Source: Herbinix sp. (GTDB lineage: Bacteria > Bacillota > Clostridia > Lachnospirales > Lachnospiraceae). From it: a DNA stretch of 64,000 nucleotides. The position numbers and the translations under genes were made by a program. Shown here in pieces: positions 1 to 64,000 of this stretch; positions within the stretch are counted from its first letter, which is position 1, and the number at the start of each line of letters is the position of its first letter. The notes beneath the pieces were generated by a model, which was given only the letters and a program-made list of their open reading frames with translations, had not been told where the DNA came from and ran no database searches. The stretch is from assembly GCA_028691795.1 (NCBI GenBank), contig JAQUYQ010000001.1:42699-106698 (forward strand). The letters run 5' to 3'.

Positions 1-2
1 AA

Positions 3-1226
3 ACTAAAGAATCCGGGGCTTTTAAATCTTATGCCGAAATATCTAATGCGTTATTAGATGCATGTAAAGAGTATGTTAATAAGTGTAGAGCTATAGTATC
101 ACTTGAAGATGTAAATGAATTTTCATTAGCTGATGATAGCTTTGTTCAAACTATTGAAAAAGTTATATCGAATTTAAATGACCCGTCTAAAATTCTATAT
201 ACTGGGATAAGGGCTCTTAATACATTATTAAGCCCGGGATATTTAAGTGGTCGTTTATATACATATCTGGGTTTGCCTGGTGGTTTTAAATCTGGTTTGT
301 TATTAAAGAGTGCTATAGATATCCGAAAATATAATAAAAATATAGTATTAAAAGATCCTTCTAAGACTCCGTGTGTTTTATTAATAACGATGGAGAATAC
401 TGTTGAAGAATCTGTTGAGCGTTTATTTAATATGACAGTAGGTTCAGAGTCTTCAATGGCAGATATGACAACTAAGCAAGTTGTCAAAACTCTTAAGGTT
501 GATGGTGAGATGAATTTCGAGGGTAATGGAGATTGTGACTTGAGAATCCGTTACTATCCGAATATGTCTATTAGTACTGATGATATATACAATATTATTG
601 ATGACCTGAGTGATTCGGGTTATGAGGTTATTGGATTAATATTGGACTATATTAAACGTATTAGACCATCTCGTCGTTCTAAAGATGAAAAAGAAGAATT
701 GAAGAATGTTACTAATGAATTGAAGAGTATAGCGGTTCACTATAATATTCCAGTTATTACGGCTCATCAATTAAATAGAGAATCTGCTCGTATAGTTGAT
801 ACTGCTGAGTTACATAATAAATCTGATGCCACAAATGAACTTGGAAGAACACATACTGGTTCTGCTTGGGAAGTTATTGAGAATTCTGATTTTGCGTGTA
901 TCATCAACTTAGTATCGGTTAAACAACCAAGCAAGAAAAAAACAGATGAAGATACATCACAATTTTATCTGACATTTAAACGTGTTAAGATAAGATATAA
1001 ACCGATGCAAGTATCTAATATATTCAGCCATCCGTTTGAATTTGGTAATCGTATTAAATTATTAGACGATGTTAATTTGAAAGAATCATTATCGATTATT
1101 AACGTCAATAATGATATGAGTGGAACCGAACGAAATGAAAAAAATAAAACTCGTCGAGGAGTTGTCAATCAATTTACTCCGATGAATGATGATTATGATG
1201 CTGATGAAATATTTAAATTCTCATAA
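3..1226 (+). CDS. DnaB-like (SF4) replicative helicase, 5' end cut by window edge
   Basis: Frame is open from base 3 through the listed ORF; RecA-fold motifs (YLGLPGGFKSGLLLK, CVLLITMENTVEES, VIGLILDYIKRI, PVITAHQLNRES) match DnaB/gp41-type helicases. Confidence 0.8.
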   Translation, partial: TKESGAFKSYAEISNALLDACKEYVNKCRAIVSLEDVNEFSLADDSFVQTIEKVISNLNDPSKILYTGIRALNTLLSPGYLSGRLYTYLGLPGGFKSGLLLKSAIDIRKYNKNIVLKDPSKTPCVLLITMENTVEESVERLFNMTVGSESSMADMTTKQVVKTLKVDGEMNFEGNGDCDLRIRYYPNMSISTDDIYNIIDDLSDSGYEVIGLILDYIKRIRPSRRSKDEKEELKNVTNELKSIAVHYNIPVITAHQLNRESARIVDTAELHNKSDATNELGRTHTGSAWEVIENSDFACIINLVSVKQPSKKKTDEDTSQFYLTFKRVKIRYKPMQVSNIFSHPFEFGNRIKLLDDVNLKESLSIINVNNDMSGTERNEKNKTRRGVVNQFTPMNDDYDADEIFKFS

Positions 1227-1229
1227 TAA

Positions 1230-1266
1230 TATAGAGTGTTATTCCGCAATGGAATAACACTCTATA
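1230..1266. terminator. Intrinsic terminator-like hairpin
   Basis: atagagtgttattcc-gcaat-ggaataacactctat, just after the helicase stop. Confidence 0.75.
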
Positions 1267-1311
1267 TTCTTCACATTATTTTAAGAAAGTAATTACAAGG
1301 AGGAGTTATTT

Positions 1312-2313
1312 ATGACAACTCAAGTTATAAGAAGCCAATTAACCATGAATCCAGATCCAACCAGCACTACATTCAGAGTACCTTTATTTCCAGATCTGCG
1401 CAAACAACCATATACATATGGTGCTACGTGTTATTATAAAGGAAAAATATATTTTGTTGGTGGATTTAGTACAATAGTATTTAGCTATTTTTATTCTTTA
1501 GATGTTAATACTAACAAATTAGAAGATCTTGGGTCAATACCAAATGCTTGTAGTTTTAACAAAGTCATACCATATAATAATAAATTATATGTATTGGGAG
1601 GATATCCCTCGACATTTGGTACAAAGGTTTCTATTTTTGATTTAAATACACGAGTCTGGACTTCTGGAGCAGATATGCTTACCAGTTTATGTTGTTTTGG
1701 TGCTGTATTAGTCGGCTCCCGAATTTATCAAGTTGGTGGGCGTTTATCATCAGGTTCTGCTACCCAGAATGTATGTTCATATTACGATATTAAAGCCAAT
1801 ACATGGACCGCAATTGCTAACTTACCCGCTGCTGTTATGAGACCGGAATTAGTATATCATGATAATAAAATATATGCTATCGGTGGTTCTACTGCCGGAT
1901 TTAGTGGAGTTCCTGTTCATAACGCAGTTGATTATTCGAGTGCAATTTCATCCACATATATATATAATATCGCAACAAATGGATGGGCATCTCAAATCGA
2001 TCATCAAAAGTTAATATATGGCAATCCAATAATTAAAGACGATCGTTTATATTGTATAGGATGTAGTATTGGATCTCCTCCAACTATTTCATCTTCAGGA
2101 TCTACTTGGGTCTTTAATATGTCAACAGGAGCAGGAAATATTATTTCTCCTTCAGAAAACGCTATTACAAACGTTACCAATACAACGATGTGCGTTGATA
2201 GGGACCACAATATAGCGTATTTAATCTCCGGCTATGAGGTCAGAACGATTGATCTAAATAAATTGACTCCAGGTTTAGTTCCATATAATAAGTTCTTCGG
2301 TGGAAAGATTTAA
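1312..2313 (+). CDS. Kelch-repeat beta-propeller protein (single propeller size)
   Basis: Repeated (I/L)Y.(V/I/L)GG.....(Y/F)D blades; SD aaggagga upstream. Confidence 0.8.
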   Translation: MTTQVIRSQLTMNPDPTSTTFRVPLFPDLRKQPYTYGATCYYKGKIYFVGGFSTIVFSYFYSLDVNTNKLEDLGSIPNACSFNKVIPYNNKLYVLGGYPSTFGTKVSIFDLNTRVWTSGADMLTSLCCFGAVLVGSRIYQVGGRLSSGSATQNVCSYYDIKANTWTAIANLPAAVMRPELVYHDNKIYAIGGSTAGFSGVPVHNAVDYSSAISSTYIYNIATNGWASQIDHQKLIYGNPIIKDDRLYCIGCSIGSPPTISSSGSTWVFNMSTGAGNIISPSENAITNVTNTTMCVDRDHNIAYLISGYEVRTIDLNKLTPGLVPYNKFFGGKI

Positions 2314-2380
2314 TTATATGATATCTATAATTAAATAAATATATATTATTATGGTAATATATAAGGAAAGGTTGATAAAT

Positions 2381-3046
2381 ATGAAAACTAATTGGGAGTT
2401 TATAGCTCTAATAAAAATCGTTGACTCGAAAGAGGAAATGGGGAATCTGATCGAGACCGTGAATTTGGTCAGCGAGAAGGTAGCCAACCCCGAGCCCGAA
2501 ATTACTCTTAGCGTTCTCAACGGCCCCGATAAGAGTACATTAAATCTTACAATAGTCTCGAGGGACTATGAAACCATGGTCTTAATAAAGAATCTCATGA
2601 TAAAGAGATTTACCATCCTCAACCCTGATATCGATATGATGGTACAAGTTAGCTCTTGTATGATTTCTAACAACAAGCGGAAATGTAATGTTACTACCGC
2701 GCTCAAGAGTTATAAATCTGACAAAACCTATATCGATGAATTGGTTGTTGATGTCCTTGACCAAAAAGAACCCAGTTTCACAACATTGCTGTTCTTTTCA
2801 ATCAATACCCCCGACCCTGGGAAACCCTCAATCAATACAATTCCTGTTCTTGTCAAAGAATATCTGACTTCAGAAGATGTTGATGTTATCATTGATTCAT
2901 TTTCATCTTATATTGAAGATATTGATGTAGATGAAATTGACAAGCATGGCATGATTGCGGCGGTTTTGGATGCAATTCCCTGTGATTGGGAATTTGTCGA
3001 AACAAGATCTGTTGAGTATAGCGCCATCTATAAGATTGACATCTAA
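2381..3046 (+). CDS. Hypothetical phage protein
   Basis: ORF with SD aaggaaagg before ATG 2381 (the ORF track starts earlier, at 2351). Confidence 0.65.
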   Translation: MKTNWEFIALIKIVDSKEEMGNLIETVNLVSEKVANPEPEITLSVLNGPDKSTLNLTIVSRDYETMVLIKNLMIKRFTILNPDIDMMVQVSSCMISNNKRKCNVTTALKSYKSDKTYIDELVVDVLDQKEPSFTTLLFFSINTPDPGKPSINTIPVLVKEYLTSEDVDVIIDSFSSYIEDIDVDEIDKHGMIAAVLDAIPCDWEFVETRSVEYSAIYKIDI

Positions 3047-3055
3047 ACACAAAAT

Positions 3056-3096
3056 AATACAGAGATAGTGTAATAACTATCTCTGTATTATTTTTT
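3056..3096. terminator. Intrinsic (bidirectional) terminator between convergent genes
   Basis: aatacagagatagt/actatctctgtatt followed by a T-run. Confidence 0.8.
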
Positions 3097-3529
3097 ATAT
3101 TATCCCAGATTCTTTTTTATTTTTTGTTATTGATACATCTTCCAGTATCAATATTTCATTAATAACTCCGAGAATCTCTTTGTTGTAAATTTTGATTTTT
3201 GATTTAGTAAATTGAGTTATATCGGTCATCTTGTTTAATCTCAATAGGAGAGCCCAAAGTTCTGTTGTTTTATACAAATCCAAACTTAAACGTTTTGGTT
3301 GCATATAATACTTAACAAACTCTGCCTCGGTATATTCCATATCCTCAACATATTCTGCAAGCAGACTATCATATCTACCGATTATATTAGTGGTGTTATA
3401 AATTATCTTATTTCCACTATCATCGGTAAAAGCCCCTTTATATGCCAATGAAGATAAAGATATATCCAGATTTTTACCAAAGTCTACACAATCTCCTATA
3501 GTACTACATTCCGATAACGTTTTTGCCAT
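3095..3529 (-). CDS. Hypothetical protein
   Basis: ORF with SD on minus strand (gaggaaggtgaat). Confidence 0.6.
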   Translation of the reverse strand: MAKTLSECSTIGDCVDFGKNLDISLSSLAYKGAFTDDSGNKIIYNTTNIIGRYDSLLAEYVEDMEYTEAEFVKYYMQPKRLSLDLYKTTELWALLLRLNKMTDITQFTKSKIKIYNKEILGVINEILILEDVSITKNKKESGII

Positions 3530-3547
3530 CGATATTCACCTTCCTCT

Positions 3548-3919
3548 TTATAATACGTTTGTTATATATATATTACGAATGTTGTTGTTGAGTATGCGGC
3601 AATTCACCCTAGTCATATAACCAGTACCACCGTCTGTACCACCCCTGTTATATGTATCAGAGTTTCTGTTTACGTTGATCGTTAGATAGTTTTGCGTGTT
3701 TATAACCATACCTCCAACTGGCATATTAGAGATATCATTGCAAAATATCTTTGGATTATACATCTTAGGAGTAACTAATGGAGGAGCAACAGGAATCAAG
3801 GGCATTAACTTTGGTATATTGACTTTAAAAGAAGAAGCATTATATGATGCATATGCTAGATTATACCCATATTCGGTTGCTTCTATATTAAACGTTTTAA
3901 TTGCATTAATATCTGTCAT
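3548..3919 (-). CDS. Hypothetical protein, possibly structural
   Basis: ORF with strong minus-strand SD (aggaggtatt), next to the kelch fibre-like genes. Confidence 0.55.
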   Translation of the reverse strand: MTDINAIKTFNIEATEYGYNLAYASYNASSFKVNIPKLMPLIPVAPPLVTPKMYNPKIFCNDISNMPVGGMVINTQNYLTINVNRNSDTYNRGGTDGGTGYMTRVNCRILNNNIRNIYITNVL

Positions 3920-3961
3920 AAATAATACCTCCTATAAAAGTATTTTAATATAATGTGGATA

Positions 3962-4004
3962 ATATAGAAGACTATAGCTTTTTAATTGCTATAGTCTTCT
4001 ATAT
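3962..4004. terminator. Intrinsic terminator downstream of the giant kelch gene
   Basis: 17-bp perfect stem atatagaagactatagc/gctatagtcttctatat. Confidence 0.8.
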
Positions 4005-4012
4005 TTATATTT

Positions 4013-7000
4013 TTACCTAGACCAATTAGTCCAACTACCAAGTTTACCAATTGGAGAATCTTTTGTTTTACTTCTCATATGGGATTTGTTATCAGGAACT
4101 GAATATCCAATATCCAACATGAGCTTAGTGTTATCTCTCTCTATATGAGATACCTCATTATCCCGATAAAGATATAGTCTATCTTCATCGGTTAATTGAA
4201 TACCACCATATGAATATCTGTTTTCGGTTGTCAATATACGATAATCTTCATCGTATATGATATAAGATCTATCTGATTTAGATATAAATCCTTCATTGAA
4301 TTTATATAGTTTTGATTTATAAGAAATATTTTGAATTATTTTACTATTACAATAATGAATATTATTCTTTCTATAAAGGATATTTCCTAAGTAGTCCATA
4401 GTGGCACAGAAAGTACCATCATCATAGTCTACTTCGGCCATGTAGAATTTTTCATAAACTATCTTATAGTCATTATTTATATCATATTTCATAATATAAA
4501 GATTGAAATTGGTATATACTAAGACGTATAAATAGAGATTTCCATCTTCTTTGAAAATGAAAGTTTTATAACATGTATCATCAAAAATCTCATATATTTC
4601 TGTTGATTTGAAGAAATCGGTATCTGTCATTCTACCACCAATAAGAAATGCCTTATTCCCGATATTGAATCCCGAATGATAACCTCGACCGTTTTTAATT
4701 GGTGTGATCGAATTAAATGTTTCATATTTTCCATCGAATACATCGACAGTGTCCCAATATGTTGCCCCCCCAAAACCACCAATCAAGTAAATCCTCGAAT
4801 TAAATAAAATGGGGAGCCTTTGAGCTTTCTTTCTCAATTCCCCAGTATAATGAATTTTTTTAAAGATTAAATTATATGATTCAACTTCAATTTCATATAT
4901 ACCAGCCTCATTATTGGATGAATTGTCAAATGTTATCATATAGATTTTTTCATCAATCTCATAAATAAAAGATGAGACAGGGACAGTATTTGGCATAGTG
5001 GCACTCACAGAGTGAACCGTGTTTGTTGATATATTATATCGCTTTATTGGGTTTGAGCGCGTTGTACCAATTCCTAATATATAAATATCATCACCATATC
5101 TAAAACAACCCGATGAATAGAATCCACCAAGAGTAATCGTTGTACTAATTACAGAGGGAACGAGACCAGACTGGTTGCAATTATAAACGGGCATTGTTGT
5201 AACAACCCCCGATGAGTTTCTTCCACCCAATACATAAATTGAATCATCAATCTGTATAGTATTGGCCTCTGAATTTATCGATGTATTTCCGGTAATTGTT
5301 TTCTCGGTTTTATTAATAGGATCATATTCAATAATAGATGGAGTGTATGTGCTATCGATTGATCCACCAAATATATACAATTTATTTTTATAAAAATAAT
5401 AGGGATTCCAGTATAAAGTCGATTTATGATTATTAATTATTGATTTAAAATCACGTATTCTGATCTCGTTGGTATTATATCCGCCTATAAAATGTAATTG
5501 ATCTTTAAATATAATGGTCGGTCCACCTTGATATATTGTTATATCATCAATGGCGTCATATAATGTATCAGTTTTTATATCATAATATACAATGCCTCTT
5601 TTATTATTGTCTCTTGAGCCTATAAAATAAAGCTTATTTCGATATTGAACCGGTTTACTGTGTATAAAATACTCACTCTTTGATTTCAATACCCAATTCC
5701 CCGTTACCGCATTATATATATCCGGTTTAAATAAGAATTTTTCATCTTCTTCGGAGCCATTAAAAACATAGATAATGCCTCTATAAATAGATGTATATAA
5801 TATATAAGGAGCGTCGTTATGAATTTTAGTAGCAGTTCCCCATATACCGGTACTTATAGTATATATTTGCATATAAAGACCAGCGTTATTATAAAACAAG
5901 TATATTTTACCATTAAATAATTCAGCCGATGTAATACGGGTATAACTTCCTGAAGGAGAATTTCCATCGGAAATGGTATTTGTTGTTATATTAAAGATCT
6001 TCAATATATCCTCTTGACAAATATAAATATTATTATTATATAAAAATAATATCGGTTTATATATATCAAGTGACACATTTATAGTTGTCCATGTATTAGT
6101 CGGTATATTATATTTCTCTATTTTGGTGGGTCCTCCTATACCTCCAATTACATATATATTATCTCCGCATAAAATAGCATCATGGCCTGATCGTGAATAC
6201 TCCATACTAGCACCATCAGTTATTTCACCGGTTATTAAATTATAAATTTCCATAGTATCGGTGGAACCACCAATTATATATGCTTTATTATTATACTCTG
6301 TGACAGTACAAGACGTCCTCGTATATTTCATGTATTTAGTAAACTCATCCTTATCCATAAGATTGGAATTTAGAAGTCTACTCTTAAACTGTGTGTTACT
6401 TGTATCAGTTGCCTGAATCAATTTGACAAAGGTTTGATCATTTTCTTTAACAACCGAGACACTATTAAATGAATCATTTATGAAGAAAGAATTCTTCAAC
6501 GATGTGTCTGTATATTTGATATCCATTGAACGTAAATCTAAAAGATTGGCTGAATCTTCATATTCGTTTAGATTTACTTTATAAATTGAATAAAGAGGGT
6601 ATGGGTTAATACCGCCTACTAAATAAGCTTTATCTCTGAATAAAATAGCGTTAAATGAATAGCTAACCCGATAATTTAACTCTTTTTTAACTACTTCATA
6701 AGTATTTATATCAAAAGTTTCATAAGAGGTGTATAAGTTGCTACCATTTTGTCCACCAAATACATATATTTTATCATTAAATAATACCGATTCACACTGC
6801 CATCTAATATCATTAAAATTACCAACACTTGTGACAGTATTTGTTGTCAATGAATATACTTCAATGGATTTGAGGCTGATATTAGTCCTACCATTGAATA
6901 TATAAATTTTGTCCTTATATAAAATTGAATTATGATAAGATCTGGCAAAATTTATATTTGGTCCATTTGATATAGTGTCATCTGACGTATTATAAATTTC

Positions 7001-10000
7001 GATCGATTTAAAGTGATCATCGGGCGATGCTGTAGCTTTACAGCCACCAATTATATAAATTTTATCACCATATACATGCGATGTGTGTCTATATCTAGGC
7101 ACTGTTAATGATTTAATTGTGTTGATAGTGTTATTCGCTATATCAAATATTTCTATAGGAGCTATTGGCGTACCTTGAGTGTTACCAGTGTTGCCACCAA
7201 TGATATAAATTTTACCATTAACTAACTCCGATGTATGATGGGTTCTATAAGATGTAGCTAATGTTGGTCCGTCACTCCATGTATCAGATTTAATATCATA
7301 CACCTCTATCTTATTATTAGCATTTCCACCAATTATATAAATCTTATCATTATATAAAGTAGCCGTATGATAGAAATGGGTATATAACGGTTTAGATTTT
7401 TTTCTTATGGTATTAGATTTTAAATCATACTCATATAGATTACGACTTAAAGACCCATCTTCATAACCTGTTACTATATATAATTTTTCATTATATAAAG
7501 TAGTTGTATGATGATATACTTTGCCCAGTAATAATGATAAATAGTTGTAGTCTTTTATTTTAATTTTCTTTATCCGATTAATTTGTGTCATTATATTGGT
7601 TTCATATGTATTATTAACATCATGGCCGCAAAGCATATAAATATAGTCTCCAACCACGACCGATTTATTTCTTCGCATCCCAATATCGAGTTCACAATAT
7701 ACACTTACCGTGTTATTGGTTATATCATAAATTTCAATGAGGGATTCGTCGGAGTTGATATTTCCCCCCATTATATAAATTTTATCATCAATTAATTGGG
7801 TTGTTTGATTTGTGGCTCTTGGAAATTGCATAGAAGCCATTGATGACCAGGTGTTTGTTTCTATATTATATTTAATTATTGTTGGACTTCCAGTAACACC
7901 ACCAATGCAGTATATATCCCCACCGTATAAATGACACGATTGTCTATATCGAGCAATTGGTAAATTAGCACCCAATGTCCAGGTATCTGTAGCTATATCA
8001 TATATTTCAAGGCGAGATGAATATCCTCCCCCTATTAGATAAATTTTCATATTATATAATATAGCACTTCCTTCATCGTGTTTATATGTTGATTCAGAAC
8101 CATATGTCCAAGTATCTGTGGATATGTCATATATTTTTACTGAATTATAATACATACTACTTGATTGGCCGCTCATCATATAAATTTTATCATTATATAA
8201 TACACTACAAGCCCCATGTCTATTATCAGAGCTCGCCGAACTCATCGACTTTGTTTCGGTTTCGCAATCAAATATTTGTATGGAAACGTTGTTTCCGCAT
8301 ACATATATTTTGTTATTATAAAATATATGGCTTACCGTGCTACCAAAACCTCCACCAGTATTTATACTTTTTAGTGTATTTGTTTTAGTATCGTATCGTT
8401 CAACATAATTAACAGATGGGGGTCCGCTTATCCCGTTATTACCCCCTAAGATATAAATATAATCCCCATATTTTTCGACGATTCCGTTAAATCTCGGAAA
8501 CGCAAGCGATGGTCCATATGTAATAGGGGAAGGCTCATATCCATCGATTTCGTATTTATTAAAATCAACGTTTTTAACACCTTCAACAACACGCCCATTC
8601 TCGGGTCTATATAAAACAAGATTATCTTCAACGTCATCAATTTCATATCCTTTTATTTTAAATGGATTTTGAAATTCCTCGGTTGGGTGTTTACTAATCT
8701 GCATATAGTTATCAGCGTTGAAGATATGATTTATATTAGTTTTTATATCGTAGTATAAACAAAATTGTTTAAATTTTTTGGTATATTCATTGCCTGGGGC
8801 ATTTCCAATCGTAAAGTCTTCGAGTGGGTTTTTAATGAGACCATACACGGTTGAATTTGATTGAGTTAACAATCCTCCTACATCTTCTGCTTTAACGCTG
8901 ATATCGTCTAAAGAATTAAGTCTAAGAAGATATTTATTATCTAAGATTAAAATAATTTCATCATCATTTTTAGTTTTAATCCACCTGAGATAGTTTAAAT
9001 CCCCAATGGGAATTTCGTTATACTCGATATTTATAGTACCGGTTTTTTCACCATAATAATATAGAGTATTTTTATCAGATGATTTGATTATAAAAATATA
9101 AAATCGACCATCAATAAATCCTATTGTTATAGCGCTATTTACAGATGGAGGAATTCCCATCCCGATTCCTTTTTCTTCACCTGATAATAGGTCATATTGT
9201 TTTAGTATTCCATTGGTATTACCAGTCTCTACATTAAACCAGTACAGACAATTATTATAGATTAATAAATTATCTACATTGCCGGACGCAGTATATATAT
9301 CATCTAATATTTTAATCATTTGGAAGTTTTCATATTTATATAGAGATAACGCCGGACTATCTCGTTGTACGAGGGCGTATATATTTTTGGTCTTATCTCC
9401 ATCGGAATACATATCACCCGAATCTTCAATCATTGATATTATACGAGATTTTTCACCTGATGGAGTATTGGTCTTTTTAACTGAGATGAGACTCATATTG
9501 CGAAGTTTATTTTTAAGCTCATAAGCAAAAAAATTCTCTCCATCAGATCCTTGAGCGCCCATTGCATATGTTACATCAGATTCATCTTTACTATACATAA
9601 CTCCAGTCGAGAGATTTAATCTATATGTATTTCCATAATCCATCATTACGAAAGCTTCTGGTAAAAATAGTTTCTTAACATGTGCTAAACGAGAATAATT
9701 ATTCCCACTTTTAAAATAATTGACCTCTTTTATAAGAGTTGGATGGTTTAAAAAACAAACAACGGCATTAATATCTTGGGAGGATATATAACATTCACAC
9801 AAAAGAGCTTTATATCCAGCATAATCGTCGGTATACCATGCAGGATATGTCGACGATTTCGTTATATGCCATGCTTTATTATCGGTGGAAAATACATATC
9901 CATTAAAAACCGTTTGCATTTTATTATTAACAATATTTTTCCCGTCATAAATGAGCCAATCGACACCAGTAAGAGAAATCGAATTATCTCTAATATCGGA

Positions 10001-11506
10001 AGGATCTCTAACCATATCAGATTCAGCCTTAAGCGCTCTTAATGGATTAGTATATACATCAGACCAGATATTTATCTTTCCATCATTGGTATTGGATAAT
10101 GCTAAACCATCAACCAGTAAAGTATTTATACCACTCTTTAGAGTAGAAATATATTTACTATCAGCTAATACTTTGAGCTTGGTGTTTATTGTAAAGGTAT
10201 CTCCATATACTTTAAAGTTAGACCCGCTAAATGTTAACGATGGATTCATTTTATCTTTAGAATCAAATAATATCCCATCAATATTTCCCTTGGAAAATAT
10301 AGTCACGAAATCATCTTCTCTGATAGTGACTATTGGGGCCATCATAATCATATCAAATGAGCAAATATCTTCGACATTTCCTTCATTATTTGAAAATAAT
10401 ATCGCTTTATTTTTAGACTCATATGTTATACAATAGACATTTTTATCGTCAACGCCAACTATATTATATATTTGACGATTAGCTGTTTCAAGCAACGGTC
10501 TTTTATCTATAATTTTTCCGTTTATATTAACAACACTCATATACTTTTCATTGTAATGAATTAAATAGGCTTTATCTCCATATACAAATACTTCATCTAT
10601 TTTATCTATACAATAATACGTTGTATCGATTCTTTCATAGTCGAATGTGGCAAGTATATAATTCTTTGGGTCTTTTCCAATCCCGATAAATCCTTTACCG
10701 AATGGGATTAAAGAATTATTTTCTTTTAATTCGACTTTATTCTCAAATTCAATTGTCTCATAGAAGAATTTATTAGGTTGATATCGATTAGATTGATAAT
10801 CGATCAATTGAATTAAATCAAGGGTATCAAGTTTCAATTGATAATTAAACGCATAACCGTTTGTAAATGTAGAGAGATTCATTATATATAAAGAATTATC
10901 TTCTTTTCGATATACAAGCCCACAACGACCTGAAGCGTGGAAAAATTCATATTCCAAGACTTTCTTATCAAGTGTGAGCAAATTTACTATATATATCTTA
11001 TTCAAACAGAGAGCAAAGAGAGTAGTACCATCCACTAAAGTCTTAGCATTAAATAAGTTGATGCCGAGATCGATATCTTGTAGTCTGGTTCCGAACTCTC
11101 TTTCGACCCTTTTAATTGTACCGACACCATCATGGACTATTATACCCACATATTCATCGGTTACATACATATCACGCTCAAAAAAAGAAGGAATAAATAT
11201 TCCACCTAATATAGCGTTTATTTCCTCTCTAAGAGGACTATTACGATTCTCTTTATGCTCAATATAGGCTTCCCGTGTTGGGAAGCCTATTTCTTGTGCA
11301 TTTTCTGTTTTATATGTTAAATTTCCCTCTAAGGAAATATCATTAATAAATCCTGGATTTAATATATTAATCAATCCACTAAAGGTTTGATGTTCATTTT
11401 GAATTGAAGTGTTGAATCTGTTCTTAAACAGATTATTCATAGCATTGGTAGTAACTTTACCGGTTACTGTTAAATGCTTTGTGGTCATAGTATTTAACTT
11501 AGCCAT
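4013..11506 (-). CDS. Giant (2497 aa) kelch-repeat protein, putative tail fibre/adhesin
   Basis: Many kelch blades (YIIGGN, YVFGGQ, YLIGGF etc.); N-terminal IGFPTREAYIEH motif shared with the adjacent 1096-aa protein. Confidence 0.8.
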   Translation of the reverse strand: MAKLNTMTTKHLTVTGKVTTNAMNNLFKNRFNTSIQNEHQTFSGLINILNPGFINDISLEGNLTYKTENAQEIGFPTREAYIEHKENRNSPLREEINAILGGIFIPSFFERDMYVTDEYVGIIVHDGVGTIKRVEREFGTRLQDIDLGINLFNAKTLVDGTTLFALCLNKIYIVNLLTLDKKVLEYEFFHASGRCGLVYRKEDNSLYIMNLSTFTNGYAFNYQLKLDTLDLIQLIDYQSNRYQPNKFFYETIEFENKVELKENNSLIPFGKGFIGIGKDPKNYILATFDYERIDTTYYCIDKIDEVFVYGDKAYLIHYNEKYMSVVNINGKIIDKRPLLETANRQIYNIVGVDDKNVYCITYESKNKAILFSNNEGNVEDICSFDMIMMAPIVTIREDDFVTIFSKGNIDGILFDSKDKMNPSLTFSGSNFKVYGDTFTINTKLKVLADSKYISTLKSGINTLLVDGLALSNTNDGKINIWSDVYTNPLRALKAESDMVRDPSDIRDNSISLTGVDWLIYDGKNIVNNKMQTVFNGYVFSTDNKAWHITKSSTYPAWYTDDYAGYKALLCECYISSQDINAVVCFLNHPTLIKEVNYFKSGNNYSRLAHVKKLFLPEAFVMMDYGNTYRLNLSTGVMYSKDESDVTYAMGAQGSDGENFFAYELKNKLRNMSLISVKKTNTPSGEKSRIISMIEDSGDMYSDGDKTKNIYALVQRDSPALSLYKYENFQMIKILDDIYTASGNVDNLLIYNNCLYWFNVETGNTNGILKQYDLLSGEEKGIGMGIPPSVNSAITIGFIDGRFYIFIIKSSDKNTLYYYGEKTGTINIEYNEIPIGDLNYLRWIKTKNDDEIILILDNKYLLRLNSLDDISVKAEDVGGLLTQSNSTVYGLIKNPLEDFTIGNAPGNEYTKKFKQFCLYYDIKTNINHIFNADNYMQISKHPTEEFQNPFKIKGYEIDDVEDNLVLYRPENGRVVEGVKNVDFNKYEIDGYEPSPITYGPSLAFPRFNGIVEKYGDYIYILGGNNGISGPPSVNYVERYDTKTNTLKSINTGGGFGSTVSHIFYNNKIYVCGNNVSIQIFDCETETKSMSSASSDNRHGACSVLYNDKIYMMSGQSSSMYYNSVKIYDISTDTWTYGSESTYKHDEGSAILYNMKIYLIGGGYSSRLEIYDIATDTWTLGANLPIARYRQSCHLYGGDIYCIGGVTGSPTIIKYNIETNTWSSMASMQFPRATNQTTQLIDDKIYIMGGNINSDESLIEIYDITNNTVSVYCELDIGMRRNKSVVVGDYIYMLCGHDVNNTYETNIMTQINRIKKIKIKDYNYLSLLLGKVYHHTTTLYNEKLYIVTGYEDGSLSRNLYEYDLKSNTIRKKSKPLYTHFYHTATLYNDKIYIIGGNANNKIEVYDIKSDTWSDGPTLATSYRTHHTSELVNGKIYIIGGNTGNTQGTPIAPIEIFDIANNTINTIKSLTVPRYRHTSHVYGDKIYIIGGCKATASPDDHFKSIEIYNTSDDTISNGPNINFARSYHNSILYKDKIYIFNGRTNISLKSIEVYSLTTNTVTSVGNFNDIRWQCESVLFNDKIYVFGGQNGSNLYTSYETFDINTYEVVKKELNYRVSYSFNAILFRDKAYLVGGINPYPLYSIYKVNLNEYEDSANLLDLRSMDIKYTDTSLKNSFFINDSFNSVSVVKENDQTFVKLIQATDTSNTQFKSRLLNSNLMDKDEFTKYMKYTRTSCTVTEYNNKAYIIGGSTDTMEIYNLITGEITDGASMEYSRSGHDAILCGDNIYVIGGIGGPTKIEKYNIPTNTWTTINVSLDIYKPILFLYNNNIYICQEDILKIFNITTNTISDGNSPSGSYTRITSAELFNGKIYLFYNNAGLYMQIYTISTGIWGTATKIHNDAPYILYTSIYRGIIYVFNGSEEDEKFLFKPDIYNAVTGNWVLKSKSEYFIHSKPVQYRNKLYFIGSRDNNKRGIVYYDIKTDTLYDAIDDITIYQGGPTIIFKDQLHFIGGYNTNEIRIRDFKSIINNHKSTLYWNPYYFYKNKLYIFGGSIDSTYTPSIIEYDPINKTEKTITGNTSINSEANTIQIDDSIYVLGGRNSSGVVTTMPVYNCNQSGLVPSVISTTITLGGFYSSGCFRYGDDIYILGIGTTRSNPIKRYNISTNTVHSVSATMPNTVPVSSFIYEIDEKIYMITFDNSSNNEAGIYEIEVESYNLIFKKIHYTGELRKKAQRLPILFNSRIYLIGGFGGATYWDTVDVFDGKYETFNSITPIKNGRGYHSGFNIGNKAFLIGGRMTDTDFFKSTEIYEIFDDTCYKTFIFKEDGNLYLYVLVYTNFNLYIMKYDINNDYKIVYEKFYMAEVDYDDGTFCATMDYLGNILYRKNNIHYCNSKIIQNISYKSKLYKFNEGFISKSDRSYIIYDEDYRILTTENRYSYGGIQLTDEDRLYLYRDNEVSHIERDNTKLMLDIGYSVPDNKSHMRSKTKDSPIGKLGSWTNWSR

Positions 11507-11523
11507 TTCAATTTCCTCCTTTA

Positions 11524-14500
11524 TTAGTTACTTTCAATAACCTTTTTCCATTCAGAAAAAAGAAGTTTCTTTTTTATATTATCATATTCTTTTTTTCTCA
11601 TATATACTCCATTAGAAGTATACGCTCTCTCTATAACAATAGACTCTTTCATGAGTTCTATTTCACTAATCGGCACACTTAGATCTATAGTTGAAACAGA
11701 TTCCGGTATAGTGAATGTTTCCATTGTATCCGTTTGAGTTGTAGTATTGTTTAAACGCCCACCATAAATATAGAATTTATCTTTATATATAGAAGCACTA
11801 AATGCATTTCTTGAGTCTTTTAATTCTCCAACAGAATAAGCTTCTCTTGTTAAGAAATTATAACCCACGATCTTATTATTGATACTATTTGTTGTGAAAT
11901 TTCTGGCGATACCCGAAATATTATAACCAACTCTATCTGGACATAATGAAGAAACCGCATATCCTCTAAGCGTTTCGGGTTTATCTGTTTCTATAAACCA
12001 AGTATTACTGTTAATATCGTACACCACTATATCATTTAAAGATAATCCTGCTGTGTTTGAGTGAATAAATCCTCCCATTATATATATCTTATCATCGATT
12101 AAAACTGCATTTGATCCTGTAACACCGATAGGCATTCTCTGACCAATTGTGGTTTTCTCAGTCTCGACATCAAATATAGTAATATTATCATTACACGCAT
12201 AACTCGAATTGGTCATGTTTCCATTTTCACCAATCCAACCACCAATCAAATAATATTTTCCTTTATGAAACACAGTAGATGACCAGTTATGGTTATAAAA
12301 AATATCAGCTTTGAATTTTTTCCATTCTTTAGTTATAAGATTAAATCTTAATCCAAATCCCCGAAATAATAATCTATTAATATCAATTTCTCTGTATTGA
12401 GACCCGACTATATATATATTATCATTATATATATGAGAAGCTGTTCTATTATCAATATACATCTTATACGGAGTATCAATAGATTCAATAAATCTATTAG
12501 TTTTGATATCATAAACCATTATAGAATTCACGACCTTTGATGATTCGTTTTCTCCGCCAATAATATACATTTTATCGTCATATATTACGCTATCAAGATA
12601 TCTTAATTTATCTGGACCGCTTATTGGAATAGTATTGGTTATTGATCCTTTTTTTATATCATAGATTTCAAATCTCATCGGACTTGAATAGGTTAAATCA
12701 TTGATGAGATTATTTCCGAAGAAAATGAAAGCATAGCCATTACTATATACGACACCACTGTAAGATCGTTTATTTAACATCGGAGTACATTCCTGAAATT
12801 CGTTTCGAGTTATATTATAAACGTGGACATCGGCCACAGTCATAGTATCACCACTACCACCAAAAATATATATATTATCATCAACAATTATTGATCGACA
12901 TCCTTTTTTCTGCTTAGGAAGTGTTGCTCCAGTAGTCCATGTGTTACCCGCAATATCATAAATATGAACAGTTGACGTATATTTAACTGACGAGAATGTA
13001 TTGTATTGAACTCCGTATAATATATACAATTTACCATTATATAATTCCATAGCACCTTCTGCAAAACCGTCGGGAGTTGTTATTGTGGTCCATGTATTGG
13101 ATGATATGGTGTAGACAAATATGCTTTTTACTGTGGGGGATCGTGCTGATGTTCCAGTTCGACCGCCAACTACATATATTTTACCATTATAAACACACCC
13201 AGTTCCGTAAGCTGTAGCGCTTGTGGTAGATGCCACCGTTGACCACGATTTTGTGATTGTGTTATATTTATATACACCATTGTTGCTGACTCCGCCTATT
13301 AAATATAAATCGTTTCCATAACTAACAGATACATGCGATACCAATGAGACTGGTAAAGGGATTGATTCCATTTCGTGGTTTTTTATATCATAAACAAACA
13401 TAAGTGATGTTGCGCTGCTTGAACTGTACGTTCCTCCACCACTTATATATACTTTATCGTTAATTATATTACAACCAAAATTCCTTCTATATACGAAGAT
13501 ATATGGTAATGGAGCAATCTTTTCATTTGTATCAATATTATAACTCTCCATCCCAGTATATACTAGATCTGTGCTTGTAGATTCTGGTCTATTGGTTCCA
13601 CCAAAACTATATATAGTGGAATCAGCAAGAATGGTTGAGCTGTTATTATATCCTAATTTTACATCGGGAAATGACCATGTGTTAGTCTCTATGTCATAAA
13701 TTTCTATTGGGAAGTTGGATTCATTAGAATAATTAACCCCACCAATTATATATATTTTTTTATCCTTTAACACAGATCGATGTTTCAATCTTTTAATATT
13801 TCCAGGGGCTCCATATGTCCAAGTGTTTGTTGCTATATCATAAATTTCCATTGTATTTATAGCAGCAGATCCATCGCTTCCACCATAACAATATATTTTA
13901 CCATTATAAAGATCAGCACTAAATCGATTTCGTCCAGTTTTGATTGACGCTCCGGCTGTAATTTCATACGTATTAAGATCAAAAATTTCTACCGTGCTAC
14001 CATTACCAGATATTATATAAGCTTTGGATTCATATTGTATTGTCTGATGATATGCTCTACCTAAAACTAAGTTTCCCACAATTGTCAAAGTATTGGTTAG
14101 AATATCATACATTTCAATTTCAACTACTGATAATGAATATCCACCAATGATAAATAATTTATCATCGTATATAGTCAAAGTTGCTTTATATCTTCTTGTT
14201 ATAGAGCTTTGAGGTCCAACGAACCATGAATCGGTTTTAATATCATAAATTAAAATGTGATTATCAAGATATTCACAACATGAAATTATTTTATCTTTAT
14301 ATACTATAATACTACCCCATTCTCTTTCAAATGGTAAATCAGCACCTCTAGACCATGTGCGATTTTCAATATTATAAATATATAAACTACGATAACGAAT
14401 TCCGTTATTATCATAATCTAGATTTTCTCCGACTATATAAATATTACCATCATAGTAAACCATTCTAGGATCATGGTTATATGTTTGTATCATTGGGAGT

Positions 14501-14814
14501 GTCGCATCATCATGCTCACTTTTAAAGTCTTCAAAGTGTTCAATAAACGCATCTGAAGTCGGTAAACCAATTGATTTTCCTTTATTGGTGTAGAAGGAGC
14601 AATTCTCTCCTATTCTACCACTCTTTAACATTTCAATATTATTTATTAGTGTATAATCACTTAAGCTTCTTTTATTTTCATCAATTGTAGAAGTAAGGCG
14701 ACCTTTATTATCTATTTTAAAATTAACCTCACTCTCTGAGGTCTTATAAGAAGGCGTATTAATTATATTAGTTAAAAGATCACCATCAATGGTGGTATTG
14801 TTCAATAACCCCAT
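11524..14814 (-). CDS. Large (1096 aa) kelch-repeat protein, putative tail fibre/adhesin
   Basis: Many kelch blades; N-terminal IGLPTSDAFIEH motif matching the 2497-aa protein; C-terminus LLFSEWKKVIESN. Confidence 0.8.
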   Translation of the reverse strand: MGLLNNTTIDGDLLTNIINTPSYKTSESEVNFKIDNKGRLTSTIDENKRSLSDYTLINNIEMLKSGRIGENCSFYTNKGKSIGLPTSDAFIEHFEDFKSEHDDATLPMIQTYNHDPRMVYYDGNIYIVGENLDYDNNGIRYRSLYIYNIENRTWSRGADLPFEREWGSIIVYKDKIISCCEYLDNHILIYDIKTDSWFVGPQSSITRRYKATLTIYDDKLFIIGGYSLSVVEIEMYDILTNTLTIVGNLVLGRAYHQTIQYESKAYIISGNGSTVEIFDLNTYEITAGASIKTGRNRFSADLYNGKIYCYGGSDGSAAINTMEIYDIATNTWTYGAPGNIKRLKHRSVLKDKKIYIIGGVNYSNESNFPIEIYDIETNTWSFPDVKLGYNNSSTILADSTIYSFGGTNRPESTSTDLVYTGMESYNIDTNEKIAPLPYIFVYRRNFGCNIINDKVYISGGGTYSSSSATSLMFVYDIKNHEMESIPLPVSLVSHVSVSYGNDLYLIGGVSNNGVYKYNTITKSWSTVASTTSATAYGTGCVYNGKIYVVGGRTGTSARSPTVKSIFVYTISSNTWTTITTPDGFAEGAMELYNGKLYILYGVQYNTFSSVKYTSTVHIYDIAGNTWTTGATLPKQKKGCRSIIVDDNIYIFGGSGDTMTVADVHVYNITRNEFQECTPMLNKRSYSGVVYSNGYAFIFFGNNLINDLTYSSPMRFEIYDIKKGSITNTIPISGPDKLRYLDSVIYDDKMYIIGGENESSKVVNSIMVYDIKTNRFIESIDTPYKMYIDNRTASHIYNDNIYIVGSQYREIDINRLLFRGFGLRFNLITKEWKKFKADIFYNHNWSSTVFHKGKYYLIGGWIGENGNMTNSSYACNDNITIFDVETEKTTIGQRMPIGVTGSNAVLIDDKIYIMGGFIHSNTAGLSLNDIVVYDINSNTWFIETDKPETLRGYAVSSLCPDRVGYNISGIARNFTTNSINNKIVGYNFLTREAYSVGELKDSRNAFSASIYKDKFYIYGGRLNNTTTQTDTMETFTIPESVSTIDLSVPISEIELMKESIVIERAYTSNGVYMRKKEYDNIKKKLLFSEWKKVIESN

Positions 14815-14951
14815 AAAAACTCTCCTCTCTGATTCTTATTAACTAATTGTTAAAATCATACGATTTTAACTTCAAAATATAAATGTATACCGCTTTTTAC
14901 ATATAGGTAATTAACGTCTATATAAATAAAGAAAAGATGGTGATTTAAAAT

Positions 14952-16145
14952 ATGAAAATCGTTCTTAATAAAGAAATGGAATATGCAATGAAAGAAGTTC
15001 AGTACTGGTTTAAAAAAGGAAAGAAACCGGTATTTGAAATAGCTGGAGCCGCTGGAACTGGTAAGACTACTTTGGTGAAATATATAATAGAGGAATTGGG
15101 ATTAGATGACGACGAAGTATTATTTATGGCTTATGTCGGCAAGGCAGCTCTGCAACTAATTCGAAAAGGCACAAGGGCTAAAACGATTCACTCTGTTATT
15201 TATGAGCCATATGATGCTCCTGTTTTGGACGCCAATGGTAATAAAATCAAAGATGAAGCAACCGGTCGAGAATTAACTCGAGTAATTTTTAAGAAAAGAA
15301 AAAATATTGATCCTAATATCAGGTTAATGGTTATCGATGAGGGTTCTATGGTGGGCGAAGATATAGCAAAAGATTTACTCTCTTTCAATATACCTATTAT
15401 AGTATTGGGAGATTTAAATCAGTTACCACCGGTACTTCAAAAACCATACTTCTTAAAAAAACCGGATGTTATTCTAACGCAAATATATCGACAGAAAGAA
15501 GATGACCCAATTATTTACCTTTCCCAAAAGGCTATAGTTGGAGAACCATTAAAGATTGGTAGATATGGTGAAAAATGTTTCATCGTACCAAAGAATCTTC
15601 TTAGTGATACAAATTATATGTGGGCTGATGTGAATATCTGTGCTAAGAATATAACTCGAGATATGTTAAACTCACATATTCGAAATAGAATTCTGGGCAA
15701 GATTGGCAAAGAGCCCACTATTGATGATAAGATAATATGTCGAAAAAATAATTGGAATAAATCAATATCTAACGGTATATTTCTTATTAATGGTCTAGTC
15801 GGAAATATAACCGATATGAATATTGAAACTTTTAATCATAGGGATTTGGTTATTGATTTTAAACCCGAATTTATTCAGAATGAACAGTTTGAAGATGTTA
15901 TTATCGATTACAATTATCTAGTTGCTTCTTTTGAGAAAAAGAAAGAGTTGATGGATAAGAATCGAAAATATGATGTTATTGATAAATTTGAGTATGCATA
16001 TGCAATATCTGCCCATTTATCTCAAGGTAGCCAATATCGAAATGTATTGGTGTATAATGAGTTTATGGGTGGTAGAGATTTTTATAATAAGTGGTTATAC
16101 ACAGCTATCACAAGAGCCGAAGAAGGATTAATAATCGCAGTTTAA
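14952..16145 (+). CDS. Dda/RecD2-like SF1B DNA helicase
   Basis: Walker A IAGAAGTGKTTL, motif II LMVIDEGSMV, GDLNQLPPV, C-terminal SAHLSQGSQYRNV and YTAITRAEEG. Confidence 0.85.
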   Translation: MKIVLNKEMEYAMKEVQYWFKKGKKPVFEIAGAAGTGKTTLVKYIIEELGLDDDEVLFMAYVGKAALQLIRKGTRAKTIHSVIYEPYDAPVLDANGNKIKDEATGRELTRVIFKKRKNIDPNIRLMVIDEGSMVGEDIAKDLLSFNIPIIVLGDLNQLPPVLQKPYFLKKPDVILTQIYRQKEDDPIIYLSQKAIVGEPLKIGRYGEKCFIVPKNLLSDTNYMWADVNICAKNITRDMLNSHIRNRILGKIGKEPTIDDKIICRKNNWNKSISNGIFLINGLVGNITDMNIETFNHRDLVIDFKPEFIQNEQFEDVIIDYNYLVASFEKKKELMDKNRKYDVIDKFEYAYAISAHLSQGSQYRNVLVYNEFMGGRDFYNKWLYTAITRAEEGLIIAV

Positions 16146-16168
16146 AAAGCAAGGAGATTATATATTAT

Positions 16169-16342
16169 ATGGATAATACACTCGGATTAAAAATCAATCA
16201 ACGTATAGTCGATGCAATGAGAGACCCTTTGGATTATAACAAATACTGCTTGAATGAAACAACGGAGCAATATGTCAAAAGGGTAAAGAATAAATTCAAA
16301 TTACATCACGGTAAAGGTAAAAGAAAGCGCAATAAAAAATAA
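16169..16342 (+). CDS. Small basic hypothetical protein (57 aa)
   Basis: SD aaggagat and ATG at 16169; C-terminal HHGKGKRKRNKK. Confidence 0.55.
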   Translation: MDNTLGLKINQRIVDAMRDPLDYNKYCLNETTEQYVKRVKNKFKLHHGKGKRKRNKK

Positions 16343-16390
16343 CCTATTATGATTTCAACAGTATAGTAATTTTAAAGGAGGGATTTATAT

Positions 16391-16717
16391 ATGACCCGTG
16401 CTGAGTTTGATGCTGTTCTTTTAGATCTTGGCGGAGACAGCAATGTTATAGTTTTATATTTCGATAATGGTTTTAAAGTGACTTTTGGTATTAATGGAGC
16501 GATTGAGTTTGACAGCACTTCTATATTTTTAGGCGCTACAGATATTATGAAATTCTCAATTGATTCGACCGGTAGAGCTGTTGATATATCATCAGTCACC
16601 GATAAAAATGTATTCTATGAGTATCGTGGTCTTGAGCATCTTCAGCTTTTGGTTGGATTGGCTCAAGTTAAAGATACCAAGTATCTAAGCGAACAGGCCA
16701 ATTCTTTGTATCTATAA
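16391..16717 (+). CDS. Hypothetical protein (108 aa)
   Basis: ORF with SD aaggaggg. Confidence 0.6.
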   Translation: MTRAEFDAVLLDLGGDSNVIVLYFDNGFKVTFGINGAIEFDSTSIFLGATDIMKFSIDSTGRAVDISSVTDKNVFYEYRGLEHLQLLVGLAQVKDTKYLSEQANSLYL

Positions 16718-16842
16718 TAATTTATTTTTCAATGTACAATACAAATATATATAATTTACGTGTATTAAGGTGAGAGTTATTTATAATTCTCACCTTAACA
16801 TTATAACTAATTTAGAAAATTATAAAATGGAGGTTATTACAA

Positions 16843-17328
16843 ATGGACAAGAACAAGAAAAAGAAGAAGAATCTTCGCGAGGAAGCACACAACAGGGCTC
16901 TCCTGCAATCCCGAAAAGATTACAAAGAAAAGAAGAGAGAGCTGAAGGCGGCTGAGCTTTCGTCTCGGTCCACCTGCCGTCATAAGAAAGACAGCGGCAA
17001 GCCCACCATCAAGATGATCGAAGGAACGACCAAGGGCTGCTGCAAACAGTGCCAGATGAAGTTCGATCTCGCGGTACAACATAAGGATCGAATCAAATCG
17101 GCAAAGAACACCGTGTATGCAATGTGCGAGCAGATTCGTATGATGTGTGATCCGGACAATTCTAAGGTTCTGAAGGACCTGACGATGCTCGAGGTTCAGT
17201 TCACCGATATCAGCAAAGCCTATAAGGCGCTGTTGAAGGAGAAGAGCCGCGCTGAGTATTCCAAGAAGAACAAGAAAAAGAACCGGAACAATCCGCTCAG
17301 CGCTATCAATCGCGGCTATCATGCGTAA
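16843..17328 (+). CDS. Lys-rich protein with Cys/His motifs (possible Zn-binding), GC-rich codons
   Basis: SD tggaggtt; TCRHKK...GCCKQCQMKFD. Confidence 0.6.
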   Translation: MDKNKKKKKNLREEAHNRALLQSRKDYKEKKRELKAAELSSRSTCRHKKDSGKPTIKMIEGTTKGCCKQCQMKFDLAVQHKDRIKSAKNTVYAMCEQIRMMCDPDNSKVLKDLTMLEVQFTDISKAYKALLKEKSRAEYSKKNKKKNRNNPLSAINRGYHA

Positions 17329-17376
17329 TCCATAATAACTTTGAATCGCGATTCAAGTTTATTAACCTAGGATAAA

Positions 17377-17415
17377 ATAAGAGCTATGGATTAATTTCCA
17401 TAGCTCTTATTTTTT
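17377..17415. terminator. Intrinsic terminator
   Basis: aataagagctatgga-ttaatt-tccatagctcttatt plus T-run. Confidence 0.85.
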
Positions 17416-17444
17416 TATTATTAAGATGAAAGGAAGAATAAAAT

Positions 17445-18401
17445 ATGGCATTTTTAGTACCTGAAAAAAATAATAAGGAAAAGTTTCTTATTATTCATCA
17501 TACTGACGATGATGGTCACGCGGGCGGAGCCATTGTATATAATTATTTAATTCGACAAGGAAATGATAAAGAATCAATTTTCAATATTGAGACAGATTAT
17601 AATTTTGATACTCTTATTTCTCGTATAAAAGAAATAGGAGATACATTTAGACATATATACATCGTCGATATTAGTTTTACTCTTAAAACAATTTCAACGA
17701 TTGGTGAGATTAGAGATATTTGTTCATATATTACATGGTTTGACCACCATGCTTCATCTCTAGAAGTGGCAAGAAATAAGAAAAAATATTTAAACGATTT
17801 AAAAATCGTTTATCATATAACAACAAAACATTGCGGTGCAATGATTGCATTTATAAATCTATTTCCGGATCTATTTCCAACCGAGACTCTTAAGTATATT
17901 GACATGTATGACAGATGGGATTTCCAAATGCCAGATGTTGAAGAATTTCATTATGGATTTGGAACATTGATTGAAAATCCAAAAGATATCAGAAGCCTCG
18001 AGTGGGAAGGTGTCCTATTTAATTCTACTGATACTTATGTTAAACGGTCAATATTTGTTGGAAAGAACATTCTTAAGTTCTTAGATAACGAATACGCCAC
18101 TATAAGAAACGCCGCAATGATCATTAAAGATATTAGCATCGATGATCATAATTATCGAGTTGCTATCATTAACCACCCAGCTGGATTTTCGAGATTGTTT
18201 GGAGATGAAATTGATAATGTTGATTTCGTTATGAGATTCAATCTCGAAAAGACTTTCCGTTATACTTATAGTCTCTATAGTCGGAAAGATAATATCCATG
18301 TGGGTAAGATATGCGAGTATTTTGGTGGTGGAGGTCATAAAGGAGCAGCAGGTTTCTCGAGTGATAAATCACCATTAGAACTTTTTAATGTTAAAGAATA
18401 A
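17445..18401 (+). CDS. DHH/DHHA1-family phosphoesterase (NrnA-like)
   Basis: HHTDDDGHAGG, WFDHHASS, DMYDRWDF and C-terminal GGGGHKGAAGF. Confidence 0.85.
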   Translation: MAFLVPEKNNKEKFLIIHHTDDDGHAGGAIVYNYLIRQGNDKESIFNIETDYNFDTLISRIKEIGDTFRHIYIVDISFTLKTISTIGEIRDICSYITWFDHHASSLEVARNKKKYLNDLKIVYHITTKHCGAMIAFINLFPDLFPTETLKYIDMYDRWDFQMPDVEEFHYGFGTLIENPKDIRSLEWEGVLFNSTDTYVKRSIFVGKNILKFLDNEYATIRNAAMIIKDISIDDHNYRVAIINHPAGFSRLFGDEIDNVDFVMRFNLEKTFRYTYSLYSRKDNIHVGKICEYFGGGGHKGAAGFSSDKSPLELFNVKE

Positions 18402-18460
18402 TTAATCCAGTACATACTGGATACGAAATTATTATCTATATAACATTAAATTAAAATTGT

Positions 18461-18493
18461 AAAGAGAAGTAAATTAAACGTTTACTTCTCTTT
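18461..18493. terminator. Hairpin, possible terminator or 5'UTR element
   Basis: aaagagaagtaaa/tttacttctcttt upstream of topoisomerase B. Confidence 0.5.
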
Positions 18494-18519
18494 ACTTAAA
18501 CGTTAGGAGGCTTACACTT

Positions 18520-21400
18520 ATGAGTCAATTTACAGATGATAAAATTGAACACATTGAGGAAGACGTAGACAAAATAAAAAAGAAACCTAATATGTATATT
18601 AGTTATATAGGACCTCGAGGAGTTTCACAGCTTTTCAAAGAGGTCGTAAATAACAGTATAGACGAATTCATTAATCCGAATTCTCCGGGAAATAAAATAG
18701 AGATTATTATCGATAAGGAAGATAACTCTGTTTATGTTTCTGATAACGGAAGAGGTATTCCTCCCGAATATATGGCATTAACCTGCACCAGGTTACAAGC
18801 AGGCAGTAAATTCACAAGAGAATTTTCTGGTAAAACGGCGGGCGAAAACGGTAGATTATGCCGGGTAGTGTAGTAATACATTATGAATATTTCTTTAATT
18901 GCGGGGACGGGAGCAAGCCAAAATCTACATGAGTAGATGCTCCATCTGGAATTTATATTCTGGATTCCTAAAGCTCTACGTACTAAACTTATATAGTGAT
19001 ATATATGTGGCTATGATTAATTATCATAGGTATAGTAAAAAGCGTATGAGATATATGGTCAATCCGCAGCCAAGTGACTCTTAATGAGTTAAAGGTTCAA
19101 CGACTATCGAAAGCACATTTCATGTGTGAGTAGAGTACAACCAAGTGGTAGGCAGTAATATGATATTAGTATTACAAGAAGTCCTTTAAATGGAAATAGG
19201 AAACACCCTAGGTATAATCTCATACAAGGGTGAAGATATAGTCTCAGCTTCTATGGAAACATAGAGAAGTTCATAAGAGAACTGCGTAGATTAACGACCT
19301 ACGTGAAGATATCTGGTAGGATTAACCTGCGTTAACGCGCTTTCAGATCAATTTGATATGATTGTTGAAAGAGATGGATATAGACACCATCTTCATTGTG
19401 AAGAAGGCATTCCCATTGGGGAAATTACAAAGAAGAAAATATCTTCTAAAGATGCTCATGGTACAACTATAAGATTTATTCCTTCTGAAATATTTCTTGG
19501 TAAATGTGCTGTTGATATAGAAGATATCAAGGATTGGTTAGATAAACTTTCTTATCAAATCCCATCCAAGATCAAAATCAACTTTACCTATCGTAAAGGT
19601 AATAAGGATATAATCCCACGGAAAACGTTTCAGAATAAAAAAGGTATGTTTGATTATATCAAAGATACAAATATAGACTTTGAAACTGATATCGTTCACG
19701 TTGCAGATCATAGCTTCACTACAGAAAAGATCACCGATTCTTTTGTTGGTGAAAATAACAAGGTCAAACATTCTACTCGTGATGTTAAACGAGAGATAAT
19801 GGCTGAAGTTGCATTTGGATATTCAACCACCTTACAAGAATTCACAAGCACTTCATTTTGCAACTTTGTTAATACAATAGAAGGTGGAGTTCATGTTAAC
19901 GCCGCTAAACAGGCTATTGGTTATTTCATGTTGAATGCTTGTAAGAAGGAATTATCTGAAAGAGAGATGAGGAAATTAGAGATTCAGTTCTCTGATGCTA
20001 TTAAGGGTTTATACGTTGCGATCAATATCAATACTGATTTACAACCTCAATTCTCCTCTCAGACAAAACACTCTTTATCTTCCGATGAATTCTTTAAGCC
20101 GATTAGACTAATTGTCACAAAGGCTTTGGATGAATATTTTAAAGTAAATCCCAATGTTCTTAAGAAGTGTATAGCATTCATTAAGATGACTGCTAAAATT
20201 AGATTAGAGGCAAACAGAGTTAGAGCATCTGTTATTAAAGGTGAAACAAATATTCTCGCTGAACACAGTATGGAGAATTTTGTTCCTGCCAATAATCGCG
20301 GAAAGCATCAATATCGAGAGTTGATCATTATTGAGGGAAAATCGGCTATGGGTATCGCAAGACTTGGTCGATTCGATAACAACTCTCAAGCTATTTTTGC
20401 TATTAGAGGCGTCCCAAAGAATTCATTTGCTCTTAAGTTGAATACTGTATTAGATAATGAAGAGTTTAAAGGATTGGTTTCTGTCCTCAAGACAAATATC
20501 GGAAATAAGTTTGATATGGACAAACTATTCTATGACAAAATCATTATCATGACCGATGCTGATATTGATGGGCATCGAATTTGTTCGTTGCTGTGCACCT
20601 TCTTCTTATGTCATATGCCCGAATTAGTTAAGGCGGGAAAAATTTATAAAGCGGTATCGCCGCTTTATAAACTAAAAGACAAGAAGGATGCATTTGCGTT
20701 AAACAAACAGGATTATATTGATATATTCGAACGGAAAGCCCGTAACAATATAACACTTACTAATCCTAAAACTCGTAAAGTTCTGACCAATAATGAGCTT
20801 AAGAAATTTCTGTTCACTAATAGAGAATTTCTCGAGTCACTTGATCGGAGCTCTAAGCATTACGCCATCAATCCTGTTATAATTGAGAATCTCGCGATGT
20901 CTTATACTAAATTTCATTCAGATAAAAACCCCACTAAATGGGTGGATGAATTTAATAAGATATTCCAAGAGATAAAGATTGATGAAGATCATATGCTCAC
21001 AGGCATTTTCGAAGGAAAGTATCAAATTTGTAAAATCGATGAATTGTTCTATGACAATATATCTGGTATACTTGATATATTTGAAAGCAATGATGAGTTG
21101 GTTTATGAATTTACGACACAATCAAACAATTGTGGTCTTTGTACTATTGGTGAAATAATGAGGAAAATTCAAAAGTTTCAACCCATAGTAGAAACCCGAT
21201 TTAAGGGATTAGGTGAGTTGGAACCTGAAGAGCTAAGAGCGACTACTTTAGATCCAAGAAACCGAATTCTCATTCAAATGGCGGTCTCCGATATGGAAGA
21301 TGCGATTAAGTCATTTGCTGTTCTTCATGGTAGCGATAACAACAGTCGAAAAGAGATGATGAAACTCTTTAAGATTAACCGTGAGGATATTGATAACTAA
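18520..21400 (+). CDS. Type II topoisomerase ATPase (GyrB/ParE/gp39-like) subunit, interrupted by a group I intron: exon 1 18520..18852, exon 2 19316..21400
   Basis: GHKL motifs NNSIDEF, VSDNGRGIP and AGENG at the end of exon 1; exon 2 restores VGLTCVNALSDQFDM in frame; TOPRIM IIIEGKSAMG and DADIDGHRI. Confidence 0.88.
18853..19315 (+). ncRNA. Group I intron (ORF-less) in the topoisomerase B gene; proposed boundaries
   Basis: Conserved blocks shared with 42391-42731: ttaattgcgggga, ggtcaatccgcagccaagtgactcttaa, gagttaaaggttcaacgactatc, gaagatatagtct, aagttcataagagaactgcgtagattaacgacctacgtgaa; excision restores the GENG-VGLTCVNAL reading frame. Confidence 0.85.
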
Positions 21401-21410
21401 ATCACTAATG

Positions 21411-21449
21411 AATTAGGGAGGGTTATAAAAACCTTCCCTAATTTTTTTC
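21411..21449. terminator. Intrinsic terminator
   Basis: aattagggagggt/accttccctaatt plus T-run. Confidence 0.8.
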
Positions 21450-21493
21450 ATAAGTATATATTATTAAAGTGAAATATAAAGGAGTGATTTATA

Positions 21494-21904
21494 ATGACAA
21501 TCAAATTAACTACTACAAATTTCATTCACATGAAATCATTAGATCCAGAAATCGTTCCTGTATCTATCGCTCTAATAAATCCAAAGCATCTGAATATGCT
21601 GAGCTATAGAAAATTGGCTCCAACGAAATATACTCTTGAGATGTTTCATAAAACGAGAAAAGAGGATGAATACATCCAGAGATATTTTCATCAAACTTTA
21701 AATAAATTGAACTTCAAAGAGGTTCTTAAAGAACTTGTTGAATTGACTGGTAGTACCAATATAGCATTGGTTTGCTATGAATCTAAAAGTAAATTTTGTC
21801 ATAGACATATAGTTATCAGATGGATATTGTATCATCTTGGAATTGATATCGTCAATACTAAATTCATTCCCGATGATACATATACAATAGAATTGGAGGA
21901 TTAA
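21494..21904 (+). CDS. DUF488-like protein
   Basis: IALVCYESKSKFCHRHIVIRWI resembles the DUF488 CYE..xxCHR motif. Confidence 0.6.
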   Translation: MTIKLTTTNFIHMKSLDPEIVPVSIALINPKHLNMLSYRKLAPTKYTLEMFHKTRKEDEYIQRYFHQTLNKLNFKEVLKELVELTGSTNIALVCYESKSKFCHRHIVIRWILYHLGIDIVNTKFIPDDTYTIELED

Positions 21905-21906
21905 GT

Positions 21907-24285
21907 ATGTCAAAAGATGATTTATTCTTAAGTGGAAAAATCGAACAGGCTAGTATGCCTGAAATGTGTACCGAGTCTATGAAAATATTCGGCGCAAATA
22001 TTAACCTTATGAGGTATTTACCATCTATCAACGATGGTTTGAAACCTGGCGAGAGAAGAATTATATTTGCAATGTTCAACGATCTCAATCTTAACTATAA
22101 TACCAATCATACTAAGCTTGAGCATATTATAGGACAGACTCTTTTGTATCATCCTCATGGTGATGCACCAGTGTTTGATACAATTGTTAGATTGGGTCAA
22201 CCTTGGTCTAATCTATGCTGTCTTATTGATAAACGAGGCAACTATGGTAGCCCAATGGGAGATCCCCCGGCGGCTGCTAGATATATCGAAGGACGATTGT
22301 CTCATTTCGCTTATAAATGTTTCTTTGAGGAATTTAAACCCGAAGTAACTGATATGTCACCAAACTATTCCAATAGCAGAATGGAACCCGATTATCTACC
22401 TTCAAGATATCCGTATGGTTTAGTATCTGGTGCTACTGGTATTGGATATGGATTAGCCACAGGAGTCCCAAGTTTCAATTTCAAGGATGTATGTAATCTG
22501 ACGATTGAGTTGATCAAGGATAAAAATTATCCTAATATTACATTATATCCCGATTCTTCAACTGGTGCTGAAATCATTGATGATGGTCAGTTTGAGGATA
22601 TATGTAAAACCGGTAAGGGTCGTTTTAGAATGAGGGGGACGATTGAAATCGACAGGGTTAAAAACACCCTGACAATCCTTTCTACCCCATATTTGGTTTC
22701 ATGGAATAAGATTAAAACTAAAATCTTTGAAATCGATAAAGCGAGTTCTCTTGGTATTAAAGCCATTGAAGACTTCTCCGGAGAAAATGGATTAAACGAG
22801 GTATTACACCTGAAGCCCGAAATTAATCCTGAGACAATTAGAGAAATCTTGTATCGTAAAACGGATATGGAAAGTACCTATCCTGTAGATATGAAGATGA
22901 TCTATAACTATGAGGTTAAAGATTTCAGTATGAGATCTATTATACTTCATTGGATAAATATTCGGAGAGAAAGCAAAAGAAGAATCCTGAACAATCGCAT
23001 TATCTATTTGAGAGAAAGAGAGCATATCCTTAATATTCTCATATTCATCTTGAATAAAGATAATGCTGAGAAGACAATCAAAATTATCAAAGACTCTGAA
23101 AATAGAAAAGAAGTGATATCGAAGCTCATTTCGAATTACAATATCACATCTTTACAGGCTGAGTCGATTGCTAATATGAAACTTTCAGCTTTCAGTAAAG
23201 AGAGTCGAAAGGGATATAAGGACGAATTAGAAAAGGTTGTCGCTGAAGCTGATGAACTCGAGATAATCGTTCGTTCCAATAAGAAGATCGACGAATCGAT
23301 TATCAAAGATCTCGAAGAGGGAATTAAGCTCTTCGGTGAAGGAAGAAGAAGTAAGATTATTAACATTAATGGTGTTAGCTCAATTCCGAATACCGAGCAC
23401 ATCATCGTATTTACTAATGGTGGTTATCTTAAGAAACTTCCAGCAAAAATTCTTAATATCGGAAATATTCCAAAGGGCGATTTCCCGACAAATATCATTA
23501 AGGCGAATAATTTGTCGGATATATTGTTATTCGACGAAAGAGGAAAGATATCTAAGGTCAGTGTATCGGATATCCCATCTTCTGAGTTGGATTCCGATGG
23601 AGAAATCATTAGGAGATTCTGTAATCCTAAGGGAAGAATTGTTTCAATTCTTATTAAGCCCGGAGACGATGATCTTGCTAAGATGAAGAAGATCCCATCT
23701 CTTGTATTCTTAACAAAGAATGGTTTAATAAAGAAATCATCTCTGAAGGAATATATGAATATCCGCAATGAGCTTGTTGGATCTGTTATTAAAGATGACG
23801 ATGAGCTTATTGATGTGAGACTTTGCTCGGGCAATAAGAATGTCTTTATTTACACCAGTGAGGCAAATGCGGTTAGGATTCCCTTAAAGGAAATTTCTGA
23901 GACTGCACGTATCTCTATGGGTGTAAAGGCAATAAAAATGGATAAGAGAGAAACGGTCATTGGGATGGACGTTGTCGAAAAAGAAGATAACTATATCTTT
24001 GTCATGACCGGAAAGGGTCTTGCAAAGAGAATATCCCTTGAAGTCTTTAAGGAGATGAAACGAAAAGAAGACCCGATCAAGGTTGTTTCATTGGATATTG
24101 ACGATTTCATCTCTCTGATTAAAGTTGTAAAGGGAGAAGAGAATGTTAGGGTCTTTATGAAGAATTCTGATGCTATTGATATGAATATATCGACAGTTCC
24201 GGTTCTTCCTAAGCTCTCTAAAGGAAATAAAGTCATTCCGGTAAGAAGAGGCGATCTCATTATCGACGTAAAGATTATTCTATAA
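21907..24285 (+). CDS. Type II topoisomerase breakage-reunion (GyrA/ParC/gp52-like) subunit
   Basis: RYLPSINDGLKPGERRIIFAMF, YHPHGDAPVFDTIVRLGQPW, MGDPPAAARYIEGRLS; GyrA-like C-terminal repeats. Confidence 0.9.
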   Translation: MSKDDLFLSGKIEQASMPEMCTESMKIFGANINLMRYLPSINDGLKPGERRIIFAMFNDLNLNYNTNHTKLEHIIGQTLLYHPHGDAPVFDTIVRLGQPWSNLCCLIDKRGNYGSPMGDPPAAARYIEGRLSHFAYKCFFEEFKPEVTDMSPNYSNSRMEPDYLPSRYPYGLVSGATGIGYGLATGVPSFNFKDVCNLTIELIKDKNYPNITLYPDSSTGAEIIDDGQFEDICKTGKGRFRMRGTIEIDRVKNTLTILSTPYLVSWNKIKTKIFEIDKASSLGIKAIEDFSGENGLNEVLHLKPEINPETIREILYRKTDMESTYPVDMKMIYNYEVKDFSMRSIILHWINIRRESKRRILNNRIIYLREREHILNILIFILNKDNAEKTIKIIKDSENRKEVISKLISNYNITSLQAESIANMKLSAFSKESRKGYKDELEKVVAEADELEIIVRSNKKIDESIIKDLEEGIKLFGEGRRSKIININGVSSIPNTEHIIVFTNGGYLKKLPAKILNIGNIPKGDFPTNIIKANNLSDILLFDERGKISKVSVSDIPSSELDSDGEIIRRFCNPKGRIVSILIKPGDDDLAKMKKIPSLVFLTKNGLIKKSSLKEYMNIRNELVGSVIKDDDELIDVRLCSGNKNVFIYTSEANAVRIPLKEISETARISMGVKAIKMDKRETVIGMDVVEKEDNYIFVMTGKGLAKRISLEVFKEMKRKEDPIKVVSLDIDDFISLIKVVKGEENVRVFMKNSDAIDMNISTVPVLPKLSKGNKVIPVRRGDLIIDVKIIL

Positions 24286-24367
24286 TGGTATTTTTACTAA
24301 AAATGGATATATATTATACTATTGCACACAACTAATATATAATAAATCTTTGAGAGGATGAGACACC

Positions 24368-24805
24368 ATGGACACCAAATTTATTGAATCAGTTTTGAAG
24401 AATATTCCTCTTCTGGGTGATGAGGACTATAATCGAAAAGCGAGGCTGAGAAATTTAGTTTGTGCCGATTTGAAGATCAGTGATTCTACATTTTATCGCA
24501 AACTAAATACCTATCTCGAATCAGTGGATTGTCAGATTACAGAAGATCTATACATCAAAAAGGTAGATCCTCCTGTTGTTGAGGAACCTGTTGCAGAGGT
24601 TCTGAATCCTTCGACGTGTAACCATGTCGACGCCGACAATAATGGTTATTGCGATATCTGCGCATCTAAAATTTATCACGAGGATAGTAAGGGCACAAAT
24701 GTGAATGTCCCCGATGGGGATCTCGTTATTCCGCCCGAAGCTACCCCCGAGGAACCCAAGTTGAATATCTTCCAAATGATCCTGAAGTGGCTTGGACTCC
24801 TTTGA
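24368..24805 (+). CDS. Small protein with host-surface-protein-like CNHVDADNNGYCDICASKIYHED motif and hydrophobic C-terminus
   Basis: ORF with SD gagaggatgag; motif read directly. Confidence 0.65.
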   Translation: MDTKFIESVLKNIPLLGDEDYNRKARLRNLVCADLKISDSTFYRKLNTYLESVDCQITEDLYIKKVDPPVVEEPVAEVLNPSTCNHVDADNNGYCDICASKIYHEDSKGTNVNVPDGDLVIPPEATPEEPKLNIFQMILKWLGLL

Positions 24806-24854
24806 TGTAAAATTTTAGTTGTGTGGATTTTATAACAAAGGAGGATTGAAAACA

Positions 24855-24917
24855 ATGGACAATATCAATGATGATTTCATTTCTGATGGCGACTCAATCG
24901 GGAGAATGCCCGAATAA
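24855..24917 (+). CDS. Putative 20-aa acidic microprotein MDNINDDFISDGDSIGRMPE
   Basis: Canonical SD aaaggagg before ATG, ends just before a terminator. Confidence 0.45.
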   Translation: MDNINDDFISDGDSIGRMPE

Positions 24918-24933
24918 ATCAATTCTCAATGAA

Positions 24934-24974
24934 AATAAAGAACCGTGTTTAAATACACGGTTCTTTATTTTTTT
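24934..24974. terminator. Intrinsic terminator
   Basis: aataaagaaccgtgt/acacggttctttatt plus T-run. Confidence 0.85.
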
Positions 24975-25026
24975 GCTTTCTTTAACATTTAAGTAAGATT
25001 AGAACTATAAAGAAGGAGGGATTTAT

Positions 25027-26175
25027 ATGAGTCAATTCTTTACAAAAGAGATATATACAAAAGTGGAAGAGCAGCTCAATAAACCCAATGTTGATAAAGC
25101 CTTTTCACAGATAGTTGAAAAGTATATAGATTATAACTCGGCCAAATTATCTACAAGCGGCCCAGTTAATAAAACTCTTTTTTCTGATGCTGAGAAAAAG
25201 AAAATATTTGATCTATTACAAATAGATGAAAAATTCATTGTTAAAACATTGAGTTCTTCATCCAGTGTTAAAAGTACTTGGAAAATAATGACTAAACCGT
25301 TTAATATACTAATGGCTTGTATTATTAGATTTTATTCTCTTAAGAAAGATTATAAGATGGTTAATAAAGCCGTTGCTTATTATATGTTTTCCATATATCC
25401 CAGTTATTTTAAAAAATACTTTACATATGGTACTAATGAAAACATAATGAATTATACCATTAATAATATGAGCAATAAATATAAAATTAAACAAGAAGGT
25501 GTATTACTCATTAGTTTAATCAGCACAGCGTATGGTTCTTATACCAACTATCAAGGAGCTCTTGATAGGGGTGAAGATAAAGCTTATGTTGATTTGATAA
25601 TGGGAATAAATACTCGTATTAATTCTTTTCTTAAAAAAATAGCTACGGAGTATTATGATAATCACAAGAAACAAAATTTCTTGAACGTAGAACGAGACAA
25701 CTTCGACGATGAGAATTATTCTGAATCAAAATCAAACGTATTTGTTATTAACACAATAACTAATGGTGTTGTGTCCAATATGATTAATTATGGTGTGAAT
25801 TATAAATACGTTGATATAGCAGCGAAGATGAATAAGATAAGTAGAAACGAGCTTAAGAATCATGTGAATTTGATTATATCAAATCATAATGAAGATCTTC
25901 CTCAGATCATCGAGGGGATACTTTATACTTATCTTATAAGTGGTAAAAAGGAACCTAAACAAATTAACAGTTCTGATTTTATACTCTTCTGTATGGATGT
26001 CTATAAAAAATCCAATACAGTGGATAATAATATTATCAAGGTTAAAAAGATTCTTGATGGTTGGATGTCAGAAACTGAACTATATAGAAAAACTCAAAGA
26101 GTTGCAACTATAAATAACTTTAGACGGGCGGTCTTTACTTTTTTTGTATTGACAATTCAATCGTATAGAGTTTAA
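25027..26175 (+). CDS. Hypothetical protein (382 aa)
   Basis: Long ORF with SD gaaggaggg. Confidence 0.65.
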   Translation: MSQFFTKEIYTKVEEQLNKPNVDKAFSQIVEKYIDYNSAKLSTSGPVNKTLFSDAEKKKIFDLLQIDEKFIVKTLSSSSSVKSTWKIMTKPFNILMACIIRFYSLKKDYKMVNKAVAYYMFSIYPSYFKKYFTYGTNENIMNYTINNMSNKYKIKQEGVLLISLISTAYGSYTNYQGALDRGEDKAYVDLIMGINTRINSFLKKIATEYYDNHKKQNFLNVERDNFDDENYSESKSNVFVINTITNGVVSNMINYGVNYKYVDIAAKMNKISRNELKNHVNLIISNHNEDLPQIIEGILYTYLISGKKEPKQINSSDFILFCMDVYKKSNTVDNNIIKVKKILDGWMSETELYRKTQRVATINNFRRAVFTFFVLTIQSYRV

Positions 26176-26182
26176 CGGGTAG

Positions 26183-26221
26183 AATAAGAGACTATGAGAT
26201 AATTCTCATAGTCTCTTATTT
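26183..26221. terminator. Bidirectional terminator between convergent genes
   Basis: aataagagactatgaga/tctcatagtctcttatt. Confidence 0.8.
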
Positions 26222-26229
26222 AAGTAAGT

Positions 26230-27048
26230 TTAATCTTCCAAAGTGGTTACCATAGGTTCGTCCTCTTCAGGAGGAGCGGTATAAACAACCTCAACAACTT
26301 GTTCCTTGGGAGGATTCTGAATCTTCTTAGACCGCTTCTGTCGGTTATTGTTTTCAGTTTCAATGAGAGCAGAATTCTCAAAACTGAGAACACGATATCC
26401 CTTTAGATAAATAACCGGAGATTTTTGAATCTCATAGCCGTCTTTACTCTTAACGGTTAGAACTGAACAGTTCAGGCCGTTGAAATTTTCAGCATCAGTA
26501 ATAGTGAAATCGAGTGCAGGTTCGGCTTTCTTCAGAATATTAATAAGGATTTCCTTACTAGTATTTTGAAGAGGAGTAACATTGATCCGTGTGGCACCAA
26601 TACAAAGAATATGTTTATCAAACTCTTTGACCTTATTGATTAGGAACATACCCGGCTCTTTGAAGAAGTAGTTCATAAGCATGAGCTTTGAACCCTTGAG
26701 TTTATTGACGAGTTTATCGTTAGACTTTATAAAGTAACGAATCTTCTCATCTGGGGATCTGCTCACGATAAAACCGATACGTTGAAGCTTAACAACATCT
26801 CGGTCAATGAAAACCAAAATATAAACGCGATTATCCTGGACAAAGATAGCACGATTGGTGGTAAGGGGTTTAATGTCCTCTTCAATCGTGTATTGCGACT
26901 CAAGCTCTTCCCAGGTATAGTGTTCGCTGTTTGTAAAACTTTTGACAACTGCAAAAGGGATGCTTTCTCCCTCCGAGACAGCCTGAAGGAATCCCTCGGT
27001 GTTTTGGAGTTGGAATTCTTCTCCAACAGATTTACAAATAATAGCCAT
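26230..27048 (-). CDS. Hypothetical protein (about 272 aa)
   Basis: Long ORF; SD agaaagga is better spaced for the ATG at 27048 than for 27054. Confidence 0.65.
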   Translation of the reverse strand: MAIICKSVGEEFQLQNTEGFLQAVSEGESIPFAVVKSFTNSEHYTWEELESQYTIEEDIKPLTTNRAIFVQDNRVYILVFIDRDVVKLQRIGFIVSRSPDEKIRYFIKSNDKLVNKLKGSKLMLMNYFFKEPGMFLINKVKEFDKHILCIGATRINVTPLQNTSKEILINILKKAEPALDFTITDAENFNGLNCSVLTVKSKDGYEIQKSPVIYLKGYRVLSFENSALIETENNNRQKRSKKIQNPPKEQVVEVVYTAPPEEDEPMVTTLED

Positions 27049-27210
27049 TGTCATTTTCCTTTCTGTCTTTAAATATTAATCATTATCTAAAATCAAGATA
27101 TAAGTATATCTTGATACGATTACACATTTGTTAGCCCCTATATAAAATAATATTAATTATCTTGGATTCAAAGTACATAATAATAACTATATTATTAGGA
27201 GGGTTGAACG

Positions 27211-27900
27211 ATGACAGCCCAGAAGAGAAAAAAGATTGAAGATCTTATCTATCAAACTTACTTGATAATGGACCCGAGTGGTACTAATACAGACCATTAC
27301 AAGAATATCTTCAAATCTATGTCTGATGCTAAATTTGAGCAGTATATCAAAGGAGTTTTAAATAACGAAGATGAATATTTCATATTCCATACTGTGGACT
27401 ATGAAAATGATCTTCGGATTGAAAATGTTGAAAAAGCTGCTGAACATCTTGGCGTTCCGCTGTTTGAATATGTCAATATGCCATATGTGAACAACAATAA
27501 AGAAAATCCAATAAAAACTCGCCATCCTGTTCCTGTTGGTTATCTTCATATTAAACCGATGGAACAATTCAGAATCAAAAAGAACAGTGCATCGACAGAA
27601 ATCACAACTCGTTCTGCTTTAACCAACCAAGTTGTTGGTAAAGATAAAGCGGGTCGTGAATCTGATCAGGAGAATTTCATTCTCACTACATTAAATGCTG
27701 TTGATTGTATGAGAGAATTGAATGGTCCACGTTCCGATGATATGGTCATGAAGAATGCTATGTACAATGATATTATCCAAAAAGGATATGTATCGTTGAA
27801 TACTCTTCCGGATCATCTCGAAAATAAGACCACTCTCAATACGGTTAATGTACATTTAATCGGGATGGGTTTGAATTCGGATTTAGTAAAGCCATTATAA
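27211..27900 (+). CDS. Hypothetical protein (229 aa)
   Basis: ORF with SD taggaggg. Confidence 0.65.
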   Translation: MTAQKRKKIEDLIYQTYLIMDPSGTNTDHYKNIFKSMSDAKFEQYIKGVLNNEDEYFIFHTVDYENDLRIENVEKAAEHLGVPLFEYVNMPYVNNNKENPIKTRHPVPVGYLHIKPMEQFRIKKNSASTEITTRSALTNQVVGKDKAGRESDQENFILTTLNAVDCMRELNGPRSDDMVMKNAMYNDIIQKGYVSLNTLPDHLENKTTLNTVNVHLIGMGLNSDLVKPL

Positions 27901-27917
27901 TTTAGGAGGAATTTAAA

Positions 27918-28322
27918 ATGTTTTTAGTGAGGGAAAGTGTTGTCCTTGAAGACACCGCAAAGGATGTCAATCGCATAAAACAAAAACACAGAGAGGCTAT
28001 CAATGAAGCCAAACTGATGTTTAGGGAAGCAAAACAATGTCTTCGTGACAAGAAAAAGGCCGAAGGTCTTAAGAAAATCAATACCGCTATTACTACTTTT
28101 AAAACAGTAATTCGCGAGACTGACAAGGTTAGAATTGAAGGAGAAGATAAGTTGTTCACAACTATCGTTCTTCTGTTTATTCCATTCTGGGCACTTGTTG
28201 GTGTTGTTATTCCCATGATTTCGACTGGAGAATACAACATCACAAAATCCCAATTCTCGTATTATAATAATGCAACTCTGAAGAAAATGGAAAATTTAAA
28301 ACGAGATTTAAACGGTCTGTAA
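27918..28322 (+). CDS. Putative membrane protein with charged coiled-coil N-terminal region
   Basis: Hydrophobic segment LFTTIVLLFIPFWALVGVVIPMI; SD taggagg. Confidence 0.6.
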   Translation: MFLVRESVVLEDTAKDVNRIKQKHREAINEAKLMFREAKQCLRDKKKAEGLKKINTAITTFKTVIRETDKVRIEGEDKLFTTIVLLFIPFWALVGVVIPMISTGEYNITKSQFSYYNNATLKKMENLKRDLNGL

Positions 28323-28334
28323 AGGGGAATTATT

Positions 28335-28487
28335 ATGGATGATAAGTATTCGGCAGTTTGTGAGGTTGGAGTTTTTGGTTCTCTGAATATTGAAGATCCG
28401 ACCTGTATTGATATCGATAAGAAAGATCTTGAAGAAGAACTCATTCTTGAAAGTATTCAACGAAATCTTAAAAACCTCACCAATTAA
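28335..28487 (+). CDS. Small acidic hypothetical protein (50 aa), not in the supplied ORF track
   Basis: SD aaagggg; ATG at 28335: MDDKYSAVCEVGVFGSLNIEDPTCIDIDKKDLEEELILESIQRNLKNLTN. Confidence 0.55.
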   Translation: MDDKYSAVCEVGVFGSLNIEDPTCIDIDKKDLEEELILESIQRNLKNLTN

Positions 28488-28530
28488 AATATAGACGCTA
28501 GTGGAATTAACCACTAGCGTCTATATTATC
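28488..28530. terminator. Bidirectional terminator
   Basis: aatatagacgctagtgg/ccactagcgtctatatt. Confidence 0.8.
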
Positions 28531-28532
28531 GT

Positions 28533-29837
28533 TTAATACTCGGTATTGTATATCTTTTGGAGAAGTTCTCTTGGATCATAATTTCCCTTATAAACCTTCA
28601 TAATACTATAGTTAAGAGATACATTGAAATATCCCGATCTATCTTCTTTCAAAACACTATTATTGATGAAATCTTCAAGTTGTTTTATTTCAGCTTGGAG
28701 TTCCTTCTTAAGTCTTGGTTCATAGTCGGATTTATTCAGATCTCTCTTAAGTTTATTGAGCTGCTTCTGAATTCTGATGGCGTTATCAGGATGAACATCC
28801 AATAACATCAAAGCGATTCTATCGAGGGATCTTGATATATCAAAAGCAACAGAAAATATACTATCAGCACCCAATAGATCTTTTATATCATTACTTCCCA
28901 TTGTATCGATTTTAAATAATGCTTTCGAGAGTGGAATGCCATATCCGTTAGCGGTGGCGAAACTATCAGCCCTTGCTTCTTCACCATATCCAAAAAGAAA
29001 TGCCGGGTTGAGATAGTTGAATATAATAGAAGGAGATCTCAACAAAAACATCATAAAAGTGTTTGGAAATATTGACAGTATAGAATTCATTTTTACGATT
29101 ATCTCGTTACTTAAATCGAAAAATTCTTTCATTTTTGGGTGTTTGTTAATAAATTCAGATATAACAACATTGATCTTCTGTAATCCTGATGCTACAAATT
29201 TATTCGCAAGTAATACCCTCAACGCTGTTGATGTTACAATATCAGGAAGTGATATACCGTTAGCTAAGTTTATATTAATATTTGCAAGCGTTCTAACAAG
29301 AGAGCTGCTTATACTATGTCCTATTTCATGCAAACACAAGGCCAATACTTCCTCTGTACTTAGGTTGTTCTTAACAATAAGAAACTCATCAAAGTTGATA
29401 TAACATTCGATTTTATCTTTCATCTTTTCAGCAGCAGCGTTCGTCAATGGAATAGTCGAGACTGAGGTTGGGATTGAACATGCATTCATAAACGGAAGCA
29501 TGACATCAAAATTGACCACAACATTTCTTGCATCGTGTAATCCTTTATCATATAAAGGTATGGCTGCAAGATATTGTCGAGCTAAATCCTTTATAGCAAC
29601 GCCCTGATAGAATATTGTGCTGACCGTTTTAACTCCAATAATATCGGCCATCAGTTTATTAAATTTCACCACTTCGGGCATCTTATTTATATCTACCGCT
29701 TCTTTGCCCCGTATAGCTAATTCAATATTTTTGTATATCTGTTTTATGATAACCTGAAGATATTCTTCACATTTTTTGAACTTTGGGTTTTTACCATAAT
29801 ATGCTTCTTGGACTATAGATCCATTGTAAAGAAACAT
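28533..29837 (-). CDS. Putative zinc metallopeptidase (gluzincin, M48-like)
   Basis: HExxH in LCLHEIGHSISS and downstream EEARADSFATANGYGIPL. Confidence 0.7.
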   Translation of the reverse strand: MFLYNGSIVQEAYYGKNPKFKKCEEYLQVIIKQIYKNIELAIRGKEAVDINKMPEVVKFNKLMADIIGVKTVSTIFYQGVAIKDLARQYLAAIPLYDKGLHDARNVVVNFDVMLPFMNACSIPTSVSTIPLTNAAAEKMKDKIECYINFDEFLIVKNNLSTEEVLALCLHEIGHSISSSLVRTLANININLANGISLPDIVTSTALRVLLANKFVASGLQKINVVISEFINKHPKMKEFFDLSNEIIVKMNSILSIFPNTFMMFLLRSPSIIFNYLNPAFLFGYGEEARADSFATANGYGIPLSKALFKIDTMGSNDIKDLLGADSIFSVAFDISRSLDRIALMLLDVHPDNAIRIQKQLNKLKRDLNKSDYEPRLKKELQAEIKQLEDFINNSVLKEDRSGYFNVSLNYSIMKVYKGNYDPRELLQKIYNTEY

Positions 29838-29976
29838 AATATTCCCTCCTTATTAATAATTAATTAATGAAATGTGTCATTCCTTTTTAATTGAAAATAA
29901 AAATATATATTATAGTACAGAATTATAGAGGTTAAAAATCTCTTATAAAATTTATTTAAGATAAAGGAGAAAGAAT

Positions 29977-31116
29977 ATGTTAAATGTTGGAGTAATTGGT
30001 TGCGGGAATGCTGGTAACCAGGTGGCAAAACTTGTATCATCCGAAGGAATTTCGGCCCTCGTTATTAACAGCTCTGAGTCAGACCTTCAGGGAGTTAATA
30101 ACGTCAAGTATCAGTTCCTAATCGGTGAAGAAAAAAGAGGAGCCGGAAAGGACCGTTCCAATGCCAAGAAGTATTTGAAAGAAACAGCCAAAGAAATTCT
30201 TGACCACCATGATTTCGAAGAATTTATCGGAGTCACAGATGTATGCTTTGTTGTTTCTTCTACTGGTGGTGGCACCGGAAGCGGCGTTGTTCCTGTTCTC
30301 ACAGAAATCCTTCAGCATACCTATCCACAGAAAACGTTTATCGTTATCTCGATTCTCCCGTCATTGAAAGAATCGGTTGCGGCCCAACAGAATACTATTG
30401 ATTTCTTAAAAGAGATCAAGAATTCTGTAACCGAGGCTACATTCATGTGCTATGACAATGGTACATTTGATGATCTGCCCACCGATCTCATGATGAGTAA
30501 AGTGAATTCCGAAATCGCTAATGATATTTTAGCGATCAAGGGAGTTTATCAAATTCCCACTCCTTTTAACTCCATCGACCAGAGGGACATGCTGAAGATC
30601 ATCGGCACCCCTGGGCGTCTTGTCGTTTATAGACAAGAGGGATTTAAGGAGAAAGATATTGACAAGAAAACCCTCGAGGATATGTTCCTTGAAAAGATCA
30701 AGACTGGTTCTGCGAACTGCGAGCTTGAAAATGATAACATCGTCATGAAGACTGGTGTTATCGCAAATCTTTCCGAGCGCATCAACAACCATTTCGATAT
30801 CAATATGCCGAAGGTGCACTCTTATATCGGCGAACCGATTGAGAACTTTCAACATATTGCCTTGCTCAATGAAGAGACCACCATTAACAGAGTCATCTTC
30901 ATTGCGGCTGGTATGAGTTTTCCGGATGATCGCATCCTGAAAATCATGCAGCGTATCTCTGACGTGATGTCAAAATTCCAGGCAAAGAAGTCTTCCATTT
31001 TGGACTCCGAGGAATTCTCGACCGATGATCTCAGATCACTCAGAACTGACACCGTCAGAGCTTCTGAGAATGAAACCTCGGTGAAACTGGACGATCTTTT
31101 CTCTAGATTTAATTAA
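29977..31116 (+). CDS. FtsZ/TubZ/PhuZ-like tubulin-superfamily GTPase
   Basis: N-terminal IGCGNAGNQVA and tubulin signature SSTGGGTGSGVVP. Confidence 0.85.
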   Translation: MLNVGVIGCGNAGNQVAKLVSSEGISALVINSSESDLQGVNNVKYQFLIGEEKRGAGKDRSNAKKYLKETAKEILDHHDFEEFIGVTDVCFVVSSTGGGTGSGVVPVLTEILQHTYPQKTFIVISILPSLKESVAAQQNTIDFLKEIKNSVTEATFMCYDNGTFDDLPTDLMMSKVNSEIANDILAIKGVYQIPTPFNSIDQRDMLKIIGTPGRLVVYRQEGFKEKDIDKKTLEDMFLEKIKTGSANCELENDNIVMKTGVIANLSERINNHFDINMPKVHSYIGEPIENFQHIALLNEETTINRVIFIAAGMSFPDDRILKIMQRISDVMSKFQAKKSSILDSEEFSTDDLRSLRTDTVRASENETSVKLDDLFSRFN

Positions 31117-31170
31117 TAACAATTAATCTAGAAACAAAAACTTATAATAAAATATTTGGAGGTAAAGAAA

Positions 31171-32292
31171 ATGGGCAAGCATAACGAAAACTACAAAAAG
31201 GATAGCGGCTTCAAAACATCTCAGTTCGATGACGACGATGAGGATGACGACGTCGGTTATCCCCGAAAGAAAAATCAGAAAGAACCCGAGAGCGAAATGA
31301 TGAAAAACCTCAATCGCTCTTGGAATCAGAACCGCGAGAAGAACAAGGATAAGGATTCCCTTAAGGATTTCTTCTCCGACCTGAAGAAAACGAAGGATTA
31401 TGATCTTTCGTTGGTCGACACCCTGAATTCCCACAGCAAGGATATCATCGTGTTCTATTTTGCGAAGAGCTTTAAGGATCGCGATAGCCTCATCAAGCTG
31501 TTTCAGAAGATGACCAAAAAGAAGTTTGCGAAGGCTTTCAAAGACATGTACAAGGACGATCCCGAAAATTTCCCGATCGAATTTGCTACCATCTTTGAGG
31601 CGCTGATTCGCATGAGTAACTCTCAGCAAAGCGATCTTAAGATGGATTCTGCTGTCAGCGATATCTACATTGATCTCATCAACAACACCACCAAGAAAAT
31701 GGTGAAGAAGATCAATAAGAAGACCCTTATCGGAAAAGAACTGGCGAAGGATCTTCTCCTTGTCGTTCCGTCTCCGAAGTGCTTCGGGTTTAAGAAGGAT
31801 GAGTTTGAGAATTCGTCCTATTTCAAACCCAATCTCGCATTGCTCTATTCCCGGAAGCTTATCACTAAGCTTCTTATGCAACTCAACTCGAGCAGCTCTA
31901 TTAACAAGGAAGTCATTCTCAATATGGATACCAACCGGATGGAGAATTTGTTCAGTCTGCTTATGACCGAACATGCTCTTCCCTATGTGGCAATCTCCAT
32001 TCTTTGTGAACGACTCCCGAGAGAGGTCAGCAACGAATATCGTAATCTGATGACCAACATGACCACGATGGCACTTAACCTTATCGAGTCGGCTGGTAAA
32101 ACAGAACTCAAGGTTATCCTTCAGGTCTATATGGATCAGCGGGATTATTCCCGTAAGCAAAACGGCGGCCAGCTCGATCCCAAGTTTATCAAGCTGACTG
32201 AAATCGACGCGGAGAAGTATCCTCGGATTACCAAGATGGTTAACAAGATCATCGAAAAGGATGGACAGACCGCTAAGGCTCTCCTTTCTTAA
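31171..32292 (+). CDS. Hypothetical Lys/Asp-rich protein (373 aa), GC-rich codons
   Basis: SD tggaggt before ATG 31171. Confidence 0.65.
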   Translation: MGKHNENYKKDSGFKTSQFDDDDEDDDVGYPRKKNQKEPESEMMKNLNRSWNQNREKNKDKDSLKDFFSDLKKTKDYDLSLVDTLNSHSKDIIVFYFAKSFKDRDSLIKLFQKMTKKKFAKAFKDMYKDDPENFPIEFATIFEALIRMSNSQQSDLKMDSAVSDIYIDLINNTTKKMVKKINKKTLIGKELAKDLLLVVPSPKCFGFKKDEFENSSYFKPNLALLYSRKLITKLLMQLNSSSSINKEVILNMDTNRMENLFSLLMTEHALPYVAISILCERLPREVSNEYRNLMTNMTTMALNLIESAGKTELKVILQVYMDQRDYSRKQNGGQLDPKFIKLTEIDAEKYPRITKMVNKIIEKDGQTAKALLS

Positions 32293-32300
32293 GATGAGGT

Positions 32301-32342
32301 AAATAAAGGCTAGGATTAATTTCCTAGCCTTTATTTTTTGTG
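32301..32342. terminator. Intrinsic terminator
   Basis: aaataaaggctagga-ttaatt-tcctagcctttattt plus T-run. Confidence 0.85.
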
Positions 32343-32407
32343 ATTATTTAAAAACTATTTTTTGAGAAACTATTATGTAAATAAAAAGATAAAGGTGGTT
32401 AATAATT

Positions 32408-33637
32408 ATGGCTGATATGCTTCTTGATAAACTATTGAACGACAAGAAGGTAAAACACCTATTGACCAGATCAACTGGAGATTTTATGCTCCATACCCCG
32501 TTTCCTGTATTGGATTACATGAACGGTTACAAAATGAATATTTTTGGTGAAGATGGTTTGGTATCTCATACCCAGAATGCCGTCGGTATATCCGCCGGCA
32601 GTTTTATTACCCTCATCGGTAAATCTGGCGTTGCCAAATCAACAGCGGCTATCCAAATAGCTGCTCATATTGTACGACCCTATGATAATAGCTTTGTTCT
32701 TCATTGGGATTTAGAACGAGCAACGACTGATACAAGAATTCTCAATGTTACGAATTATAGCATTGATGAATATAAGAGAAAATATATTCTCAAGAAAGAT
32801 GATTTGTTCATTGAGGATATAATGGATTCTGTCTATGCTATCTGCCAAATGAAAGAAGAAAATAAAAAAGAAATAATGATTGATTACGGAATTCTCAACG
32901 AATTCGGGCAAAGAATCATTGGATATCCTCCGACCGTTTGTATTATTGATGCTATTCCGAATATTGCAACAAAAGATGCAAAACAAGAGATGGAAGGTGG
33001 TACATATGCCAACCGAGTAGCTAAAGCCATTAGTCAATTCTATAAGAAATTGACCCCTCTTATTGGTAAATATAACATTACTATTATTGCTATTAATCAC
33101 ATTAATGCTAAGATTGAAATCAACCCCCTTCAGAAAACCGCCCCTCAGCTTTTATATCTTAAGATGGATGAGAGTATTCCTGGAGGCAATGCACCTTTGT
33201 TCTTATCCAATAACATATTTAAATTTGTGGCAATAGGTTCTGAAAAATATAATGAAGAAGATAACGGATTTGATGGATTCGGTGTAAATGTCGAAATTCT
33301 AAAATCACGTTCAAATACAAATGGTAAATCCTTTAAGATGGTATATAATAAGGTTAAAGGATTTGATCCTGTTAGGGGTCTGTATGAATATGCAAAACAG
33401 AATGATCTCATTGAGGGTAGAAATCCGAAGAGATATGTAATTGGTTATCCCGAATATACTTTCTCTGAAAGAACCTTGAATGAAGATATTGACAATAATC
33501 CTGAATTGGCAAAGTGCTTATTCAGTACTACTCGTCCTTATCTTGAAAAGGAGTTATCATATATTGATCCCGCAAACAAAAATAGCGTCATAGATTTTGA
33601 CTCTATGAATAAACAATTAATTGATTACATAAAGTAA
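32408..33637 (+). CDS. RecA/UvsX-like recombinase
   Basis: FITLIGKSGVAKSTAAIQIA, VLHWDLERATTDTRI, VCIIDAIPNI, ITIIAINHINAKI. Confidence 0.75.
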   Translation: MADMLLDKLLNDKKVKHLLTRSTGDFMLHTPFPVLDYMNGYKMNIFGEDGLVSHTQNAVGISAGSFITLIGKSGVAKSTAAIQIAAHIVRPYDNSFVLHWDLERATTDTRILNVTNYSIDEYKRKYILKKDDLFIEDIMDSVYAICQMKEENKKEIMIDYGILNEFGQRIIGYPPTVCIIDAIPNIATKDAKQEMEGGTYANRVAKAISQFYKKLTPLIGKYNITIIAINHINAKIEINPLQKTAPQLLYLKMDESIPGGNAPLFLSNNIFKFVAIGSEKYNEEDNGFDGFGVNVEILKSRSNTNGKSFKMVYNKVKGFDPVRGLYEYAKQNDLIEGRNPKRYVIGYPEYTFSERTLNEDIDNNPELAKCLFSTTRPYLEKELSYIDPANKNSVIDFDSMNKQLIDYIK

Positions 33638-33684
33638 TTATATATTATAGAAGTGAATAAAAAGACGTAAGGAGAAATTGTTTA

Positions 33685-34203
33685 ATGACAAAATTTTCTA
33701 AGGATGAAATCCGAGTTATGTGTGTCTTTCCTGGTTTGGGGTCTAAGACAGTAATTGGAAACCAGGAGACCCTCGGAGTAAGAGCTACTATACTATATAC
33801 CGAGTTTGATTCAGTGTTAGAGATGGAGAAAAAGGAAATCCTTAACAATCTTGAGTTTGAGTCATATATTTTAAATCTAATTGAAAGGGGTTCTCATAAT
33901 TTGATTATCGTTCCCTGTGGGGAAAGATATCGCAACATTCTGAGAAAGAATAAAATAAATTATGAGACCGTATTTCCGAGTTTAACTTGCGATAGAGGCG
34001 TTTATATTGAACGTCTCTTATTGGGGTGTAATAAATCGGGGAGCTATATCAGTAGAATACTCGATGAATGGAACCCAATTGTTATGTCGCTACATACTGA
34101 TTATTATGCGGTAAAGAAAACAGTGATCGATTTCGAAGGCTTGTTTTATCTATCAGATCTATGGAAAAGTGATAAAAAAGATCCACTGTTATCAAATATC
34201 TAA
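33685..34203 (+). CDS. Hypothetical protein resembling phage P-loop kinase-like proteins with a degenerate P-loop
   Basis: VFPGLGSKTVIG near the N-terminus, HNLIIVPCGERYRNILRKNKINYETVFPS. Confidence 0.45.
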   Translation: MTKFSKDEIRVMCVFPGLGSKTVIGNQETLGVRATILYTEFDSVLEMEKKEILNNLEFESYILNLIERGSHNLIIVPCGERYRNILRKNKINYETVFPSLTCDRGVYIERLLLGCNKSGSYISRILDEWNPIVMSLHTDYYAVKKTVIDFEGLFYLSDLWKSDKKDPLLSNI

Positions 34204-34218
34204 AAATGAGGTGAAACC

Positions 34219-36453
34219 GTGGCTGAGACATATTATCTTAAAAAAGAATTAGAGGAAGCCAACGAGAAGTATAAAATGAGTGACGTCCCATTCGGCGTCA
34301 CTCTTTTAACTGGTGTAAATAATATATCGTCTTCAAGAACGATTATGTTTACTAACCATCGTGCACAATTTGTCAATCTAAATAATCCAGAATTTCCAAA
34401 AGTGTTTACTGGTTATGAAAACATGATTGGAGAGCACTCAACAGCAAAATACAAAGTCGATCGAGACTTTGTCGTTAAAGAGAAAATAGTTAGATTTCCT
34501 TTGTCTGATGAATATAAGGAAAAGGAACTTTATACTCTTGTCGTTTATGATCCAAAAAATGATTATTATGATCTTATAACGAAAAAGAAATATGAAGATC
34601 TAACCGAAAAATTCGGATTTGAGTATACCACTGAGAAGATGGATAAACTTGAGCCCGGTGATGAAATTGATAAAGGAGATATTCTATATTATTCCTCATC
34701 ATATGATGAAGATGGTAATTACCGTTATGGTAAAAATGTTCCGTTTATTTATTTGGTTGAAAACCAGAGTATTGAAGACGGACTCATTGCATCTGAATCA
34801 CTATCAAATTCAATGACATCAAAAGAAATTATAACCATCAAAGTATCTTTGAACGATAATGATTTCTTTTGTAATCTATATGGTGATGCTAATAGTTACA
34901 GAGGGTTTCCGAATATCGGTGAAGAAATAAAGAACGGTGTCGTTTGTTCTAAGAGACGAATCTTTAATGAACAAAAACTGTTTGATCTAATGGATAAAAA
35001 TCTGCGAAATATAAATTTCGCCTCTGATGATATCTATTATGGTAAAGGAAGAATCGCCGATATTACAATTTATTGTAATAAGAAACCCATTGATGAGATA
35101 GTGGAAACTCCTCTAAATGCTCAGATGTTGAAATATTTAAAAGAGCAAGAGAAGTATTATAGAGCCATTTACGAAGCAACCAAGGCAATCATTAACAGTG
35201 GCTCTAAATATTCCAAAGACGTTTCATATATCTATAAGAAGGCAAAGGATATTTTAGATCCGGATATCTTATGGAGAGATGAAGCGTCGGTGTTTGGAAA
35301 TATGGTTATTGAGTTTCTCATTGAGAAGGATGTTAAATTATCAGTTGGTCAGAAATTAACTGGTCGATATGGTAATAAAGGAGTCGTTGCGAAGATTCTT
35401 CCCGACGATGAAATGCCCTATCTTGAGAATGGAAAACAGATCCATTTATGTTTTAACACCAATGGTGTTATTAACAGAATGAATGCGTTCCAGCTTTATG
35501 AGCAATCAATTACATTCATTTGTAATAGGACTCAAGAACGAATGAGAGAACTCAAAACAAAAAAACAAAAAGCCGATTTACTTCTGAAGTTGATATATCT
35601 ATTCAATGAAAAAGAAGGGTTAAAGCTTAAAGAATACTATGAAAAGATGTCTCCAAAAGAACAAGAGGAGTTCATCGAACGTGTCTCATACGGAGCGATT
35701 TATGTAAATATTCCTCCGTTTTGGCATGATATTCCGTTGTTTGAGAGATTGAAAAACATATATAAAGAGTTTGATTGGATTAAACCTTATGATGTTTATA
35801 TAAACAAATTTGGTAGAAAGATTAAGCTCATTAATCCACTTGTATGTGGTGATATGTATATCATGAAACTTAAACAGACATCTGCCAAGGGATTCTCCGT
35901 TAGAGCAACCGGTAGTATCAATAATAAAGGTCTACCAGGAAAATCGAATAAAGCAAAGACTAACAGAGAACTATATTCAAATACGCCTATTCGTATTGGT
36001 GATCAGGAATCTACTAATATGATGATTACCAATGACGTTGACACCGTTAAGAAGCTCCATTGTTTATATCGATTTTCAACCAAAGGAAGAAGAACGATTT
36101 GTAAGAAGCTTCTTAAGGGTAAACCTATCAAAGATATTAAAATCGATGATAGTTTCAAAAATAGAAACGTTGAAATTCTTAATGCTTATTTGAAGGTCAT
36201 GGGGTTGAAACTTGTCTTTGATGATGACTTTATCACTGTTGATATCGAGGATACAAAATTGTATACCGAGAAGATTGGTCATAAAGAATTGTCTGGCACA
36301 AGGGAGCAATTATCAGACTTTCAGAAGGTCTTTAATGAGATTAAACGTTCTACTATAACTACTGACAGTGAATTCAATGATATTGTCGACAAAGCTATTG
36401 AAAGACAAAGATTGATTCATGAAGGCTATATATTTGTAGAGATCGAAGATTAA
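34219..36453 (+). CDS. DNA-directed RNA polymerase beta subunit, C-terminal portion (split gene)
   Basis: KLSVGQKLTGRYGNKGVVAKILPDDEMPYLENGKQIHLCFNTNGVINRMNAFQL corresponds to the rpoB C-terminal GdKmaGRHGNKGVvSkilPveDMPfl....NPlGVpsRMNigQ block. Confidence 0.88.
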   Translation: MAETYYLKKELEEANEKYKMSDVPFGVTLLTGVNNISSSRTIMFTNHRAQFVNLNNPEFPKVFTGYENMIGEHSTAKYKVDRDFVVKEKIVRFPLSDEYKEKELYTLVVYDPKNDYYDLITKKKYEDLTEKFGFEYTTEKMDKLEPGDEIDKGDILYYSSSYDEDGNYRYGKNVPFIYLVENQSIEDGLIASESLSNSMTSKEIITIKVSLNDNDFFCNLYGDANSYRGFPNIGEEIKNGVVCSKRRIFNEQKLFDLMDKNLRNINFASDDIYYGKGRIADITIYCNKKPIDEIVETPLNAQMLKYLKEQEKYYRAIYEATKAIINSGSKYSKDVSYIYKKAKDILDPDILWRDEASVFGNMVIEFLIEKDVKLSVGQKLTGRYGNKGVVAKILPDDEMPYLENGKQIHLCFNTNGVINRMNAFQLYEQSITFICNRTQERMRELKTKKQKADLLLKLIYLFNEKEGLKLKEYYEKMSPKEQEEFIERVSYGAIYVNIPPFWHDIPLFERLKNIYKEFDWIKPYDVYINKFGRKIKLINPLVCGDMYIMKLKQTSAKGFSVRATGSINNKGLPGKSNKAKTNRELYSNTPIRIGDQESTNMMITNDVDTVKKLHCLYRFSTKGRRTICKKLLKGKPIKDIKIDDSFKNRNVEILNAYLKVMGLKLVFDDDFITVDIEDTKLYTEKIGHKELSGTREQLSDFQKVFNEIKRSTITTDSEFNDIVDKAIERQRLIHEGYIFVEIED

Positions 36454-36457
36454 TAGT

Positions 36458-36493
36458 ATTCTCCATAGGAATTTAATTATTCCTATGGAGAAT
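36458..36493. terminator. Intrinsic terminator-like hairpin
   Basis: attctccatagga/tcctatggagaat. Confidence 0.65.
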
Positions 36494-36575
36494 TTCTTCC
36501 ATTTATAAATATATATTATATCAGTAGATACGTAAGTAAATATAATAATAATTTATTAAATGGAGGAATTTAACA

Positions 36576-37307
36576 ATGACTAAGGTTAAAGACAAGACTG
36601 GCAAAAAAATGAAGAAGCTCAGTAATAGAATGGAAGAACTCATCGCCGTCGGCGTTGAAGAAACCACTCTCCAGAAGTTCGCCGATATGTTCTGCGATCT
36701 CAATCCTCAGTTCACATACAGTGATATTGAGAAGTATATCGAACAGGGCGGCGACGCGGTTATCAAGGAAGAATATACCGCGAAGAAAAAAGATATCAAA
36801 AAGGCTTTTGAAGAGGCCTGCAAAAACAGAGCCCGAAAGGACGACGACAAGGCGGTTCTCGTCGTCGAGGAGAAAAATGAGACCGAAAAGGAACCCAAGC
36901 CTATTGAGGTTGATGATGATGTTGTCGTCGGAAAACTGATTCGAATCTCGGACTTCCTCGGCGAAGATGACGAAGTTGAAGAGAAAAAGCCCGAGCCTGA
37001 TTCCGATTATGTTCGTGACATCCTCGAGACGGCAGAGAATAAGATGAACAAGCTCTTCGGCGAGTTCCTCAATGAGGATAAGCCCGGAAAGGAAATCATG
37101 TTCAAGCTTATGACTTATTCTGCGATCCTTGAGTGCAAGAACATCTTCAATGCGATCTATGAAATCTATTCCGAAGTCTCCGGAATCGATATCGATCAGA
37201 GCGAAGTGTATTCGCTCGTGTCTGCGAAACGCGATAAGCTCATCGCAGATGTTGCCAAGGATCAATTCAATCGCATCGGCAAGCTCATCCAGAAGAAGAT
37301 TGCATAA
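36576..37307 (+). CDS. Hypothetical acidic protein (243 aa), GC-rich codons
   Basis: SD tggagga before ATG. Confidence 0.65.
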   Translation: MTKVKDKTGKKMKKLSNRMEELIAVGVEETTLQKFADMFCDLNPQFTYSDIEKYIEQGGDAVIKEEYTAKKKDIKKAFEEACKNRARKDDDKAVLVVEEKNETEKEPKPIEVDDDVVVGKLIRISDFLGEDDEVEEKKPEPDSDYVRDILETAENKMNKLFGEFLNEDKPGKEIMFKLMTYSAILECKNIFNAIYEIYSEVSGIDIDQSEVYSLVSAKRDKLIADVAKDQFNRIGKLIQKKIA

Positions 37308-37320
37308 GTCTCCTTTATCT

Positions 37321-37360
37321 AAAATAGCGTGGTGGTAAAATTCCACCACGCTATTTTTTT
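37321..37360. terminator. Intrinsic terminator
   Basis: aaaatagcgtggtgg/ccaccacgctatttt plus T-run. Confidence 0.85.
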
Positions 37361-37419
37361 AGTATATAATTATATTAAGATGAAAACTTTTATATAATAT
37401 CATTAAAGGAAGTGAAATT

Positions 37420-39507
37420 ATGGATAATTTAACGTTGATGAAAGACGTTCTCGATTTAGCGAATTCTGGCTCCTTTGAAGAAGCCGTTTATCATTATAAA
37501 GAAAACAAACTGGATCGCTACACAATCTATTTGGCTTATAAGAAAGACGATCTTGAGCCAGAAGATAAACAATTTATCAAAGATGCAGTTCTATTTCTCC
37601 AGGGAGTTTATAACAATTCAACCTATGAATCTCCTATATCTGATTATGACTATGATGTTCTTTATGAGAAAAATAAAGATATATCAGGAATTGATTTTGT
37701 TGGGTCTGCCCTAACTGGAGATACTGGAATATTTCATGAATATCCCGATCTACGAGGAAGTCTCGACAAGGTTCATTATTTCTCAGAATTTGAAAGGGGT
37801 AATAATACTCGGAAGAGTTATGAGAAATGGATGAATGGTGTAGCTGCAAGATATCGACAAGTTACCGGAAAACTAATAGACCTATCCCAGGTATCTATTT
37901 TAGTGATGCCTAAGTTTGATGGTTTGTCGGTTATCTTTGAATTGGATAATTATTTTGTTAATCGGGCTCTTCTTCGTGGAGATGTTGAAAAGAATGAAAC
38001 GGATGATATATCCTTTATATTCGATAACTACAAGTTTGTTAATGATAAGATTCCTAATGGGAAATGTGGCATGAAAACAGAAGTGGTTGTGAAAAGAAAA
38101 GATTTTAAGAAGATGCAAGAAAAAATTCAAGATTTTAGCTCTCAAAGAAGCGCATGTTCTTCAATATTGAATAGCAAGGCTTTGGATTATGTGAGGGCTT
38201 GTCAAAAATATTTGACAGTAATTCCTCTTCAGTTTCAAGATTATGAAACTAAAGAAATCACTGTCAATGAATTCTCAGAATTTGGTTCTTCTATTATCAG
38301 AATGACTGATATAAAAGAACTCAAATTCAATATCGATAATATTGTTAGTAATGTTGAAAATCAGGGTTTGCCGATAGACGGTATAGTCATCCGCATACTT
38401 GATTCCAAATTACAGCAAATCCTCGGTAGACGAGAAGATAGTGGAATAAACAACTATGAAGTTGCATATAAATTCCCACCCCCAAAGAAAAAGACAAGAA
38501 TAATAAGTCTTGAATTTGGTATGGGTAAATTCGGAAATCTTAATCCTATTGCAAAGATAGAACCGGTTATGATGAATGGAAACCAAATCTATTCAATATC
38601 AATTGGTTCTATAGATCGACTGAGACAGTTGGGTCTAGCTCGATATGATGAGGTTATAGTAACTTATGATATTATACCTTATCTATATATCGACGAGACC
38701 TGTGAACGAAGCGATAAAAAGAAATTTAAGATTCCGGAGTTTTGTCCTAAATGTGGAGAGAAACTCCATGGATATCCGGAACTACAATGTATCAATGATG
38801 AATGCCCATTAAAGGTTAAAGGTAATATATTAAATTACCTTAGCAAGATGGGAATAAAAAATATTTCATCAGCAACAGTAGATCAGTTCTTTGAACATGG
38901 CGTTGTTAAATCTATCAAAGACCTTTATACTCTTGAACACTATAGACATGAGCTCAATTTTATAAAGGGATTTGGAGAAAAGAAACTCAAGAATATCATT
39001 AAGAGTATTGATGATCATAGAACTGTGAAGGATTATGTGTTGCTTGGGTCTCTTGGAATAGAAGATGTGGCCATTAAATTATTCAAGAATATATGCTCGG
39101 TTCATTCAGTAGAAGATATTCTTGGAATATGTAGAACCTATAACACTGACTTACTCCTTGGTTTAAAGGGGGTTAAGGTGTCAACGGCAGACAAAATTGT
39201 CGCCGGAATCAATAAGAATAGAAAACTTATTGAATTCCTTATGAATGAACTTCATGTCGTATCTTCTAAAGGTGAAGATGAATTTGATTCATATGCAACC
39301 TTTACCAAGGTAAGAGATGAAAAATTTGAAAAATTTCTGGCTTCTAAGAAAGTCGGAGTAATTGAGATGTCTAAAAGTAAAACTAAGATTCTCATTGTAC
39401 CCGATTTGTCTGTATCTTCTGAGAAGATAAATAAAGCTAAGAAATATAATATCCCAATCATCCCAATAAGCGATGCTTATAAAATGTTCGAATATAACAC
39501 CCAATAA
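37420..39507 (+). CDS. ligA: NAD-dependent DNA ligase
   Basis: YDYDVLYEK, KxDG site MPKFDGLSVIFEL, R.ALLRGD, four-Cys zinc finger CPKCGEKLHGYPELQCINDECP, HhH-like C-terminus. Confidence 0.9.
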   Translation: MDNLTLMKDVLDLANSGSFEEAVYHYKENKLDRYTIYLAYKKDDLEPEDKQFIKDAVLFLQGVYNNSTYESPISDYDYDVLYEKNKDISGIDFVGSALTGDTGIFHEYPDLRGSLDKVHYFSEFERGNNTRKSYEKWMNGVAARYRQVTGKLIDLSQVSILVMPKFDGLSVIFELDNYFVNRALLRGDVEKNETDDISFIFDNYKFVNDKIPNGKCGMKTEVVVKRKDFKKMQEKIQDFSSQRSACSSILNSKALDYVRACQKYLTVIPLQFQDYETKEITVNEFSEFGSSIIRMTDIKELKFNIDNIVSNVENQGLPIDGIVIRILDSKLQQILGRREDSGINNYEVAYKFPPPKKKTRIISLEFGMGKFGNLNPIAKIEPVMMNGNQIYSISIGSIDRLRQLGLARYDEVIVTYDIIPYLYIDETCERSDKKKFKIPEFCPKCGEKLHGYPELQCINDECPLKVKGNILNYLSKMGIKNISSATVDQFFEHGVVKSIKDLYTLEHYRHELNFIKGFGEKKLKNIIKSIDDHRTVKDYVLLGSLGIEDVAIKLFKNICSVHSVEDILGICRTYNTDLLLGLKGVKVSTADKIVAGINKNRKLIEFLMNELHVVSSKGEDEFDSYATFTKVRDEKFEKFLASKKVGVIEMSKSKTKILIVPDLSVSSEKINKAKKYNIPIIPISDAYKMFEYNTQ

Positions 39508-39597
39508 TCAAAAATTCTAATCAAAACAAAATTATATATTATAGTTTTGGTTAAGAATGATACAAGAAAAAATATTAAATATGAAGGAGAATTTATT

Positions 39598-39870
39598 ATG
39601 CAAAGAATGATTACTGTTGAGGACCTGAAAGACGATGTCAGAGAGGAACTCGCCGAGATGTTCGGATATGAGATCGACGAAGATGTTGAGATTGGTATAA
39701 TCTCCGACGATGACGTCGAGGTAGACCTTGCTCCGGTCGGAATCGTTTATGAAGACTATGATCCCGACGACGACGATGATGATGATGATGACTTTGACGA
39801 CGACGATGATGACGATGAGGATTTCGATGACGAGGCCGAAGACATCATCTCTGAAATGCTTGGTGACTAA
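39598..39870 (+). CDS. Small highly acidic protein with poly-Asp tract
   Basis: SD gaaggag before ATG 39598; DYDPDDDDDDDDDFDDDDDDDEDFDDEAED. Confidence 0.65.
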   Translation: MQRMITVEDLKDDVREELAEMFGYEIDEDVEIGIISDDDVEVDLAPVGIVYEDYDPDDDDDDDDDFDDDDDDDEDFDDEAEDIISEMLGD

Positions 39871-39872
39871 CC

Positions 39873-40403
39873 ATGCTATGTCCCGGTTGTCAATCTGACG
39901 TTGTGGGAAAAATCACAACCAAGAAAGAGAACATTCGAATCCGTGGCGAAAAAATAAACGTAACGTGTCAGACCCGTGTATGTAATATATGCGGGTCTGA
40001 CATTCACGACGCTGAACTTAGGGAAAAGAATATTAAGAATGCCGAGAATGTTTATAGACATATCCATTCTATGTTATTTCCTGAGGACATTGCGCTAATT
40101 CGTAAAAGTTATGGACTAAGTCAGAGGTTATTTTCCGTTGTTATTGGGTTTGGAGTTAAGACAATTATGCGCTATGAACGAGGAGCGCTTCCTGATGAAG
40201 CTCATAATAACTTAATTATCACACTCAGAGATCCAAAAATCTTTATAGATATTTGGAATCGGAAAAGACATCTACTTAGCGATGGAGATAATGCTAAAAT
40301 ATCACATACATTATCAATATCAATTAAAGATCCTAATCTATTGAGATATATATCCTTTGGATTTCAGGATCGCCATTCATCTAAAGCTATTATGTCGAAT
40401 TAA
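39873..40403 (+). CDS. MqsA/YgiT-type zinc finger plus HTH protein (antitoxin-like regulator)
   Basis: N-terminal CPGC...CNICG zinc ribbon; HTH-like RKSYGLSQRLFSVVIGFGVKTIMRYERGALPDEAHNNLI. Confidence 0.75.
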   Translation: MLCPGCQSDVVGKITTKKENIRIRGEKINVTCQTRVCNICGSDIHDAELREKNIKNAENVYRHIHSMLFPEDIALIRKSYGLSQRLFSVVIGFGVKTIMRYERGALPDEAHNNLIITLRDPKIFIDIWNRKRHLLSDGDNAKISHTLSISIKDPNLLRYISFGFQDRHSSKAIMSN

Positions 40404-40455
40404 ATTTAATTTAATTCGATACAATAAATTAAATATTTTATGGAGGTTATTTAAC

Positions 40456-40848
40456 ATGGGAAAGAAAAATAACGTATCGAAGGACAATATTGATTTTATG
40501 AAGACTGTTGGGATCTGCATCGATGAGAGCGATCTCAATGCCATTTTCGAAATCGCCGAGAACACCGTTCTCGTTCTCGAGGACAAGAAGATCAAGTCCA
40601 ACACCAACGCGGTCATCGCGGTTTCATTTGAATTCATGAGTGAGTTCATCAAATATCTCGCGGCTCACAAGCCCGATGAAGATGATGAATCCACTCTTGT
40701 TAATTTCGGCGACCTTCTGACTCTCGGCATCGATCGCCGGAGTTCTGATGAAGGAAAGGAAGCCAATTTCACTCCTATCGCCGAAGCTGGCCAGCTTTTC
40801 AAGTTCGCTATCAAGGATGACGCAATGACCGAGACCGACGAGGACTAA
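40456..40848 (+). CDS. Hypothetical protein (130 aa), GC-rich codons
   Basis: SD tggaggtt before ATG 40456. Confidence 0.65.
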   Translation: MGKKNNVSKDNIDFMKTVGICIDESDLNAIFEIAENTVLVLEDKKIKSNTNAVIAVSFEFMSEFIKYLAAHKPDEDDESTLVNFGDLLTLGIDRRSSDEGKEANFTPIAEAGQLFKFAIKDDAMTETDED

Positions 40849-40887
40849 TACACATTAACTTATCTTTCTGGTCAGAAAGAGTAATGA

Positions 40888-40926
40888 GTTGGGAGCAGGG
40901 TTTAAAACTTTGCTCCCAATTTTTTT
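40888..40926. terminator. Intrinsic terminator
   Basis: ttgggagca/tgctcccaa plus T-run. Confidence 0.8.
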
Positions 40927-40962
40927 ATACTCTATTGGTCTATATATTATGAAGGTAAAGGA

Positions 40963-43013
40963 GTGTGGGATATGGAAAAATTTATCGCTCAGTTCAAAAA
41001 CGGGAATGAAGACAAAGTCAACGTTGATTTAATCACTAGAAAGAATGATGGTGATATTGTTGACTATATTGCAAATGCTTGCAAATCATTAGAAACTTTA
41101 AAGTATATCAAGTTTATTGGTTATGATGTAATTGAAGATGAGAGCAAAATCGATATTAACGATTTCATATATACCCGGAAGAAAAAGAATAAAGGAGGTA
41201 AGAAGGAAGAAGAGAAGAAATACATGTATATCACTGACAGTAGATATGCAGAGGTAATTCTCAAGTTCAAACTTACCTGTAAGAATCGAGACGATGATAA
41301 TCGAATTGTTGATGAAGTGATTCAGAAGAAGATACTTATATTAGTCCCTGATAGAGATGGTTATTATACCATCAAAGGGAAGAAGTATATCCTTCTGTAT
41401 CAACTTGTTGACAGTTCGACGTATAAGAATAAAGATCGTCTTACTCTTAAATCTTTTATGCCCATTATCATTAAACGCACAATGCAGACGTATAATGATA
41501 CTAAGGGGGCAGAATATAAAGCCCCGATATTTACTATAAATATATTCAAGAAAGAATTGGATATATTCCTTTTCTATTTCGCTAACTTTGGAGTTTTAGA
41601 AACGCTGAATTATTGGTCTGTAAATAAGATCATTCGATTTAGGTCTGAAGTTAAAGATGCAGAAAAGTATATCTATTTCGGTATCAGCTCTAAGTTGTTT
41701 ATCGAAATCGATAGACCTATGTTTGAAAAATATGCTTATGTTAGAAGCATGGTCTTTATGATACTCAATATTTGTACTAATCGTATGACTATTGAGTCAT
41801 TATATAAGAATAAAACATGGATTGAAAAAATAGGGGCTACTTGTACGACCAACATCAATAATTATTATGAGAAGGGTATGAATCGATTAACATCATTCGA
41901 TAGAATGATCGATGAAACCACTAAGAAGGTTTTAAAAATAAACCCCGATCATAAACAATCTATATTTTCCATAGTAAGGTGGATGGTTCAGAATTATGAT
42001 GAACTCCACACAAAAGATAATATGAGTTTAGTAAATAAGAGATTGAGATGTAATGAATATATCGCTTCTCTATTAACTAAAGTATTTAGTGAAAGGCTAA
42101 ACAGAATTATCTCTATGGGTGACAAAGCTACAATGAAAGAAGTAAAGCAAATATTTAAGTTTAAAGGCGATGCAATTATAACTGAGCTATATAGTGCAGG
42201 CTTGTTAAGATTTGATGACGCTATTAATGATATGGACTTATTCAATCGCCTCAAATATACTTCTAAAGGGCCAAACGCTCTGGGCTCAAAAAATGCAAAT
42301 AATATATCTACCAGATATAGAGGAATTCATCCTTCATATTTAGGAAGAATAGATATTAACGTCTGTGGTGAACATGTTGCCACCGTTTCTTTAATTGCGG
42401 GGATGAGGAAGTGACGCCCCTATCTGAGATTAACTTCTTGGATGCCTAAGAGCCTTATATACTAAACTTATATAGCGATGTATAGGTGGCCATATCTAAT
42501 CAGTATGGGCATAGTAAAAAGTATAAGGATATATGGTCAATCCGCAGCCAAGTGACTCTTAACAGAGTTAAAGGTTCAACGACTATCAGCTTATAAGCTG
42601 TTAGAATTCAAGTGAATTCGAAATGGGAAACCTCAATATTTATATTGGGAAGATATAGTCTGGTATCCTATAGAAATATAGGGAAGTTCATAAGAGAACT
42701 GCGTAGATTAACGACCTACGTGAACACAACGAGTTCAGATCCAGGAGCTAGTGGAGTACTAACTCCGATGTGTCATACGGATGGTTTATATTTCTATGAC
42801 CAAGATGAACCAGAAGGATTTAAGGATAGTTTCGACGATATTATGTCTGAGTATATCAAATCTAATGAAGATTGGATTGAGATAGAAACAGATAATCTTA
42901 CTAAAGAAGATATCATGAAACTATTAGGAGTTATTAAGAATCATGAGACTCCTATGGAAGTGCAAATGTTTGATGACTCTAAAGTTATGGTAATTAAACA
43001 ACAAGAAGAATGA
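40963..43013 (+). CDS. DNA-directed RNA polymerase beta subunit, N-terminal portion, interrupted by a group I intron: exon 1 40963..42390, exon 2 42732..43013
   Basis: TRYRGIHPSYLGRIDINVCG then, after intron removal, SDPGASGVLTPMC corresponds to the rpoB R.IHPshyGRicPi.tpeG.n.G block; exons rejoin in frame. Confidence 0.8.
42391..42731 (+). ncRNA. Group I intron (ORF-less, about 341 nt) in the RNAP beta gene
   Basis: P1 uuucu/gggga; core blocks shared with the intron at 18853-19315; excision restores the rpoB frame. Confidence 0.85.
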
Positions 43014-43026
43014 CGAGGTGAATGCT

Positions 43027-43677
43027 ATGGTGCAAGATAATGCAAAGATTGTTTCCACTGTAGCAGTCTTAGGTGGACTTGAATTAAAAGTCCACCTAAG
43101 ATTAACCAGTACACCACCAAACGGAAATGGAGAGTTCTCAAGACCGTTTCCGTTTATTAAATATGGAAATAATTTTTATATAAATCTTCAAAGCTTCTTT
43201 ACTTTAGAAAAAAGATCTAAGGAGAGAAGTCTAGACGATTCAATTATGATCGATTCTAATAATCTTGGGGTTATGGTAAGAACCCTAAATATCATATCCA
43301 ATAATCTCATAAGAGGTTCGGTATTTGGATATGACACAAAGAATAATTTATCATTACCAAAAAAATCAATTGAAGCATCCACATATATAGTTTATCATAT
43401 GAATACTGGAAAGTGTATTAAGATTCTTCCTACGATTATATATGATAGTGCTAATATAGGATATGAAGGTATTCGGATATGTTTTAATTCCGATTCCAAC
43501 TATATAGATACTTTTGTTAATGATTTTCATACACTGGTTCTATATATATCTAAATTAGATCCGTTCGTTTATTCTCATCAACTATTAGATTTATATTTAT
43601 CTCATATGAGTGGTAAGAATATAACTGGATATAATAGACCTTCATATAATAGCAATAACAACCCATTTAATAAATAG
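43027..43677 (+). CDS. Hypothetical protein
   Basis: ORF with SD gaggtg; start at 43018 or 43027. Confidence 0.6.
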   Translation: MVQDNAKIVSTVAVLGGLELKVHLRLTSTPPNGNGEFSRPFPFIKYGNNFYINLQSFFTLEKRSKERSLDDSIMIDSNNLGVMVRTLNIISNNLIRGSVFGYDTKNNLSLPKKSIEASTYIVYHMNTGKCIKILPTIIYDSANIGYEGIRICFNSDSNYIDTFVNDFHTLVLYISKLDPFVYSHQLLDLYLSHMSGKNITGYNRPSYNSNNNPFNK

Positions 43678-43693
43678 AAAGGTGGGACAAATT

Positions 43694-44338
43694 ATGGAAA
43701 AAGATAAACGGGTTATTAATATTGGTGATGAGCTCTTTGAAGTTAAAGGAGCTTTTAACCCCAATGTTAAACTCAAAAAGAATATCGGCTATATTGTCGA
43801 TGACCATGTTTATATTTACAAAGGAAAGAAGACATCGGGTGATAATGATCCTGGTATCTATCGGAATGAGAATGAATATGAGGTAATACCTTATACTAAA
43901 CCCAAAGATATCGAAAGATTCTCTATTACAAAGATTGTCGAATTGGGACCGGAGTCAATTAAGAGTATGATCGATTCCAACAAAGATAGATTCATAACAA
44001 GTGAAAATCTTGAGTTTGTAAAGAACAATGATGATATCTTTACGGTAACTATTAATGAAGATGACGACTTCTTAAAAATGTTAATCAAGACAGCCATTAA
44101 TGAAAAGAAAATAGATCTCAAAATGTACAAGGATAAGTTTTCTGATTCATATGTGTTGAATAACATGAAGTCGTCTCTCATGAAAGAGACCAAGATGAGT
44201 GTTCCCATTTTTAACCAATGGTGTGAAATCCTTGGTTTAAAATGGACAATAATGGTTGAAGATAATGGAGAGGATTATCTGAGTCCGTTATGCTCAACGA
44301 TAACTCTCAGTAATGAGAATCCAGCTAATAAGGCATAG
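43694..44338 (+). CDS. Hypothetical protein
   Basis: ORF with SD aaaggtggg before ATG 43694. Confidence 0.6.
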   Translation: MEKDKRVINIGDELFEVKGAFNPNVKLKKNIGYIVDDHVYIYKGKKTSGDNDPGIYRNENEYEVIPYTKPKDIERFSITKIVELGPESIKSMIDSNKDRFITSENLEFVKNNDDIFTVTINEDDDFLKMLIKTAINEKKIDLKMYKDKFSDSYVLNNMKSSLMKETKMSVPIFNQWCEILGLKWTIMVEDNGEDYLSPLCSTITLSNENPANKA

Positions 44339-44359
44339 TGGTAATTCACTATGCCTTAT
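44328..44359. terminator. Hairpin overlapping the stop codon, possible terminator
   Basis: ataaggcatagtg/cactatgccttat. Confidence 0.5.
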
Positions 44360-44381
44360 ATAGATAAAGGAGGTTAAAATT

Positions 44382-44924
44382 ATGAATAATACATATTCGT
44401 CGGAGATTTTCATTCCATCATATAAAACAATAATAAACAAAAATGATCTAGAGCTTACCGATTATGAAAAGAGAATGACTGATAAAATTTCCGATAATAT
44501 TGGGGAAAGATGTATTGGGATAATCTCTAAAGGTTCATCAAAATTCAGCACCTTCCAAAAAAGGGAAATTGAATTAGGAATCTCGGCCGGTCTTGATGTC
44601 TCATTATATGCAGATCCAAAATACTCATGTGCCGATATGAGACAAATACGAGAACTTCTTATCAGAGAGAAACAATTCGCTGATAATGATATCAGTTATT
44701 CTCCGGTATATTGCGGCACAACCCCAGAGGTTCCCCGATCAGCATTAGCTTATGAGCCGTATAAATTGGAGGAAATAGTGCCCAGGCAATCAGGAAAAAC
44801 AATGACCGACGCAAGAGAAAAATTTATCAAGCTTATAGCATCTGAACTCGGAAAAAATAATTTAAATGATAATATTTATCGACACAGAGGCGTTAATCTT
44901 TTCAATGACTGGGAGGAAAAATAA
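44382..44924 (+). CDS. Hypothetical protein (180 aa)
   Basis: ORF with SD aaggaggt. Confidence 0.6.
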   Translation: MNNTYSSEIFIPSYKTIINKNDLELTDYEKRMTDKISDNIGERCIGIISKGSSKFSTFQKREIELGISAGLDVSLYADPKYSCADMRQIRELLIREKQFADNDISYSPVYCGTTPEVPRSALAYEPYKLEEIVPRQSGKTMTDAREKFIKLIASELGKNNLNDNIYRHRGVNLFNDWEEK

Positions 44925-44926
44925 TC

Positions 44927-45310
44927 ATGAGTACAACAAATATCAATGTTAGATGGTTTGATGCGTACAGGGAAAAATTCGAATCGACTGAGTTTCGTTT
45001 GGGTTCCGATCTTTTTTGGATGCGTCTCGAAAACGGCAAAAATCGAAATATACCTCTTCGCTCTGTTCGTTGGGTCGAAATTAAGACCGGAAGAAACTTA
45101 GACGATATTAAAACTCAAGTCGAATTGAGTGTTCGTTGGTTTGATGGGTTCCTGATAGAATTCATAGGTAAAGATATTTGGTTTGGAACCGATAATATCA
45201 CCATATATACCGGCGATAGTCATATAATAATTCCCCTTAGGGAAGTTCGATGGTTTTCTCAAATTCCGGAAAGTCATCAAAAAGAAATACTCATGGAAAG
45301 TGGAAATTGA
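44927..45310 (+). CDS. Hypothetical protein with internal tandem duplication
   Basis: NVRWFDAYREKF...IPLRSVRWVE and SVRWFDGFLIEF...IPLREVRWFS. Confidence 0.65.
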   Translation: MSTTNINVRWFDAYREKFESTEFRLGSDLFWMRLENGKNRNIPLRSVRWVEIKTGRNLDDIKTQVELSVRWFDGFLIEFIGKDIWFGTDNITIYTGDSHIIIPLREVRWFSQIPESHQKEILMESGN

Positions 45311-45322
45311 GGAGGGAAATTT

Positions 45323-45814
45323 ATGTTTTTAAACGGTGGGGATAAACCCAAAAAGGATATATCATTTTCGGTATACGACCCATTTAATTCCTATAAAGAA
45401 TCTTCTGTGACTAATAAAAATGTTTGCGTTTTTCTCGGTGGTACTGCTAATCCACCAGATTACCGTGATTCGATAATACCGATGTTAAAGATTAATTTCT
45501 TTAATCCAATTGTAGATGATTGGAATGAGGAAGCCCAGAGAAATGAAGAGAAAATGAAAAAAGAGTGCAGTCATTCATTGTTCGTTATAACACCTCAAAT
45601 GACGGCACCATTTTCTATTGCCGAAGCTGTGGATTTATCTAATAAGAATCCCAAAAAAGTCATATTCACTGTTTTGGAAGAATGGGATGATATGTCCTTC
45701 GACAAAGGTCAAATGCGTTCTATGAGAGCGGTTGGAAATATGATTGAGGGTAATGGTGGAGTTGTATTTTATAACTTTGATGAGGCTGTTGTATATTTAA
45801 ACTCCTTAGGATAA
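45323..45814 (+). CDS. Nucleoside 2-deoxyribosyltransferase-like protein
   Basis: VCVFLGGTANPPDYRDSIIPML, FNPIVDDWNEEA, SHSLFVITPQMTAPFSIAEAVDLS. Confidence 0.7.
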   Translation: MFLNGGDKPKKDISFSVYDPFNSYKESSVTNKNVCVFLGGTANPPDYRDSIIPMLKINFFNPIVDDWNEEAQRNEEKMKKECSHSLFVITPQMTAPFSIAEAVDLSNKNPKKVIFTVLEEWDDMSFDKGQMRSMRAVGNMIEGNGGVVFYNFDEAVVYLNSLG

Positions 45815-45886
45815 AATTTAATTTATAATACAACTATATATTATTGAAGAGTAATAACAATAATTTATTAAAAGGAGATTGAAATT

Positions 45887-46561
45887 ATGACTACTGAAAC
45901 TATGAACATCCGCGCAGCTATCAAGGAAAAGAACATTCTCGATAAGAGAATCGAGAAGCTTGCTGGCGAGATTGAGTTTCTGGTTGTATACCAGAAGGAC
46001 GACCCGATTATCGGCCTTAAAACTCCCGAAGATTCCGCGAAGAAAATCGAATCCAATTGGCAGGCGTTGAATGACATGATTGTTCGCCGCGAGGCTATCA
46101 ATCGCACCATTCTCGATGCCAACATGACCAATAAGGTCAAGGTTCCTCGCTATGTTGATTTTATCAACGTTGCTGTCTCTGAAGAGACTGAGGAAATTTC
46201 CTTGGCCAATGCTATCAATCGGAAGAACTATTATTCTGCGTTCCTCAAGAGCAAAATTGAGAGATTGGCAAGAGTTCTTTCGAATGAATCCAAACAGGCG
46301 GCTGATTTCAAGAAAAGTGTGGCTAAGCAAATTCTTGAGCAGGTTGATCGCCGGTTTGCTGGCCTGACCAACTATTCCCAGACCAACAAGGCTCAGGTCC
46401 AGGAAGATCTCGAGAAGAAGTATGAGGTCGTGGTACTTAATCCTCTGGGTGCAGAAGATCGCTTGCCCAAGATTGCTGAGGTAATCGAAAATTACATTCA
46501 GACGATCGACAACAAGCTGTCGTCTGCTACCGAGACCACGCTTCTTACAATCACCTATTAA
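45887..46561 (+). CDS. Hypothetical protein (224 aa), GC-rich codons
   Basis: SD aaggagat. Confidence 0.65.
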   Translation: MTTETMNIRAAIKEKNILDKRIEKLAGEIEFLVVYQKDDPIIGLKTPEDSAKKIESNWQALNDMIVRREAINRTILDANMTNKVKVPRYVDFINVAVSEETEEISLANAINRKNYYSAFLKSKIERLARVLSNESKQAADFKKSVAKQILEQVDRRFAGLTNYSQTNKAQVQEDLEKKYEVVVLNPLGAEDRLPKIAEVIENYIQTIDNKLSSATETTLLTITY

Positions 46562-46568
46562 GTTGTAC

Positions 46569-47089
46569 TATTGCTAGTATAGCGAAAAACCAATTAATGT
46601 TCAACATGAGATTTTTCGGGTTAATTTTTACTCATGTAAATAAATTAAAAATAAATCCACCTTAATATTAATGAAGCTCTGTAATGCTAATACAGAATGC
46701 TTCTTATCCGATGGTGTAACGGTAGACACGCCGGCCTAATCCGCTGGTTTAGGGTAATGCCTAAAATGAGGGTTCGAGTCCCTCTCGGAAAAGAACAAGA
46801 TTGAGGGCCCCGTACACAAGGGGTTAAGAGTGTTGACTCTTTGTGTACGGGGCCCTACAATGGAAGAGATAATATATTATAATTTAATGACTTATCTTTT
46901 AATTTATTAATTGATTTCCATGAATAATTCATGGCTTATTAATTTATCTTCCATTAATTTATTAAGGTATACGGAACTCTAATTGAGTTCTTCCTAAAGC
47001 TAATGCCTAATTTGGTATGAAATCTTAGGATAAAGTTTATACGATTGGACACGGTTTTGGTTTGCTGCTAAGCTGCTATACTAGCAATA
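46569..47089 (+). ncRNA. Large structured non-coding RNA candidate (ROOL/GOLLD-like or novel)
   Basis: 15-bp terminal pairing tattgctagtatagc (46569-46583) with gctatactagcaata (47075-47089); dense internal stems; no ORF with SD; followed by an intrinsic terminator. Confidence 0.7.
46705..46792 (+). tRNA. Class II tRNA-like fold (Leu-like body, odd anticodon loop CTAATCC) embedded in the ncRNA
   Basis: Acceptor tatccga/tcggaaa (one mismatch), D arm gtgt-aacggtag-acac, anticodon arm ccggc-ctaatcc-gctgg, long variable arm tttagg/cctaaa, T arm gaggg-ttcgagt-ccctc. Confidence 0.6.
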
Positions 47090-47094
47090 TACAT

Positions 47095-47135
47095 AAATAA
47101 GACGACAGATTAATTTCTGTCGTCTTATTTTTTTG
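47095..47135 (+). terminator. Intrinsic terminator of the ncRNA
   Basis: aaataagacgacaga-ttaatt-tctgtcgtcttattt plus T-run. Confidence 0.85.
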
Positions 47136-47193
47136 TCTTAAATCTTATTTTGGTGATAACTTTATAATAAGAAATTTAGAGTGAGGTGTTTAT

Positions 47194-49740
47194 ATGAAAA
47201 TCACATATTTAAAATTAAAGAACTTCGCTTCTATATATAGTGCTATGAATAAGAGAGAATTGGTTTTAGATTTATCGCAATCTAAAAACCGTATTATTAT
47301 AATAGCAGGAGCTAATGGAAGTGGTAAGACCTCTATATTAAGCACTTTACATCCATATGCAACCAATGGTCTTATGGATGATAGAGACGATAGAGCGTTA
47401 ATTCTTGATGGTGAAGAAGGATATAAAGAAATACATATTGTCGATTCAGACAATATGTATATTATTAAACATTTTTATTATTGGAATAAGAATCCCAAGG
47501 GGACTAAATCATTTATCATGAAGAATGATGTTGAATTAAACCCCAATGGTAATATAACTTCCTTTAAAGAAGTTATATCTCAAGAGTTTTCTTTAGAGAT
47601 GGATTATTTAAAATTGATACGTTTGGGTAACAATGTAACCAATTTTATTAATATGAAATCTTTCGACAGAAAACAATTCACAGCAAACTTTCTTAGTGAT
47701 GTGGATATATATGCTTCTATATTGAAGAAGATTAATAATTCTTCTAAATCAATATCAACCTTAGTGAATACTGTGTCAGATAAATTGAGAAGATTGAATA
47801 TATTAGATATTGATTCTATCAAGCAGTATCTATCCGATACAGAAGATAGATTATCCAAGGCGAAGAAAAATCTTGAGAAGGTTCAGAGTGTTTATTGGAA
47901 AGATACTGGGGAGATGAATACCATAAACAAAAACCCCAAATCCTTCCTCGAAGAATTCAATAATATGAATGAAGAGATGAATAATCTTATAACTATGGAT
48001 CATATTAAAAGTACCCCGGCTTCATTAACCAAGAAACTAAACAAAGAAAAAGATCGCAACGTACAATTATTAGTGACTCAATCTCAAATAGCAAAAGACA
48101 TTGAAAGTATCAACGATAATTTAAATCGTTTGAATATAGATTTAGAAAAGTCCAAAAATGATCTATCCTTTATTCAGTCCGATAAGAATATAGATGATTA
48201 TAGAGTTGAGATAACAGATCTCAAAAAGACTATAGAATCATTAAGAATGAAATATTCTAAATATAAACCCGAGTTTACTAAATCGGATATATTAGAATAT
48301 TTGGCTATAGGACAGGCGATAGAATCATCTATATCTGATTTACTCTCTGTTTCTGGAGAGATTGTCGAAAAATCGATTGATCTTCACAGCAATGGAAAGA
48401 GTATTGAATCATATGTATTTAAAAAGATACAGGATATTGATAAGGGGATAAAATCATTTGATAAAGATATGGATAATTATATATTCATGAGACCGGTCAA
48501 TTGTCATGATTATACCTGTCCATTCTATGACTATGTAATGTCCAAAGAAGATAACAACTCTTCTAAGAAAGAATCAACCAAATCAAGGGAATATTATGAA
48601 TATTTCTTGGTGGTTAATAAAACTCTTTCTTATATAGATACGATGTTAAAGGTAAATATTCCTTTAATATCTCGATTACCATTTAAGTATCTTGAAAGAG
48701 CTAATATCTTTAAATCTATATTAAATAAAACCAAATTCATTGATGAAAAAGACATTAATGAATATATTGCTATGGTTGAAGAATTCGACTCCATTATTTA
48801 TTTAAATAATAAATTACAGAATCTTGAAAAAGAGTTCTCATTCATGGAGAAGAACGAAACATCGATTAAAAGATTAAGAGATTCTTTAACCGAAATAGAA
48901 TCCAATATAATTAAACTCGGATATCTTAAAAAGGATAAACAAAATAAACAATCAGATATTATCGAAGAGCTATCACAGAGTTCTGATAAAATTGGTAAAT
49001 TAACCAGTATGATATCTGATGTTGAAAGATATTCCGAGTTGAAAGATAAGATTAAGAAGGATAGCTCGATAATTGATCGAGTAAAGATTCTTAATGAAAG
49101 AATAGAAGAAAATAGTAAGATGATTATTTATTTTAAGGACGAGATTTCTGATCTTGAGAAAGAGATTGAAAATACTCGGTTTAGAATAAAGGAATTTAAA
49201 AATCTTAATAAAGAGCTCGATAAATTAATTGAAGATAGTGAGAAAGTTACTATTCTCAAAAAAGCCCTTTCTTCTAACACTGGAATACCATTGATATTTA
49301 TTACTCTTTATTTAAACAACAGTAAAATCATGGTTAATAACCTACTTCAAGTTGTTTATGGGGGTTCATTGGAGATACTCGATTATGTAGTCGAGAAGGA
49401 ATTTACGATTCCTTATATGAAGAATAATATAATAATAGACGATGTCATCAGGGCGTCAGAAGGAGAAAAAGCATTTATATCTATAGCATTATCATTTGCA
49501 CTATTATATGAAAGTGTTAAAAAATATAATATAATGCTATTAGATGAAATGGATGGATCATTAGATCCAGATAAGAGATTGCTGTTTATAAAGATTCTAG
49601 AGAGACAGTTAAATCTCATAGGCTCTGAACAAGTGTTCATGATAACTCATAATAACATGTTTGATAATTATCCTGTTGATATTATTAGAACATCCGATGT
49701 TTCATTGGACAATTATCAGGAAGTTAATATTCTTTACTAA
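47194..49740 (+). CDS. SbcC/Rad50/gp46-like recombination nuclease ATPase subunit
   Basis: N-terminal LKLKNFASI and IIIAGANGSGKTSILSTLHPY, long coiled coil, C-terminal SEGEKAFISIALSFALL and MLLDEMDGSLDPDKR. Confidence 0.88.
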   Translation: MKITYLKLKNFASIYSAMNKRELVLDLSQSKNRIIIIAGANGSGKTSILSTLHPYATNGLMDDRDDRALILDGEEGYKEIHIVDSDNMYIIKHFYYWNKNPKGTKSFIMKNDVELNPNGNITSFKEVISQEFSLEMDYLKLIRLGNNVTNFINMKSFDRKQFTANFLSDVDIYASILKKINNSSKSISTLVNTVSDKLRRLNILDIDSIKQYLSDTEDRLSKAKKNLEKVQSVYWKDTGEMNTINKNPKSFLEEFNNMNEEMNNLITMDHIKSTPASLTKKLNKEKDRNVQLLVTQSQIAKDIESINDNLNRLNIDLEKSKNDLSFIQSDKNIDDYRVEITDLKKTIESLRMKYSKYKPEFTKSDILEYLAIGQAIESSISDLLSVSGEIVEKSIDLHSNGKSIESYVFKKIQDIDKGIKSFDKDMDNYIFMRPVNCHDYTCPFYDYVMSKEDNNSSKKESTKSREYYEYFLVVNKTLSYIDTMLKVNIPLISRLPFKYLERANIFKSILNKTKFIDEKDINEYIAMVEEFDSIIYLNNKLQNLEKEFSFMEKNETSIKRLRDSLTEIESNIIKLGYLKKDKQNKQSDIIEELSQSSDKIGKLTSMISDVERYSELKDKIKKDSSIIDRVKILNERIEENSKMIIYFKDEISDLEKEIENTRFRIKEFKNLNKELDKLIEDSEKVTILKKALSSNTGIPLIFITLYLNNSKIMVNNLLQVVYGGSLEILDYVVEKEFTIPYMKNNIIIDDVIRASEGEKAFISIALSFALLYESVKKYNIMLLDEMDGSLDPDKRLLFIKILERQLNLIGSEQVFMITHNNMFDNYPVDIIRTSDVSLDNYQEVNILY

Positions 49741-49794
49741 TAAAAAGTATAACAAATGTATAAAAATATTTTGTTAAGTAGAGGTGAATTCAAA

Positions 49795-49995
49795 ATGGAT
49801 GAAAGAACTGAAAAACGCATTTCTGAATTCATTAAAAGTAAACCCGATAAAGGCACTTTGCTTTTAAATGATATAGATAGAGAGATGCTCGAAAATCATT
49901 TTAACTCGAATTTTCCGGATTACTGTTTCAATGTAATTGAACAGGCGGAAGATTCGGCGACGTTTTTGATTGTGACTTATAAAAAGAGCACATAG
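49795..49995 (+). CDS. Small hypothetical protein (66 aa)
   Basis: SD agaggtg before ATG 49795. Confidence 0.55.
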   Translation: MDERTEKRISEFIKSKPDKGTLLLNDIDREMLENHFNSNFPDYCFNVIEQAEDSATFLIVTYKKST

Positions 49996-50004
49996 GCGCG
50001 GATA

Positions 50005-50045
50005 AATAAGAGATGAACTATTTAAAGTTCATCTCTTATTTTTTT
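50005..50045. terminator. Bidirectional terminator
   Basis: aataagagatgaact/agttcatctcttatt plus T-run. Confidence 0.85.
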
Positions 50046-51126
50046 ACTCGTTATAGTAGTTTAAAACATTATAGGAACGCCCATATTCATCGGTAGCAAA
50101 TGTGCTATCTTGAGAGAATGACATCTTTGTGATATCAGGCTTTGGATAATCGGGGATTTCACACCCTTCATCATCCACAGCCACAAAATCCCAATCTCCC
50201 GTTTCAACACATCTTTTAATTTTAATTTTAACATTACGTTTTTCATATTCAATATATTTATCAGCAGCTTCAGAACGGCCATATGACGCAGTTCTTTCGC
50301 TGATAATGCTGTCTATAGAATCATCATCATATCCGGCATTGATACTATCGGTAAATGATGACTGATTATTGAGTTGGCTTATAACATCATTTCTACCATG
50401 ATTAAGAATAGTTTTCAAGAAAGTAGATGCCGCCAATTCGCTGTTAGAAGTTTCGGAACTCTTAGCTGCATTGCGAGCATTCTGATTGGTCTCTTTGAGA
50501 ACAAGATCCTGAATAGTTTTCTTAAGATCGATAATAGATTTAGTTGTAGATAGTTTAAGGTTTTTCAATTGAATTAATGAGATTAAAATATCAGAGCTAA
50601 ATTTTGATTGACCCCTGATTTTATTGCTCATTAATTCTTTATATTTAGCTTCAACGTCTTTTTCAAATCCACTGAGCTCTTTGAGTTGATTGTATAGAAT
50701 TGCATGTTCTTCCGCAAACTCTTTCTTGTATTTATTACTTGATGCTTTGTTCTTAGAGTAAGCATTGCTTTCTTTATCAATAAGATCATTTGCTGGTCCA
50801 TAGTTATTTTTAGCAAATGCTTTTCCGAGGTTATCGAATTCAGATAAGTCTTTAGCACTAATCATTGGGAGATATGAAGACGATGAAGTAAGTTCCTCAT
50901 CATCACCCATGTCATCAAAGATTTTACTAAACCTATCCTTTTTCTTTTTCTTCTTTTTTTTCTCTTTTTCATTCTTTTCGGGAATTACCTTCAGGTCGTC
51001 TTGCATCAAAACATCGTTTTTAATATCATCAAATTCTTTGAGTTGAGAAAAAAGAGTGCTCACTTTTGGAGTATATTCTTCCTCAAAATCTACTGTATAG
51101 ATATATTCGGTAGCCAATAAAATCAA
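50044..51126 (-). CDS. Hypothetical protein with Lys-rich segment (360 aa)
   Basis: Long ORF, SD aaggaggtt on minus strand; EKKKKKKKKDRFSKIFDDMGDDEE. Confidence 0.65.
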   Translation of the reverse strand: MILLATEYIYTVDFEEEYTPKVSTLFSQLKEFDDIKNDVLMQDDLKVIPEKNEKEKKKKKKKKDRFSKIFDDMGDDEELTSSSSYLPMISAKDLSEFDNLGKAFAKNNYGPANDLIDKESNAYSKNKASSNKYKKEFAEEHAILYNQLKELSGFEKDVEAKYKELMSNKIRGQSKFSSDILISLIQLKNLKLSTTKSIIDLKKTIQDLVLKETNQNARNAAKSSETSNSELAASTFLKTILNHGRNDVISQLNNQSSFTDSINAGYDDDSIDSIISERTASYGRSEAADKYIEYEKRNVKIKIKRCVETGDWDFVAVDDEGCEIPDYPKPDITKMSFSQDSTFATDEYGRSYNVLNYYNE

Positions 51127-51245
51127 CCTCCTTAAACAATATATATTATTAAGGTGTTAGTAGGTTGTAAATTTATTCATTTTTGGAGTTCTAATAGTCT
51201 AAAATTTTCATTTTAACATTTGTTTAATATTTAGGAGGTGCTTGT

Positions 51246-53021
51246 ATGAAATTCTTAGGTAATATAGATACAAGTAATAAAAGCTTATTGAGTACCATAT
51301 ATCATGATAGAGATGATGCTCTTGATATAGTGCTTAAAGACAATGATTCGAATAAGAAATATTTATATACTGTAGTTAAACCAAAAATGGAGATTTATAT
51401 AGTTAAACCTGAATTCAGAGATTATCAACATAATAAGATATATATCGAAACCGATAAATGTGATAAATATCTTCTTCAGTATAAAAACATGCCATTTGAT
51501 ATCCCGAAAATATTAGGTGGCGAATATTTAGATTTATTAGACGAGTTCAAAAGAACTAGAGATTTTTCTCTTCTTAAGACGTTTAATAAATCTCCTTATT
51601 TATTTGGAACTGATTATGATATCGAGAATTGGTATCGGGTTCAATGGAGATTAGAATACGAAAACATGAAACAGAAACGTTTAACAAGAGCGTTTCTAGA
51701 TATAGAAGTTGATGGTATTGATTTTGAAGGTGTACCAACAAGAGGTGTCTGCCCAATCAACGCCGTCACTCTAATAGACCAAGAAACAAATGTTTCTTAT
51801 ACCTTATTATTAGAGAATGATAAAAATCCACTAATAGAAGAATTTAAAAATAACCTTGATGATTTCGATAGAGAATTGCATGAATCTTTTGATAAGGTTT
51901 ATGGGTCTGATATTGAATATAGGATATCATTCTTTGAGGATGAAAGAGATTTAATAAAAACTCTTTGTAAGTTAATAAACACCATTAATAGAGACTTTCT
52001 TATGATATGGAATATCGCTTATGACCTTCCATATATAATTGAAAGATGTCGAGTTCTTGGGATGGAACCCGAAGAAGTGATCTCACATCCCGACTTTCAA
52101 ATTAAAGAGGCTTGGTTTAGAGAGGATAATTTCAATAAAACTATAGCAAGTAAATCTCACAAATATAAAATATCAACATATACAGTTTGGTTAGATCAAA
52201 TGTGGATGTATGCAGGATTAAGAAAAAGTCAAAGTGAGATTGCTTCTTATTCTTTAAACTATGTGGCTAATTTAGAACTCGGCGATAATAAGGTTGATTA
52301 TTCTGATGAAGCAGATATCAAAACTTTACCATATGTCAATTATCGGAAATTTGTTAAATATAATATAAAAGACGTTTTGTTACAGAAAGGATTGGACGTT
52401 CGTACAGAAGATTTGGACAATCTATTCTCAAGAAGTTATATTAACTCGACGGATTATGCCAATATATTTAAACAAACCGTCTTCTTAAAACATCGTATAA
52501 CTGAAGAATTTTTAAGACAAGATGTTGTACCCGGTAATAATGTAAATATCTATAGAAACAAAAATACTGATTTATTAATACCAATGAACGATGATGAGGA
52601 TGATGACGGCGAAACAAAATTTGCTGGAGCTTTTGTGGCAGATCCATTATTGAATAACCCCAATGGGATTAAGATAATGGGAACCAATAGCAAATTTATA
52701 TATAAGTTTGTAGTTGACTACGACTTCTCTTCGATGTATCCCAATATCATCGTATCTCATAATATGTCTCCTCATACTATGTATGGGAAGGTATTTATTG
52801 ATAGAGTGATTGATACAAAATATAATCAGTATGACATCGAGCACAAGGTCTATGATGCAGGAAAAGAATTTATTGACAATTATACTTCTGAAGACCCAAT
52901 CGCATTTGGGGCAAAATGGATGAATCTTCCATCAACAGAAGAATTGGCCAATAAACTCAAAAACAAACACATGGATAAAACAACATTAAATATTTTTATG
53001 GGGGATATTTATAATGGCTAA
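51246..53021 (+). CDS. Family B DNA polymerase, N-terminal portion (exonuclease domain plus palm motif A); split or truncated
   Basis: Exo I RAFLDIEVDG, Exo II MIWNIAYDLPYI, Exo III YNIKDVLLQ, motif A VDYDFSSMYPNIIVSHNMSP; ORF stops before motifs B and C. Confidence 0.82.
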   Translation: MKFLGNIDTSNKSLLSTIYHDRDDALDIVLKDNDSNKKYLYTVVKPKMEIYIVKPEFRDYQHNKIYIETDKCDKYLLQYKNMPFDIPKILGGEYLDLLDEFKRTRDFSLLKTFNKSPYLFGTDYDIENWYRVQWRLEYENMKQKRLTRAFLDIEVDGIDFEGVPTRGVCPINAVTLIDQETNVSYTLLLENDKNPLIEEFKNNLDDFDRELHESFDKVYGSDIEYRISFFEDERDLIKTLCKLINTINRDFLMIWNIAYDLPYIIERCRVLGMEPEEVISHPDFQIKEAWFREDNFNKTIASKSHKYKISTYTVWLDQMWMYAGLRKSQSEIASYSLNYVANLELGDNKVDYSDEADIKTLPYVNYRKFVKYNIKDVLLQKGLDVRTEDLDNLFSRSYINSTDYANIFKQTVFLKHRITEEFLRQDVVPGNNVNIYRNKNTDLLIPMNDDEDDDGETKFAGAFVADPLLNNPNGIKIMGTNSKFIYKFVVDYDFSSMYPNIIVSHNMSPHTMYGKVFIDRVIDTKYNQYDIEHKVYDAGKEFIDNYTSEDPIAFGAKWMNLPSTEELANKLKNKHMDKTTLNIFMGDIYNG

Positions 53022-53646
53022 AAAAGAAATCAGTAAAGAAACTCAAGATTTTTTAACTCTAAAGGAGTATTGCGATCACATCAAAAGATATTGTGATGAA
53101 TTTGTTGTTGTGGGGAATCTTTTCATTGATTCATCAGAAAACAAGAATCCGGTATCGTTTTCAATGGTTAAAAATCAATTATCCAGATATAATGGTTTCG
53201 AGTTCATGTCAAAGACAATTGATAAGATTAAGAAGACTAAAATAAACTACATTGAGCTCGATAAGACCGAAATAAAAATCGGAGTTGAAGATGAAACTTT
53301 TACTTTTGTAAAAGTCATGATGAATAAACCGACTATAGACAAATTCGAAATAATTAAATTTGTCCAAGCTAATATGACTCCTTTTGTTGAACTAACATCG
53401 GATCAGATGGCAGTTCTTTCTTCAAATGAAGAATTTATTGCTGTGGAATTTGATGGAGTAAATACTCGATTAACAAAAGGATTGTTTCTTTCGTGGAGAC
53501 AATCTAAGGATAAAGCCGACAAACTCAGCTTTACGATCATAAGACTTGATGATAACTTTTCTTATCTCGTGTTAAGAGGCGAGAGTTTCGATAGCTCTAT
53601 TTACAATTTTCATATTTATAAAGTCGCTAATATCGAATTAGTTTAA
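53014..53646 (+). CDS. Hypothetical protein; sliding-clamp-like fold conceivable but unproven
   Basis: SD gggggat; start overlaps the polymerase stop; no clear motif. Confidence 0.5.
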   Translation: MAKKEISKETQDFLTLKEYCDHIKRYCDEFVVVGNLFIDSSENKNPVSFSMVKNQLSRYNGFEFMSKTIDKIKKTKINYIELDKTEIKIGVEDETFTFVKVMMNKPTIDKFEIIKFVQANMTPFVELTSDQMAVLSSNEEFIAVEFDGVNTRLTKGLFLSWRQSKDKADKLSFTIIRLDDNFSYLVLRGESFDSSIYNFHIYKVANIELV

Positions 53647-53650
53647 CAAT

Positions 53651-53692
53651 AAATAAAGGAGAGAGGGATTAACCTCTCTCCTTTATTTTTTT
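53651..53692. terminator. Intrinsic terminator
   Basis: aaataaaggagagagg/cctctctcctttattt plus T-run. Confidence 0.85.
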
Positions 53693-53755
53693 GGTATATT
53701 TTATATAGTCAAACAGTCTCATAAGAAAATTGATTTAAAGGAAGTGACTTTAAAT

Positions 53756-56029
53756 ATGGCTAAAAAGGATCTTAAAAAGAGCGTTAGTAAAAAAGAAATC
53801 GAAGGAACTCAAGATATTAACACGCTCTTTAATGATTTGCTAACTAAAATTACAAAGTCAACCAACGTACCAGTTAATGATAAAAATCTTGATCATTTGG
53901 TTAGAAGTGTTGATGAGATTGTATCTAGCGAACTTGATAGTCTTGAACAATATGGTGGACAGGATATCTCTAAATTTTTCAATGAGTTATTTAGAGATAC
54001 TCGCGTTCCTGTCATAGGCGGTTCAACTAATATACTCGATTTAGATGAATCGGCGATGAAAACTTTCATTAATAATAACTATAAATCTAAATACCTTCTA
54101 TATCAAGATTTAAAAAATATTAGTGAAAAATTATTTGAACTTGATGAGGCTATATTAACTACTCGCGATTCTATTGTTACATCAGATGATATGGATTCAG
54201 CTATATCGAGAACTCTGTCTTTTGAAAACCACAATGACGAAGATGTCGGAACTTATATTTCCGAGATAGAGAAACTCGAAAAGAAGTATAATCTCATGAG
54301 TAAGATTAAAAACCATATCGTCACAAAGACGTTGATATATGGAAAATATTACGCATATACTATTCCATATACCAAAATGATTGAAGATTATGTAAACCGT
54401 ATCTCTAGAGACACGAATGGTAGAGTTTTTGATATTACTAGAGAATCTGCTGGGGTTAAGGAAGCTTTGAGTTCGGATTACTTCAAAAGTGGTCGTGGTA
54501 ATAAAAAGGAGTTTGAAGCCGTTCTTGGTAACGTAAAAATTTCTAATTCTCCAATTCCATTACCTTGTGTTTTGGAGAATCTTGATGTTGATATGTTTAT
54601 GGAAACTATTATCGAAAGTAATTTTGATAACGACTCGGAAGAGTTCAAAGCTCTTCGTGATAAGAGTATAAAAAATTCAGATAAAAGTTTTAAAGCTAAA
54701 AAGCAACCAAAACAACCCGAAAACTTCTATGCTGAATTAATAGGAATTGATTCTGATTTTAAACTTAAAAATAAGGGTATCGAGGAACTCTATATTGAAT
54801 TAGTCGAGCCTCTTAAAATAGTACCTCTTAAAATCATGAATAAAATAATAGGCTATTACTATATCTATAGCAAGGATTTTAATATAAGTAATCTGGCAAC
54901 CAATTCACGAACAAGTGTATTGACAAGCACTATTTATAATAGAGTTGGAGATAGTGAAGATATCGTCACTAAACTCTCCGACGTTATTGTTAAAAATCTC
55001 AATAAACCCTTTATTGAAAATAACGAGGGGTTTAAAGATATCATAGCATCTGCTCTAAGATACTATGATATTAAAAATAGACAAGTAACTATTCAGTTCA
55101 TTCCGCCTGAATATATTACTGAGTTTAAAGTAAATCTCGATGAAGAGGATGAAGGAACTTCTGTTCTTTTGAAATCGTTATTCTATGCCAAATTATATCT
55201 TTCTATACTGATCTTTAAGATTATTGCAATACTGACTCGTTCAAATGATACAAGAGTGTATTATGTTAAACAGTCACCTGCTGAGAAAGATGTTACTAAT
55301 AAAGTCAATGAGACTATCCGTTCTACTAAAGAAAAGCAAGTAAACTTCTTAGATATAATGAATTCAAATTCAATGCTATCTAAAGTTGGTGCTATGAGAG
55401 ATATGTATATCCCCACTGGTGCCTCTGGGGATAAGTCATTGGATATTGATATTATATCCGGACAAGATATTCAGCTTAATACAGATCTAATGGAAATGCT
55501 TCGCACTAATATGATTAGTGCAACCGGTGTTCCTTCTGTAATTATGAACTATGTTAATGAAGCAGACTATGCTAAAACTTTAGTTATGGCTAATACAAAA
55601 TTCTTAGGAAGAGTTATTAGCCTACAATTGGATTTTAATCCTTCAATAACTGAATTCTATAAGAAGATAATAAGGTTTTCTAATATACTACAGAATAATA
55701 ATGAAACAAAAAACTCTTTAATCGAGTCCTTTGAGTATACACTCACGAAACCAAAAAGTCTTAATAATAATAACTTAGGGGATTTGATTAATAACACTGA
55801 ATCTGTCATTACATTTATTACAAAGATAGCAATGGGTGACAACGCAGAACCGGGCCCAATGGATAATAAAATAAGAGATATAGCTTTAAGAGAGCTTGCA
55901 AAGGTATATTTGCCAATGTTACCTTGGGATGATACTATGGAGATTATCAAAAAGGCTACAATTGAAGCAACTAAAAAAGAAATTGAGAAAGCAGCAACAT
56001 CTACTGCTGATAATCAAGAAAACTATTAA
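53756..56029 (+). CDS. Portal protein (gp20-like)
   Basis: Size, position near tail/terminase genes, C-terminal half LRTNMISATGVPSVIMNYVNEADYAKTLVMANTKFLGRVISLQ typical of gp20-type portals. Confidence 0.7.
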   Translation: MAKKDLKKSVSKKEIEGTQDINTLFNDLLTKITKSTNVPVNDKNLDHLVRSVDEIVSSELDSLEQYGGQDISKFFNELFRDTRVPVIGGSTNILDLDESAMKTFINNNYKSKYLLYQDLKNISEKLFELDEAILTTRDSIVTSDDMDSAISRTLSFENHNDEDVGTYISEIEKLEKKYNLMSKIKNHIVTKTLIYGKYYAYTIPYTKMIEDYVNRISRDTNGRVFDITRESAGVKEALSSDYFKSGRGNKKEFEAVLGNVKISNSPIPLPCVLENLDVDMFMETIIESNFDNDSEEFKALRDKSIKNSDKSFKAKKQPKQPENFYAELIGIDSDFKLKNKGIEELYIELVEPLKIVPLKIMNKIIGYYYIYSKDFNISNLATNSRTSVLTSTIYNRVGDSEDIVTKLSDVIVKNLNKPFIENNEGFKDIIASALRYYDIKNRQVTIQFIPPEYITEFKVNLDEEDEGTSVLLKSLFYAKLYLSILIFKIIAILTRSNDTRVYYVKQSPAEKDVTNKVNETIRSTKEKQVNFLDIMNSNSMLSKVGAMRDMYIPTGASGDKSLDIDIISGQDIQLNTDLMEMLRTNMISATGVPSVIMNYVNEADYAKTLVMANTKFLGRVISLQLDFNPSITEFYKKIIRFSNILQNNNETKNSLIESFEYTLTKPKSLNNNNLGDLINNTESVITFITKIAMGDNAEPGPMDNKIRDIALRELAKVYLPMLPWDDTMEIIKKATIEATKKEIEKAATSTADNQENY

Positions 56030-56036
56030 TACATAA

Positions 56037-56073
56037 AAATACACCTATAGGATTAAATCCTATAGGTGTATTT
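56037..56073. terminator. Bidirectional terminator
   Basis: aaatacacctatagga/tcctataggtgtattt. Confidence 0.8.
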
Positions 56074-56084
56074 AATGTCAAATA

Positions 56085-56888
56085 TTACTGCCAGTCAGTA
56101 ATGGTGTCAACAGGCATTGCATTGATGGTATCAGCAGTATAACCAGAAGTCATAGACTTATAGTCACGCAGAATCTGATTCTTCTCAAGAAGCAGTTTAG
56201 CCATTTCGTTAATCTGAATGGATTCATACTTGGTCGTGGTGAATTCGATATCGATCTGAGCAATGGGATGCTGACCACTTTCGTAGTCAAGGTGATCCAT
56301 ACGAACGCCCTTGGGAACCATGTTACAAAGCAGCGTCGCATACTCGATCTTTTTACCGGTGGAATCAGTCAACACATAGATAGCCTCAGCAGTCTGATTA
56401 GACTGAGAAGGAACAATGGTATCATCGATTTCCATGGCACCGTTGTAGTGAGTCAGACCAGTCAACTGGTCAGAAATACCGTTAAGCCACTCAGCAACAT
56501 AGTCACGAAGCGGAGAACCGGAATACTCATATGTCGAAATGGTAATTGCCGTGGTATCGTCTTTCAGCACCGTAGGAATTTCGAACTGAGCACCGGCGTA
56601 ACCACCAGTGATGGTTTCGAAATCCATGGTCTTATTACCGAGACCGTCGATCTTTGTATTACCATATTCAAGAATATGCTTAAACTTCTTAGTCTTTTCA
56701 GGAAGGTTAACTTCCATAAAGACGGGCATCTTCGTAAAGAAGATTCGACCGTAGCCACCCTTAAACGGATCATACTGTTCAAGAGCGCCATTCTTAACGT
56801 TAAGACCACCAAGGAAAGACGAATACTGGGTAAGGTCTTTCTGGTGAGACTTAATATTATCTTGTAAAGTCTTTACTCTATCAGCCAT
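56085..56888 (-). CDS. Putative tail tube protein
   Basis: Next to sheath; RIFFTKMPVFMEVNLPEKTKKFKHILEYGNTKIDGLGNKTMDFETITGG; high-expression codon style. Confidence 0.65.
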   Translation of the reverse strand: MADRVKTLQDNIKSHQKDLTQYSSFLGGLNVKNGALEQYDPFKGGYGRIFFTKMPVFMEVNLPEKTKKFKHILEYGNTKIDGLGNKTMDFETITGGYAGAQFEIPTVLKDDTTAITISTYEYSGSPLRDYVAEWLNGISDQLTGLTHYNGAMEIDDTIVPSQSNQTAEAIYVLTDSTGKKIEYATLLCNMVPKGVRMDHLDYESGQHPIAQIDIEFTTTKYESIQINEMAKLLLEKNQILRDYKSMTSGYTADTINAMPVDTITDWQ

Positions 56889-56916
56889 GATTTATTTCCT
56901 CCTTTACTTAAATTTT

Positions 56917-58785
56917 TTATACGCGTTTGTTGATATCAATTTCGATAATGCCACGCTTAGCAATCGTACGGAAGGTAACACCGAGATAGCAATGGAGAAT
57001 CGAACGTTCCTCTTCCCAAGGATTCATCTCAAAGGAAATCGTGAAATCACGAACCTTGGTGCCCTTGTAGTTGGCAAACATTCTGTTACCCATTTCGGTA
57101 AACTTCTGACGGTCTTCAGCTTCAGCAAAAGAGTACAGCTTGGACTGCACAGCAGTTTCAAGCATTCTCTTCATCTCGAGAACAACGAGGACGTTGCTAA
57201 TTTCGGACAGGTCAGACCAGACATTCTGGGAAGTACCCTGAGCACCCTTAGCAAAAACATTCTCGTCGAGAGTCTCGTAGTAGTTAATGCGATTATTGTA
57301 GAGATACTCCTTGAGCTCCAGATCATCAGCGTCGACACTCGGGAGCAGAGTATTCTTAATATGGCCCGTGATTCGTGCGAAGTCCTTACCGACAAAAGGA
57401 GTGTTATTACCAAACGAATCAATATGCGAAGCAATATTGCTTGCAAAATGATAAGTAGTGGTCATAGGAACAATCTTTCCAGTATAGGGATCACGAATCT
57501 TATAATGCTGACAAGTTTTCTCGAAGAGGAAGTCGCCCTTCGTCTTCATAGTGTCAGACCAGTTTTTGGCTTCAGTAGCCGTTGTGATGATACCAGCATC
57601 GATAGACCCAAAGGCATCGCTACGAGTCGCAATAAGCGAAATAATAGCATCCTTAACATCACCGGGATAGTTGGCATCGAGAATGAACTCAGCGGGAGTA
57701 GCCCGCTTAGAAAGAATCCGAGGATCGGTTTTACCTTCATAAGCCTTAGTATATGCAGTCTCAATAGCAGTAGAACGGGCCACGCTATCACTGAGATTGT
57801 CAAATATACCATTGCTACCACCAAGGAGAGAATGGGCTTCAGCAAGACCAATATCAATGGGCTTAGCAGAAGTAGCACCAGCTTCGGTTTCAACTTTGTA
57901 AACAACATTACCACCGCTGGTCATGTTCTGGAAAAGATCAAACTTATCATAACCAACAGCATCTTCACCGACAACAGCGGCATAGTGGTTATACACACTA
58001 GTCAGGCTGCCAGTGTTGATGATGGCATTGATTTTCGAGCTTCCGCTTTCAGGGTCATTGACCAGATCCTGGATAAACAGCGAGTTATTGCTATAAACGG
58101 CATCAATGTCAAGAGAACCAGTGAAAGTCTCTGCGAGAGTAAGAGACGATTCACTATTATAAACTTCAAGACGATAGTTTACATAGCCATTTTCATCATT
58201 ACTTGCCAGAGAGGGAGTGAAACGAACACGGAATTTATCACCATAAGTACCACGACCCTGGCACATAAAACCGATGATGGGATATTTAATAAACCCATCA
58301 ATGTCGGGATCTTCGTTGGCAGAAGCAAGTGCTGCCATTTTAGTTTTGAAATCATCCTCGCTGCTTACAGAAGCAGCAGAAGCCTTTTCGAACATGACAG
58401 TGGTGGGGACCATCGGATTTTCACCGTCGGCTGGTGTACCGGGCTTCACTTTAGCAAGAATGACAATGTTGGAATAAGTAGCATCGGGCGGCATAATTCT
58501 CATGCACCAAACTTTGGTATTGGTTTGCGAGAGAATAGCAACAGGCATATAACCCGGCTGACCATATTTCTCATAATTCGGCTGACCGAATTCAGCAATA
58601 TAGTCCGATTTACTAGCCATAGAAATAATCTGACCGTCGCGTCCCTTGGGAGACATAAAAACGCTAATAAATCTAACGCCTTCATCCGCCGCTGCGGTTT
58701 CTTCGGTGAAAAGTGTATTATCGTTTATATATGTCTCAATATGGGGATGTAAATACGTCGGTATAATCTGAGACGACCTAGGCAT
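56917..58785 (-). CDS. Tail sheath protein
   Basis: Large size, N-terminal VRFISVFMSPKGRDGQIISMASKSDYIAEFGQPNYEKYGQPGYMPVAILSQTNTKVWCMRIMPPDATYSNI typical of jumbo/T4-like sheaths. Confidence 0.8.
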   Translation of the reverse strand: MPRSSQIIPTYLHPHIETYINDNTLFTEETAAADEGVRFISVFMSPKGRDGQIISMASKSDYIAEFGQPNYEKYGQPGYMPVAILSQTNTKVWCMRIMPPDATYSNIVILAKVKPGTPADGENPMVPTTVMFEKASAASVSSEDDFKTKMAALASANEDPDIDGFIKYPIIGFMCQGRGTYGDKFRVRFTPSLASNDENGYVNYRLEVYNSESSLTLAETFTGSLDIDAVYSNNSLFIQDLVNDPESGSSKINAIINTGSLTSVYNHYAAVVGEDAVGYDKFDLFQNMTSGGNVVYKVETEAGATSAKPIDIGLAEAHSLLGGSNGIFDNLSDSVARSTAIETAYTKAYEGKTDPRILSKRATPAEFILDANYPGDVKDAIISLIATRSDAFGSIDAGIITTATEAKNWSDTMKTKGDFLFEKTCQHYKIRDPYTGKIVPMTTTYHFASNIASHIDSFGNNTPFVGKDFARITGHIKNTLLPSVDADDLELKEYLYNNRINYYETLDENVFAKGAQGTSQNVWSDLSEISNVLVVLEMKRMLETAVQSKLYSFAEAEDRQKFTEMGNRMFANYKGTKVRDFTISFEMNPWEEERSILHCYLGVTFRTIAKRGIIEIDINKRV

Positions 58786-58849
58786 AATTAATTTCCTCCT
58801 TATTTAAGTATTTTAATTTATTGTTTCATTTGGTCGAGCTTTGTGGTAG

Positions 58850-59557
58850 TTACATTTTAATGGTTTTCTCTATCGGAGAATCCGATTCTTCTTTTTTATA
58901 TTTATTGATATTGAGAGATGATATAATCATAGCATCCATATCTTCAAATGTCAGTGCAGCAAACGTGGAGTTCTGAGCACAGATATCTCTAATAGATGCC
59001 ATTGTATAATCATATTGACTAATGGTTGGATCTTTGGCAATCATCTCAGCAAATTTAAACTGAGGATCGTTCTTATATCTACAAACCTCGGCTATAATTA
59101 TTTCTAATATAGTAGAAGAGGTTCCTAAATCGATTGAATTTAACGACAGGTTTTTTAACCAGACTTTTAGAATATCGTTATATTTTAAAAATCTTGGCAT
59201 CTTACCACTAAAAATCATATTTATAAATATTTCCACATTAGATGAATCTTGTCTTATATTTACATCCGTGAAAATATCATTTTTAAAAAAGGTGGCAATA
59301 ACATATTTTTCATTATCAATTGTTTTTTCATTAATCTCATGGGGATAGATTGTTATCATGGTTGGAAGATTGAGCACTTCTTTAATTTTGTCATCAAGAA
59401 GAACGTCAACCAAACCAAATAACTCTATCCTCTCCCCATACAAGGTAGCGAGATTTCTCTCTATGTAATGGTATGGGATCATCACATCTAATTTATTTCC
59501 GGTAAATATGATATGATCTACCGTAGGTCTCATTAGATTAGAAATCAAATCCATCAA
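58850..59557 (-). CDS. Hypothetical protein, probable virion/tail assembly
   Basis: Minus-strand ORF in the structural cluster. Confidence 0.55.
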   Translation of the reverse strand: MMDLISNLMRPTVDHIIFTGNKLDVMIPYHYIERNLATLYGERIELFGLVDVLLDDKIKEVLNLPTMITIYPHEINEKTIDNEKYVIATFFKNDIFTDVNIRQDSSNVEIFINMIFSGKMPRFLKYNDILKVWLKNLSLNSIDLGTSSTILEIIIAEVCRYKNDPQFKFAEMIAKDPTISQYDYTMASIRDICAQNSTFAALTFEDMDAMIISSLNINKYKKEESDSPIEKTIKM

Positions 59558-59598
59558 CCTCCTTTATATTACAGAACTGTTGAAAAAATTAAAAACAA

Positions 59599-59643
59599 GG
59601 GAAGAAGAACGAAGGACTTAAACTGTCCTTCGTTCTTCTTCAT
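59599..59643. terminator. Terminator-like hairpin
   Basis: gaagaagaacgaaggac/gtccttcgttcttcttc. Confidence 0.75.
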
Positions 59644-59670
59644 ATATAAAAACTTTGGAGGCTGATGATA

Positions 59671-60717
59671 TCAATCCTTGCAGAATAACTCGAGTACGTT
59701 CTTGATTCCGTTGATGAAAACTTCTTTATCGTTATCATCAATAGTCCCATTGACCAAATCAAAAACATTGGTAAGGAACTGATTCAAAAACATACCATCA
59801 GTCATCCTATCAACAGAATCAATCTTCTTATAAGAATAATATCTGATGATAAGGAAAAGAATGAGATTGGGATACTTGTGATATTCTTCAGGAAGAAACT
59901 TATTCTCAAGATTCTCAAAAGCACTATTGAGAATATCCATTTTAATTCGAAGAAAATCTTTAATCTTCTCATATTTTTTATAGATATCGAGGGTCCGTGA
60001 ATCGCTATTATAATCCTTAATGGCATTCTGACGATTCAATGTAGAATACAGCTCTCTCAGCGGTTCAAGAGTAAAACTGTCATCAAAAGATTTCTTGAGC
60101 TTTGTATAAGCTTCAATCTTCTTTTCATCATTTTTAGCGGTAACATTTTCCAATGCCGAATCAATAGCTTTTTTGGTAAAATTGGTCACCGATCCATATT
60201 GCTTCATCATCATGTCGATTTCAAGGTTGGATTTTGCAACCTCTTCAGCGAATGCCGCCGTGAGACCTTCCATTTCCTTGATATAGTCATCGACACGCTT
60301 ACAGTGTTTAATGAAGTCCTTAAAGAAAACAAGCTGTTTCTGGGGATCTTCAATATCAACAATATTACTCACTTTAAAATCAATACTCTTGAGGAATTCA
60401 CTGTATTCCAACATACTGATTTTATCGAGCTCTTCAATTGTCTTGTTTGCAATAAAATGATCTATCTCGTCGAGAGTCTCTTCATCCTCAACCGATTCGA
60501 TAAGATCTTTTTTAGCTTTATCGATGTTATGCTGAATTTCTTCAAACTGTTGCTTGGTTGAAACCGCCTTGATGAAAGGACTATTTTGGAATTCCAAATT
60601 TTCGGGCATATCTTCCATCATTGGTTCCCGAGTTTCAGCAGTCGGTTGCACCTCCTGGATTTCAGTGTCCTCAACAGGAGTAAAGTCAACATCGATTATC
60701 TGGTCTTTTTGGTTCAT
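59671..60717 (-). CDS. Hypothetical acidic coiled-coil protein (348 aa), structural cluster
   Basis: Long minus-strand ORF with SD ggaggtaaaa. Confidence 0.6.
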   Translation of the reverse strand: MNQKDQIIDVDFTPVEDTEIQEVQPTAETREPMMEDMPENLEFQNSPFIKAVSTKQQFEEIQHNIDKAKKDLIESVEDEETLDEIDHFIANKTIEELDKISMLEYSEFLKSIDFKVSNIVDIEDPQKQLVFFKDFIKHCKRVDDYIKEMEGLTAAFAEEVAKSNLEIDMMMKQYGSVTNFTKKAIDSALENVTAKNDEKKIEAYTKLKKSFDDSFTLEPLRELYSTLNRQNAIKDYNSDSRTLDIYKKYEKIKDFLRIKMDILNSAFENLENKFLPEEYHKYPNLILFLIIRYYSYKKIDSVDRMTDGMFLNQFLTNVFDLVNGTIDDNDKEVFINGIKNVLELFCKD

Positions 60718-61475
60718 TAATTTTTACCTCCAATATTATAATATTTAGATAATTTATTAAAAACTTCTAAATAAACAACGTTTCCTTGGGAGTTGATACT
60801 TTCACGTCTAATGCCTTCATAAAAGGCTTCGACAAGATCATCAACTATAATACCACGTTTAATGAGATCGTTCAGCTCACTGAAATCGAAATCTCCAATA
60901 TTACTCATAAAGTCAAATACTTCTCCAGTATCATTGTTTTCATTTATAATATCGGTGATAATTTCAAAAAGGTTGGACAGTATCAATACCGCCTCTTTAT
61001 TATTTTGAAATTTCTTCTTAGCTGAAACTGTGGTAACATCCTTCTTGGGTTTATCATAAACACCAGTTAAGGATTTAGAATTTTCTTTGATATAGTTATA
61101 TAGGAACTTAATCATCTTTTTATTATACTTTACAATATAGATATTATAAAGTGAAACTGTAGTTGCTACAAGTTCTTTAGTATTAAAATCAGAACCGTCA
61201 ATTTCAATTCCGAGTTCACTACTAAACAGTTTCAAAATATACTCGCAAAATTCAGTCAACGATTCATCGATAAAGGTAGAAACCTCATCATTCTCAGGAA
61301 ATCTGTTTCTGAGTATATTGCATTTAGTTGTTATAATAGAGATGTAATTAGGAGAATTGTATAGTCTGTCTTTAAACTGTTGAACTATACTCTCCTTAAT
61401 AACATCAAATGGCAATTCATTTAATATTAAATTTAACTCGGTGTCTGTTACAATTTCGTATTCATTATCTTGAAT
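60717..61475 (-). CDS. Hypothetical protein (structural cluster)
   Basis: Minus-strand ORF; SD gagaggtttgat favours ATG 61478-61475 (MIQDNEYE) over 61496. Confidence 0.55.
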   Translation of the reverse strand: MQDNEYEIVTDTELNLILNELPFDVIKESIVQQFKDRLYNSPNYISIITTKCNILRNRFPENDEVSTFIDESLTEFCEYILKLFSSELGIEIDGSDFNTKELVATTVSLYNIYIVKYNKKMIKFLYNYIKENSKSLTGVYDKPKKDVTTVSAKKKFQNNKEAVLILSNLFEIITDIINENNDTGEVFDFMSNIGDFDFSELNDLIKRGIIVDDLVEAFYEGIRRESINSQGNVVYLEVFNKLSKYYNIGGKN

Positions 61476-61527
61476 CATAAATATCAAACCTCTCATGATT
61501 AAATTTAATCAATTGTTAAATCGTCTA

Positions 61528-63579
61528 TTATAATTCATTCAAATCATCGAATAAAGATAAATCGGCAGCTCCATAATCATAAACATCGGAATTTTTATCA
61601 GAATATGGGCCACCCATATAATTGTATTCCGCTCTTGCGCGGTTTATCTCTTCTTGAATTTTTGCAATATAATCAGAATCACTTTGATTAGATACCTCTT
61701 TAAACACTTCTCTAGTTTCTTCGGGTAAATAATTAATAACTTCATCATATGTTAATCCTTTATTTTGATCTGCTTCATCAGGGATTTCACCTCTAACGAA
61801 ACCAAACCGAGATAAATTATTGCCATTATAATATACATACAAACACATCAAATATGACATAACAGCGTCATCATGTTCTCCAGTGGCTGCTTGTACTTTA
61901 TCATTTTTCTTAACAAGAGCATTTATATCTTCAATGATATTGTTACCAATAATTAAATCTTTATAGTCATGGACGTATGAAAACAATAAGTCTATCATCA
62001 ACGGTCTGGTTGATGTACCCGTCCACACGCCGTATAATTTTCTCATAGCGGCTTGTTGTTTAATAAAACCGTTTTCCATCTTAAGATCAATATTATCACC
62101 AACAGATTTGGAGTTATCCCAATAAAGGTTATGTGCGATAGGCGAGGAGCGGAGTAAATCGAGAACGCCTTCACCATTCGCGTTTCTTTCTATACATAGA
62201 ATAGCTCGTGGTATATGATTCTTAACCAGAGTTCTCAATAAATCAGCAGCCTGTCTCACTGATATAAAGGGGGACTTAAACTCACCAACAACTTTACGAG
62301 TATATGGGTCCCATATAGTCACAGCAGTATTATCAATACCATAACCATTTGAAACGTCAACACCAACAAAATAGACTCTGCTCCGATTAAGTTTCTCATA
62401 TAATCTGAATAAGAAGAAAGTATTAACGAAGAACTCTTCGATAACTTTACCTTTTAACTCGTTGAGAGCATCGAGATCTTCAGGTTCAAATGGCGATTGA
62501 GAGTTACCGTGGATTCGATGCAAAAGAAGTTCTCTTTTAATTTTCATTTTATTGTTATTAAGAAGAGCACACATCTTTTTGAACCACTCTTCATCTTTAC
62601 CCAATTGGGTATAGGAATATTCAATATAAACAATTCTGCTCGCAGAGTTGAAAGTTATATATTGCTTAATTTTTTCTCTATCCCAGTCATAAAATTCCTC
62701 TGACCATTTACAACAGGTTTTTATTATCTCCATGCCATCTTTGCCTTCTTTAGAGTCTAAGTCACCGGGAGTAGAAGAAAAGAATCTGCAATGGATGGCA
62801 TTATTTTTATCAGCGTTATCAGATGCCGTACCATATGCAGGACCAGCAGCTTCAACGATGGTTTTAATATAAGATGAAAATTCAACTTCGTCATAATACT
62901 GAATAGGTTGTGTACTACCACGTCCAATTTGTTCAGCAGCAGATACCGAAGTAGCAGATGGTTTTGTAACTATCTTGTTCTTGTTAATAACGTTTGCAAC
63001 TGATTGGATATTATCGGAGTTCTTTTCAATCTTACCCGTTTCACTATTATAAGCATTCTTCATCTGAAGATATGGTGGTAAAACATCTATTTGTGATTTA
63101 ACGCGTTTAAGGTTGTTCTTAGCATCCTCAAACTTTTTATTACTAAGCATAATTTCAGAGTTTGTTGTGCCAAATAAATATGCCCAGGTTATAACAGCGA
63201 GTATTGACTGGGTCTTACCCAACTGTCTTGGGATATTAGAGTAGTTATCAATACCATATAATGCTAAATATATCATAGCAAGATTGGCTCTGCTCAGAAG
63301 AAACCTTTTGGACGTTCCGCCCTCATCTGGTATTCTACTAACTTCTCTGAAATAATACCACGGATTTCGTATACACTCTAAAATTATTTTATGTCTTTGA
63401 TCGGTTGTTAGATTTTTTGAATAAGGGTCTATACCCTTTAATGAAACATCATATAGTTTTAAAAAGAATTTGTTATTCTTTATTCCTTGAATTTTCAAAT
63501 CTGTTGACATTTGTATAAATGATAGGTTTGTCGTATCTGTATCATATATGAAAAATTTACTAGTAACAGTATTTGTCAT
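61528..63579 (-). CDS. Terminase large subunit
   Basis: Walker A-like NIPRQLGKTQSIL, nuclease-domain VYFVGVDVSNGYGIDNTAVTIWDP and EHDDAVMSYLMCL. Confidence 0.87.
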   Translation of the reverse strand: MTNTVTSKFFIYDTDTTNLSFIQMSTDLKIQGIKNNKFFLKLYDVSLKGIDPYSKNLTTDQRHKIILECIRNPWYYFREVSRIPDEGGTSKRFLLSRANLAMIYLALYGIDNYSNIPRQLGKTQSILAVITWAYLFGTTNSEIMLSNKKFEDAKNNLKRVKSQIDVLPPYLQMKNAYNSETGKIEKNSDNIQSVANVINKNKIVTKPSATSVSAAEQIGRGSTQPIQYYDEVEFSSYIKTIVEAAGPAYGTASDNADKNNAIHCRFFSSTPGDLDSKEGKDGMEIIKTCCKWSEEFYDWDREKIKQYITFNSASRIVYIEYSYTQLGKDEEWFKKMCALLNNNKMKIKRELLLHRIHGNSQSPFEPEDLDALNELKGKVIEEFFVNTFFLFRLYEKLNRSRVYFVGVDVSNGYGIDNTAVTIWDPYTRKVVGEFKSPFISVRQAADLLRTLVKNHIPRAILCIERNANGEGVLDLLRSSPIAHNLYWDNSKSVGDNIDLKMENGFIKQQAAMRKLYGVWTGTSTRPLMIDLLFSYVHDYKDLIIGNNIIEDINALVKKNDKVQAATGEHDDAVMSYLMCLYVYYNGNNLSRFGFVRGEIPDEADQNKGLTYDEVINYLPEETREVFKEVSNQSDSDYIAKIQEEINRARAEYNYMGGPYSDKNSDVYDYGAADLSLFDDLNEL

Positions 63580-63610
63580 AATACAATCCCTCCTTCAATA
63601 ATTTAAAAAA

Positions 63611-63650
63611 TTAATACTTAGGAACATATAAAAAGTTCCTAAGTATTAAT
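63611..63650. terminator. Terminator-like hairpin
   Basis: ttaatacttaggaac/gttcctaagtattaa. Confidence 0.7.
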
Positions 63651-63660
63651 TCATTATATA

Positions 63661-64000
63661 TTAACCTTCATATCCCTTAGGATAACGGATAAAGACACCA
63701 TATTGTCTTTCGTAAACTTTAGCCGATTTAGCCATATCGAGATATTTTTCGAGGTCAGCAATCGCTCTGGTTACTTTAGCGCGAGGAGTTCGAATTTTCT
63801 TACTAAATTCAATCTCAGAGAGTTTCATAGACGGATATAATGTATCAAGATATTCATGAATTAAATTTATAACGAATATTTTATCATCATAAGTTTCAAT
63901 TCGATCAATCTCAACCGGGACAATATCAATAGCCGGGAAATTGAACTTGTCAACTTCTTTATAACTATTAAACAGAGATTCCTCGACAATTATTTTCTCT
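63661..64000 (-). CDS. Hypothetical protein, start beyond window edge; possible winged-helix region
   Basis: Minus-strand frame open to the window end: ...VINLIHEYLDTLYPSMKLSEIEFSKKIRTPRAKVTRAIADLEKYLDMAKSAKVYERQYGVFIRYPKGYEG*. Confidence 0.5.
   Translation of the reverse strand, partial: EKIIVEESLFNSYKEVDKFNFPAIDIVPVEIDRIETYDDKIFVINLIHEYLDTLYPSMKLSEIEFSKKIRTPRAKVTRAIADLEKYLDMAKSAKVYERQYGVFIRYPKGYEG

Follow-up and report, generated by a model that had tools for sequence, protein, structure and literature searches.

Genomic setting of the locus

The DNA analysed here (the window) is a stretch of 64 kb that corresponds to positions 42699-106698 of a 213-kb contig within a Clostridia MAG, probably of Lachnospiraceae. 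Judged by its sequence, the contig is a PBS1/AR9-like giant phage; the nearest relatives of its B-family DNA polymerase are PBS1/AR9, and the phage also encodes gyrase A and B and an Rpb2-like RNA polymerase subunit. A related phage was found within a sheep Lachnospiraceae MAG. Four good tRNAs and one tmRNA are located at other places on the phage contig, the tmRNA (L103:12222-12609, tag ANTFKPVGVAA) being flanked by tRNA-Met and tRNA-Asn. The tRNA/tmRNA cluster also holds a second, larger structured stretch of about 1.4 kb that is GC-rich (L103:10270-11700, G000:C8:156270-157700) and contains repeated CGG-UCCUUUAAG-CCG hairpins as well as two copies of about 80 nt that match RAGATH-36 at 37 bits, under the cut-off; the sheep phage shares this two-copy layout (G299:C1:97773-97908 and 99681-99792). 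Right 3' of the tRNA-Asn lies an element of about 105 nt (L103:12810-12914) with a 9-bp closing stem (GTTTTAAGT/ACTTAAAAC), and three group I introns are present on the contig (window 18822-19266, window 42325-42683 and L098:1737-2153).

The locus of interest consists of a protein gene and a structured RNA on the same (forward) strand, with an SbcC gene on the other side of the RNA. The gene (45887-46561), which had been overlooked in the original prediction for this DNA, codes for a 224-aa protein of PHROG_1491 (E 4.5e-21), and only 7 nt separate its stop codon from the closing stem (P1) of the RNA. Upstream of the gene, the motif TATATATTAT (45835-45844, forward strand) contains the 9-mer TATATATTA, which is present upstream of 19 of the 99 genes of the phage as compared to 2.2 expected; a promoter role of this motif is inferred. 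Neither a promoter-like motif nor a terminator was found between the gene and the RNA. The unit is closed by an intrinsic terminator (47095-47136, forward strand) with a 15-bp stem, the loop TTAATT and a T run, which confirms the predicted strong terminator (47095-47130 plus the T run). TTAATT hairpin loops are over-used by this phage (7 of 105 strong hairpins on G000:C8, many of them terminators).

The function of the partner protein could not be read from databases. Pfam gave nothing above the cut-off, PADLOC was silent, and NCBIfam yielded nothing convincing apart from a weak DIP1984 hint (E 0.013). The AlphaFold model is mostly helical (pLDDT 77), and structure comparison found no PDB relative, only phage proteins of uncharacterised function. 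The distant homologues share 20-27% identity with it, the value being 20-26% for homologues followed by the RNA. The label 'tail fiber' of PHROG_1491 is doubtful; we found no support for it, and the family is probably mislabelled.

Structure of the RNA

The RNA is closed by the perfect 15-bp pairing that had been noticed at first inspection, between 46569-46583 and 47075-47089 (forward strand); counting the G-U pair 46584/47074 the stem comprises 16 bp, and 491 nt separate its arms. When the 628-nt gap between the genes was subjected to 3000 dinucleotide shuffles, a stem of 15 bp appeared in one of them and a stem of the same length and GC content in none. No ORF of at least 50 aa is present within 46562-47189, in line with the earlier remark on some 520 nt without an SD-led ORF. 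The segment 46562-47089 folds with -182.1 kcal/mol (z -10.4 against shuffles); z amounts to -13.8 for 46569-47089 and to -9.8 for the interior of P1, where it remains at -5.5 without the GC-rich hairpin and at -5.0 without this hairpin and the tRNA-like domain, as compared to -2.3 and -3.2 for coding controls. With a descriptor of P1 plus terminator, the window RNA was the sole non-coding match in the loci scanned with it, relatives included.

P1 is followed by the junction GAAAAACC (46584-46591, forward strand), which corresponds to a GAA(AA)C found after P1 in the family described below. The variable domain contains a long GC-rich hairpin (46804-46856, forward strand), which was correctly located but underestimated with 16 bp: its arms (46804-46827/46833-46856) are 24 nt long and 88% complementary. 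Towards the 3' end, a second conserved helix, P2, is formed by CUUAG (47024-47028), located after GAAAU, and CUAAG (47068-47072), which precedes CU and the 3' strand of P1 (P1'); both strands are on the forward strand. A previously suggested helix tcctaa/ttagga (46992-46997/47025-47030) competes with P2, which is backed by covariation, and is doubtful, and a suggested acatgag/ctcatgt hairpin is possible but missing from the minimum-energy fold. The window RNA is without a close relative, so that helices other than P1, P2 and the 3' domain lack covariation support.

UAAU is present in 5 of the 11 short hairpin loops of the RNA, a frequency that no 4-mer reached in 600 shuffles. A role of these loops as sponge or kissing loops was considered and set aside, because TTAATT loops are common among the terminators of this phage. 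The self-complementary UAAUU loops are compatible with a homo-oligomeric cage but are not evidence for one.

A degenerate tRNA-like domain

A tRNA-like fold had been proposed within the RNA, and it is real, though degenerate: ARAGORN and the Rfam tRNA model (37.3 bits) both detect it at 46704-46793 on the forward strand. It features an A.A mismatch and an odd anticodon loop (CUAAUCC) and lacks a CCA end, whereas the genuine tRNAs of the phage score 68-71 bits and have CCA encoded. Our criteria for a tRNA gene, namely a sound acceptor stem, CCA or a processing signal and a plausible anticodon loop, are not met, and the domain is probably not translationally active. By our reading its closest resemblance may be to tRNA-Leu, for which blastn gives only weak support.

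Homologous loci and covariation

When the RNA itself served as query, no relative was retrieved, neither by blastn against phages and plasmids nor in 299 genomes of the bacterial family; pattern searches in IMG/VR returned one chance coding match, and a single-sequence covariance model (R1) returned nothing. Synteny with the SbcC neighbour was rejected as a guide, since in relatives it ended at tRNA clusters or at intergenic stretches without this RNA, and the structured islands of the related sheep phage proved to be largely small ORFs with strong terminators. Related phages have further structured intergenic stretches, in several cases closed by a long stem, at L043:9578-9921, L001:13783-14275, L093:3786-4126 and L019:6649-7000; homology to the window RNA has not been shown for them.

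Homologues were reached via the upstream protein. Distant homologues are present in four other genomes and one phage; a tRNA follows the gene in each of the four genomes, and in one of them there is in addition a closing stem of 12 bp and a terminator. A PHROG_1491 search added further loci in the bacterial family, tblastn added phages of Brevibacillus, Pseudomonas and Clostridioides (carriers include Brevibacillus phage Jenst, Clostridioides phage phiCDIF1296T and Pseudomonas phage REC), and IMG/VR contributed 72 loci. An anchored P1, with GAA on the 5' side and GCT on the 3' side, was detected downstream of the gene in 53 of 75 distinct loci at a score of at least 22; the window RNA, anchored by TATTGCTAGTATAGC followed by GAAAAACC and by GCTAAGCT followed by GCTATACTAGCAATA, scores 35. 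The scan found no clean anchored P1 in about 22 of the 75 loci, mainly in Pseudomonas-type phages. The common layout, shared by dozens of unrelated phages, is the gene, P1, GAA(AA)C, a variable domain (frequently with a tRNA inside), AAAUCC and the 3' end, with a total RNA size of 270-520 nt. The last bases of AAAUCC begin P2, and about 45-50 nt later P2', CU, P1' and often a terminator follow, which gives the core P1-GAA(AA)C ... AAAUCC-P2 ... P2'-CU-P1'.

Both helices of the core covary. In P1, 98.1% of the cells are paired over 45 distinct sequences, as compared to 61% on average and 67% at maximum when partners were swapped (500 trials), and almost every position shows at least three standard pair types. 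The P1 positions come from a search that rewards pairing, a bias that the swapped-partner control answers only in part. P2 was detected in 51 of 53 family members versus 153 of 834 combinations with the strand of another phage; its 15 sequence versions are paired without exception and include CCUUG/CAAGG, CCAUG/CAUGG, CCACG/CGUGG and CCCAG/CUGGG, while CUUAG/CUAAG is unique to the window. A terminal stem that did not covary among homologues would have refuted the original prediction; P1 passed this test strongly. Together with the fold and shuffle statistics this bears out a large structured phage ncRNA with a terminal stem. The same data bear on the possibility that P1 merely resembles an RNA stem and represents the 15-bp terminal inverted repeats of a MITE. 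Such an element would account for the perfect inverted repeat with TAC at both ends, but it exists in one copy in its genome and in none of the 299 family genomes, and the P1 sequence varies between phages while the pairing is preserved and the inner junctions are conserved. We have rejected the MITE reading, to which we give next to no credence, as it is contradicted by the compensatory changes.

The tRNA is not part of the core. About 10 of 13 same-family loci have a tRNA domain inside the RNA; L172, L174 and L175 have none and nevertheless keep the core, and the quality of the tRNAs inserted in relatives varies between good and degenerate, with no tRNA at all in some. We read the tRNA-like domain as a putative guest of the variable domain, by analogy to the linkers reported for GOLLD (PMC12286853). 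It is also conceivable that RNA and protein form a decoy that baits tRNA-cutting nucleases or tRNA-sensing defences of the host, an idea suggested by the phage setting and by tRNA-like domains in the variable part, of which that of the window is degenerate. Since the three loci without a tRNA show it to be optional, and since PADLOC did not respond to the protein, we consider such a bait quite improbable.

Detection of the gene-RNA pair from the RNA side

For the 3' domain, a covariance model was built from 41 loci, with the window left out. Its sole match in the 64 kb of the window is 47014-47086 on the forward strand (28.3 bits, E 2.9e-5; E 0.0013 at the scale of the whole 3-Mb assembly). 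On related jumbo-phage records the model gave four new matches in three records (G300, G310 and G321), and the upstream regions of the best three of these four were checked. At two of the three, the RNA is directly preceded by a PHROG_1491-type gene (E 1e-63 and 2e-35); one of these two loci also shows P2 and a P1 of 15 pairs. At the remaining locus, in G310, P1 (11 pairs, one of them G-U) and P2 are present, and the upstream ORF was not detectable as a PHROG_1491 homologue. With the protein gene present at two of three loci found by their RNA, the linkage of gene and RNA also holds from the RNA side. We regard it as nearly certain that the window encodes a real structured RNA that belongs to a PHROG_1491-linked family.

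In the G321 jumbo phage the 3' domain occurs twice, at a distance of 18 kb (G321:C1:271752-271821 and 253756-253825). In the G310 jumbo phage (L119-L132), about 30 copies of an intergenic repeat with the arms TTTTGTTAAGT/ACTTAACAAAA, 57 nt apart, are present.

Linkage could also reflect regulation in cis. The RNA would then be a structured 3' UTR of the gene at 45887 that protects the mRNA or sets the dose of the protein, for example by binding of the protein to its own 3' UTR, and no free RNA would be made. The short distance of 7 nt between stop codon and P1, without a terminator or a promoter-like motif between them, and the linkage across phages would both be expected in this case. However, it would be uncommon for a plain 3' UTR to be 270-520 nt long, to hold a tRNA insert in many members and to have a closed architecture with two ends; that RNase P normally cleaves such tRNA inserts also counts against this reading. 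A purely cis-acting element is unlikely to our mind, though it has to be kept in view.

Proposed function

The conserved core, its covariation and its linkage to the protein gene are observed; the following is our interpretation. We favour, with some reservation, that the RNA is one half of a two-part phage cassette, the other half being the PHROG_1491 protein of about 200-230 aa, and it seems to us similarly plausible, in the absence of binding data, that both act together as an RNP. Gene and RNA, with the motif at 45835 in front of them and the terminator (47095-47136) behind, would form one unit and would probably be read as a single transcript, an inference made without transcript data. 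P1 would close the RNA, which may be used as such or may be excised at P1, the stem serving for release or for stabilisation. The core, comprising P1, the GAAAA junction and AAAUC-P2 ... P2'-CU with its junction, is most likely bound by the neighbouring protein, an inference that rests on the strong linkage of gene and RNA. The remainder would be a variable scaffold that accommodates a tRNA in many relatives and the degenerate tRNA-Leu-like domain here. We assume that the particle probably acts in trans on translation or on the tRNA pool during infection; this choice of target is inferred, and it is a tentative suggestion that may well prove wrong.

Should this interpretation apply generally, PHROG_1491 and its downstream RNA would be a widespread, undescribed phage RNP machine with tRNAs or their mimics as cargo or bait. 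Its distribution would comprise Firmicutes phages and prophages and, as judged by homology of the protein, phages of Pseudomonas and others, and it would have been seen earlier only as the fragments RAGATH-27, skipping-rope and the 'tail fiber' family. We consider this reading in all its parts evenly balanced between right and wrong. It is likewise as likely as not that no description of the protein-RNA pair itself exists. Full RNA boundaries and a search model are now available, as are two covarying helices (P1 and P2) and phages with named hosts; these phages permit genetic tests of the long-standing question of the role of large phage RNAs with embedded tRNAs.

Comparison with known RNAs

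Membership of the RNA in the ornate ROOL or GOLLD classes, suggested by comparable size, terminal stem, phage context and tRNA association (PMC12286853), can practically be dismissed. ROOL resembles the window RNA in length, phage hosts and tRNA islands (PMC12286853), and GOLLD is likewise a large phage RNA near tRNAs, with a tRNA at times in its linker (PMC12286853). Neither ROOL (RF03087) nor GOLLD (RF02032), nor RAGATH-27 or skipping-rope, matches the window RNA at E up to 10, and cmscan at the same limit gave only the tRNA and chance matches. The conserved core differs from that of ROOL and GOLLD, and the linked protein gene is a feature of the window RNA. ROOL and GOLLD were also absent from the own genome and from 39 related genomes and phage records (37 viral contigs). 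The ROOL search works, as ROOL was detected in 4 of 250 same-family genomes (E below 1e-70); no positive control rang for the GOLLD scan of the related records. The predicted likeness to both is thus an analogy only, and the accompanying hedge that the RNA could be a new class came nearest to the truth.

YrlA and Y RNAs have a terminal stem and are bound by Ro60-type proteins as their partners, and YrlA also contains a tRNA-like module. PHROG_1491 does not resemble a Ro protein (helical, no PDB match) and the window RNA is far larger, so that the possible parallel is a lead and not a test.

Closer relations are found among two short Rfam motifs, which match the 5' ends of 6 of 37 family loci scanned. 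In Brevibacillus phage Jenst, the 80-nt skipping-rope model (RF02924) has a match (L192:2125-2202, 67.6 bits) right 3' of the homologue; our scan detected no anchored P1 there, and the equivalence therefore rests on position only. Shortly 3' of the Jenst cassette, a BsrG-type RNA is matched with 119 bits (L192:2660-2934). RAGATH-27 (RF03100) occupies the same position, right 3' of a PHROG_1491 homologue, in Dulem virus 39, L215, L225, L239 and L245; the model is a fragment that spans 86 nt at the 5' end of this kind of RNA and lacks the 3' domain, and its description names no partner protein. We found no paper that ties either motif to the protein, the original motif paper not being covered by our search. 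Rfam covers only fragments of the family and misses the window RNA, and with the present results two orphan Rfam fragments and an orphan phage protein family gain a common context and a testable partnership.
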